35,877 nt of DNA from Candidatus Altimarinota bacterium (GTDB lineage Bacteria; Patescibacteriota; Minisyncoccia; Phycocordibacterales; UBA5272), in the NCBI GenBank assembly GCA_021734745.1, contig JAIPIK010000011.1:1-35877 (forward strand). Direction: 5' to 3'. Of the stretch, positions 1-35,877 are shown piece after piece. Every line of letters starts with the position of its first letter. Position 1 is the first letter of the stretch. The notes under the pieces are model-generated. The model was not told the origin of the DNA. It saw only the letters and a list, made by a program, of their open reading frames with translations, and made no database searches. The translations under genes were made by a program, and so were the position numbers.

Positions 1-139
1 CAGCCTCAAAACCAAAGAAGGTACTTTCGCCCAACCCTGTTTGGTATACCCTGTTGTTAAACGTGGATATTCCGTTGTCTTTAATTTCCAACGCGTCCGT
101 CCCCACAGAGTTCGCCACCCTGAACGCAGTTGTGGCAGA
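1..139. repeat. Terminal direct repeat, left copy
   Basis: Bases 1-139 are identical, in the same orientation, to 35739-35877. The fibre frame is continuous across the join. This is what an assembler leaves when it closes a circular or circularly permuted genome. True packaged terminal repeats are possible but not needed to explain it. The unique genome is about 35,738 bp. Confidence 0.95.
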
Positions 140-1711
140 CGTAGAGCCGGAGCCTACTACGTCAAGTTTGGCGGTGGGGGTGGTAGTACCAATACCCACG
201 GCACCCGCCCCGTCGATTCTAATTCTTTCACTTCCAGCTGTGTGAAAATACATATAATCACCGTTGTGGTTATACCCTATTTGCCCTCTACTTGCCACGT
301 TGTCGCTAAAATAAATATTTCCACTCCTGCTGGTAGGAGAAATAATATTTATACCATGACTATCATTATTCTCAATGGTGATTGTAGAATTAAATGCGGA
401 CGCTCCCCCAGACACGATACTTTCTGCTATGTGCATCCTACCGTCTGGAGAAGATGTGCCGACCCCCAATCTGCCATTAGGAACAGTAACGTATGAATCA
501 CCCGTTACAACCAATCCATCCGTGCCGATTGAGTTCTCCACCAGCAGAGCCGTAGTTGATGACGTGCTGCCGGAGCCTACGATGTGCGTTCTGGCGGTGG
601 GAGATGTGGTTCCGATACCCACCCTCTCATTCGTCTCATCAAGATAAAGCAATGTATTGTTATCTGAACTTTCAAATTCTACTGGTACTCCTGCTGACAT
701 CGTGTAGAGAGATTTCGTCGCATCATCTGATAATGCAGATACTCCGGCTAGTGTGTATGCAGTGGAACTTGCTTTTGCATTTAATTGAGTTTGGATTGCA
801 CTTGTTACACCTTTTATATAAGTTAGCTCGGTGAGAGAGGGATAAGTAGCGACAGCTAAAGAACCTACAGTATCAGAATCTACCCAATAAGTTAATTCAT
901 TTGTAGTTCCTGAACCATCTATTGTTCCAGTAATTACCAAATCTCCACTTCCTAAAAGGGAATTCCCATTTATAGTCTTTATATTTGTAGCTGATACTAG
1001 TGTTGCTTGTTTAGCATCTAAAGCACTTTGTAAGTCTGTTTGGTCGGAAAGTGTGCCTGTGATAGAACCCCAAGTGCCACCTCCTCCGCCAGTTCCATTT
1101 ATCCATACTTGATTAGTTGCATCCCATTTTAATACTTCGTCATTAGTAAGGTTAGTTAAAACAACATCAGATAGTTGATAGACCGCTTTTGAAATATTAC
1201 CACCTTGTATTATAGTTGGAGGTAAATTTTTTATGTGCGAAGCGTCTATCTTATATGCGTCTTCTAAAGGTAGAGCGTTTATCTCATCTACAATTTCTGC
1301 ACCTTTATCTTCTAAAGTAAAGACTTCATATTCTGGTAACTTTATCTTTGCTAAAACATTTTCTACGATTACTGCTTCGTCAGCGTCTTTCCCGTCAGCT
1401 CCGTCTTTAGGTTTGATGGCTTTCACTTGTTCGGCAAGGTCTTTAAGCTCTTTGACTTGTTTAGCGAAATCTAGTTTAACTTCTTTGGTTTCATGTGAAA
1501 CACTGTTGATAACTTTTTCGTGTTCTTGTTCTATGTATTTTAGAGCTTCGGAGATAGTTGCAAGATTTTCTTTAGATAGAGTGTCGAAATTATCCTTTGT
1601 TTCTTTGATTATTTTGAGAACAAGGGTAATAAACGCTCTAATCTCTCCTGATACGGCTGATTTTGCTTGGACTTCTTCTATTCTTTTTTTAAGCTCTTGT
1701 AGTTTATCCAT
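1..1711 (-). CDS. Large tail fibre, N-terminal part (gene continues at 35738 across the circular join)
   Basis: Starts at ATG 1711 and stays open to base 1. The frame resumes at 35738 and ends at TAA 33841, giving 1,202 residues in total. Visible order: a Lys/Glu-rich helical, probably coiled-coil N-terminus (about residues 1-115), a short GADGKDA collagen-like stretch, then beta-rich fibre modules with repeated 'VGIGTT(S/T)P' and 'GSGSTS' motifs. This motif style is common in phage and environmental adhesins and implies receptor binding by a trimeric fibre. Bases near 100-640 are visibly richer in G and C than neighbouring genes, suggesting imported cassettes. It is the last gene of the late operon, after the ejection-type proteins. 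The exact receptor is unknown. Confidence 0.85.
   Translation of the reverse strand, partial: MDKLQELKKRIEEVQAKSAVSGEIRAFITLVLKIIKETKDNFDTLSKENLATISEALKYIEQEHEKVINSVSHETKEVKLDFAKQVKELKDLAEQVKAIKPKDGADGKDADEAVIVENVLAKIKLPEYEVFTLEDKGAEIVDEINALPLEDAYKIDASHIKNLPPTIIQGGNISKAVYQLSDVVLTNLTNDEVLKWDATNQVWINGTGGGGGTWGSITGTLSDQTDLQSALDAKQATLVSATNIKTINGNSLLGSGDLVITGTIDGSGTTNELTYWVDSDTVGSLAVATYPSLTELTYIKGVTSAIQTQLNAKASSTAYTLAGVSALSDDATKSLYTMSAGVPVEFESSDNNTLLYLDETNERVGIGTTSPTARTHIVGSGSTSSTTALLVENSIGTDGLVVTGDSYVTVPNGRLGVGTSSPDGRMHIAESIVSGGASAFNSTITIENNDSHGINIISPTSRSGNIYFSDNVASRGQIGYNHNGDYMYFHTAGSERIRIDGAGAVGIGTTTPTAKLDVVGSGSTSATTAFRVANSVGTDALEIKDNGISTFNNRVYQTGLGESTFFGFEA
618..760 (-). repeat. Fibre cassette repeat, copy A (143 bp)
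   Basis: This block matches 34775-34917 with only three mismatches by eye, in the same orientation and the same frame of the same fibre gene. It encodes a segment containing 'GVSALSDDATKSLYTMSAG'. The copies lie 1,581 bp apart across the join, exactly 527 codons, so recombination between them would delete an in-frame block. Confidence 0.9.
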
Positions 1712-1817
1712 TTGTTATTTTTTGTTATTTATGGTATTAGTTAGGTATGATTATATTAGCAATTATTGGTGGTGTATGTGGTTGGATATTAACTGATTTA
1801 TATATACAATCACTAAA

Positions 1818-3320
1818 TTAGTCTTTTAATAAGCTCGCACCTATTCCTGTGAGTATCCCTGTGCCTGCGACACCTCCTATTATCTTTGTTCTAGTTGGGT
1901 GTTTTTTAATCCATAACTGGATAGCGTTTCTTCCTTTTTCTTTGATAGCCTTTTGGTTTGTTATGTCCTTAAGGTTGAATAATTGGCTCATTTCTTTCAT
2001 AGATGTTTTATAAACACCATCTGGTGTTCTTTCGGCTATGAAGTCTTGTATAGCATTTCTAAACTCTTTCTTAATGGTGTTTTGTAGACTTGGAGAACCT
2101 GAAAATGCTTTCTCTATTGTTCTGTCAAATTCTTTTCTTGATTTCCAAAGAGTTTCCATATCGTTCTTTTTAAGACTCTTTAAGAAGTTGTTTACTGTGT
2201 TTTGTTTTAGTTTAGATAATCTAGCTTCGTCAATAGTCAAGTCATCAATATCTGCTAATTTTTTAGTTAGACTATTTTTAAGTTCGCCTGTATTAAATAT
2301 TCCATTATTCTTCTTTAAGAAAGTGCCTACTTCTTTATCTTTTTTAGCTATTTCATTTATGATATTTTCTGTATTTTTAACTGGGTCATTAGTAAATATA
2401 CTCTTGTATTTTTGAGCGATAGCTTTTTCTTCTAGAGAAAGAATATATTTTGATGGTTGAGTTGCTGTTTTTGGAGTAATTTTACCACGATTTAGTAAGT
2501 CTTCGTATTCTGTTGGTGTTAAATCTTTTGTGTTTGGAGTGATTGCATCTAAATACTTATTTTGTTTTGTAATTTTAGCTTGTTTTATACCACCAGAAAC
2601 ACCACCTGTAACTGCACCAAGCACACCACCTGTTGCACCACCAAGTAAAGCACCTGTTCCTGCATCTTTTAATACACCCTCTAAGTCTTTGTCCTCTTGT
2701 AAGCCCTGTGAAGCTCCTAATAATCCACCTGTGCCTGCCCCAGTTATAGCACCTGTTGTAGCACCCTTCAAAGCTCCTGAACCAACGCCAATCCCTGCCA
2801 TTCCAGTTTTACCAGCCAAAGCACTTGCTCCTTTAAAAATTGTTCCAGCTCCTGCTAAAGTTCCTAATTGCAAAGCATCTCCTAAAACTTGTTTAGTTGT
2901 AAGTTCGTTTGGGTTAAGCAATCCTTCTGCTCCTTCGCCTGTTGCTCCTATATCTTCAGTTATCATAGCTAAAGCATTTTCTAGTCTTGAAGTATCAATA
3001 CCTTGTGCTTTGTTTTGTTTTGTTCTTTCAAGTAAGTCTGATTGTATTTTTATTTGGCTAGCTTGCGTTTCTTCTATTTGTTTGACTACTTTGGGTCGTG
3101 CGATTGCTTGACCTAAACCTTGAGCAATCTCTTTACCGCCTGTGAAATCTGCTACTTTTTCTGTGAAAGTTCTTTTAGGTTTTTCTGTTGTTTGTCCACT
3201 CGCCAAAGCATCTATTTCAGCAAATCTACTATTTAAATCTACTGATTGTTTGCTTGGTGGTATATACCCTTGTATGTTGTATTTTTTTAATATTTCTTGT
3301 GCTAATTGTTGTTTATCCAT
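1818..3320 (-). CDS. Internal virion / DNA-ejection-type protein, 500 aa
   Basis: Not assignable to a named family with certainty. The N-terminal third is charged and helical. Residues about 140-250 are extremely rich in Gly, Ala and Thr ('GALLGGATGGVLGAVTGG'), a glycine-zipper-like stretch that can enter membranes. The middle is Lys-rich and helical, and the C-terminus has another small-residue hydrophobic segment (IIGGVAGTGILTGIG). This pattern and the position between tail genes and the fibre resemble podovirus ejection (pilot) proteins, which form a channel through the host envelope. It follows the 563-aa protein with one base between them, so the two are probably co-translated and co-packaged. 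The start is ATG 3320. Confidence 0.6.
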   Translation of the reverse strand: MDKQQLAQEILKKYNIQGYIPPSKQSVDLNSRFAEIDALASGQTTEKPKRTFTEKVADFTGGKEIAQGLGQAIARPKVVKQIEETQASQIKIQSDLLERTKQNKAQGIDTSRLENALAMITEDIGATGEGAEGLLNPNELTTKQVLGDALQLGTLAGAGTIFKGASALAGKTGMAGIGVGSGALKGATTGAITGAGTGGLLGASQGLQEDKDLEGVLKDAGTGALLGGATGGVLGAVTGGVSGGIKQAKITKQNKYLDAITPNTKDLTPTEYEDLLNRGKITPKTATQPSKYILSLEEKAIAQKYKSIFTNDPVKNTENIINEIAKKDKEVGTFLKKNNGIFNTGELKNSLTKKLADIDDLTIDEARLSKLKQNTVNNFLKSLKKNDMETLWKSRKEFDRTIEKAFSGSPSLQNTIKKEFRNAIQDFIAERTPDGVYKTSMKEMSQLFNLKDITNQKAIKEKGRNAIQLWIKKHPTRTKIIGGVAGTGILTGIGASLLKD

Positions 3321-3321
3321 A

Positions 3322-5013
3322 TTATCTTGCGTTAAGTGCGTCTAATATCTCCCCATCAGTAAGACCCGCCTGATAGAGTTCTTTAATTGCTTGAGCTGTG
3401 TTTGCGTCTTCGCGGATTATCTGATTTACTGCTTGTTTTGACACGCCAATTCTGTCTTCTATTTCGTTTATTTTTCTAGTTACTGCTATATAGTCTTGTG
3501 TCCAGCCTGAAACATCTATACCAGAGTTAGAAGCTCCTGTAAGTGTGTTTTCTATAGCTTTTTGTACAGTTTTCATTGTTAACGCTAATATCGCATCATT
3601 TTGGTCTTCTTGTCTGTCTAATCTAGGTAAGGTTGTTCTGTAAAGTCTTATGTCATTATCTGTCAAAACGCCAACTTCACCGTAAACACCCCTTGCAAGG
3701 TTTGGGGTGATAGCTTGTAGTTGTGCGTTTATAACACCAACATCTGTATCAAGACCAAACTTTTCTAAAAAGTTTCCTACTTTACCTTTAATAAAGCCAG
3801 TTTTATTTTGTTTGGATATATTTTCTTGTAGTAGTTCTAATTGACTTAGGACAGTTCGTGCTTTTGTAAGTTGTTGTCTTTCTGTCGCGTCTAGTTGTTT
3901 ATCGTTTTGAGCAGAAGCCATTAGCCTTTGTGCTATCCCGTTTGGAGTATTTGGCAGATTTGTTGTTGAGATAGGTGTTTCCATAGCTTTAATCTCTTTA
4001 TTTATTTTATCTATCTCTGCATTTGTTTTTCTAATAGATGCGTTATCTCTAGCAATAGAAGCAAGTTTAACTTTATTCCCAAGGTAATCCCCTCCATATT
4101 GACCTAGAGCTTGAGCTACCTCTAAAGAGCTACCGCCTTTATCAGCAATAGCCTTAGCGTTTGCAATTATGTTAGCTGGAGCGTTTGGAGTAGCTTCTAC
4201 TATCATTTTTTGTATCGCCTTCTCATTCTCCTCTGCTTTTTCAATTTCTTTCAAAGCCATTTGACCTTTGAATTGTTGTTTAGCTACCTCTTTCTTCTCT
4301 GCACTACTTAGATATGGCTCTATTGCTTTAACAATAGTGTCATAGCGTTCTATACGAGCTTTATAAGGGGCATATTTGACCGCTACGGCTTCTTCTGCTG
4401 TTTGTTGAGCTAATGCTATATCTCCTTGTTTTGCTATTGCTGTGGCGTTTAAAACACCTATTTCAGCGTTCTTTAATGCTCTCATAATCGCAGCGTCGCC
4501 TGCTAGTTTTGCTTTACCCATTTCTGCGAAGGGTAGTAATGTATCTCGTCTTTCTTCTGCACGCATATTTGCTACTAAAGTTATATCGTCTTGCTGAACT
4601 TCGGCTTGTTTCTTTAAGATTTGAGAGTTTATGTTTTGTAAGTCTTGCTTAAGAGTTCCTACGCCTGCTTTAGCCATTTCTTCTGAACGAGTTTGTGCTT
4701 CGCCTTCTAAAGCTAGAGTATCTTTGATGAGTTGGTCTATACCAGCAGTTTGATATTGTTGTGCTTTTTGTTCGGACTCGTTTAGTTTAAGTTCTTCTAA
4801 ATACGGACTTGCTAGGTTGGGTGTTGGTTGTGGTGGAGTTGTTATTTCAGGAGTCTGTGGAAGTTGTATTGGTGTTTGAGGTTGTAAAGACTGTGGAGTG
4901 ATTACATTTGTCTGTCCTTTGATAGGATTTACAGTCGGCATTGTAGCAGTTCCTCCTGTTGAGAATACTCCTGGTGCTATTTCTTTTTTTGGTATGTTTA
5001 TATTAGTGTCCAT
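3322..5013 (-). CDS. Internal virion / ejection-type protein, 563 aa
   Basis: The N-terminus is Pro/Thr/Gln-rich and low in complexity (about residues 20-70). A long Ala/Glu/Lys-rich region that is surely mostly coiled coil follows (about 75-350). A more conserved-looking C-terminal part contains 'GEVGVLTDNDIRLYRTTLP'. No signal peptide is visible. Position and composition suit an internal head or ejection protein acting with the 500-aa neighbour. The alternative is a baseplate-associated structural protein. It starts at ATG 5013 with an A-rich upstream sequence and no Shine-Dalgarno. Confidence 0.55.
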   Translation of the reverse strand: MDTNINIPKKEIAPGVFSTGGTATMPTVNPIKGQTNVITPQSLQPQTPIQLPQTPEITTPPQPTPNLASPYLEELKLNESEQKAQQYQTAGIDQLIKDTLALEGEAQTRSEEMAKAGVGTLKQDLQNINSQILKKQAEVQQDDITLVANMRAEERRDTLLPFAEMGKAKLAGDAAIMRALKNAEIGVLNATAIAKQGDIALAQQTAEEAVAVKYAPYKARIERYDTIVKAIEPYLSSAEKKEVAKQQFKGQMALKEIEKAEENEKAIQKMIVEATPNAPANIIANAKAIADKGGSSLEVAQALGQYGGDYLGNKVKLASIARDNASIRKTNAEIDKINKEIKAMETPISTTNLPNTPNGIAQRLMASAQNDKQLDATERQQLTKARTVLSQLELLQENISKQNKTGFIKGKVGNFLEKFGLDTDVGVINAQLQAITPNLARGVYGEVGVLTDNDIRLYRTTLPRLDRQEDQNDAILALTMKTVQKAIENTLTGASNSGIDVSGWTQDYIAVTRKINEIEDRIGVSKQAVNQIIREDANTAQAIKELYQAGLTDGEILDALNAR

Positions 5014-5017
5014 TTTC

Positions 5018-5233
5018 TTAATTTATTATACCTATGTTTTCTAATTTTGTTAATAGTTCGTTTACTGTGGTTTTTAAATTATTTATTAAAGTTTGTTCAG
5101 TTGCTCCGTAAGTGCCACTTGCTGTGCCTGTAACTTCGTCTATGGCTTCTTGTGGGACATTTTCAAAAGACTCTTTCATTACGAGTTTTTGACTATCTGT
5201 ACCATTATGTGAATGTGCCTTTAAATTTTCCAT
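5018..5233 (-). CDS. Small virion-associated protein, 71 aa
   Basis: Not recognised. It starts with a His/Gly segment (HSHNGTDSQ) of the kind found at the tips or joints of phage fibres, followed by a helical C-terminus. The ATG overlaps the stop of the preceding nozzle-like gene (TAATG), so translational coupling is likely. It is probably a tail or fibre accessory protein. Confidence 0.55.
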   Translation of the reverse strand: MENLKAHSHNGTDSQKLVMKESFENVPQEAIDEVTGTASGTYGATEQTLINNLKTTVNELLTKLENIGIIN

Positions 5234-6642
5234 TATCTTAAATTGATGTCTATTAAATTTACCCCTCCGATTGTTTCTACTTTTAATTGTATAAACTCAC
5301 AGTCTGCTATACCTGCAATATCTTCAAAAGAAGCAATAGCTCCTAAATCTGTATAAGTCCAAGTATTTATTTCTGTGTAGTCTTCGCTAGTATTTTTCCT
5401 GTAAGATATTGTTATTTCATCTCCTGTTGCTAGAGTATCAGCTAAAGTGAATTCTATATGTTCAAAAGATTTCTTTTTATTATATGTGCCTACTCTGATT
5501 AAAGGACTTTCTATTGTTACGTTAGCGAAAGTTGTTGTGTCCTCGTCTATGCCGTCAGAAGCTCCATTAAACCAGCCTACTCGGATAGAATTGTCGCTTG
5601 GGTTGATATTTATAAATCCTATACCTATGGCTGTGGCACTTGTTTTACCTGTTGCTAGTTTGTAGGCTAAAACTACTTCGCCTGTGTCTGTGATTTCCCA
5701 CACTCCTGCTTCTGCTACTGTGTTAGTTGAAACATTCCCTATTAACAAATTACCATTACCTGATATAGCTATTGCGTTTGGGTTGTATGATACAAAAGGT
5801 TTTATGTAAGCTACTTGACCACTACCAGTCTCGTATCTTTCATTAAAAGGAATGGTAGCTAGTTTTCTGTAATTCGTGCCGTCTGATATGTAAACATTTC
5901 CATTTCTACCTGCTGTCACATAAAGTCTGTTTTGGTATGAGTAGAGTTGGTAAATAGCGTTTTCATTAAATACTACTGGTAAATCAGCAAGTCCAGGGTT
6001 GCCTAGCGTTCCTGCTTGCCTGTTCCAAGTGTAAATTCTACCTTTGTCAGTTCCTACCGCGATTTTAGTTCCATATTCTGTTATGCAAGTAGTGTATTGT
6101 CCGTCTGGTAAGTCTAGTGAAGTGTTTATTATTATTGTTGGTGCTACGCCTACTGTTCCACTAGCTGTTACTTCTAGTTTTGATATTAGATTTCCGTTTG
6201 TTGTGTACAGGTAGTCATCTTGCCCTACTACTAATTGACCTTGATAATCTGCGTTAAATGTAGTTAAAAGAGCTGGAAACCAAGTAGCAGAGCCACTGTC
6301 TAGTGGACCATAAGCTCCTATATTAGCCCCATAACGCACCCAAAGGTAGTTCTTGTATATCTTTATGTCTCTTAAAAGGGTTAAACTGGTTATTATTGCA
6401 GAAGTATTGTTTTTATAGACTGTTGTTGCTGTGGCGTGATAGGTGTTACCATAAATATCTAGGACATAAGCGAGTGGTAGACCGTCTGCAGTCGCACTAC
6501 TTGTTGCAAGTCCTTTTTTCGGTACTACTAACCCTTTGTTTTCAAATACTTCGGCATTTTCAATTAGACCAAATCCCATAAGTGGATGTTTGGTCATTCC
6601 TTGATACCATTCTGAGATTGTTAGTCGTCCTTCTTTATACAT
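5233..6642 (-). CDS. Tail nozzle/hub-like beta-propeller protein, 469 aa
   Basis: Nearly all beta: repeated short strands with Tyr/Trp/Gly turns (e.g. 'DIYGNTYHATATTVYKN', 'GRIYTWNRQAG', 'GNVYISDGTNYRKL') at propeller-blade spacing from about residue 50 to 350, then a beta-sandwich-like C-terminus. In podoviruses, propeller proteins at this position form the tail nozzle (P22 gp10 or crAss-phage nozzle type). The assignment rests on fold-like pattern and gene order, not on a clear family match. It stands between a fibre gene and the ejection-type genes, as expected. Confidence 0.5.
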   Translation of the reverse strand: MYKEGRLTISEWYQGMTKHPLMGFGLIENAEVFENKGLVVPKKGLATSSATADGLPLAYVLDIYGNTYHATATTVYKNNTSAIITSLTLLRDIKIYKNYLWVRYGANIGAYGPLDSGSATWFPALLTTFNADYQGQLVVGQDDYLYTTNGNLISKLEVTASGTVGVAPTIIINTSLDLPDGQYTTCITEYGTKIAVGTDKGRIYTWNRQAGTLGNPGLADLPVVFNENAIYQLYSYQNRLYVTAGRNGNVYISDGTNYRKLATIPFNERYETGSGQVAYIKPFVSYNPNAIAISGNGNLLIGNVSTNTVAEAGVWEITDTGEVVLAYKLATGKTSATAIGIGFININPSDNSIRVGWFNGASDGIDEDTTTFANVTIESPLIRVGTYNKKKSFEHIEFTLADTLATGDEITISYRKNTSEDYTEINTWTYTDLGAIASFEDIAGIADCEFIQLKVETIGGVNLIDINLR

Positions 6643-6645
6643 AAT

Positions 6646-7545
6646 TTATGCTCCCACTGAAATAAGAAATGCAAACGGAGCTGACCCTGTTATCTTGTAA
6701 TAATCATTCTTTCTGATTGGAACAGTCACTGTTCCGTAAACTCCTGATGCCCCTGGAGTAATTCTTGCTCTTTGAACTGTCGGAGGATTTGCAGCATCAG
6801 ATAAAACTGAGATACTTCCTGAATCTGCATTCGTAACTATCAAAAGCGAATCTTTTGTTACCTGATAAGCTGACCCATCAGCATTAGCGTTCCCCCAAGT
6901 TCCAAACCCAGGTACTTTTGAATCTGTATATGCCTTAATGCTTTGTTGAGAAGCTGTTTTAGTAGCACTATCTGATGACATAGTATCTTCATCTAAGAAC
7001 CAAGCTGCACCTGCAAGAGTTGTCATATCATGTAGCCCGTCTGGGGTTACTGCACGTGTTGCGTCTGTGCCAGTTTCTGTTTCTGCTGTAGTAGCGAGTT
7101 CTACGATACCTGCTACTGTTGCCGAAGCTGCGGTTGCACTAGGGTTAGCTATCCAAGCTGGTAAGCCTGCCTGTACTGCAAGGATTTGGTCTGTAGAGCC
7201 TATTGCAAGTCTTGAAGTTACTCCTGAACCATTACGATAGAGTAAATCACCGTTAGCGTCACTTCCCATATTGATTTGGGGAGCTGTTAGGGTTTTGTTT
7301 GTTAAGGTTTCTGTACCTGTTTTTGATACTGCTTTATCACTTCCAGTTACGCCTGAAAGTTTATAGTCGTGAGAGGTTGTTACTGCACTGCTATTAGCCC
7401 CTACCTTCGCTTCTAAGGCTTCTATAGCATCGTTTGCGTTAGAGTGTTGCACATCGTGGTCAAGTGCCGCTGTTGCGTTTTCCAAAAGGTCTGAACCTGT
7501 TGGGTTTGATAATGTATCTAATGAAACGGGGAAGTTAATCGCCAT
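6646..7545 (-). CDS. Tail fibre / appendage protein, 299 aa
   Basis: The N-terminal segment 'LDHDVQHSNANDAIEALEAKVG' is split as LDHDVQHSNAND then AIEALEAKVG; this pattern, with a later 'LTNKTLTAPQI' motif, is typical of phage fibre and appendage proteins. The central part is Ala/Thr-rich and the C-terminus is a compact beta domain. It probably forms part of the tail or neck fibres. It starts at ATG 7545 with an A/T-rich leader. A homing-type HNH gene separates it from the 47-aa gene upstream. Confidence 0.65.
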   Translation of the reverse strand: MAINFPVSLDTLSNPTGSDLLENATAALDHDVQHSNANDAIEALEAKVGANSSAVTTSHDYKLSGVTGSDKAVSKTGTETLTNKTLTAPQINMGSDANGDLLYRNGSGVTSRLAIGSTDQILAVQAGLPAWIANPSATAASATVAGIVELATTAETETGTDATRAVTPDGLHDMTTLAGAAWFLDEDTMSSDSATKTASQQSIKAYTDSKVPGFGTWGNANADGSAYQVTKDSLLIVTNADSGSISVLSDAANPPTVQRARITPGASGVYGTVTVPIRKNDYYKITGSAPFAFLISVGA

Positions 7546-7551
7546 ATAATT

Positions 7552-8085
7552 TTAATTAAATCTAATAATTTGCTTATGTTTCTTTGAGTTACAGCTTTGA
7601 CATAGGGGTTGTATATTTTCTATGTTATTACTTCCACCCTTAGAAATTGGAATAATGTGGTCTCTTGTCAATTTAATTTTTGGTTCTAGTGTCTTACAAC
7701 AAGGGCAAGTCCAATTATATTGTGCTTGTAGTGTTTCCCACTCTGTTAGGGTATGTGAACCACCATTACCTTTTTTTCTTATATTTCGGTTAGTTTCGTT
7801 TATAACCCTTCTCTGTTTTAATGTCGCTTGACCTCCTTTCCATCTAGGATGTTTTTCGAGTCTTTTACTTAGACTTAATCTCATTCGAGTTATTTCACTT
7901 CTTTTCTTACCTTTTTGTGCTTTACCCATATTTATTATATGCGTTTCTGAAAATTTTATTCCTTTCTTTGCTATACTCATTTTTTTACGAGTCTCATCAG
8001 AATGTTTTTTACCAAGCCAAGCCATATTGGGTTTTCCTAACCTAGCCAAACTCATCTTTTTTCTTGTTTCTTCTGAAAATTTCAT
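7552..8085 (-). CDS. HNH homing endonuclease with NUMOD-type repeats
   Basis: The N-terminal half has repeated 'SDETRKKMSxAxxG' modules (NUMOD3-like DNA-binding motifs). The C-terminal HNH fold has CPCC, DHIIPISKGGSNNIEN and CQSCNSKKH, supplying zinc Cys pairs and the catalytic His. It likely cuts phage DNA to spread itself. The last ~65 residues are nearly the same as in the HNH gene at 9487-10221, and about 50 bp of DNA are identical. It is squeezed between the 47-aa gene (TAG 8089) and the fibre at 7545, so it replaced an intergenic gap without breaking either gene. Confidence 0.85.
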   Translation of the reverse strand: MKFSEETRKKMSLARLGKPNMAWLGKKHSDETRKKMSIAKKGIKFSETHIINMGKAQKGKKRSEITRMRLSLSKRLEKHPRWKGGQATLKQRRVINETNRNIRKKGNGGSHTLTEWETLQAQYNWTCPCCKTLEPKIKLTRDHIIPISKGGSNNIENIQPLCQSCNSKKHKQIIRFN

Positions 8086-8088
8086 ATT

Positions 8089-8232
8089 CTAGCTTTTATC
8101 CTGCAATGTCCAAACAGTTTTAATCTTACCTGAGTAAGTTATATTTGCTTGGTTGTAGGTCTTACCCGACTCGTTGTAAGTAAGACCTATCTGTGATGCG
8201 TATTTTTTTAATAATGTCCAAATTGTTGCCAT
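8089..8232 (-). CDS. Small phage structural-type protein, 47 aa
   Basis: Starts ATG 8232 and stops TAG 8089. The sequence has Trp/Tyr repeats (MATIWTLL..., ...TVWTLQDKS) and the 'YNESGKTYNQANITYSGK' motif, seen in many small phage proteins beside adaptor and fibre genes. The function is unknown; it is probably a minor virion component. It starts just after the adaptor gene (8235), consistent with coupling. Confidence 0.6.
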   Translation of the reverse strand: MATIWTLLKKYASQIGLTYNESGKTYNQANITYSGKIKTVWTLQDKS

Positions 8233-8234
8233 AA

Positions 8235-8987
8235 TTATATAAAAGATATGTCTTCGCTAGTAATTTGTTGTTGGTTATCTCTTTCTCGTTTTCTGTAATG
8301 AGATATAAATGCTCCGTCTACATTTCCACCTCTTAATCTGTTGCCTTCGTAAAATTCTAATCTTTTCTCTAGCTTGTTTGCTTTAGGAAGTTCTTTTGCA
8401 CAAGCATAAACATAAGCGTTGTATAAAGGGATGTATTTATGTAAATGTTTAGCAAAGCCTGGCTCTTTAGTTGTGTCAGAAGTAGTGAAGTAATCTATGT
8501 TTCTTTGGAAATATACTTTAAGTCCAGCTTCGGTTTCTTCTACTAAACGTCTGTTGTAATTAGGTGTTGGAATAAGAAAGAATGAGCCACCTACTTTGTC
8601 GTAGTATTCTGGTGTACCTGTATTTTCAGTAAGAGTAGACATAGCTTCTTGTTCTTCTAGGGTAAGGTTGTCTATTGGTTTTAATTTTTTCCAGTTTCCA
8701 TTAGAGTCTTGTACTTCTATTGCCTTGATAACAAGAAAATCATCATCAAATTCATAGTCATTTTGACCTGAAAGAATATCTGTTGTACCGATTGGGAAGT
8801 CTGTTGCATTAGTAGAGTCAAAGTCCCATTTTTCATCTGCGAATAGTATGAGTGAAACTGCTGTATCAAGGGCTGTGTTGGAGTTGCGAGTTATGTCTGC
8901 AATTGGATAAGAATTAAGATTAGCACTTGCTTCAAAAAGTGTATCGCTTACTATATCTTGGTTTGTAGAACTTCCGTTGTATATCAT
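8235..8987 (-). CDS. Head-tail adaptor-like protein, 250 aa
   Basis: A mixed alpha/beta protein. Central segments such as 'GQNDYEFDDDFLVIKAIEVQ', 'YYDKVGGSFFLIPTPN' and a helical C-terminus 'FAKHLHKYIPLYNAYVYACA' are the pattern of head-to-tail connector or adaptor proteins that sit below the portal. It lies between the decoration gene and tail genes, which fits. It starts ATG 8987 behind an A-rich leader with no Shine-Dalgarno. P22 gp4-like or T7 adaptor-like families are the alternatives. Confidence 0.55.
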   Translation of the reverse strand: MIYNGSSTNQDIVSDTLFEASANLNSYPIADITRNSNTALDTAVSLILFADEKWDFDSTNATDFPIGTTDILSGQNDYEFDDDFLVIKAIEVQDSNGNWKKLKPIDNLTLEEQEAMSTLTENTGTPEYYDKVGGSFFLIPTPNYNRRLVEETEAGLKVYFQRNIDYFTTSDTTKEPGFAKHLHKYIPLYNAYVYACAKELPKANKLEKRLEFYEGNRLRGGNVDGAFISHYRKRERDNQQQITSEDISFI

Positions 8988-9016
8988 TTTTTATTTATTA
9001 TTTATAATGTCCTAAT

Positions 9017-9040
9017 CTCAATCCCTTTATAGGGATTGAG
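9017..9040 (-). other. Perfect 10-bp hairpin after the decoration gene
   Basis: CTCAATCCCT and AGGGATTGAG flank a 4-nt loop just downstream of the 140-aa gene's stop. No U-tract follows on the minus strand, so it is not a standard terminator. It may protect the 3' end of abundant head-gene mRNA or be an RNase processing site. Confidence 0.6.
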
Positions 9041-9048
9041 TTAAGACA

Positions 9049-9471
9049 CTAAGCTACACGTGTAAACACATAAGCTGTTGCACTTGAGAACATAAGTCTG
9101 TATTGAGCTAGTCCTGTTACACCAGAAGCTACTGTTAGGTCTCCAAATGAGCCAGCTGTATCAGCCGCTGCTGTTGAGAGAATACCATTAGTTGCTACTG
9201 CGATTGTTACAGTGTTTGCTCCACCTGTGTTGTCTATGAACAAATCAAAGACTGTACCTTTTGTCGCATTCAACGCTGCACCCAATAATGTACCTGTTGG
9301 GAGTGTTATTGTAGTAGCGGCTGCTGAAGTTGAAGTGATATATCCAGTCAATACTTCTTCTACTGTAGCTGTTGCTGTTGCATTTATTGCAGCGGTAGAA
9401 GTGTGATTTAACTTTGGATTATCTAATACTGGTTCAATCAGATTTGTTTTTATGTTTGATGGAATTGCCAT
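9049..9471 (-). CDS. Capsid decoration-like protein, 140 aa
   Basis: Ala/Thr/Val-rich beta protein: a short basic N-terminus, then strands such as 'TGYITSTSAAATTITLPTGT' and 'FDLFIDNTGGANTVTIAVA', ending 'YVFTRVA'. The composition and the position directly after the coat gene (separated only by an HNH gene) suit a capsid decoration or head-stabilising protein. It could also be a small fibre knob. No catalytic motif is visible. Confidence 0.6.
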   Translation of the reverse strand: MAIPSNIKTNLIEPVLDNPKLNHTSTAAINATATATVEEVLTGYITSTSAAATTITLPTGTLLGAALNATKGTVFDLFIDNTGGANTVTIAVATNGILSTAAADTAGSFGDLTVASGVTGLAQYRLMFSSATAYVFTRVA

Positions 9472-9486
9472 AATTTATTTATTCGT

Positions 9487-10221
9487 TTAGTTGATAATGT
9501 TGTAGTCATATTTGATAACTTTTATATGCTTTTTACTGTTACAAGAGCCACAAAGAGGTTGTATGTTTTCTATGTTGTCGCTACCGCCTTTTATCACTGG
9601 GATTATGTGGTCTTTAGTTAATTTAACTTCAGATTTCTTACAACAAGGGCAAGTCCAATTATATTGTGCTTGTAGTGTTTCCCATTCTGTTGTGGTATGT
9701 GAGCCACCTACTGTTTTAAGTCTAGCGACTCTCATTACACGATAGTAAGGGGTAATTCCACCTTTCCAACTTGGAGAATTTTCTCCTACATATTTCCCAG
9801 TCATAACTTTTCGTCTATTTTCACAGAACTCTACTGACCTCTTGTGTCCTCTTGCTTTGTTAGTTTCTGCACTTCTCTTAACCACTTCAGGATTTTTAGG
9901 TTTTCCTTTTAAGTTAGTACTGATTTTTAATCGTTGTTCTAAAGAAACTGGAATACCTAATCTACTTGGTGGCCTTTGACCTGTTATACGAGCTTGTTCC
10001 TTTGCTTTACAAGAACGAGAGCAATAATTATTTAGAAGTAATTTATTTTTGTTTCTCCTAAAAGAAACTCCACAGATACAAACTAAATTATTGTCGCCTT
10101 TTTCTTTTATAGCTTTGCATTGTTTTGAACAATACTTTGCCCTATTAGCTCTGGAAGGAATAATACTAAAAATGTTATCACAGTTGAAACAATTTTTATT
10201 TATTTTTAGCTTTATATTCAC
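9487..10221 (-). CDS. HNH homing endonuclease with extra Cys-rich N-terminus
   Basis: Starts at GTG 10221. The N-terminal 75 residues hold several Cys pairs (CFNCDN, CSKQCK, CICG, CSRSCK) that look like small zinc modules. NUMOD-like 'SLEQRLKIS' repeats follow, then a C-terminal HNH with CPCC, DHIIPVIKGG and CGSCNSKKH. The HNH half is almost identical to the gene at 7552-8085, showing recent duplication or gene conversion. It lies between the coat gene (TAA 10250) and the decoration gene (ATG 9471) without disrupting either. Confidence 0.85.
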   Translation of the reverse strand: MNIKLKINKNCFNCDNIFSIIPSRANRAKYCSKQCKAIKEKGDNNLVCICGVSFRRNKNKLLLNNYCSRSCKAKEQARITGQRPPSRLGIPVSLEQRLKISTNLKGKPKNPEVVKRSAETNKARGHKRSVEFCENRRKVMTGKYVGENSPSWKGGITPYYRVMRVARLKTVGGSHTTTEWETLQAQYNWTCPCCKKSEVKLTKDHIIPVIKGGSDNIENIQPLCGSCNSKKHIKVIKYDYNIIN

Positions 10222-10249
10222 AGGGTTATTTTATGATTACTCTTGACAA

Positions 10250-11134
10250 TTATGAAACTAATATATCAAATAAACAAGGAACCATTTTACTCCAAGCCTT
10301 GTATTTTGAGTCTATTCTTGACTCTAGTCCAATACCTGAAATTTGAGCACCAGATACTACTGGGTTGATAAGAGTTTTCACTTTACCATAAGTAGACTTA
10401 CAGATACCTACTGCAAATGCTTTCTTAACACCTGCAAGAACGTGTCCTGAAGCGTGTTTTGAAGAACTGTAGTGATACATACCCATCCACTTGAATCCAC
10501 CATTTACTTGTGAGATACCATCCTTAAGAACCATATCTGCTGTGTTGAATCCTTCTGCTGAAGCAAGAGTTTCAACTAATTCATAGTCAGCTTCACGCCA
10601 TACTATAAATCCACCGTTACGAGCTAACATATCTCCACCACCAGCTTCGCGGATTTCTCTTTTGATACCTGTGATGATTTTCTTAATGTTAGTTGTAGCA
10701 ACAGTGATGTTTCCTGCTGAACCACCAATAGACGCATTGTCAAAATTTGTCCATTGTGCGTGTTCTGCTAACATAGCTGTTTCCATTTTTTCGTTAAGCA
10801 TAACACCTACGTTGTCAGCAACTTCCATCCAATCGGAGAAAGTCTTTTGTGCAAGGTCAGCATCATCTATAACTGGAGCAGAGTACACATAATCTGTGAT
10901 AGATACTGTGTCATCTGTTGTTTCAACTGCGTAAGGAGTGTAGCCTGTGCCACGAGTTCCTGTACCTACTGTTGCATCTGTTAGGTAAGGATTTCTCCAA
11001 ATACCTGTGTCTGTGTATTTAACTAAACACACTTCTTTCCAAACTGTTGGAGCAGATAAACGCTCCTGCAATTTGGTCTCATATTCTATCTTAGGTATGA
11101 TAGCCGTAAAATTTAGTGCAGTATCATTATATCG
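10250..11134 (-). CDS. Major capsid protein, start codon region disrupted
   Basis: The phage coat protein: the sequence from 'TALNFTAIIPKIEYETKLQ' onward reads like the N-arm and start of an N4-gp56/P22-like coat, and gene order (scaffold, coat, decoration) agrees. The frame is open back to TAG 11135-11137, which lies on the edge of the inserted HNH unit. No ATG, GTG or TTG occurs in that frame before TTG 11071. Starting at TTG 11071 gives 273 aa and discards about 21 codons that look conserved. The native start was therefore probably upstream of, or replaced by, the insertion. How coat protein is made is unclear; see findings. Confidence 0.75.
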   Translation of the reverse strand, partial: RYNDTALNFTAIIPKIEYETKLQERLSAPTVWKEVCLVKYTDTGIWRNPYLTDATVGTGTRGTGYTPYAVETTDDTVSITDYVYSAPVIDDADLAQKTFSDWMEVADNVGVMLNEKMETAMLAEHAQWTNFDNASIGGSAGNITVATTNIKKIITGIKREIREAGGGDMLARNGGFIVWREADYELVETLASAEGFNTADMVLKDGISQVNGGFKWMGMYHYSSSKHASGHVLAGVKKAFAVGICKSTYGKVKTLINPVVSGAQISGIGLESRIDSKYKAWSKMVPCLFDILVS

Positions 11135-11135
11135 C

Positions 11136-11761
11136 TACAATTAAATATGTTATAATTTTGTTAATATTATTTGAGTATATCTTTCTTCAAACAATTCCTC
11201 TTTCTGCATAGTTTTAATGTGACAAGGTCTACATAAAGTGATTCCATTATTTATATCATGTCTTAATGCTTTAAAGTTTCTCCAAGGCTTTATGTGGTGA
11301 GCTTCTAAATACCCACCCCTTATACCACATTCTTGGCAAGTAAAGTCATCTCTGTGAAATATTGCAGTTCTCCATTCTTTAACTTTGATAAGTCCCCTTA
11401 TCCTATGGTTTTCAAGTGCTATTGTTCTATCTTTAATCCAAGCGTGGTGTTTTTCTCCTGTCCTCCTTCTCATTACTGCTTTTTGTTTTTCTTTATCTCG
11501 TTTTTCAAGATTAGCAAGATTTATTTCAGGATGGCTTTTTGAACTACAAGATTTAGAGCAAAACTTCTTTTTAGGCATAAAGCAATTAGTGACAAAATCT
11601 TTCTCGCAGAATAAACAGACTTTAGGTATAGGAGTTAATCCTTTTTTGAATGGTCTTTTCCTTTTAGGGTGTTTCCTGCCTATGTTTATAGACCTGTGCT
11701 TGTCTGTTCTTTGATAGACTCCTGATGGCATATTAACACCATTATAACATATTTAATTGTA
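11136..11761 (-). mobile_element. 626-bp HNH unit bounded by 32-bp terminal inverted repeats
   Basis: Left end 11136-11167 and the reverse complement of right end 11730-11761 match at 30 of 32 positions; the first 20 bases of each are TACAATTAAATATGTTATAA. The right repeat contains a TATAAT and the HNH ATG. The left repeat contains the HNH stop. The unit is therefore exactly one gene plus its ends. Adjacent flanks differ (TT versus GC), and I see no clear target duplication. Inverted repeats are not usual for free-standing HNH genes. Confidence 0.7.
11150..11731 (-). CDS. HNH endonuclease inside the inverted-repeat unit
   Basis: 193 aa. It begins 'MPSGVYQRTDKH', the usual start of phage NUMOD/HNH proteins. 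A zinc-like CLFCEKDF...CSKSC module follows, then the classical HNH segment 'CQECGIRGGYLEAHHIKPW' with 'LCRPCH' at the end. It should be a site-specific nicking or cutting enzyme. Its -10 (TATAAT, 11741-11746) is only 9 bases before the ATG, so its mRNA would have almost no leader. The stop (TAA 11150) is in the same frame as the downstream coat gene, separated from it by two more in-frame stops. Confidence 0.85.
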   Translation of the reverse strand: MPSGVYQRTDKHRSINIGRKHPKRKRPFKKGLTPIPKVCLFCEKDFVTNCFMPKKKFCSKSCSSKSHPEINLANLEKRDKEKQKAVMRRRTGEKHHAWIKDRTIALENHRIRGLIKVKEWRTAIFHRDDFTCQECGIRGGYLEAHHIKPWRNFKALRHDINNGITLCRPCHIKTMQKEELFEERYTQIILTKL

Positions 11762-11806
11762 AATGAACTTCTGATACCACCTGGTTAATCTTTAGTAATT
11801 ACCAGA

Positions 11807-12364
11807 TTACTTTTGATTATAGAATTGTCCTTTAGATTCGTCTTTTTTAAGGCGAGCATTTACTACTTTAATTCTCATTTCTTGAGGCACTTCCTCTATT
11901 GGTTTAGACATCCAGTATTCAACAGAGTCTGTTGTAACACCTGAACGCTTGCTGCCTTTAGGGATAGCTTCAGTAGTTTTATTCAAGTTTCTAAACTTTT
12001 CTAGTCTTGCTTTAAAATAATCATTTTCTAACAAGCTATCTAAGTCTTCGCCTGATTTTTTTAGTTCATCTTTAACAAAGTCAAATTCTTTAGAACCTTT
12101 AATGCCATTAGCTGTTAAATATGCCTTAGCACCATAATCTAAGTCGTCTGATTTTTTGCTTTCACTCTTTTTTTCTGGCTTATTCTTGTTTCTATCAAGG
12201 ATAGCTTTATATTTAAGAGCTTCTGCTTTCCAATCTTTGTCATCTTCCTGAGAAGTTTCTAAATCTTGGTTTGTAGTTTCTTCAGAAGTTTCTTCTGTTG
12301 ATTCTACCTCTTGGTCTTGAGTGTCAAGCTGTTCCAAGTCAGCTGTTTTTTCATCGTTTTCCAT
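11807..12364 (-). CDS. Capsid scaffold protein, 185 aa
   Basis: The first 50 residues are dominated by Glu/Asp/Thr/Gln, the middle is a Lys/Asp-rich helical region, and the C-terminus is basic and helical (VNARLKKDESKGQFYNQK). This acidic-then-basic, low-complexity layout and the position immediately before the coat gene are characteristic of scaffold proteins, which drive procapsid assembly and then leave. No protease motif is visible. It starts ATG 12364. Confidence 0.75.
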   Translation of the reverse strand: MENDEKTADLEQLDTQDQEVESTEETSEETTNQDLETSQEDDKDWKAEALKYKAILDRNKNKPEKKSESKKSDDLDYGAKAYLTANGIKGSKEFDFVKDELKKSGEDLDSLLENDYFKARLEKFRNLNKTTEAIPKGSKRSGVTTDSVEYWMSKPIEEVPQEMRIKVVNARLKKDESKGQFYNQK

Positions 12365-12452
12365 AGTGATGTTCTAGTTAGTCCGCTATTTTACAAAGTT
12401 GCGGGTTCTTGATTAAGTTAATTATAACTTTTTAATAATAATCTTGTCAAAT

Positions 12453-13913
12453 CTATTCGTAGCTGATAGTCAAATCTGCTGTTCCACCTATCACTGCGTA
12501 GAGTCCATTTGAGAAAGTTTCTTCTGTAAAGTCTAGTATTCTCTCTCCTGTAGTTGCTACTGCTGAGAAAGTCATAGTGTTGTGCATAAGTTTTCCGTCA
12601 GCACCTGAGCCAGAGGCTAATGTTGCTGCACCCCAAGCATAGTTTCCTAGAGTTTCGGTAGTTGCGATACTATTTCCACTTGTACCAGTTGTTTTAGATA
12701 CAACTACTTGAGTAGTGTTAGTGTTTGTAGTTGCATAAACTTGTGGGTGTTCGTAAGTTCCAGTTGAGTAGTCAGTTCCAGCCACACCAGAAGCATTTAT
12801 TGCTTTCTTAACGTTGTCTAGGAATACCGCTTCACTTGTTACCCAAAGGATTTGGTAAGGTACTGCTGTCGCACCTGATGTTTCAGAGAGTTCTATAACT
12901 GCTGTATAAGTAATGTCACCTATTGTAATAGTCGCTGCATCACTTGTGACTACTGGGTTAGAGTTTCCTGTACCACCTCCGAATGTTGTATCAGCAAAAG
13001 CTGTGTTAGCCATTGTTTCAGTTGTAGCAAGTGCGTTTATAACTGCTACTTCTGCTGCTGTTCCTACTGTCCTTGAAACAAATGTCTGTACTGTGTCTGT
13101 GTTGGTTGTAGCGATAAGATAAGGGTGAGCTACTGTACCTGTTGAATACAATGTACCTTCTCCTGTTCCACCATTAACTGCTAGTTTCAAGTTATCAAGC
13201 ATATTAGCTTCTGCTGTACCTTTCTTTACTTGGTAAGCTATAGCATCTGCTCCATAAGTTTCTGAGAGTTCGTCTACGACTGTGTAAGTTATTGAGCCAA
13301 GGGTTACTGTTGCTGCACCTGTTGTTACACCAGCATCTGATGCACCTGTACCGCCTCCTAGAGTAGTGTCAGCCCAAGAACCATTAGTAAATGTTTCTGT
13401 GGTTGCTGTTGCGTTTAGTGAAGTTCCAGGCACTCGTCCACGAACTGTAATAGTAGTTGCATCTTTTGCTACTGCTACTACGTCTGGGTGTGCTGCTGTG
13501 CCAATATAAGCACCTGCACCACTACCATTGATAGCGTTGTAGAGGTTTGTTAAAAAGGCTTCTGCGTCTTCTCCCATAGCAACGTCATAAGGTTGTGAAG
13601 GGATAGCCTTTGCACGATAAACTGTTGTGCCAATTGTAATAGTTTCTCCGTCTACTACTACACCAGAGCTTGTAAAGACAGATACTGCGTGAGTTCCTGC
13701 TACCATAGCACCTGATGAAGTTAATTCTGTTTGTCCATGTGAAGCTGGAACACAAGCACCTGAACTTGTTAGAGTTCCTGTTGCCTGAACACCTGCTTCT
13801 ACTGCATCATAGAGAGCTAATGTTCCTGATGAGTGAGAGTTGATAGTTACTTTTCCAAGTTTTCCAAATCCTCTCGTTATTATTCCACTTTCGGTTATTC
13901 TTTTTGTTTGCAT
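12453..13913 (-). CDS. Repetitive head-decoration or head-fibre protein, 486 aa
   Basis: Contains about three ~105-residue beta repeats, each with 'ITYT.V.ELSET.GA', '.LDN.K.A.N', 'HP...ATTNT.T' and 'TTET...A...T.GGGTG' (residues about 85-440). The flanks are a Gly/Ser-rich N-terminus and a C-terminal 'FSNGLYAVIGGTADLTISY', a pattern seen at the ends of capsid-surface proteins. It probably projects from the capsid. It lies between the 108-aa protein and the scaffold. Function is inferred from sequence style and position only. Internal repeats make length variation likely. Confidence 0.55.
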   Translation of the reverse strand: MQTKRITESGIITRGFGKLGKVTINSHSSGTLALYDAVEAGVQATGTLTSSGACVPASHGQTELTSSGAMVAGTHAVSVFTSSGVVVDGETITIGTTVYRAKAIPSQPYDVAMGEDAEAFLTNLYNAINGSGAGAYIGTAAHPDVVAVAKDATTITVRGRVPGTSLNATATTETFTNGSWADTTLGGGTGASDAGVTTGAATVTLGSITYTVVDELSETYGADAIAYQVKKGTAEANMLDNLKLAVNGGTGEGTLYSTGTVAHPYLIATTNTDTVQTFVSRTVGTAAEVAVINALATTETMANTAFADTTFGGGTGNSNPVVTSDAATITIGDITYTAVIELSETSGATAVPYQILWVTSEAVFLDNVKKAINASGVAGTDYSTGTYEHPQVYATTNTNTTQVVVSKTTGTSGNSIATTETLGNYAWGAATLASGSGADGKLMHNTMTFSAVATTGERILDFTEETFSNGLYAVIGGTADLTISYE

Positions 13914-13943
13914 TTTGTTATTTTAATTACTAATAATTACGAC

Positions 13944-14270
13944 CTAGACTGCCTCATTGTAAGGACTTTCTATAATTTCCTTACCACTTGTGATTTTACT
14001 TAATTCATTGAAGCCATTTTCTAGTGCGTTTACCCCTGCCCACATTCCTCTGATATGTTCTCCTAAAACATTGTCTGGTATTGGGTTATTCGTTGCAAGT
14101 GAAGCTAAACTAAAAGCACCATTTTGCAAAGGATTTGGTATAAATCCTTTTTGAACTGTTCCGTGAGTGTATACGCTTGCAAGAATTATCTTCTTAACTG
14201 CGTTATACATCTCTTTATCTGCACAAAACTGTTCTATTTTTGTAATTTCTAATTCGTTTAAATTTTCCAT
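13944..14270 (-). CDS. Hypothetical protein between portal and head proteins, 108 aa
   Basis: Not recognised. The N-terminal helix is acidic (NELEITKIEQFCADKEMYNA) and the C-terminal part has 'GEHIRGMWAGVNALENGFNEL'. Similar small proteins sit just after portal genes in many phages and are probably minor head components. It starts ATG 14270 behind a short A-rich leader; the portal stop is 10 bases upstream. Confidence 0.55.
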   Translation of the reverse strand: MENLNELEITKIEQFCADKEMYNAVKKIILASVYTHGTVQKGFIPNPLQNGAFSLASLATNNPIPDNVLGEHIRGMWAGVNALENGFNELSKITSGKEIIESPYNEAV

Positions 14271-14280
14271 TTTATTTTAA

Positions 14281-16107
14281 TTAACTTTTAATATTTTGCT
14301 CTTCTGCTAATTCTTTCTCCCCGACAGGAGAAGTTATTTTACCACCTTTTGCTTCAGGTGATTGCTCTACACTTTTAATAATCTGACTAAAGTCTATTGG
14401 GTTCATTCCTGATGCTTCTATTAACTGATTAAATGCTTTTCCAAGTCCAGGGATTTGAGCAAATGCTTGAGGATTAGCGATAACCATTGAGATAAGTTTA
14501 GATAATTTATCAGCTTCTTTAGCTAGATACTTCTGCTTACCTGCTACGTTGATTTTAACTTTGATAGGAATATTTTTTATTTCTCCTTTAAAGACTTCAA
14601 AGAATCCAAGCCCATTTTTAAACATTTCTGTTTTACCATTTACGATATTACCTTTGTAGAATTCTATAAGAGTTTGCTTGTCTTCTTCGGTTACTATTTT
14701 ACCATCTAATATCATATCTTTGACTTTGTTTTCAGCTTGATTAGTAGCGATTGTTTCAGCTATTTCTGTTATTTCATCAAGTGAAAGCTCGGCAGAGAAT
14801 TTCTTGTTATTAGACATCTCTTTCATTAAGTAAGGTAAGATAAGTTTAGGGTATAAAGTATCAGCAAAGAATATGGCGATTTTACCTTGTCTGTATTGAT
14901 GTGTGCCTTCAGAGTTTTGAACGATTAAGTTCTCTAGTGCGAAAGGTGTACCTGATGATGGATTTACACCTAAAGCACCTTCTGAAGCAGAGCCAAGCAT
15001 ACGAGCGTTTGCACCTTGTTTCTCTTGGTTGTTTGTAAACACTTGGACATTTTGTAAGCCCATATCTACACGATTAAGAGATTTACCTTGGTCAGTTTTA
15101 AGGATAGTAAACTCTGAAAGTCCATTTACTTTTTGATTAAGGATTGTTGAGCTGTCTGTTTGTAATAGATTTACTACACCGTCCATCATTTTCTTTAACT
15201 TTATAGCAGAGTAGTTATTCCATACTTGTGGCTGGAATAGTCTTTCTACGATTGAACGCCCACAAGCTCTACCTTTTGAACGGACATTGTCTACCTTAAA
15301 GAAGAAGAAGCTCTCATTTAAAGGTTTATCTTCTCCTTTGTATAGGGTGATACCATTTCTGCCACCTTCTGATGTTGTGTAATAAGAAACATAATGCCTT
15401 TGTGGAGTATATTTATACATTTTTCCTTCTTCATCTAGCCAGTATTCAGGCAAACTTCCTACAAGCTCGTAAACTTCTATATATTTACTAGGTGTTTTTG
15501 CTTCTTGGTCATTTGCAAGGCTTACTTTCTTTTCTTCATTAGCCATCACAATAGCCATATCAATAGCGTCAGAATCCCATTTACCTTTCATCTCTTGTAA
15601 GTCTTGGGGTGTGAATTGATGCCTAATACAAAGCGGCCCTTGTGAAGCATCTGTTTGGTCGCAGAACGCTAAAGTCCTAAGGTCTAATACCTCAGGTTTT
15701 ACTTCGTTTACGTCTTTTACTATTACTAGGTCATAGATGATAGAAGACTCTACAAACTCATCTATAAAATCATTAAGTTGATTAGTTACAGCCCAGTCAG
15801 GGTGGAATTTCTTTACTAAGGTTGATTTGTAGTGTTGTTTTGCGTCATCTACATAAGGCACAATATCTTTTACATCAAAGCCTTCAGCTCTAAAAGCAAA
15901 ATCTACTATAGGGGTTACTAAATCGTCATAAGGTCTATTATCGTCTTCATTGTTTCCTTTATGGAAATAGCCATTTGCTACGTTGTAACATCTTTCAAGA
16001 TGTTCATACATATTCCACGACTTAGAGCCAGTCAAAGGAATACGGTCTGTTTTCCATTTATTCTCTTGGGTCTTTATATAATCAAATACATTTTGTGTGT
16101 TATCCAT
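14281..16107 (-). CDS. Portal protein, 608 aa
   Basis: The size, the position two small genes after TerL, and the helical C-terminal half fit a portal that forms the dodecameric DNA gate. The N-terminal region carries mixed alpha/beta clip/wing-like segments. 'GRACGRSIVERLFQPQVWNN' resembles the stem region of portals, and 'SAELSLDEITEIAETIATNQ' and 'KYLAKEADKLSKLI' form long crown-type helices. The tail is disordered and Lys/Glu-rich. It starts ATG 16107; the upstream 43 bases have a G-run but no good ribosome site. Confidence 0.8.
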   Translation of the reverse strand: MDNTQNVFDYIKTQENKWKTDRIPLTGSKSWNMYEHLERCYNVANGYFHKGNNEDDNRPYDDLVTPIVDFAFRAEGFDVKDIVPYVDDAKQHYKSTLVKKFHPDWAVTNQLNDFIDEFVESSIIYDLVIVKDVNEVKPEVLDLRTLAFCDQTDASQGPLCIRHQFTPQDLQEMKGKWDSDAIDMAIVMANEEKKVSLANDQEAKTPSKYIEVYELVGSLPEYWLDEEGKMYKYTPQRHYVSYYTTSEGGRNGITLYKGEDKPLNESFFFFKVDNVRSKGRACGRSIVERLFQPQVWNNYSAIKLKKMMDGVVNLLQTDSSTILNQKVNGLSEFTILKTDQGKSLNRVDMGLQNVQVFTNNQEKQGANARMLGSASEGALGVNPSSGTPFALENLIVQNSEGTHQYRQGKIAIFFADTLYPKLILPYLMKEMSNNKKFSAELSLDEITEIAETIATNQAENKVKDMILDGKIVTEEDKQTLIEFYKGNIVNGKTEMFKNGLGFFEVFKGEIKNIPIKVKINVAGKQKYLAKEADKLSKLISMVIANPQAFAQIPGLGKAFNQLIEASGMNPIDFSQIIKSVEQSPEAKGGKITSPVGEKELAEEQNIKS

Positions 16108-16149
16108 TTGGGGTTTTGTTTTCCCCCAGTCTTTCTGTAAGGCATATAA

Positions 16150-16299
16150 TTATTTTGTTAAAATTATCTTTTGGCTTCTATGTATAATGTAATAGTCTGG
16201 CTTACCACTACTATCTTTTTGTATTTCTATTTTTTCGTAAGGTTTGGTTTCTCGTAGAAATTTAATTATGTCTTTTTCATTATCGGATAAATTATCCAT
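16150..16299 (-). CDS. Small protein, 49 aa
   Basis: ATG 16299 to TAA 16150. Acidic-start helix (MDNLSDNEKDIIKFLRET) followed by a basic beta-like C-terminus (DYYIIHRSQKIILTK). Its ATG directly abuts the stop of the 88-aa gene, so the two are probably coupled. Not recognised. It resembles small DNA-binding or portal-adjacent accessory proteins but has no motif. Confidence 0.55.
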   Translation of the reverse strand: MDNLSDNEKDIIKFLRETKPYEKIEIQKDSSGKPDYYIIHRSQKIILTK

Positions 16300-16566
16300 T
16301 TATTCAAGTAATAAATTGTTAATAAATATCTCTAGGTGTGTTTCGCTTAAAAATAACTTCTTACCTTGCATTAAACTTAACCTTCTATCGGTTACTTCCT
16401 TTGTTTTGTTGTTTCTGACAATGATAAAAACCTCTGTATAAAGAACTTCAGGTGCTAATTCTAATATTGTTTTGGTAATGTCATCAGTCTGTTTGATAAA
16501 AGACAAGCCATTAAATAGCATTGTTAGTTTATATTTTTTTGTTTTACGAGTCGTTTTAGTTTCCAC
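16300..16566 (-). CDS. Small hypothetical protein with likely leaderless GTG start, 88 aa
   Basis: The N-terminus is very basic (METKTTRKTKKYK), followed by a short alpha/beta domain ending in a Leu-rich helix. Function unknown. The start chosen is GTG 16566, six bases after a TATAAT (16573-16578), so transcription should start on or next to the start codon. An internal ATG at 16521 is the alternative but has no ribosome site. It is the first gene of the portal-to-fibre operon, downstream of terL. Confidence 0.55.
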   Translation of the reverse strand: METKTTRKTKKYKLTMLFNGLSFIKQTDDITKTILELAPEVLYTEVFIIVRNNKTKEVTDRRLSLMQGKKLFLSETHLEIFINNLLLE

Positions 16567-16572
16567 AATTTA

Positions 16573-16601
16573 ATTATATAACTTTTATTTTTGTCAAGCA
16601 A
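16573..16601 (-). promoter_or_regulatory. Late-operon promoter, TTGCTT-17-TATAAT
   Basis: On the minus strand, TTGCTT (16601-16596) and TATAAT (16578-16573) are 17 bases apart. The site lies right after the terL stop and 6 bases before GTG 16566. It would feed portal, capsid, tail and fibre genes. The -35 core ACTTGC is shared with other promoters in this genome. Confidence 0.65.
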
Positions 16602-16604
16602 GTT

Positions 16605-18098
16605 TTATACAGCAGGATTGCTTGTTTGTTCTTCTTCGTGGTCTACTGGTTGAAAGTATGGTGGCTTTGCGTGGTGTAGTTGCATAGATAAACTATCAAT
16701 CACATCATCGTGTTGTCCATTTGGAAACACTCTCATTTCATCTAGTAAATCAAAGTTATCCCCAACTAAGAAAATAGATTTACTTTCCCATCTAGGAATC
16801 AAACCTCTTATTCTTAATTCTTTCTGTATACCTCTATGTTTTACTGGGGTGATTGATATAAAGATATTTCTTTTTCTCATTTCATCTTCTAAAAAGGGTT
16901 GAATAGCCATTGTAAAGGTTGTTTCTTCTATCCCTATGAACTGTGGGCTATAAGTTTTATAAACAAAGAATAGATGGTCAATCAAATCTTTACTATTTAC
17001 CTTTAATTTATAAGTCTTTATATACCATTTGTTCCCCCTGTCTACTCGGTTTATAGTTACACCGGTAAAGTCAGCACTTTCTTTTTCACTTACAGCACTG
17101 TCAATCGTTATATAACAGTTAGTTTCTTTTTGAGATACTTCATGTTCGGTTATTGGTTGAGCATATTCTCGCTTAAACTCTGCTGACATTTCGTCAATAG
17201 GTTTGTTCATCATTTCGTATGAGAACACTAGAGAGCCTAGCTGACGTTGTTTGTCCTCTATTGATACTTTACCTGTTTTATTAGCTTCTTCGTCTGTGAG
17301 GGCATATTTAGACTCCCAAGCAGGTTTACCATTCTCTAGTATTACTGGAATGTTTCTTACTCTTATTCCTTTGTCAGTCTTTGCTCTATCTATAAGAAAG
17401 TTTATATTTCCATATTCTGTAATATAATTTCCTAGATATAAAAGAAAACCATTCGGAGCTAAACCAGCCATAGCTTCTGTAATATGTTCACGAACCTGCT
17501 TTGTGTAAGCCTCACTATCCTTTGTTTTATTAGTTTCTATATCATCAAGTATTAAACAGTCTGGTCTTTGGTTTAAGTGTAACCGACCTCTAACTGATTC
17601 TTGTGTGCTGTGAGCTTCAACTCTAACTCCATTTTCACAAACGAAATTGTTAATTCTGTTTTGCTTTATATCATTAATACTCCTTTCTTTACTGAATAGA
17701 ACACCAAAATCGGCTTGTAAGCGTTTGTTGTTAACCATCTCATAAGCTACATCAAACAATATTCGTTCAGAATTTTCACGGTCGAAAGAATCTATATTTA
17801 AATATTTTCTTTTCTTGGTAGCAATAAGCCAAATAACAAATATTTTAGCAATAGAGGTTTTTCCTGATTCTCTGAAAGCAATCCAAACAACTTCTCTTAT
17901 TTTAGACTCTGATAAATCAAAACAATCTTTAAAAAAAGCATAGTGGTAATCAGCCAATTCATACTTAAAATAACTTTGGAAGTAATATAAAGCGAACAAA
18001 CCAAAACTATTCTCTGAAAGAAATAGTCTTTCTTTTTTTACTCCTTCAATCATCTTTAATAACGCTCTTTTATTTATTTTGCCTTGATTTTCCTCCAT
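16605..18098 (-). CDS. terL: Terminase large subunit
   Basis: The 497-aa packaging motor. The ATPase domain has Walker A 'RESGKTS' (about residues 76-82) and Walker B 'LILDDIE' (182-188). The nuclease domain has metal-binding acids in 'YITIDSAVS' (D333), 'GIEET' (E391/E392) and 'HDDVIDSLS' (D464, D465, D468). Both halves are complete, so it should be active in DNA packaging and cleavage at the portal. The N-terminal ~10 codons overlap the end of the HNH gene by 29 bp; a second in-frame ATG at 18053 could be the original start. TerS lies just beyond the HNH gene. Confidence 0.95.
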   Translation of the reverse strand: MEENQGKINKRALLKMIEGVKKERLFLSENSFGLFALYYFQSYFKYELADYHYAFFKDCFDLSESKIREVVWIAFRESGKTSIAKIFVIWLIATKKRKYLNIDSFDRENSERILFDVAYEMVNNKRLQADFGVLFSKERSINDIKQNRINNFVCENGVRVEAHSTQESVRGRLHLNQRPDCLILDDIETNKTKDSEAYTKQVREHITEAMAGLAPNGFLLYLGNYITEYGNINFLIDRAKTDKGIRVRNIPVILENGKPAWESKYALTDEEANKTGKVSIEDKQRQLGSLVFSYEMMNKPIDEMSAEFKREYAQPITEHEVSQKETNCYITIDSAVSEKESADFTGVTINRVDRGNKWYIKTYKLKVNSKDLIDHLFFVYKTYSPQFIGIEETTFTMAIQPFLEDEMRKRNIFISITPVKHRGIQKELRIRGLIPRWESKSIFLVGDNFDLLDEMRVFPNGQHDDVIDSLSMQLHHAKPPYFQPVDHEEEQTSNPAV

Positions 18099-18642
18099 AG
18101 TTATCTGTTTTTAAATGGCAATCGTAACATAAAGTCCTGCCATTATTTATATTCCATAATTCTTCACAACTTTCAGATTTTTCTAAAGTATCTATTTTAT
18201 ATTCAATTAGAATAGATACAAAACTTTTTGGATAGTGGTCAGCATTTAATTTACCTCCTTTCTTTAAGCACCAAATACAAGTAAAGCTATCTCTAGTAAA
18301 TATATCAGAACGCCATTGTCTATATTGAAATGATTGTCTTATTGTTGGTCTTAACTTTGTTCTACCTCCTCTCCAAAGATGTGATAAATCACCTTTTTGT
18401 CTATCACTTATTTGTTTTCGGAGTTCTATCGAAGAATATGCTTTTTTATTTGATTGTCCTATCTTCTTTTTATGTTCTTCTGTATGAGGTATACCTTTTC
18501 TATTTGGTGGGAATATGCCCTTTGCTTTACGAGTTTTACTCATACTCTCACGAGCTTCCTTTGTATGCTTGTAACCTTTAAGACCTGTTTTTATTCCTGT
18601 TTTGTTTTTATTCCAAGGGATATATCCTTTTTTAAAAGCCAT
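18070..18642 (-). CDS. HNH homing endonuclease between terS and terL
   Basis: 190 aa. The N-terminus has 'GYIPWNKNKTG...KHTKEARESMSKTRK' NUMOD-like repeats. The C-terminal HNH region has 'CIWCLKKGGKLNADHYP' and 'GRTLCYDCHLKT'. The second motif reads ADHYP rather than the usual HH or DH form but keeps the His. It sits 1 bp after the terS stop and runs 29 bp into terL. Homing genes between terminase subunits are known in many phages. It probably cuts the junction in relatives that lack it. Confidence 0.85.
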   Translation of the reverse strand: MAFKKGYIPWNKNKTGIKTGLKGYKHTKEARESMSKTRKAKGIFPPNRKGIPHTEEHKKKIGQSNKKAYSSIELRKQISDRQKGDLSHLWRGGRTKLRPTIRQSFQYRQWRSDIFTRDSFTCIWCLKKGGKLNADHYPKSFVSILIEYKIDTLEKSESCEELWNINNGRTLCYDCHLKTDNYGGKSRQNK

Positions 18643-18643
18643 A

Positions 18644-19063
18644 TTATTTACCCAATAGTCCTAATAATTCTATTTGTTCTTCCTTAGATATTGTTTCAGG
18701 GATTAAGTCTTTACCTCCTTTACCAGTTACTTCTTGTCTTTCACTAAATTTACCACTTGCTAGGTTTTTTAGTGTGAATTTTGTCATATCTGCCCTTATA
18801 CTTGTGTTTTCTCTGTCCCCGAGGAATTCTGATAAATTGTCAAGAGCTTTTTGCACTAAAACTGAGTCTTCTAATGCTTCATCTAACCACTTTGGGAGTT
18901 GTGAAGATATGCTTTCTGAATAGTCCTTACTGAATCCTGCTTTTACCCCTGATTGGGTGTAGTTACCAAATGAATCGCTTTTTGGGTCAAGAAAGTTCTT
19001 TAAAAAAGCCTCCTGTTGTGGGTTTAATTCTTTCCAAGTTGCTTTTTCTTTTTTTTCTTCCAT
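18644..19063 (-). CDS. terS: Terminase small subunit
   Basis: 139 aa. 'LNPQQEAFLKNFLDPKSDSFGNYTQSGVKAGFS' is split here as LNPQQEAFLKNFLDPKSDSF then GNYTQSGVKAGFS; it is a terminase-small-type helix-turn-helix pattern that recognises the packaging site. A helical oligomerisation region ('KFTLKNLASGKFSERQEV') and a C-terminal Leu/Gly tail follow. It lies directly before terL apart from the inserted HNH gene. Its ATG overlaps the stop of the 57-aa gene upstream, indicating coupling. Confidence 0.8.
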   Translation of the reverse strand: MEEKKEKATWKELNPQQEAFLKNFLDPKSDSFGNYTQSGVKAGFSKDYSESISSQLPKWLDEALEDSVLVQKALDNLSEFLGDRENTSIRADMTKFTLKNLASGKFSERQEVTGKGGKDLIPETISKEEQIELLGLLGK

Positions 19064-19236
19064 TATATAAAATCTTCTAAGAGTGTAATAGTTTCTTTTA
19101 CTGACTGTTCTTCTTTCTTATCTATGATGTAGAGTTTCTTACTTAGTTCTTTTGTAGATGTTAAACCTACAGCGGAGTTTTTTAAGAAATCCTTTAAGAA
19201 TTTGATATTATCTTTAATTGTCAGATTTTTGCTCAT
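19063..19236 (-). CDS. Small helical protein upstream of terS, 57 aa
   Basis: ATG 19236 to TAA 19063. Entirely helical and charged ('MSKNLTIKDNIKFLKDFLKN'). It overlaps the 53-aa gene by 23 bp and the terS start by one base. Not recognised. Tight coupling with terS suggests a packaging or late-gene accessory role. Confidence 0.55.
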   Translation of the reverse strand: MSKNLTIKDNIKFLKDFLKNSAVGLTSTKELSKKLYIIDKKEEQSVKETITLLEDFI

Positions 19237-19375
19237 CTTCTTTCTTTTCTTCTACTGGTGCTTCTTCTTTGTTTGGTACAATTTGTATTGTTTGAGCTAC
19301 TTGTAAAGTGCAATTATATTCTTTACACAATTCAGTTATTTTTTGATTAAATTCGTCTAGTTTTTCTTTATTCAT
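19214..19375 (-). CDS. Small acidic-tail protein with leaderless start, 53 aa
   Basis: ATG 19375 to TAA 19214. The N-terminal part (MNKEKLDEFNQKITELCKEY) is helical and the C-terminus is Glu/Lys-rich and disordered. It is the first gene after the 19.4-kb promoter, whose -10 ends six bases before the ATG, so the mRNA probably begins at the start codon. Not recognised. Confidence 0.55.
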   Translation of the reverse strand: MNKEKLDEFNQKITELCKEYNCTLQVAQTIQIVPNKEEAPVEEKKEDEQKSDN

Positions 19376-19381
19376 AAGTAT

Positions 19382-19410
19382 ATTATATTATATTCTTAAT
19401 AAGCACGCAA
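19382..19410 (-). promoter_or_regulatory. Terminase-operon promoter, TTGCGT-17-TATAAT
   Basis: TTGCGT (19410-19405) and TATAAT (19387-19382) have a 17-base spacer, and ATG 19375 follows after 6 bases. The -35 lies inside the last codons of the 57-aa Cys-pair gene (19396-19569). The -35 core ACTTGC matches other promoters here. Confidence 0.65.
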
Positions 19411-19569
19411 GTCTTTTTCTATTAAGCTACTTAATAATTGACCATTATTTTGATATAAATCTGTGAGCCATTTCTTTCTATATCCTTTTTTGCATATTTT
19501 ATCACAAAATTGGCTGTATATAGTTATTGGAGTGTATTCTATTTTACAATTTAAGCATCTTTTATTCAT
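19396..19569 (-). CDS. Zinc-ribbon-like small protein, 57 aa
   Basis: ATG 19569 to TAA 19396. Cys5, Cys8, Cys22 and Cys26 ('CLNCK' and 'FCDKICKKGYRKKW') form a CxxC...CxxxC zinc site followed by basic residues, as in small DNA-binding zinc fingers of the HNH-zinc type. The C-terminal half is helical. It overlaps the 44-aa gene by 8 bp. It may be a transcription factor or a stand-alone remnant of an endonuclease zinc module. Confidence 0.6.
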   Translation of the reverse strand: MNKRCLNCKIEYTPITIYSQFCDKICKKGYRKKWLTDLYQNNGQLLSSLIEKDLRAY

Positions 19570-19696
19570 CTGCTTTACACATTATACAGTAATCTACTTC
19601 TTCATTCAACTCAAATGATAATAACCCTTCGTTTATTTTAGAAGCGTCTACACTTTTAAATTCTTGGTCTTCTTTTAGTTTTATTATGTGTTTCAT
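19562..19696 (-). CDS. Small acidic protein, 44 aa
   Basis: ATG 19696 to TAA 19562. An acidic alpha/beta peptide ending 'DYCIMCKADE', with one CxxC pair. Overlaps the next gene by 8 bp. Not recognised; too short for a fold assignment. Confidence 0.45.
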   Translation of the reverse strand: MKHIIKLKEDQEFKSVDASKINEGLLSFELNEEVDYCIMCKADE

Positions 19697-19748
19697 AGTT
19701 ATTTATTCTTTAGTAGGGTTAAAATTTCTTCTTCGTTTGTCATATGTT

Positions 19749-19973
19749 TTATTTATTTGGGTTAAGTTTATAAGAGACAACACAAGGGACTAATTCAAAA
19801 TCAGTCCAATTAAAATTCCACTTATGTTCATAACAGGTTTGGTCAAAATACTCTTTGGCTTGATTTTCTGAATAAAATAAATGAGAAGTCCAAGGGGTAT
19901 CACATCGCTTATTTTTTAACACTAGGAAATTTACCTTCACTTCCTTACTCTTCTTTTGTGATATTTTTTTCAT
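19749..19973 (-). CDS. Hypothetical protein, 74 aa
   Basis: A basic N-terminus (MKKISQKKSKEVKVNF) followed by an aromatic-rich domain with 'EHKWNFNWTDFELVPCVVSY'. It starts ATG 19973 just after the RNA-ligase stop (19979). No family recognised. Its position next to an RNA ligase gives a weak hint at RNA-related function only. Confidence 0.55.
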   Translation of the reverse strand: MKKISQKKSKEVKVNFLVLKNKRCDTPWTSHLFYSENQAKEYFDQTCYEHKWNFNWTDFELVPCVVSYKLNPNK

Positions 19974-19978
19974 AGTTA

Positions 19979-20524
19979 CTAAAAATCTTTAGTTTTAATT
20001 TTATACATTTCTCCATTTTCGCAGTGCCAGACTATCCCCTCTATTCCACAGTCGTTGCCATATTTTGATTTCTGTGCAGGTAGCCAGACTTTTAGTTCCT
20101 CGTAAGTTGTAGGCACATTTTCAAATACTGGAGCTTGGTTAAGAGTGAAAAATACAATTCGGTTAGTAGGTAGATTAAGTGGATTCCCTTGTATATTAGT
20201 TCCTAGAGCCTCGCCAGACCATTCTCCGTCAGGTAATTGAGATAAATCTGTATTTACCAGGGCATCATTTAGCCACTTATCCTCGGAGCTTATAGCTGTA
20301 TCTACATACCACGGCTCTATAATTCCTTTATGTTTCTGTATCTTGTCGGGGTTTCGTCTTTTTTCTAGGCGAACACAAGTACCATTACGCACAGTTACTC
20401 GTACATTCATACCATCTAGCTTTTCAGTAGCTTTTGCTCTTTGCAATTCAAATTGCAATGGTTCTACAAACACATTTATAACCTTTCCATTTTGTCTCTC
20501 AAAAATTGTTTTAATTTTTCTCAT
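19979..20524 (-). CDS. RNA ligase-like nucleotidyltransferase (DUF5565/RLIG1 type)
   Basis: 181 aa. Motif I is 'EKLDGMN', with Lys35 the AMP-accepting lysine and Asp37-Gly38 following. Later motifs include 'GEWSGEALG' (about 103-111), 'EGIVWH' (about 163-168) and a C-terminal motif V 'YKIKTKDF'. The start 'KIKTIFER' and this motif order match DUF5565 proteins, the family I associate with human RLIG1 (C12orf29). It is a minimal catalytic core without a separate C-terminal domain. A likely job is sealing RNA nicks, for example tRNA cut by host defence nucleases, as T4 Rnl1 does. It lies after the serine-recombinase gene, 83 bp downstream. Confidence 0.7.
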   Translation of the reverse strand: MRKIKTIFERQNGKVINVFVEPLQFELQRAKATEKLDGMNVRVTVRNGTCVRLEKRRNPDKIQKHKGIIEPWYVDTAISSEDKWLNDALVNTDLSQLPDGEWSGEALGTNIQGNPLNLPTNRIVFFTLNQAPVFENVPTTYEELKVWLPAQKSKYGNDCGIEGIVWHCENGEMYKIKTKDF

Positions 20525-20607
20525 ACTCTATTCCAGCTTATAGCTGAGTTAATTTATAATGGCTTAATATCCTTTAATCTTTTTTCTACTTCTTTAGTTC
20601 CTCCTTT

Positions 20608-21225
20608 TTAAATTCCATTAGATTCGTTGGGTTCATTTATGGGTTCAATTTTCTTCTTTCGACCGCCTCTTGCCCCGTAATATCGGGCAGAGTAGCAAGT
20701 AAGAATCTTCATAATATCTTCGGCTAATTCCTCTTCATACTTCTTTTCTTTAATTTCCACTATCTCAACAATAATCTCTAAATTTCTAAAAATTGCGTCC
20801 AAGTATTCATATCCAAATCTTGCCAGCCTATCTTTATATTCGATTAAAATCCGTTCAACTTTCCCCTCAAAACACATCTTAATCAGCTTATGTATTCCTT
20901 TTCGTTTTTCGTTTATTCCGCTGGCTATTTCATCTATCATCAAATACTTGTATCCTTTTTCTTCGGCGTGTTTTCTTAATCTGTCTTTTTGTCTTTCAAG
21001 GTTTTCTTTTTGTTTGGCGGTAGAACATCTGGCGTAAATTACGGTTAGCCGTTCTTGCTTTTCTTTCTTAACTCCCATATAAGCGTCAAGGTCATCTTCC
21101 CTGAATCGTCTGTGTTCACCGCTTGTTTTGAAAGAATTTAGCTTGCCGTTATTTGCTAATGTCTTTAACGAATTTATGCTTATGCCGAGATATTTGCTTG
21201 CTTCTGTTATTTTATAAATTTTCAT
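20608..21225 (-). CDS. IS607-family serine recombinase (TnpA-like), no partner tnpB
   Basis: 205 aa. The N-terminal MerR-type helix-turn-helix is 'YKITEASKYLGIS' to 'EHRRFREDDLDAYMG' (1-51). The resolvase catalytic domain begins 'TVIYARCSTAKQKENLERQ', with nucleophile Ser68, and contains 'KDRLARFGYEYL'. The C-terminus 'SARYYGARGGRKKK' is typical of IS607 TnpA. IS607 elements normally also encode TnpB, which is absent on either side. Its ATG overlaps the methyltransferase stop (ATGA), so it is part of an operon rather than an autonomous insertion. It could serve as a phage recombinase or integrase. Confidence 0.85.
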   Translation of the reverse strand: MKIYKITEASKYLGISINSLKTLANNGKLNSFKTSGEHRRFREDDLDAYMGVKKEKQERLTVIYARCSTAKQKENLERQKDRLRKHAEEKGYKYLMIDEIASGINEKRKGIHKLIKMCFEGKVERILIEYKDRLARFGYEYLDAIFRNLEIIVEIVEIKEKKYEEELAEDIMKILTCYSARYYGARGGRKKKIEPINEPNESNGI

Positions 21226-21741
21226 AGGGTTATGTCATTTTCTACTTCATTACCCCAGACATCCCAGCCGTCTCTTTTTTTTCTGGCAAATAATTCTATT
21301 CTAGGTTCTGGCGTATTGCTTTCTAAAATCTCATAAAAAATGTTTGGTTTTTTAGAATGTTCTGTTAGTTTTTCAGTAAATAATGTGTGAATAAATTTTC
21401 CTGTTTGATTGACTGTAATTCTTCCTTTATAACCATATAAAACAAACTCTGTCTTTCTCTTAAATCCCCAGCAAGGAATCCCGTTAGTTTTGTCCCAAGT
21501 AAGTAAACAATGATAGCGGAATCCCCACGCCTTCATAACTTCAAAGGCATCAGGCAAAAAAGTATGTGTCGTCCAAAGGAATAGATTACAGTTATCGTCA
21601 GCAAGTCCAGCCACTGGCAACGCACATATAGCCTCTGTTTTCATTTTAGGATATGGTAATATGGCGTTTGGTCTTGCCTTTTTCATTCTCATCTCTCCCA
21701 AATTCCAAGGGGGGGTCTGCTAAAATTGTCTTGTATTTCAT
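21222..21741 (-). CDS. MT-A70-family DNA N6-adenine methyltransferase, frameshifted in a C7 tract
   Basis: Starts at ATG 21741 (MKYKTILADPP...), overlapping the preceding TGA. The catalytic motif should read ADPPWNLGEM but a run of seven C moves the frame right at DPPW; six C would restore it. The rest is intact in the other frame: 'TEAICALPVAGLADDNCNLF', 'LFLWTTHTFLPDAFEVMKAW' and 'DGWDVWGNEVENDI', the normal MT-A70 core and C-terminus. About 172 aa if repaired. It would methylate adenine in phage DNA, often as protection from restriction. The tract could be an assembly error, a phase switch or programmed frameshifting. Confidence 0.8.
21709..21715 (-). repeat. Homopolymer C7 in the methyltransferase DPPW motif
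   Basis: Seven consecutive G on the plus strand (C on the coding strand). It is among the longest G/C runs seen here, in an AT-rich genome, and lies exactly at the catalytic codons. Removing one base restores ADPPWNLG. Confidence 0.9.
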
Positions 21742-21875
21742 ACGGCAAATTCGCTTATAAGTTTTTCCAACGCTTCAATAAACTCCTCTACTTCTGGTCG
21801 TGGAACAACTATCTTGTCTGAAAACTCCACTATTGTTTCGTTCTCGTCTCTGTGTCTTTTTTTAGTTTTTAACAT
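21738..21875 (-). CDS. Small acidic protein before the methyltransferase, 45 aa
   Basis: ATG 21875 to TGA 21738; the sequence starts MLKTKKRHRDENETIVEF and ends EFIEALEKLISEFAV. A longer frame upstream exists but would overlap the 124-aa gene by 100 bp, so the shorter start (14-bp overlap) is preferred. Its stop overlaps the methyltransferase ATG. Not recognised. Confidence 0.5.
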   Translation of the reverse strand: MLKTKKRHRDENETIVEFSDKIVVPRPEVEEFIEALEKLISEFAV

Positions 21876-22236
21876 ATTGTAATTTTTCTTTAATATCTTT
21901 ATAACCAGCGCCAAGACCATCATAATATCCTTTGTTTCTCGGATTTTCGTGGTCAAGAACATTCTGTGCCGCCCCTCTTATATTCTCATCTAACTCTAAA
22001 CTCAAATTGTTCACATAACTTTTAATTTCAAAACGAATCACATTCATAATCGCATTTGCGTATAGTTTTTCTATTTCGCTTCTATCTTCTTTTAACGGTG
22101 GGTTCCAGTCCACCAATTTTTCAACCAATGGGTTTATAGAAGATATTGTGATTCCACAAGTGCAATAACTCTCATCTTTTTGGATTTTAGGAATACCAAC
22201 ATTTGAATTTATATTGCAATCTTTTTGGTGTTTCAT
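21862..22236 (-). CDS. Hypothetical protein, 124 aa
   Basis: Starts ATG 22236. The N-terminus has scattered Cys (DCNINSNVG, 'SYCTCGI'), and the C-terminal two thirds are helical, with 'FEIKSYVNNLSLELDENIRG' and 'YYDGLGAGYKDIKEKLQ'. No family recognised. It lies in the YopX-methyltransferase-recombinase operon. Confidence 0.5.
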   Translation of the reverse strand: MKHQKDCNINSNVGIPKIQKDESYCTCGITISSINPLVEKLVDWNPPLKEDRSEIEKLYANAIMNVIRFEIKSYVNNLSLELDENIRGAAQNVLDHENPRNKGYYDGLGAGYKDIKEKLQYVKN

Positions 22237-22240
22237 AGTT

Positions 22241-22624
22241 TTATCTTAAAAATTTAATATCCTCAAAAACATTTCCAATAATCTTAAAATTACTTTTTAG
22301 TGTATTTTTACAAAACTTCCACCCACTTGTTTGTTTAGTCTTGTTATCATTCCAATAAAAAGTGAATCCGCCTTCTTCGTTGTCCCACTTAACTACTCTA
22401 TGATATGGGTCTTCGTCAGCCATATCTCTTACCGATGTTTGTTCTGTTTCTAAAATATCACCCTCAAAAACGGCAACACCATTCTTGTCTTGTAACCCAG
22501 TTGATTGTAATGGAATATATGCGTTTACATTTAGATGACCGATAGTAAGGTTCATCGCAGGAACGCCCTCAAGCATTTCTTTTTTATTCCAATCCCAAAA
22601 CTTGAATTTAATTGTTCTGTTCAT
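22241..22624 (-). CDS. YopX family protein, 127 aa
   Basis: Typical YopX phage protein: 'IKFKFWDWNKKEML', 'LQSTGLQDKNGVAVFEGDIL', 'GFTFYWNDN' and the C-terminal 'FKIIGNVFEDIKFL' are the family landmarks in order. Function is not established; these proteins are common in accessory regions of phages of many hosts. Its ATG overlaps the preceding TGA (ATGA). Confidence 0.85.
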   Translation of the reverse strand: MNRTIKFKFWDWNKKEMLEGVPAMNLTIGHLNVNAYIPLQSTGLQDKNGVAVFEGDILETEQTSVRDMADEDPYHRVVKWDNEEGGFTFYWNDNKTKQTSGWKFCKNTLKSNFKIIGNVFEDIKFLR

Positions 22625-22779
22625 ACTTTTTTATCTCTTAATTTATTAACTACTTCCTCTGCCGTATCCATAATCTTCTGTAATTCTTTTATGGATATGA
22701 CTTTTTCTAATGGCTCAAAAAAGTAAACTTTTTCGCCTTCGACCTCGTAATACTCTTTTGTAATGTTTGTGATTTTCAT
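22621..22779 (-). CDS. Small first gene of the accessory operon, 52 aa
   Basis: ATG 22779 to TGA 22621. Mixed charged peptide (MKITNITKEYYEVEGEKVYF) with a helical C-terminus. It is the only clear case here of a full Shine-Dalgarno: AAGGAG at 22794-22789, nine bases before the ATG, itself directly downstream of a strong promoter. Not recognised. Confidence 0.65.
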   Translation of the reverse strand: MKITNITKEYYEVEGEKVYFFEPLEKVISIKELQKIMDTAEEVVNKLRDKKV

Positions 22780-22795
22780 AATATATCACTCCTTA

Positions 22796-22824
22796 ATTAT
22801 AAGTTATTTAATAATAAAAAGCAA
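22796..22824 (-). promoter_or_regulatory. Accessory-operon promoter, TTGCTT-17-TATAAT
   Basis: TTGCTT (22824-22819) and TATAAT (22801-22796), 17-base spacer, followed by AAGGAG and ATG 22779. A DnaA-box-like ATATCCACA lies at 22851-22843, 41 bases before the -10. It would drive the YopX, methyltransferase and recombinase genes. Confidence 0.7.
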
Positions 22825-22950
22825 GTGTTTTTAACCGATTTCTGTGGATATTGTAGGGTTTTTGTAAGCAGTTGCTACCTCGTTCCATATACTTTTTTCA
22901 TAAGAAGCCTTTTGTTAATTGCCTGACTAGGGCTAACTTCCTACATCTAT

Positions 22951-22995
22951 ATTATATTCTTTTCTATAACATACGCAAGTGATAACTGGGGATAA
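22951..22995 (-). promoter_or_regulatory. DnaA-box-like site plus promoter, TTATCCCCA ... TTGCGT-16-TATAAT
   Basis: The 62-aa gene ends TAG (22998-22996), followed directly by TTATCCCCA (22995-22987) and a second half-like GTTATCAC. TTGCGT (22978-22973) and TATAAT (22956-22951) follow. The ~150 bases downstream, before the next promoter, hold no ORF longer than 8 codons, so the transcript may be a leader or small RNA. Confidence 0.6.
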
Positions 22996-23184
22996 CTATT
23001 TATCCTTTTTAGCCCACCTTTTAGCCCTTGCTAATACTAGCCTTTCTGCGAATACATCTTTACCGTATTTTTCTCTTTGTGCTTTGTGGCTTAATTTTGC
23101 CATAGCACTTGGAGTTAAATTACCTTCAAAGATATTTAGTGCTACTGTTTCTTTTAAGTTTTTTTTAAGTTTTTTATCTGTCAT
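22996..23184 (-). CDS. Small basic protein, 62 aa
   Basis: Very rich in Lys/Arg/Ala (MTDKKLKKNLKETVALN ... RAKRWAKKDK). 'GNLTPSAMAKLSHKAQREKYG' has a helix-turn-helix-like look but is too short to be sure. It is the last gene of the recombination operon, ending with TAG just before a DnaA-box-like site. It follows the NinG-like gene with a 2-bp gap. Confidence 0.5.
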   Translation of the reverse strand: MTDKKLKKNLKETVALNIFEGNLTPSAMAKLSHKAQREKYGKDVFAERLVLARAKRWAKKDK

Positions 23185-23186
23185 AA

Positions 23187-23636
23187 CTATTCTGTGATTG
23201 ATTTGTAATATTCAAGTAAAGCGACATACTCATCATAAGCATTTACTGTTTTTTGTTTTTCTAATTCTAACTCTTCCATAAATGCTTTGCCTTCTTCTCG
23301 CAACATTCTTTTATAGGCTTCTGCTCCTGCTCCACCTCTGTGGATATTACAGGCGAAACATTGCCACCTTAAAACTTTCATAGAGTATTTTAGATTTGCT
23401 CCGAGTACTGATTTTGGATATGGAACGTGTCCGAGCTGACAATTACTTCCTTCAAGTTTTTTAGCTTGGCAAGTGTAACAATCTTTCTTATACCAGAGTG
23501 AAGCTATACGTCTGCATTCAATCCATAACTCTCTTTGTATTTTTGAGATAGGTTTTTTGCTTACCTTTTTGAGCTTAGTTCTCTTCATAGGTTTTTGTTC
23601 TGATATTGGCTTGCGTTTAAATCCTGTGCGACGCAT
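23187..23636 (-). CDS. NinG-like recombination protein, 149 aa
   Basis: A basic N-terminus ('KRKPISEQKPMKRTKLKKV', 'SKKPISKIQRELW') precedes Cys pairs 'CYTCQAKKLEGSNCQLGH' and 'LRWQCFACNIHRGG', the zinc/HNH-like core of the NinG (Rap) family. A helical C-terminus follows. Rap-like proteins act on recombination junctions. Its place after ERF and NinB-like genes supports a recombination operon. The His-rich catalytic pattern is only partly conserved, so nuclease activity is unproven. Confidence 0.7.
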   Translation of the reverse strand: MRRTGFKRKPISEQKPMKRTKLKKVSKKPISKIQRELWIECRRIASLWYKKDCYTCQAKKLEGSNCQLGHVPYPKSVLGANLKYSMKVLRWQCFACNIHRGGAGAEAYKRMLREEGKAFMEELELEKQKTVNAYDEYVALLEYYKSITE

Positions 23637-23792
23637 TTAACTTAAAGTTCCAATTACAAATAAAACAAATGCTACCCACGCAAATACTGCTACTCCTTTT
23701 TCATAATTTGTTAAGTCTTTTAATTTAGTCCAGTTTAAATAAACTAAATGTCCCCAAGAATATAACATTGCTAAACCTAATATTTCTAACAT
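23637..23792 (-). CDS. Small membrane protein, 51 aa
   Basis: ATG 23792 to TAA 23637, with an AGGGGA ribosome-like site upstream. Two hydrophobic segments ('MLEILGLAMLYSWGHLVYL' and 'GVAVFAWVAFVLFVIGTL') flank a short basic loop (NWTKLKDLTNYEK), so it should be a two-pass inner-membrane protein. Function unknown; superinfection or host-membrane modification is possible, and a holin is less likely this far from the lysins. Confidence 0.6.
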   Translation of the reverse strand: MLEILGLAMLYSWGHLVYLNWTKLKDLTNYEKGVAVFAWVAFVLFVIGTLS

Positions 23793-23841
23793 CTTTATCC
23801 CCTAGTCTTATTTATTGAGCTACTGGGTGGCTCTTAATTTG

Positions 23842-24210
23842 TTAATTCCAATCTCCTACTAATTTTATATTTTTTGCTAAACTTTCTTTTGGTAAAATTT
23901 CTTTTATTTCTTCTAAAGTGAATCCTGCAATTCCTGTTCCTATTGGAGTCAAAAGATATTCTTTGTCTGGGTTTTGTTTTGCTTCTTCGCTTAAGGTATA
24001 AAGTTGTTGCTGGATAAAAGATAAAGAAACTTTTTTAAAATTCTCATCTAGTGTTGCTATTGCATAACTTTGACCTTGTAAACCTTGACCTTGATTTTCT
24101 ATTGCTCCGAAACTTTCTACTGCTTGTCTGGCACTACCACCTAAATGTTTACCTGCCATATTGCTACCGAAGACAAATATCTGATTTTCTTTTAAAGTTT
24201 TAATATTCAT
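23842..24210 (-). CDS. Macro-domain-like phage protein (A1S_2505 type), 122 aa
   Basis: 'IFVFGSNMAGKHLGGSARQA', 'GQGLQGQSYAIATLD' and 'YLLTPIGTGIAGFTLEEI' are the characteristic blocks of a widespread phage protein family resembling macro domains, which bind ADP-ribose-like nucleotides. The catalytic role is not established. A counter-defence or NAD/ADP-ribose-handling role is plausible but inferred. Its ATG lies within the 3' end of the 294-aa repeat protein (11-bp overlap), so the two are translationally linked. Confidence 0.7.
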   Translation of the reverse strand: MNIKTLKENQIFVFGSNMAGKHLGGSARQAVESFGAIENQGQGLQGQSYAIATLDENFKKVSLSFIQQQLYTLSEEAKQNPDKEYLLTPIGTGIAGFTLEEIKEILPKESLAKNIKLVGDWN

Positions 24211-25084
24211 CTTTTGGTAATTCTCTTAATACTTTAATTTTACTTGTTCTAATTCTACCGTCGCAATCTTCTGAAACTACTATATCTTTTATGTCAGTTT
24301 CACATTCTAGGATTGCTAAGTCTTCCCAGTTTTTACCAAATAATCTAGCCCAATTAAGATGTGATAAATGTATTCCTGCTGAACAGGACTCTGATTTGTT
24401 TTTGTCGCAATTTTCTTCTTTTGTTTCTCCTATTGTATAAGTAAAAGAATTGTTATAGTCTGAAAAATATACGTCATCTCTTTTGTGTACTGCTTTGTAT
24501 AGAATTGCTTTTTTACCTTTAGTTTCTACTGGATAAAGTTTAGAGTACATTTTGAATGTTGTATCTTCTTTGATTGTTTTTTTGATTTGCACAAAAGTTA
24601 CATCTGCTCCTAATTCTAAATCAATTTTACCTGTACCAATTTGTCTTATTAAGTTCATACCTTTTGCTATGACTTTTTTTGCTGAATAAAGTAATACAAG
24701 TGAAGCAAGACCAGTCATCAGAAGAATTGTTGCGTTGTCATAGACAGACTCAATTGTTGCGTTGTCATAGACAGACTTAATTGTTGCGTTGCCAGAGACA
24801 GACTTAATTGTTGCGTTGTCATAGACAGACTTAATTGTTGCGTTGTCAGAGACAGACTTAATTGTTGCGTTGTCAGAGACAGACTTAATTGTTGCGTTGC
24901 CAGAGACAGACTTAATTGTTGCGTTGTCAGAGACAACTATATACGCTTCTATAAAAGAATACTTAATACTTATAGCTTCTTTTGTATTTTTAATTTCTAC
25001 TCTACCTTTATAATTTAATGGAATTGTATCAAATTCTTTTTGGGTAGTTATTATTAGCTCACTTAGTAATTTTTTGTTAAACAT
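24200..25084 (-). CDS. Tandem-repeat protein with C-terminal phage domain, 294 aa
   Basis: Residues about 49-120 are eight 9-residue repeats of the form 'DNATIKSVS', expected to stack as a small beta-solenoid. A hydrophobic segment follows (ILLMTGLASLVLLYSAKKV). The C-terminal half has 'YKAVHKRDDVYFSDY', 'CSAGIHLSHLNWARLFG' and 'DIVVSEDCDGRIRTSKIKV', a domain I have seen in uncharacterised phage proteins. It may be a membrane-tethered binding protein. Repeat number will vary between isolates. It precedes, and overlaps, the macro-like gene. Confidence 0.65.
   Translation of the reverse strand: MFNKKLLSELIITTQKEFDTIPLNYKGRVEIKNTKEAISIKYSFIEAYIVVSDNATIKSVSGNATIKSVSDNATIKSVSDNATIKSVYDNATIKSVSGNATIKSVYDNATIESVYDNATILLMTGLASLVLLYSAKKVIAKGMNLIRQIGTGKIDLELGADVTFVQIKKTIKEDTTFKMYSKLYPVETKGKKAILYKAVHKRDDVYFSDYNNSFTYTIGETKEENCDKNKSESCSAGIHLSHLNWARLFGKNWEDLAILECETDIKDIVVSEDCDGRIRTSKIKVLRELPKDEY
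24725..24940 (-). repeat. Eight 27-bp tandem repeats inside the 294-aa gene
   Basis: Units start at 24725, 24752, 24779, 24806, 24833, 24860, 24887 and 24914. They differ by one or two bases only ('tcagag', 'tcatag' or 'ccagag' in the same place). Each unit encodes nine residues, so copy changes stay in frame. There are no spacers, so it is not a CRISPR array. Confidence 0.95.
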
Positions 25085-25107
25085 TTTTGTTTTAATTAAT
25101 TAATAAT

Positions 25108-25554
25108 CTAATTTGAGATATACCCAAGTTCGAATTTTGAAGGTACTACCACTTCCATTTCTGCACATTTTTCTAAGGTGTATGAAATAAGCTCGGACAT
25201 TTCTTGTTTCGGTAGCCTTGCATTATTTGCTACGCTTTTTCTTACTTCAATTATGTCTTTACCTAATTTTAACTTTTTTGTGCCAAATTTCAATCTCATT
25301 ATTGCGTCGTGTAATTCTTCATCATCGTAGTCTGTGTGTTCGGCTAGGAGTCCTATCAAGACAAAGTAGTATCTAAGTTGCTGTTCTGACCTTGTTGGCT
25401 TTTTTAACTTTACTTCTATTGTGCCTATGTCTCCGTCTTTCGTGTGTTTGTTAAGGTAGTGCTGATAGTAGGCTCTTGAGCTTAATACTAGGGTTTTAAT
25501 TCCTTGTACTATGGCTATCTTAAATGTGAAGTTATTTGTGGTTAATTTTGGCAT
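25108..25554 (-). CDS. NinB-like recombination protein, 148 aa
   Basis: The segment 'KPTRSEQQLRYYFVLIGLLA' followed by 'DDEELHDAIMRLKFG', 'RLPKQEMSELISYTLEKCAE' and a final 'VPSKFELGYI' follows the NinB/YbcN pattern (ssDNA-binding recombination mediator). It lies in an operon with ERF and NinG-like genes, as ninB does in lambdoid phages. The N-terminal 50 residues are divergent. Confidence 0.6.
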   Translation of the reverse strand: MPKLTTNNFTFKIAIVQGIKTLVLSSRAYYQHYLNKHTKDGDIGTIEVKLKKPTRSEQQLRYYFVLIGLLAEHTDYDDEELHDAIMRLKFGTKKLKLGKDIIEVRKSVANNARLPKQEMSELISYTLEKCAEMEVVVPSKFELGYISN

Positions 25555-25631
25555 AATGATAGTTATATCGTTCTTGGGGGGTTAAAGTGGCTTATAGCTC
25601 AATTTTGCCCCAAATAAAGCTATCTACAGGT

Positions 25632-25904
25632 CTATTCTAACTCCAATTCTATACCTACTTCTTTTAAATCTTCTTCGGCTACAATTACCCAACCTTTTCT
25701 AGTCTTTGAGTTATCGTTTGCATCTACCCAACTTTTAGACATTTGACAAGAAACATAATCTCGACCGTTTTTATCTTGTTTCTTCCAACCACTAGCTACT
25801 TCTATCCATTCTTCGCCTAACCTTGCTGATATTCTTCTGTCAGGGGCTTTGTCTGATTTTTTATTTTGGTTTATTGTTATTGTAAAATTTCTTATTGCTT
25901 TCAT
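25632..25904 (-). CDS. DUF736-like small protein, 90 aa
   Basis: An OB-like beta pattern: 'NFTITINQNKKSDKAPDRRI', 'EWIEVASGWKKQDKNGRDY' and 'VSCQMSKSWVDAND' resemble DUF736 proteins (Gly-rich turn, 'G.dY.s..l'). Its location between ERF and NinB-like genes suggests ssDNA binding. The ATG is two bases from the ERF stop. The match is suggestive only. Confidence 0.5.
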   Translation of the reverse strand: MKAIRNFTITINQNKKSDKAPDRRISARLGEEWIEVASGWKKQDKNGRDYVSCQMSKSWVDANDNSKTRKGWVIVAEEDLKEVGIELELE

Positions 25905-25906
25905 AA

Positions 25907-26473
25907 TTATACTTCTTCGTTATCTGCTAAAGGGTCACGACCTGCTTCAAAATCTGCTTTGTTTTTTGCTTGGTATGACGCTGTCTTGCTGACCTTTTTT
26001 AGTACTGGCATATCACTTGAATGAGTTGAGTCTGTATCAAAGTCTTCTCCTTTAGTGATTAAGAATAAATCTAGTAAAGTATTTTTAAGGGCGTATGTTG
26101 TAGCTTTACCTGCTCCTTTGTCTTGACTGTCTACTCCGTGTCCATAACCTGCTAACTCAATACTTTCTCCACTTTCTTGATGCACTAATAAATATTTAGT
26201 TGTTGCTTCTGTGAAGATAGATTGTTTAGATTTCATTCCACCTTTGTAAGCGTCTGCTTCTTCCCATCTATCTACTTGAGTTTTAGCTTCTACACTTACA
26301 GGTAAAATTACTAAACCTTGTTTTATCATTTCAGGGCGTAGTGTGTTTCTTACAACACTATCTGAAACTGCTTTGTAAGATGAGCCACCAGTTCCTACAC
26401 TCATTGATTTTTCTATTGCTGTAATTTCTTTTGAAACTTTCAGTATAGCTTCGGTTATATTTTTTAATTCCAT
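25907..26473 (-). CDS. erf: ERF-family single-strand annealing protein
   Basis: 188 aa. 'SSYKAVSDSVVRNTLRPEMI' and the signature 'GYGHGVDSQDKGAGKATTYA' with 'LKNTLLDLFLITKGEDFD' are the ERF core. It anneals single-stranded DNA in recombination-dependent repair and replication. The C-terminus is Lys/Ala-rich and disordered, ending in acidic 'DNEEV', often a contact site for SSB or DnaA-like partners. It starts ATG 26473, overlapping the 33-aa membrane ORF by 10 bp. Its role could include the fibre cassette exchange described below. Confidence 0.9.
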   Translation of the reverse strand: MELKNITEAILKVSKEITAIEKSMSVGTGGSSYKAVSDSVVRNTLRPEMIKQGLVILPVSVEAKTQVDRWEEADAYKGGMKSKQSIFTEATTKYLLVHQESGESIELAGYGHGVDSQDKGAGKATTYALKNTLLDLFLITKGEDFDTDSTHSSDMPVLKKVSKTASYQAKNKADFEAGRDPLADNEEV

Positions 26474-26565
26474 AAATCAATTATTATTTTTATAAACAAG
26501 TATCCTGCTCCGACATAAGCGAATACTTCTGCTATTATCCATTTGTTTTTGTAAAGTGTTTTCAT
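26464..26565 (-). CDS. Tiny membrane peptide, 33 aa
   Basis: ATG 26565 to TAA 26464. 'KWIIAEVFAYVGAGYLFIKI' is a single transmembrane span. It overlaps the ERF start by 10 bp, so translation is coupled. No family assignable. Confidence 0.45.
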   Translation of the reverse strand: MKTLYKNKWIIAEVFAYVGAGYLFIKIIIDLWN

Positions 26566-26566
26566 T

Positions 26567-26695
26567 TTATTTTTCTAATTCTTCTAATAATAAATCTATG
26601 CTTGGAATAAAACCTTGTGCTTCTAATTCTTTTGATTTGTTTCTTATCCAGTCTGCTATTACGGGAGCAAACATTTCCCAAAGTTTATTATTCAT
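26567..26695 (-). CDS. Small helical protein, 42 aa
   Basis: ATG 26695 (or the adjacent ATG at 26698) to TAA 26567. Amphipathic helices 'LWEMFAPVIADWIRNKSKEL' and 'SIDLLLEELEK'. Not recognised. Compactly packed between neighbours, so it is likely real. Confidence 0.45.
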   Translation of the reverse strand: MNNKLWEMFAPVIADWIRNKSKELEAQGFIPSIDLLLEELEK

Positions 26696-26798
26696 CATCT
26701 TGGTCTTCGTTAGTTTCTTCTTCTGGTAGAGAGAAATCCGACTCATTTCCCTCTAATTGCATATCTAATAAATAATCTTCGTTGTAATCTTTTGTCAT
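26688..26798 (-). CDS. Small acidic peptide, 36 aa
   Basis: ATG 26798 to TAA 26688. 'MTKDYNEDYLLDMQLEGN' then 'SLPEEETNEDQDDE', strongly acidic. It overlaps the next gene by 8 bp. First gene of the recombination operon. Acidic peptides of this sort can mimic DNA and inhibit DNA-binding proteins, but nothing here proves that. Confidence 0.45.
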   Translation of the reverse strand: MTKDYNEDYLLDMQLEGNESDFSLPEEETNEDQDDE

Positions 26799-26844
26799 AC
26801 TTTTTTTTAATTACTTTGTTCGTGACTAGCGAACTTATATTTAT

Positions 26845-26889
26845 ATCTTAACAAATGCGTATGTGAGAGTCAAGGAATTATGTGGATAA
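26845..26889 (-). promoter_or_regulatory. DnaA box plus promoter, TTATCCACA ... TTGACT-17-TAAGAT
   Basis: TAG of the 76-aa gene (26892-26890) is followed directly by TTATCCACA (26889-26881). TTGACT (26873-26868) and TAAGAT (26850-26845) are spaced by 17. It is the best near-consensus sigma70 promoter in the window. It should transcribe the recombination operon. Confidence 0.7.
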
Positions 26890-27120
26890 CTATTTAAGTA
26901 AATTATTGTAAGTTTTCTTACTTATTCTATAACCTTTAGCTTGGTCATTTTTATATACTGCCCTATGCGACCAGCCATCAAATTCTATTCTTTTTACTTC
27001 TGTGATTTTAGAGTAGTCTTCATTCCAAATATATTTTCTTTTGTGGCGTTTACCTAGATATGTTTTTTCTAGTATCAGTTCGCCGTCTATTACTTTTTGT
27101 ATTATTTCGCTTTCTTTCAT
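26890..27120 (-). CDS. Hypothetical protein, 76 aa
   Basis: Basic alpha/beta peptide: 'KVIDGELILEKTYLGKRHKR', 'IEFDGWSHRAVYKNDQ' and 'GYRISKKTYNNLLK'. No family recognised. The last gene of the replication operon, ending in TAG next to a DnaA box. Its ATG overlaps the preceding TGA. Confidence 0.5.
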   Translation of the reverse strand: MKESEIIQKVIDGELILEKTYLGKRHKRKYIWNEDYSKITEVKRIEFDGWSHRAVYKNDQAKGYRISKKTYNNLLK

Positions 27121-27287
27121 TTTGCTTTCTTACTATCTAATAATCTTGCGTTTCTTTTAAACATTTCTCGTATTTCTGTTCTTTGGTCTGGTGTCATCTG
27201 ATTGTAAAGTTTTAGCATAAAGTCTTGTGAGCTTTTTACTTCTCGGTTCATTATTATTTTTGAGAGTCTTTGTGGGTTTATTTTCAT
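27117..27287 (-). CDS. Small helical basic protein, 56 aa
   Basis: ATG 27287 to TGA 27117. 'MNREVKSSQDFMLKLYNQMT' and 'QRTEIREMFKRNARLLDSKK' are amphipathic basic helices, possibly nucleic-acid binding. Overlaps both neighbours by 4 bp (ATGA type). Not recognised. Confidence 0.5.
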   Translation of the reverse strand: MKINPQRLSKIIMNREVKSSQDFMLKLYNQMTPDQRTEIREMFKRNARLLDSKKAK

Positions 27288-27466
27288 AGTCTTTTTAATT
27301 TATCTTTTAATCTATTTGAACTCCCAATGAAAAATCTTGCGTGGTCTTTAAAAGAGTCGTCTTTAAATTTCAAATAAAGTTCCAAACTTCTTTTAGCTAA
27401 AACTAAAGTTTGTTCTTTCCAAAAAAGTAGTGATTCTTTTTCTTTATTTATCTGAAAAGTATTCAT
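27284..27466 (-). CDS. Small helical protein, 60 aa
   Basis: All-helical and basic ('KESLLFWKEQTLVLAKRSLE', 'LKDKLKRL'). It overlaps the helicase gene by 23 bp at its start. A helicase-loader or accessory role is possible from position only. Confidence 0.5.
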   Translation of the reverse strand: MNTFQINKEKESLLFWKEQTLVLAKRSLELYLKFKDDSFKDHARFFIGSSNRLKDKLKRL

Positions 27467-28352
27467 CGTTTTCTAAATCTTGTTCTGCATCAGTTTTCCA
27501 CTCTTGCTCTAGGAAGTGTCCGTTCTCATATATCATTTTAACATTTCCTGTCTTTCCTGTCCTTCTATTCGCTTGAACTGAAACATTTACATTATTTGTA
27601 ATTACGACCTCTCCTTTTTGTCTTTTGGTTTCTCTCCAAAGAAGAATAACTGTATCTGCTTCTTGAGCAATAGATGAGCTACCTTTCAAATCTTCTAAAG
27701 TTGGTTGTGTATCCATTTTTGCTTTTGTAAGGTGACAGATAAGAAAGATAACTATATTCCATTTTTTAGCTATGGCTTTCAAATCTCGCATTGTTTGTCC
27801 TATTCTCAAGTGGTGGTCGTCAGACGACATTTTTACAATGAAGTCGAGCTGGTCTATGAAAACAATTTTAGAATCATACTTCGCTATACTTTCTACTATT
27901 TTACTTTCTATCCAGTCTATCGCACTGCCTTTCATATTTTCTGGTGCAAATGCTTTAGGTGTTTCTTCGCCTCTCTCTAGAAACTTTGTAATAAGTTCTT
28001 CGGCACTTTCCTCAAAAGGAAACCATAAAGGATTTAGTTCTTTCATACGACAAGTTAAGTCCATACAGAACTGTGTTTTACCAGATTTAGTCAAAGCAGA
28101 AATAACTACGAGTTGTTGTTGGCGAAAACCTTTTAAGAGTTCATCTAGTCCAGAAAATCCTGACATAAACTTTGGCTCATCTTTTCGTAGTTTTATTTTC
28201 TCGGCAATTTTATCGAAAGAGATGACTTGGTCTTCTCCACGATACACACTAGCTATTTCTTTTAATCTATCAAGACTTTCAACCTGCTCTTGTGCTTTTT
28301 GAGTAGTTCGTATCTCGTTCTCTAGTTTTTTAATTAGTTGTTCTATATCCAT
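27444..28352 (-). CDS. DnaB-like replicative helicase (RecA-fold ATPase), 302 aa
   Basis: Helical N-terminus (about 1-60), then a DnaB/RecA core: 'FSGLDELLKGFRQQQLVVI', Walker A 'TKSGKTQF' (about 88-95), an acidic/aromatic 'LWFPFEESAEELITKF', Walker B 'KIVFIDQLDF' (about 162-171) and 'IVIFLICHLTKAKMDTQPTL'. Near the C-terminus 'DLKGSSSIAQEADTVILLWR' and 'VQANRRTGKTGNVKMIYENG' carry the DnaB-like arginine and loop patterns. It is shorter than bacterial DnaB and lacks its full N-terminal domain. It follows the O-like initiator, the usual pairing. Confidence 0.85.
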   Translation of the reverse strand: MDIEQLIKKLENEIRTTQKAQEQVESLDRLKEIASVYRGEDQVISFDKIAEKIKLRKDEPKFMSGFSGLDELLKGFRQQQLVVISALTKSGKTQFCMDLTCRMKELNPLWFPFEESAEELITKFLERGEETPKAFAPENMKGSAIDWIESKIVESIAKYDSKIVFIDQLDFIVKMSSDDHHLRIGQTMRDLKAIAKKWNIVIFLICHLTKAKMDTQPTLEDLKGSSSIAQEADTVILLWRETKRQKGEVVITNNVNVSVQANRRTGKTGNVKMIYENGHFLEQEWKTDAEQDLENDEYFSDK

Positions 28353-28353
28353 T

Positions 28354-29127
28354 TTATTTATATTTTACTTTAAAGCTGTTAATGTTATCTTTCCCTAAAC
28401 ACCAAGATAGTTTAGACTTGTCTTCTTTTTTTGTTTTTTCGTTTGCAAACCAGTCTTGGTATATTTTTTCAATTCCTTTAGGTTTTAATTTGTGAGTGTT
28501 TATTGCATTTAGAACTATAAAATAGCTTTTAGGTGTGGTTATCTTTACTCCTAACTCTTCGGTAGCCATTTTATCGAACAATAAAGCTAGCTTAATTACA
28601 TCATCTCGCTTATTAGATTTAGGTCTTTCTTCTATTTCTTCTTGTGTATCATAATTGATTGTTTTCATATCTTTTTTATTAGTTTTTAATGGTAAACCTT
28701 TTTCTTTAGAAAAAGTGGGTTTGTCTTTTGTATATGTCTTGTGTCTTTTGTGTGTTAAGGTGTCTTTACCGATATTGGTTAAGGTGTCTTTACTAGTAGT
28801 GTCTTTATATTTAACTAGTAAAGGTGTCTTTACTACCCACTGCTCCCAGTCTTTATTCAACCAAAATTCAAACTTTTCTGATTTATACACTAATTTCTTA
28901 ATAACTAGATTTTTCAAGGACTTTACGACTGTTGGTCTTGATAAGCCTGTCCCTTTTTCAAATTGTGAAAGACTTATCCAATCTTTCTTTTTGTTAAATC
29001 CGTATGTTTTTGTGACTATAAATAATAAAATCTGAAACTCTGCACCTAGTAAAGGTGTCTTAACTAGGTGTTGTGCTATTTCGTTAGCTATCCTTAAGTA
29101 GCCATTTTCTAATTGAGGGTTTGCCAT
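28354..29127 (-). CDS. Phage replication initiator, lambda O-like N-terminal domain, 257 aa
   Basis: Starts ATG 29127. 'NPQLENGYLRIANEIAQHL', then 'GAEFQILLFIVTKTYGFNKK' and 'ISLSQFEKGTGLSRPTVVKS' form the winged-helix domain of phage O-type initiators. The middle (about 100-160) is repetitive and Lys/Thr-rich because it is encoded by origin iterons. The C-terminus has a helical 'KGIEKIYQDWFANEKTKKED' that may bind the helicase. It should bind the iterons and load the DnaB-like protein. Its 5' leader can fold into a pseudoknot. Confidence 0.85.
   Translation of the reverse strand: MANPQLENGYLRIANEIAQHLVKTPLLGAEFQILLFIVTKTYGFNKKKDWISLSQFEKGTGLSRPTVVKSLKNLVIKKLVYKSEKFEFWLNKDWEQWVVKTPLLVKYKDTTSKDTLTNIGKDTLTHKRHKTYTKDKPTFSKEKGLPLKTNKKDMKTINYDTQEEIEERPKSNKRDDVIKLALLFDKMATEELGVKITTPKSYFIVLNAINTHKLKPKGIEKIYQDWFANEKTKKEDKSKLSWCLGKDNINSFKVKYK
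28755..29066 (-). repeat. Replication-origin iterons within the initiator gene
   Basis: Five copies of a plus-strand motif AAGGTGTCTTTAC: 28755-28770, 28779-28795, a degenerate one at about 28796-28810, 28817-28835 and 29048-29066. The last two are the longest, with core TAGTAAAGGTGTCTT, and 29048-29066 is part of an imperfect 24-bp palindrome. Iterons inside an O-type gene mark the phage origin, as in lambda. Confidence 0.7.
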
Positions 29128-29143
29128 AAAAATGCAAGCAAAA

Positions 29144-29226
29144 GGGAGCTACCTACTGGAGATAGCTTTTGACGGCTAAATAGGTAACTCCCTGTTGCTA
29201 ACAATATTGTTAATCTCGCTATCTCC
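29144..29226 (-). ncRNA. Structured leader RNA upstream of the initiator gene (possible pseudoknot)
   Basis: On the minus strand, four segments occur in order: A GGAGATAGC (29226-29218), B GGGAGTTACCTA (29192-29181), C GCTATCTCC (29166-29158), D TAGGTAGCTCCC (29155-29144). A pairs with C over 9 bp, B pairs with D over 12 bp with one G-U pair, and these pairings interlock. A 14-bp palindrome lies between A and B. The initiator ATG is 17 bases after D. Confidence 0.55.
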
Positions 29227-29234
29227 ATACTTTA

Positions 29235-29282
29235 ATTATCGCACTTCCAAAAAACAATGCAAGTCTATCAAACTGTGGATAA
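29235..29282 (-). promoter_or_regulatory. DnaA box plus promoter, TTATCCACA ... TTGCAT-16-GATAAT
   Basis: TTATCCACA (29282-29274) precedes TTGCAT (29262-29257) and GATAAT (29240-29235), with a TGC extension before the -10. It drives the replication operon and its structured leader. This box follows a terminator rather than a stop codon. Confidence 0.65.
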
Positions 29283-29289
29283 CTCCGAT

Positions 29290-29316
29290 AAAAAGAAGCT
29301 CTCCGAAAAGAGCTTC
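29290..29316 (-). terminator. Intrinsic terminator of the HNH-AP2 gene
   Basis: GAAGCTCT and AGAGCTTC form a perfect 8-bp stem with a 6-base loop, followed by five U. It sits 20 bases after the endonuclease stop. Confidence 0.85.
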
Positions 29317-29335
29317 AATGGCTTTGGGATAGCCT

Positions 29336-29743
29336 CTAGAAAGTATTTACAGAAGAATAACTATCTCTATATTCTTTAACAGCAATATTATATGCTATAG
29401 CTCCTTCCTCTTTGGTTTTAAAATATCCTAAATGTATCCATTTTTTATTTACTGTGATATATGCTCTCCAAGTCTTACTCCTCATTCTTGTTGTTTTAGC
29501 TACTCCAACTAATCTTTTATGATTTTTATTCCAACTATTTTCTGCATTAGTGCAAATCCTTAAATTACTTTTTCTGTTATCTAAAGGATTGTGATTTATG
29601 TGGTCAACATACTCTCCTTTTTGTGCATTCATAACATACCTATGCAAGTAAACACCATCGCTTTTTGACTCTGAAACATATCCGTTTTTTTGAAGTCTCC
29701 AATTTTTCTTACTTACTAATTCTAAATCCTCATCATCTATCAT
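29336..29743 (-). CDS. HNH homing endonuclease with AP2-like DNA-binding domain
   Basis: 135 aa. HNH_3-type core 'LHRYVMNAQKGEYVDHINHN' with 'DNRKSNLRICTNAENSWNK', then 'TWRAYITVNKKWIHLGYFKT', an AP2-type DNA-binding module. The usual N-terminus before 'IDDEDLELVS' appears upstream in the same frame (IKLSGKFSVNKFS) but without ATG. An ATG-AAT-AAA start lies one frame off at 29786, so a one-base frameshift may have cost the first ~15 residues. ATG 29743 is used here. It has its own promoter and terminator. Confidence 0.8.
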   Translation of the reverse strand: MIDDEDLELVSKKNWRLQKNGYVSESKSDGVYLHRYVMNAQKGEYVDHINHNPLDNRKSNLRICTNAENSWNKNHKRLVGVAKTTRMRSKTWRAYITVNKKWIHLGYFKTKEEGAIAYNIAVKEYRDSYSSVNTF

Positions 29744-29793
29744 TGAAAACTTATTTACACTAAACTTTCCACTTAATTTTATTCATAAATATA

Positions 29794-29832
29794 AAAGTGG
29801 AATCCCCGCCTTGTAAGTAGGAACTCCACTTT
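29794..29832 (-). other. Strong hairpin in the HNH-AP2 leader
   Basis: AAAGTGGA and TCCACTTT arms (8 bp, extended to about 13 bp with G-U pairs) lie between the TATAAT at 29857 and the coding region. A short U-rich stretch follows, so it may attenuate expression, or mark an RNA end. Confidence 0.5.
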
Positions 29833-29856
29833 GATTACAAGACTAATAATAGTTTT

Positions 29857-29862
29857 ATTATA
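29857..29862 (-). promoter_or_regulatory. Extended -10 promoter (TGGTATAAT) after a terminator
   Basis: ATGGTATAAT on the minus strand begins at the end of the U-tract of the preceding terminator. No good -35 is visible; the TG motif one base before the -10 would compensate. It drives the HNH-AP2 gene. Confidence 0.55.
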
Positions 29863-29864
29863 CC

Positions 29865-29897
29865 ATAAAAAAGAAGCCAAGCCTAACTTAGCTTCTT
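29865..29897 (-). terminator. Intrinsic terminator after the small HNH gene
   Basis: AAGAAGCTAAG and CTTGGCTTCTT form 11 bp (one G-U) around a 5-base loop, followed by six U. It ends the transcript of the 79-aa gene. Confidence 0.85.
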
Positions 29898-29911
29898 CGG
29901 TTGGGATGACC

Positions 29912-30151
29912 TCACTTTAAAAACAGTTCTACTATACTAAAGTAAAAAGTTACAGGCATTTGTTCCCTTTGAGGAATTAGCCTTTCAAGCATACTGTGAC
30001 AATCGCTACAGATTAACAAGATTTGTTTGTTATTTTGCCTGCCGAAAAAACGGACAGGTCTGTAATGATGCCGAGTGAGGAGAGTGTGTTCTTTGCATTT
30101 AGGGCAAATACCTTCTCGTGGACGAACTTTCCCAATTTTCGCAGTTTTCAT
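29912..30151 (-). CDS. Small HNH-like zinc protein, 79 aa
   Basis: 'CPKCKEHTLLTRHHYRPVRF' and 'ILLICSDCHSMLERLIP' give a CxxC...RHH...CxxCH arrangement, the minimal HNH fold with a zinc site and the HH catalytic pair. Such proteins can be packaging-associated nickases or homing-type enzymes. It is expressed alone, between its own promoter (30191-30196) and terminator (29865-29897), which suits an early moron-like gene. Confidence 0.65.
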   Translation of the reverse strand: MKTAKIGKVRPREGICPKCKEHTLLTRHHYRPVRFFGRQNNKQILLICSDCHSMLERLIPQREQMPVTFYFSIVELFLK

Positions 30152-30190
30152 CGCATTAGGTTTTAAATGAGCAAAAAGTTTATCTATTTA

Positions 30191-30196
30191 ATTATA
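30191..30196 (-). promoter_or_regulatory. Extended -10 promoter after a terminator
   Basis: TTGGTATAAT begins within the U-tract of the hairpin at 30199-30226. It drives the 79-aa HNH-like gene. The arrangement is the same as at 29857-29862. Confidence 0.5.
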
Positions 30197-30198
30197 CC

Positions 30199-30226
30199 AA
30201 AAAGACACACCTTAGGGAAAGTGTGC
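30199..30226 (-). terminator. Intrinsic terminator, end of the 30.2-30.5-kb transcript
   Basis: GCACACTT pairs with AGGTGTGT (8 bp with two G-U) around a 6-base loop, followed by C and five U. Confidence 0.7.
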
Positions 30227-30466
30227 CTGTGGATTGAGTAGTCCGCTCAATTAGTTTGAAACTGCGGTGAAAAATATAAAGCCGCATTATTGAAAGTTTA
30301 TCACAAAAAGTAGCCCCTGTCGATAGAGCTATATTTTGGTTGTCTAGAAGTTTGAGTGTATTCTGTATGAAAATATTTATTGTATTATTTAATTCTTTCA
30401 CATCTTGCGATGGTAGAGCAAACAAAGTACATATTTTGTAGTACTTGGCAACTTCTTGGCTACCTA
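30199..30466 (-). ncRNA. Candidate ~265-nt non-coding RNA between its own promoter and terminator
   Basis: Transcription from TATAAT 30472-30477 to the terminator at 30199 spans about 265 bases. The only longer ORF there (97 codons, 30192-30485) starts upstream of the expected transcript start and ends inside the terminator's U-tract, which argues against it. Local pairings are visible: GTAGCC near the 5' end with GGCTAC further down, AAGTAC with GTACTT, TGCGG with CCGCA, and TTGAG with CTCAA. No known RNA family recognised. A protein of low confidence remains the alternative. Confidence 0.4.
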
Positions 30467-30471
30467 AATAA

Positions 30472-30507
30472 ATTATACAACACATTCTTTAGAACAACTG
30501 TGGATAA
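30472..30507 (-). promoter_or_regulatory. DnaA box plus promoter
   Basis: TAG of the 91-aa gene (30510-30508) is followed directly by TTATCCACA (30507-30499). TATAAT (30477-30472) follows 21 bases later, closer than at the other sites, and the -35 is weak. Drives the possible RNA. Confidence 0.5.
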
Positions 30508-30783
30508 CTATTCGTATTTACTTTTTTTTATTAAGTCTTCTATGATACTTTCATCATAATTGTGCCTAAAGAAAAGTCCTAGACCTAAGATAGTAATCTC
30601 AGCTTCAAAACCACCTGTCATCTTGGAGTTTTCAAAGTATATATTTATGAAAGTGAAAGAGTACCAATTCCATTTTACTTTTCTACTTAATTGTTTCCAC
30701 TCATTTCTAAGCGTGATGTAAGTTCCATCATTGAACCATAAGTAATAACCGCCTCCGTGTTTATCTAGTTTTAGTTTTATCAT
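30508..30783 (-). CDS. Hypothetical protein, 91 aa
   Basis: ATG 30783 is chosen over an upstream ATG at 30939 because the longer form would overlap the transglycosylase by 101 bp. 'HGGGYYLWFNDGTYITLRNE', 'KVKWNWYSFTFINIYFENS' and 'EAEITILGLGLFFRHNYDES' give a beta-rich, aromatic protein. A similar small protein is common near phage lysis genes, but I cannot name it. It ends in TAG next to a DnaA box. Confidence 0.55.
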   Translation of the reverse strand: MIKLKLDKHGGGYYLWFNDGTYITLRNEWKQLSRKVKWNWYSFTFINIYFENSKMTGGFEAEITILGLGLFFRHNYDESIIEDLIKKSKYE

Positions 30784-30838
30784 ATTTATATTATATACTA
30801 AGCAAAACAAAAGCCCACTATTTCTAGCGAGCTTATTG

Positions 30839-31324
30839 CTATTTACATTTAGCTGTGTATGTTTTACCCATAAGACGAGAGTAGAAAGTATATTCTCCAC
30901 CTTTCTTATGAGCCACAAATGTTGTCCATTGATTTGCATAACCTTTAGAGAAAGCGAACGACATCATCTTAATTTGGTCATAGGTCGAAACATAGTTCAA
31001 GGTTTCATTATATTCCTTTTCGTATGCTATGAGCCAGTAGTCAAATGTCTTCTTATGTATGCCTGTTACGCCTTGTCCGTGTCCTCCGTCGTGTTGTAAA
31101 TCTTTACCTCCACTTTCGCACCATATTATCTTTTTAATCAAGTTCGGGTCTTGGTTGAAAGTCGGTGCTATGTTTTCTATCATTTCAATAACAGATAAGT
31201 CCTTATTTGAGATAGTCGGACTTGTGACTATGTCTTCTGCTATTAAATCTTTAGGAAACAGAAAGACTATAAGTAGAATTGCTATTAAAAGCAAGTGTAC
31301 TAATACTATTTTTTTATAAGTCAT
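30839..31324 (-). CDS. Signal-anchored lytic transglycosylase (SLT-type endolysin), 161 aa
   Basis: The N-terminal hydrophobic segment (about residues 6-29, 'IVLVHLLLIAILLIVFLF') is a signal anchor or SAR-like sequence. The catalytic part has 'DPNLIKKIIWCESGGKD', with Glu70 the likely acid, and 'GHGQGVTGIHKKTFDYWL', the glycine-rich SLT landmark. It cuts peptidoglycan glycan strands. It sits 30 bp after the 57-aa holin-like gene, so the two probably form one lysis block. This lysozyme-like pattern is common in CPR genomes and their phages. Confidence 0.8.
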   Translation of the reverse strand: MTYKKIVLVHLLLIAILLIVFLFPKDLIAEDIVTSPTISNKDLSVIEMIENIAPTFNQDPNLIKKIIWCESGGKDLQHDGGHGQGVTGIHKKTFDYWLIAYEKEYNETLNYVSTYDQIKMMSFAFSKGYANQWTTFVAHKKGGEYTFYSRLMGKTYTAKCK

Positions 31325-31354
31325 ATTATGCCCCTACTAAGCTAGGGCGAGCTT

Positions 31355-31528
31355 TTACTTTCCGTACGTTTGACTTGGATTTGCTTTAAAGTAAGAAGCA
31401 AACACACTTAAGATAGCTTGCAGAGCAATAAAAGCGTCTGGTGCTAAAAATGGTTCTAGCGCTTGCATACCACTTGCGATAAACATTACAAATATAGTCC
31501 AAAAAGTACGTGATTTAAAAATCTTCAT
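31355..31528 (-). CDS. Holin-like small membrane protein, 57 aa
   Basis: ATG 31528 to TAA 31355. 'MKIFKSRTFWTIFVMFIASG' is a hydrophobic segment with a basic start, and 'FIALQAILSVFASYF' is a second. This is the style of small phage holins upstream of endolysins. It lies immediately before the transglycosylase gene and after a promoter. No experimental family name is claimed. Confidence 0.6.
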   Translation of the reverse strand: MKIFKSRTFWTIFVMFIASGMQALEPFLAPDAFIALQAILSVFASYFKANPSQTYGK

Positions 31529-31583
31529 ATTTAGTTTTAATGAGCCGTAGCTCGTTAATTATAATCGTCTTGCGACTAAGTCC

Positions 31584-31627
31584 ATTATACCATTTTTAGG
31601 GGATAAGATAGGGGGTTATGTGGATAA
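31584..31627 (-). promoter_or_regulatory. DnaA box plus extended -10 promoter of the second lysis block
   Basis: TAG of the HExxH gene (31630-31628) is followed directly by TTATCCACA (31627-31619), and TGGTATAAT (-10 at 31589-31584) lies 29 bases later. The leader has small GTC-GCAA-GAC and GAGC-TACG-GCTC hairpins before the holin-like ATG at 31528. Confidence 0.6.
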
Positions 31628-32578
31628 CTATTGTATGTCAAGTATGAAAGGTTTTTTACCCATAACTGCATTAAATCTATTTATTGTAGTTTGAGAATTA
31701 AAAATATCTGCTGATTTGTCGTGATTTAAATCTCCATAATGTGTGCCTAATGCAATACAGCCATTTAATTGAAAAAACATATTAGCTCCGTGAAAGCGTA
31801 TTCCTGACCTATTAGGCACGTTCATAACTTCATAGGTATATTTCATAAATCTAGGAGAAAAAGTCCAGCGACACTCATAGCGTCCTTTTGGTATACAACT
31901 TATATTTTTTGCGTTATCTTTCCAAGCTCTTTCTAAAGTCTTGCAAGTAAAGCCATCTGCTATAATATCCCCTAATTGCTGATTACTATCGCTGTAGGCT
32001 CGTTTTAGGACAACCACAGGTATATCTGAGTCGTACTTAATGGCGTTTAGTTGTGGTAAAAACTTCTTATAGTTCTCCCAAGTACGCATCCAATTACTCT
32101 CTGGATTGTCAGGGAAGTTATTTAAATGGTAAGGTAACCAAAATGGGGGATTCCCTACTGGGGTATAATCCATAAAATCTTTAGGAGTTCTGTCGCCTAT
32201 GATTAGGTTTATGTAATGTCCTATAAGGTGCATAAGCTCGTGTCCTGCGTAGTGGTTTTCGTTGCCATCTAGCCTAACAGAAGCCCAAAATGTTTTACTA
32301 TTAAGTGGAGTGTGGTGTGCATAGCCACCTGTATTTTTCATTTCAGGATAGTAGCCAGGGTAGTAGCCATAGAGTATAAAAGTGTACTCGTATTTTTTGT
32401 AATTTGCATTTAAATAATTGTGTATGTCTGGAGTGTGGAACTCTCCGTTCTCATTTTTGTATAAGAACTTTAACGGAAACTTCACATCCAATGAAGCGTG
32501 TTCTATTTCTATATTTAATCCCTTATCAGTAAACCACTTAAGATTTAACTGGGGTATGTTTATTGCAAGTATTTTCAT
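31628..32578 (-). CDS. HExxH metallopeptidase-like domain fused to DUF5675, 316 aa
   Basis: Residues 113-117 are HELMH, followed by LIGHY (His121), a zinc-metallopeptidase motif; 'MDYT' further on could be a Met-turn-like element. From about residue 188, 'VVVLKRAYSDSNQQLGDIIA', 'IPKGRYECRWTFSPRF', 'RSGIRFHGAN' and 'GCIALGTHYGDL' match DUF5675, a phage-linked domain with an L,D-transpeptidase-like look. No signal peptide is obvious. Probably a cell-wall-directed lysin or virion-borne entry enzyme. It is the last gene of the block holding the two 40-aa ORFs and the C-terminal membrane-anchor protein. Confidence 0.7.
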   Translation of the reverse strand: MKILAINIPQLNLKWFTDKGLNIEIEHASLDVKFPLKFLYKNENGEFHTPDIHNYLNANYKKYEYTFILYGYYPGYYPEMKNTGGYAHHTPLNSKTFWASVRLDGNENHYAGHELMHLIGHYINLIIGDRTPKDFMDYTPVGNPPFWLPYHLNNFPDNPESNWMRTWENYKKFLPQLNAIKYDSDIPVVVLKRAYSDSNQQLGDIIADGFTCKTLERAWKDNAKNISCIPKGRYECRWTFSPRFMKYTYEVMNVPNRSGIRFHGANMFFQLNGCIALGTHYGDLNHDKSADIFNSQTTINRFNAVMGKKPFILDIQ

Positions 32579-32700
32579 TATCCTTCACAACTTAAGCAAA
32601 CATTATCTTCACCAGCTTCTTTTGAAACGTGGTTATTATATCCACACTTTTGGTCGCACTCTTCAAAAAACTTATCACACAAATCTCTTTTTGTATCCAT
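32578..32700 (-). CDS. Cys-rich mini-protein, 40 aa
   Basis: ATG 32700 to TAA 32578. Cys at 8, 15, 19, 35 and 38 ('ECDQKCG', 'CLSC') suggest a zinc-binding mini-domain. Stop overlaps the metallopeptidase ATG (TAATG). Not recognised. Confidence 0.5.
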   Translation of the reverse strand: MDTKRDLCDKFFEECDQKCGYNNHVSKEAGEDNVCLSCEG

Positions 32701-32703
32701 TAT

Positions 32704-32826
32704 TTAATTCCATCCCCCTTGCTCTTTTTCTTCTTGAGTCAAAGGTCTTACTAATAATTCGCCGTCTTCTAACCTTTCAACGACATAAAACTCTTTTTTA
32801 ACATTGTCCCATTTTATTTGTTTCAT
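32704..32826 (-). CDS. Small protein, 40 aa
   Basis: ATG 32826 to TAA 32704, overlapping the TGA of the 141-aa gene (ATGA). 'MKQIKWDNVKKEFYVVERLE' then 'LLVRPLTQEEKEQGGW'. Charged, no membrane segment. Not recognised. Confidence 0.5.
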   Translation of the reverse strand: MKQIKWDNVKKEFYVVERLEDGELLVRPLTQEEKEQGGWN

Positions 32827-33248
32827 TTTATCCATTTAAAGAAAGCGTATACCATACCTATAGCGACTCCTATAGTACTAACTGCTTTTAATACCACTAT
32901 ACCTACTGTACCAAAGTTCATAGCTTTTGTCCCTGCGTCTAAGACTGGTATTGCTTTTTCTTTCCATTTTAAATCTTCTACGATGTAAGCATCTATTTTT
33001 ATGTCTAGGTTTTTTATCTTCCCATTGACGTGTTTGTTTATTGCCTTTTCAATAGGTTCTTCCATTTTATGAAGTATCATATCTACAAGCCCAGAGGTTT
33101 CTTGTTTACCTGACTGAACTGCTTTGGCTATTATGTCTTCAAAATGTTTTGTCTGTGCTTCGTTCATTAGTTGATAAATTATATGGTTGTTAAGTTTTGC
33201 ATAGTTAGTTTGTAAGGGGGTTAGGCTGTGTTTGGTTTTAATACCCAT
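32823..33248 (-). CDS. Coiled-coil protein with C-terminal membrane anchor, 141 aa
   Basis: Helical, charged body (about 28-105, 'KHFEDIIAKAVQSGKQETSG') followed by a hydrophobic segment 'GTVGIVVLKAVSTIGVAIGM' and a basic tail KWIK. The layout, a long soluble part with one C-terminal span, is seen in some phage spanin or holin-like lysis proteins. ATG 33248 overlaps the upstream gene by 28 bp; ATG 33167 is a plausible shorter start. Position before the lysin gene supports a lysis role. Confidence 0.5.
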   Translation of the reverse strand: MGIKTKHSLTPLQTNYAKLNNHIIYQLMNEAQTKHFEDIIAKAVQSGKQETSGLVDMILHKMEEPIEKAINKHVNGKIKNLDIKIDAYIVEDLKWKEKAIPVLDAGTKAMNFGTVGIVVLKAVSTIGVAIGMVYAFFKWIK

Positions 33249-33619
33249 ATTCTGATGTTTGCATTTGTTCCACCGTCCAGTAATAAAGTTAATGAAGTTA
33301 CATTTGTTTGAGAAGACTGAAATCCATTAAAAGTAAAATTTTGGAAATATCCATCATTCGCCGATGTTGCAAATCCTCCACCTAGCCCAGTAATATTTGG
33401 TCTTTCTGTTCCACCTGTAGCCCCTGTTTTAAATGTTACATCTCCTAAATCAATAAGGTTATTTCCGTCTGCATCAATTTCAGAAGTCCAGGGGGTTTGA
33501 GAACCAGCACTAGGAGTAGTCATATCAAAAACCTTAGTCGTAGAATTAAACACTGGTATTTTACCATTGTCTGCACTGTCGTCTATGTTGATTGTACTTA
33601 TTACTCTATTTATAGCCAT
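33221..33619 (-). CDS. Small fibre or baseplate-type protein, 132 aa
   Basis: Residues 1-60 resemble fibre N-termini ('NSTTKVFDMTTPSAGSQTPW', 'DGNNLIDLGDVTFKTG'). The C-terminus ('FTFNGFQSSQTNVTSLTLLL') is beta and ends in a Trp-containing segment. It follows the 72-aa gene at the end of the fibre region, so it is likely a tail appendage or chaperone-like piece. Confidence 0.5.
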   Translation of the reverse strand: MAINRVISTINIDDSADNGKIPVFNSTTKVFDMTTPSAGSQTPWTSEIDADGNNLIDLGDVTFKTGATGGTERPNITGLGGGFATSANDGYFQNFTFNGFQSSQTNVTSLTLLLDGGTNANIRIWVLKPNTA

Positions 33620-33620
33620 T

Positions 33621-33839
33621 TTATTTTCTCTTATTTATAATTGCTTCTTCTACGCTTGGGAGCATTACAGAATAAATTGCATATCTTGCACGATTATCAT
33701 CTATCCTTGATTGTAATTCTATGTATTCTCTCTCTATGTTTTCTATTATGCCTTTTATATCTTCTGGCTCATAGTCTTTTACTACGTTTGGCACTGATTT
33801 TGTTATTCTTATTTTATTGTTTAGTATTTCGTATTCCAT
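33621..33839 (-). CDS. Small coiled-coil protein, 72 aa
   Basis: 'DYEPEDIKGIIENIEREYIE' with 'LQSRIDDNRARYAIYSVM' is a strong coiled coil. It starts one base after the fibre stop region (ATG 33839; fibre TAA 33841). Probably a fibre assembly or tail-attached component. Not recognised. Confidence 0.55.
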   Translation of the reverse strand: MEYEILNNKIRITKSVPNVVKDYEPEDIKGIIENIEREYIELQSRIDDNRARYAIYSVMLPSVEEAIINKRK

Positions 33840-33840
33840 A

Positions 33841-35877
33841 TTATGCTACATTCCAAGTTCCTACTAAAGAAGTAGCCACCCAGTCTGTTGAGTTAATTGC
33901 TGTTAATGTTATTGACGAGCCTATTGTTATTGATTCTGCATATCCTGCTGATGAAGAAGCTACCCCATTTATTTGTATTATATCACTTGTATTAGCTGTT
34001 ATACGAATACCATCTGCATCATCTACATAAAATGTATAAGTAAGTCCTGCTACTGCTGTGGGTAAAGTGTGATAGTTTTGTGCTGTCGCTCCTTCATTTG
34101 TGAATACTTTTCTTGATTCTGCTGCTGTGATTATGTTAGGTGAAGCTGACACTGCTGTATTTGCTTCTACTAAATATCTAACAGTTGATAGTTCTGCATT
34201 TGCTGACAAAGTAAGAGCGTCTGTTAGAGTGCCACTTCTCGTAAGTTGTATAACATATTGAGCTGACTCACTTGAAGCTGTTGCTGTAGTCCAAGTAAAT
34301 TCCTCAGTCCCTGCTACCCTGTTTGTACCTGATGCATTTTCAAGCTCGTATTCTACTCCTATTCCAAAGTTAGTTGTTGCTGCTCCGCTTGTGATGTGTG
34401 ATAAGCGTTGTGCATAAGTGACGGAATTTGTACCTGAGTCAGATACTTCTGCGTGGAGTAAGCGGTCTGGAGCTGTGGTACCGATGCCGACGAGGCCAGA
34501 GAAATATCCTGTTCCTGCAACTTGAAGGGTATTCCCATTATCAGAAGAGCTTCCAATTAAGACATTTCCTCCTTTCAAGTAAGAAACCCCGTTTGTATTC
34601 AAAACTAAATTTGTAGTTCCAGCTGAGTTCGCTCCATATATTGATAAGTGACTATTTGTATCTTGATATATTTTAATAAATCCACTTCCCGTGCTAGGTA
34701 TAAAGTTAGAAAAATAAGAACTTGTTCCCCCAGATTTAACCTCCAACTTCGCCCCCGGAGCCGTCGTCCCGATGCCCACCCTCTCATTCGTCTCATCAAG
34801 ATAAAGCAATGTATTGTTATCTGAACTTTCAAATTCTACTGGTACTCCTGCTGACATCGTGTAGAGTGATTTCGTCGCATCGTCTGATAGTGCAGATACT
34901 CCGGCTAGTGTGTATGCTGTGCCTGATGCTAATGTTTGTATTTTGTCATAAAGTGCATTCTTTGTAGGTACTTCTAGTGAAGCATCCCAGCCTACTCCGT
35001 AGACTTCGTCTGGTACAGAGACATCTCCTGCGAAAGTAGCTTCTCCTGTACTTAACACTGTGAGTCCTGCTGTCAATGTCCCCGCTTTAATCAATTTCAA
35101 AGTATATGTCGCATCTTCTGTCGCATCCGTTGCATCACTCCAAGTAATCTCTTGTGTACCTGCTACCCTGTTTGTGTTTGATGCATTTTCAAGTTCGTAC
35201 TCTGTGCCTGTACCAAAAGATGCGGCGACTGTGCCAGATGTTATATGTGAAAGTCTTTGTGCATAGGTGACGGCGTTGGTGACGGCGTCAGATACTTCTG
35301 CGTGGAGTAGACGATCTGGAGTATCTGTCCCAATCCCCACTTGTCCGCGAAGTCTTGTAAGTGCTATTGAACTATTTCCCAATACAACAGAATTACTTCC
35401 AAGCCCAGTCGCATTGTACCCTATTACTATTTCGTTTTGGTCGTTATCTGCAAGAGCCTTTGTGTCGGCTCCCAAAAATACATTGTAGTCTCCTGTCGTG
35501 TTAGCAGTTGTGCCGTCGGCAATAAATCTACCTGCTTGATACCCGTTTGCTGTGTTGTAAACTCCCGTGGTGTTTGAGAAGAGGGCTTCATACCCGTTAG
35601 CTGTGTTGTAAGCCCCCGTGGTGTTGGAGTAGAGGGATTGATACCCATTTGCTGTGTTGTAAGCCCCCGTGGTGTTGGAGTAGAGGGCTGTATACCCAAA
35701 AGCAGAATTACGGTTACTCGTTAAATCATCATTTAAGCCAGCCTCAAAACCAAAGAAGGTACTTTCGCCCAACCCTGTTTGGTATACCCTGTTGTTAAAC
35801 GTGGATATTCCGTTGTCTTTAATTTCCAACGCGTCCGTCCCCACAGAGTTCGCCACCCTGAACGCAGTTGTGGCAGA
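33841..35877 (-). CDS. Large tail fibre, C-terminal part (continuation of the gene starting at 1711)
   Basis: This is the downstream part of the 1,202-aa fibre; bases 35739-35877 duplicate 1-139. It starts with three 17-residue repeats (GYQSLYSNTTGAYNTAN type). Two related modules follow, each with 'DRLLHAEVSD', 'TYAQRLSHITSG' and 'EYELENAS'. Between them lies the second copy of the 143-bp cassette. The C-terminus ('YTFYVDDADGIRITANTSD') is a beta-rich domain, probably the receptor-binding or assembly end. G and C content is visibly higher near 34740-35100 and 35270-35877 than in neighbouring genes, suggesting acquisition. Confidence 0.85.
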   Translation of the reverse strand, partial: SATTAFRVANSVGTDALEIKDNGISTFNNRVYQTGLGESTFFGFEAGLNDDLTSNRNSAFGYTALYSNTTGAYNTANGYQSLYSNTTGAYNTANGYEALFSNTTGVYNTANGYQAGRFIADGTTANTTGDYNVFLGADTKALADNDQNEIVIGYNATGLGSNSVVLGNSSIALTRLRGQVGIGTDTPDRLLHAEVSDAVTNAVTYAQRLSHITSGTVAASFGTGTEYELENASNTNRVAGTQEITWSDATDATEDATYTLKLIKAGTLTAGLTVLSTGEATFAGDVSVPDEVYGVGWDASLEVPTKNALYDKIQTLASGTAYTLAGVSALSDDATKSLYTMSAGVPVEFESSDNNTLLYLDETNERVGIGTTAPGAKLEVKSGGTSSYFSNFIPSTGSGFIKIYQDTNSHLSIYGANSAGTTNLVLNTNGVSYLKGGNVLIGSSSDNGNTLQVAGTGYFSGLVGIGTTAPDRLLHAEVSDSGTNSVTYAQRLSHITSGAATTNFGIGVEYELENASGTNRVAGTEEFTWTTATASSESAQYVIQLTRSGTLTDALTLSANAELSTVRYLVEANTAVSASPNIITAAESRKVFTNEGATAQNYHTLPTAVAGLTYTFYVDDADGIRITANTSDIIQINGVASSSAGYAESITIGSSITLTAINSTDWVATSLVGTWNVA
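34775..34917 (-). repeat. Fibre cassette repeat, copy B (143 bp)
   Basis: Partner of 618-760, same orientation, three mismatches, same frame. Recombination between the copies would remove or duplicate 527 codons of the fibre. Confidence 0.9.
35540..35692 (-). repeat. Three 51-bp tandem repeats in the fibre gene
   Basis: Units at 35540-35590, 35591-35641 and 35642-35692 differ by a few bases and each encodes 17 residues around 'NTTGAYNTANGY'. This motif style is typical of trimeric beta-helical head segments. Copy number changes would keep the frame. Confidence 0.9.
35739..35877. repeat. Terminal direct repeat, right copy
   Basis: Identical to 1-139. Interpreted as circular closure of the assembly, because the fibre frame passes through it without a break. 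Confidence 0.95.

Follow-up and report, generated by a model that had tools for sequence, protein, structure and literature searches.

An HNH homing cassette that probably carries its own structured leader and near-cognate start codon into a phage coat gene

Introduction

Introns, inteins and intergenic regions are known hiding places of homing elements, and bacteria can initiate translation at near-cognate codons, the AUU start of infC being one example. The closest described systems come from T4 and the T-even phages. In T4, the mobA/gene 60 cassette sets an HNH homing nuclease beside a 50-nt insert that is bypassed by the ribosome and that may be protective (PMC5009743, PMC3014915). The free-standing T-even nucleases I-TevI, segB and mobE have hairpins over their ribosome binding sites, and essential elements or promoters of a neighboring gene, embedded in T4 endonuclease genes, favor retention of those genes (PMC2988022). 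In T4 genes 38 and 25, a hairpin between the Shine-Dalgarno (SD) sequence and the AUG shortens the spacing between them (PMC3014915).

The cassette considered here lies at the translation start of a phage coat gene and has something in common with each of these. As in mobA/gene 60, an HNH nuclease is coupled to an insertion within an essential gene, an insertion that appears to be tolerated through non-standard translation; however, the coat cassette would act on initiation rather than elongation, contains the nuclease gene itself, ends in a near-cognate codon, has no upstream open frame and no take-off or landing codons, and recurs in 14 lineages. As with I-TevI, segB and mobE, the nuclease gene starts within an RNA stem, downstream of a possible internal promoter, and, as with the embedded T4 promoters, replacement of the ATG would make the cassette hard to lose. 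Unlike in the T-even cases, the embedded element is the neighbor's start codon and the stem outlasts loss of the nuclease. A stem in the initiation region would join distant parts, as in genes 38 and 25, although this phage makes no general use of SD sequences, the codon is not AUG, and the stem reaches across up to about 700 nt. The codons are of the infC kind (AUU, AUC, ACG), but they stand before a coat gene and are linked to a mobile cassette. We found no description of such a cassette in the literature searched.

Results

The original prediction described a 626-bp unit at 11136-11761 of the window (the whole 35,877-nucleotide stretch of DNA analyzed), consisting of one HNH gene within inverted repeats, and this is confirmed. 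The 32-nt arms, complementary at 30 of 32 positions and 562 nt apart, form by far the strongest inverted repeat in the window at spacings up to 1.5 kb (the runner-up is 28 nt at 82%), and the ORF that they frame matches PF01844 (E 1.7e-10), its HH...N...H residues being invariant across five aligned cassette HNH proteins. The predicted bounds hold for the core but not for the full unit, which adds an outer stem, an internal loop and a start codon (Table 1); the mobile cassette spans about 11105-11780 on the minus strand. The upstream gene has no match in Pfam or PHROG and would be the scaffolding protein, a name drawn from its position only. Four further HNH-type genes lie on the minus strand of the same phage contig (7552-8085, 9487-10221, 18070-18642 and 29336-29743), none with a comparable flanking inverted repeat; one of them (18070-18642), a relative of the cassette HNH (E 1e-8), extends over the beginning of the large terminase gene.

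Table 1. Features of the coat gene start region, in window positions
Feature	Position	Strand	Basis or remark
Upstream gene (position of scaffolding protein)	11807..12364	-	ORF; relatives share place and C-terminal ...FYNS*
H1 hairpin, between upstream gene and coat	11781..11805	-	Present in cassette-free relatives too
S1 outer stem, 5' strand GTGGTATCA	11772..11780	-	Permutation test
Conserved GAAGTTC, internal loop 5' side	11765..11771	-	Comparison of leaders
S2 inner stem, 5' strand (right arm of inverted repeat)	11730..11761	-	Includes TATAAT 11741-11746 after TG; GGTG before HNH ATG
HNH endonuclease gene, 193 aa	11150..11731	-	PF01844; conserved HH...N...H
S2 inner stem, 3' strand (left arm of inverted repeat)	11136..11167	-	Inverted-repeat search, folding
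Conserved GATATAA, internal loop 3' side	11127..11133	-	Comparison of leaders
S1 outer stem, 3' strand TGATACTGC	11118..11126	-	Permutation test
ACG, probable coat start codon	11105..11107	-	Cassette-free relatives have ATG here
Major coat protein gene from probable start	10250..11107	-	phrog_267; alignment

Directly downstream of the unit, the coat ORF matches a major head protein family (phrog_267, E 2.4e-10). As predicted, its frame is open back to a TAG at 11135-11137 and holds no ATG, GTG or TTG upstream of the TTG at 11069-11071. In an alignment of 38 relatives of the coat gene, this TTG lies downstream of (nearly) invariant residues and is unconserved, reading CTA or similar in several relatives whose ATG aligns to 11105-11107, and we therefore rejected it as the coat start. 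Cassette-free relatives open ATG-GCx-ATx (M-A-I/V-I/V-...) and their ATG aligns with the ACG at 11105-11107, the sole near-cognate codon between the TAG stop and coat residue 2. No homologue begins near 11071, and the comparison lends support to the non-standard start that had been suggested. Judged by position, conservation and selection, coat translation probably begins at a near-cognate codon, ACG in the window.

Several other routes to coat expression were considered and set aside. The HNH and coat genes of the window do share a frame separated by TAA, TAA and TAG, as the original prediction had it, but this is not a conserved feature, the HNH gene of L006 and L028 being in another frame; readthrough from HNH to coat was rejected on the three stops in the window and the different frames in other lineages. 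SD cores precede only 2 of the 35 genes in the window (background 16%), and a split SD-based ribosome site, with AGGTGG at S1 in the window, was rejected on that count and because several lineages lack AGGTGG. A strong coat promoter at the TATAAT of 11126-11131 was rejected since its -35 hexamer is weak and the motif is absent in L028/L032; promoter sites were found at chance frequency (4 against 3.0 expected). No tRNA genes were found, which removes a phage-encoded initiator tRNA.

The same site carries a cassette or an HNH-less remnant in 14 lineages, the window and 13 others. These are metagenomic contigs linked by homing, and 14 lineages are not 14 independent origins. HNH-bearing cassettes have, at the position of the ATG, ACG (window), TTG (L006 and L126), GTG (L028, of the pair L028/L032), ATC (L029) or ATT (L101 group); the remnants have ATT (L008, grouped with L016 and L017), TTG (L019, grouped with L020, and L123), ATC (L023, L025/L031, L037 and L038) or, in L127 alone, ATG. 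Thus the position is non-ATG in 13 of the 14 lineages, and L127 indicates that ATG is not strictly excluded after loss of the HNH gene. Among coat tree rows, 24 of 24 cassette-free sequences have ATG and 16 of 17 cassette-bearing ones do not; cassette presence requires 6-8 changes on this tree, the sister of the window is the ATG-bearing L001 (83% identical), and in independent pairs non-ATG goes with the cassette by 5.5 to 0 (p about 0.03). Sequence pattern matches with a matching second arm occurred at coat starts only, those lacking a coat gene having no such arm.

It could be that the coat N-terminus is about five residues longer (X-A/P-N/L-N-F-I-A-I-I-P), reached from a non-start codon through some form of recoding. 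The residues upstream of the proposed start do resemble coat N-termini (ANTL, ANNFI, ALNFT), distant relatives begin MANTL or MANTM, and the -1 codons also encode Ile, Leu, Val or Thr, so part of the pattern could reflect a longer coding N-terminus. However, X has no common start-like codon (CTA, TTT, CTT, ACT and others), and the frame is closed or shifted there in L006, L019, L123 and L126. Moreover, near-cognates concentrate at -1: directly ahead of coat residue 2, all 14 lineages have either ATG or a near-cognate codon, whereas such codons account for 7 of the 70 at positions -2 to -6. We consider a longer N-terminus quite unlikely and retain the near-cognate start. Separately, a distant coat lineage with no recognizable cassette (L073/L074, around 2975-3003, about 46-47% identical) also lacks the ATG, reading ATT TCT AAC ACC ATC where L156 reads ATG GCT AAC ACT ATG, with a TATAAT just upstream.

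Near-isogenic empty and occupied alleles, L022 and L037, are almost identical in the upstream gene end and H1 and identical over about 160 nt of coat. Where L022 has ATTATCATG, L037 has instead a 78-nt stretch that ends in ATC; the coat sequence directly after it is the same in both, and there is no target duplication. This indicates that the near-cognate codon arrived with the cassette. The element had been predicted to lie within or just after the coat start; it is indeed an HNH element at that start, but rather than following the codon it has replaced the start region, codon included. In the L120 group, differences amount to 2-5 of 672 sites in the cassette, about 4% in the coat genes and about 1-4% in the upstream gene ends, leaving this cassette about ten-fold less diverged than its flanks; identity extends about 47 nt into the coat gene, the trace expected of homing with co-conversion. 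An identical remnant also precedes different coat sequences in L008 and L017. The cassette therefore has the attributes of a free-standing HNH homing element, namely an HNH domain with its catalytic residues, a fixed site, presence and absence among close relatives, and a gene-conversion signature; the target-site duplication (absent in L022/L037) and varied insertion sites of an inverted-repeat transposon (IS) were not seen. In L111, the cassette HNH gene has an in-frame TGA with intact cassette ends and coat gene, which is an early stage of HNH loss.

Coat dN/dS is about 0.14-0.24 in most cassette-bearing pairs and otherwise 0.3 on 6 changes, and coat genes of the L120 group have 0 or 1 amino-acid change in the first 30 codons. 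The low ratios mark the coat gene as functional by selection. A transposon-like knockout, with virions coming from element-free genomes only, would suit the inverted-repeat ends and the lack of a canonical coat start, but the site is always the same, L022 and L037 show no duplication, the coat gene is under purifying selection, and the arrangement recurs in 14 lineages from many metagenomes. This reading is scarcely credible, and the related suggestion in the original prediction, that only element-free genomes make coat protein, is disfavored by the selection on the coat gene and the recurrence.

An intron or excised element, whose removal would return a normal coat start to the mature mRNA or the genome, would explain the precise boundaries and the nuclease gene in the loop, and the GAUAUA motif reads as reminiscent of a group I core. 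Against this, no group I or II match appeared in Rfam even at E 5, the remnants, at about 60-80 nt, are smaller than known introns, and in remnants such as L008, L025 and L037 the stretch from the upstream stop to the cassette contains no ATG, so that joined flanks cannot restore a start. We regard an intron as very improbable, and excision as earlier proposed is disfavored because HNH-less remnants also lack the ATG and have no upstream ATG to recover. Ribosome bypass of the gene 60 type, also proposed, is disfavored in turn: in the window and the remnants no in-frame start runs from the upstream gene to coat, leaving no open frame to bypass from.

Leaders were folded with RNAfold, the coding part of HNH-bearing lineages being swapped for a short linker. 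Most lineages share one architecture, H1 followed by an outer stem S1, an internal loop and an inner stem S2, the long form of S2 being the inverted repeat itself. The loop is conserved as GAAGUUC and GAUAUAA, with GAA opposite UAA, which presumably resembles the UAA/GAN motif of rRNA, a lead only. The sequence of S1 varies by lineage (GUGGUAUCA/UGAUACUGC, AUGUUGU/ACAACAU, GGUAGUA/UACUACC, AUGAC/GUCAU, AUAAAGCC/GGGUUUAU, GAUAGC/GCUAUU, GCGGUGUUA/UAACAUUGC and others), with pairing kept within each lineage and also in HNH-less remnants. Cognate pairing was equalled in 0 of 200,000 permutations over 13 lineages, in three of which S1 boundaries had been set with pairing in view; a strict test without these three (10 lineages anchored on the motifs only) gave 0 of 500,000, with a cognate mean of -7.1 versus -3.5 kcal/mol, and for seven divergent lineages the cognate arrangement was the best of 5,040. 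Eight of the tabulated S1 pairs are G-U and none is A-C, and the coat-sense strand mostly gives the better fold, both of which point to RNA rather than a DNA cruciform. Two remnants, L019 and L123, show little or no folding excess over shuffles (z -1.3 and +0.45). An Rfam search of the leaders gave no meaningful match, the low scores of L038 being eukaryotic miRNA hairpins far below threshold. That stems persist in HNH-less remnants suggests a function that probably extends beyond the HNH gene. In L001 and L018, which retain an intact coat ATG, the leader between H1 and that ATG holds a short hairpin of another kind (CTAATAAT...ATTATTAG), which may be unrelated or ancestral.

Discussion

We propose, with a probability of roughly 0.7, that an HNH homing cassette specialized for the coat start supplies both a structured leader of its own and a near-cognate coat start codon. 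In this model, initiation in the phage would normally depend on an open, A/U-rich leader and AUG, because SD sequences are rarely used, and homing swaps the recipient's short leader and ATG for the cassette, as the L022/L037 pair shows. The cassette provides a G-poor spacer and a stem whose end lies about 7-14 nt upstream of the start; the folded stem would hold the HNH gene out of the path from the upstream gene to coat, and the ribosome would begin coat at the near-cognate codon without an SD sequence. As the old ATG is gone, a simple deletion of the entire cassette would take the coat start with it, which would explain the persistence of HNH-less remnants. The HNH start (11729-11731) is located at the tip of S2 and follows TG-T-TATAAT (11741-11749); S2 may thus bury it on long coat transcripts while short ones, perhaps from an internal promoter at the TATAAT of 11741-11746, would express the nuclease, a layout that would match that of T4 homing endonuclease genes (PMC2988022).

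Near-cognate starts without an SD sequence are weak in E. coli. That the protein most abundant in the virion should depend on such a start is surprising and counts against our model. It is doubtful, but conceivable, that the S1-loop-S2 leader acts as a prokaryotic IRES-like RNA, recruiting ribosomes without an SD sequence, fixing the start with no need for AUG, and spreading in a homing cassette.

A possible alternative, to which we give rather less than even odds, is self-immunity: the HNH nuclease would recognize the coat start including its ATG, the near-cognate codon would keep that site from being rebuilt, and the stem would only control HNH expression. Homing nucleases require resistant carriers, the 50-nt insert of T4 gene 60 may shield its carrier from a homing nuclease (PMC5009743), and carrier and ATG alleles coexist (L022/L037). 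However, insertion by itself should already destroy the site, and remnants that have lost the HNH gene retain both the stem, with S1 pairing kept, and the non-ATG codon. As for why ATG is avoided, it may restore the nuclease target, or the structured leader may set the start alone or, with AUG, overproduce coat.

On the model of a cassette-borne coat start, selfish DNA appears to seize the start signal of the phage's most heavily used gene, and to leave behind a structured leader and a non-AUG start that outlast the nuclease. If this holds, selfish DNA would be tied directly to an altered translation start, the 14 lineages with their matched empty and occupied alleles would form a naturally replicated set for the study of structure-driven non-AUG initiation in bacteria, and gene callers will mis-start cassette-bearing coat genes.

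On our best reading, the cassette is specialized for the translation start of a single coat-protein family, whose phages are associated with ultra-small hosts of the Parcubacteria type. A search of INPHARED gave no coat relatives among named phages. The window contig belongs to a 0.96-Mb, 97%-complete genome, a distant coat relative occurs in a genome of the same genus, and a scan of named genomes located it in the groundwater MAG nzgw467 and, at 81% identity, in Parcubacteria bacterium GW2011_GWB1_40_14; together these suggest that the phage host is a Parcubacteria-type bacterium. Elsewhere on the minus strand of the window, 20608-21225 encodes a putative IS607-type serine recombinase, judged by its MerR-like N-terminus and resolvase domain, and 24200-25084 encodes a protein with tandem decapeptide repeats of the NATIKSVSD type.
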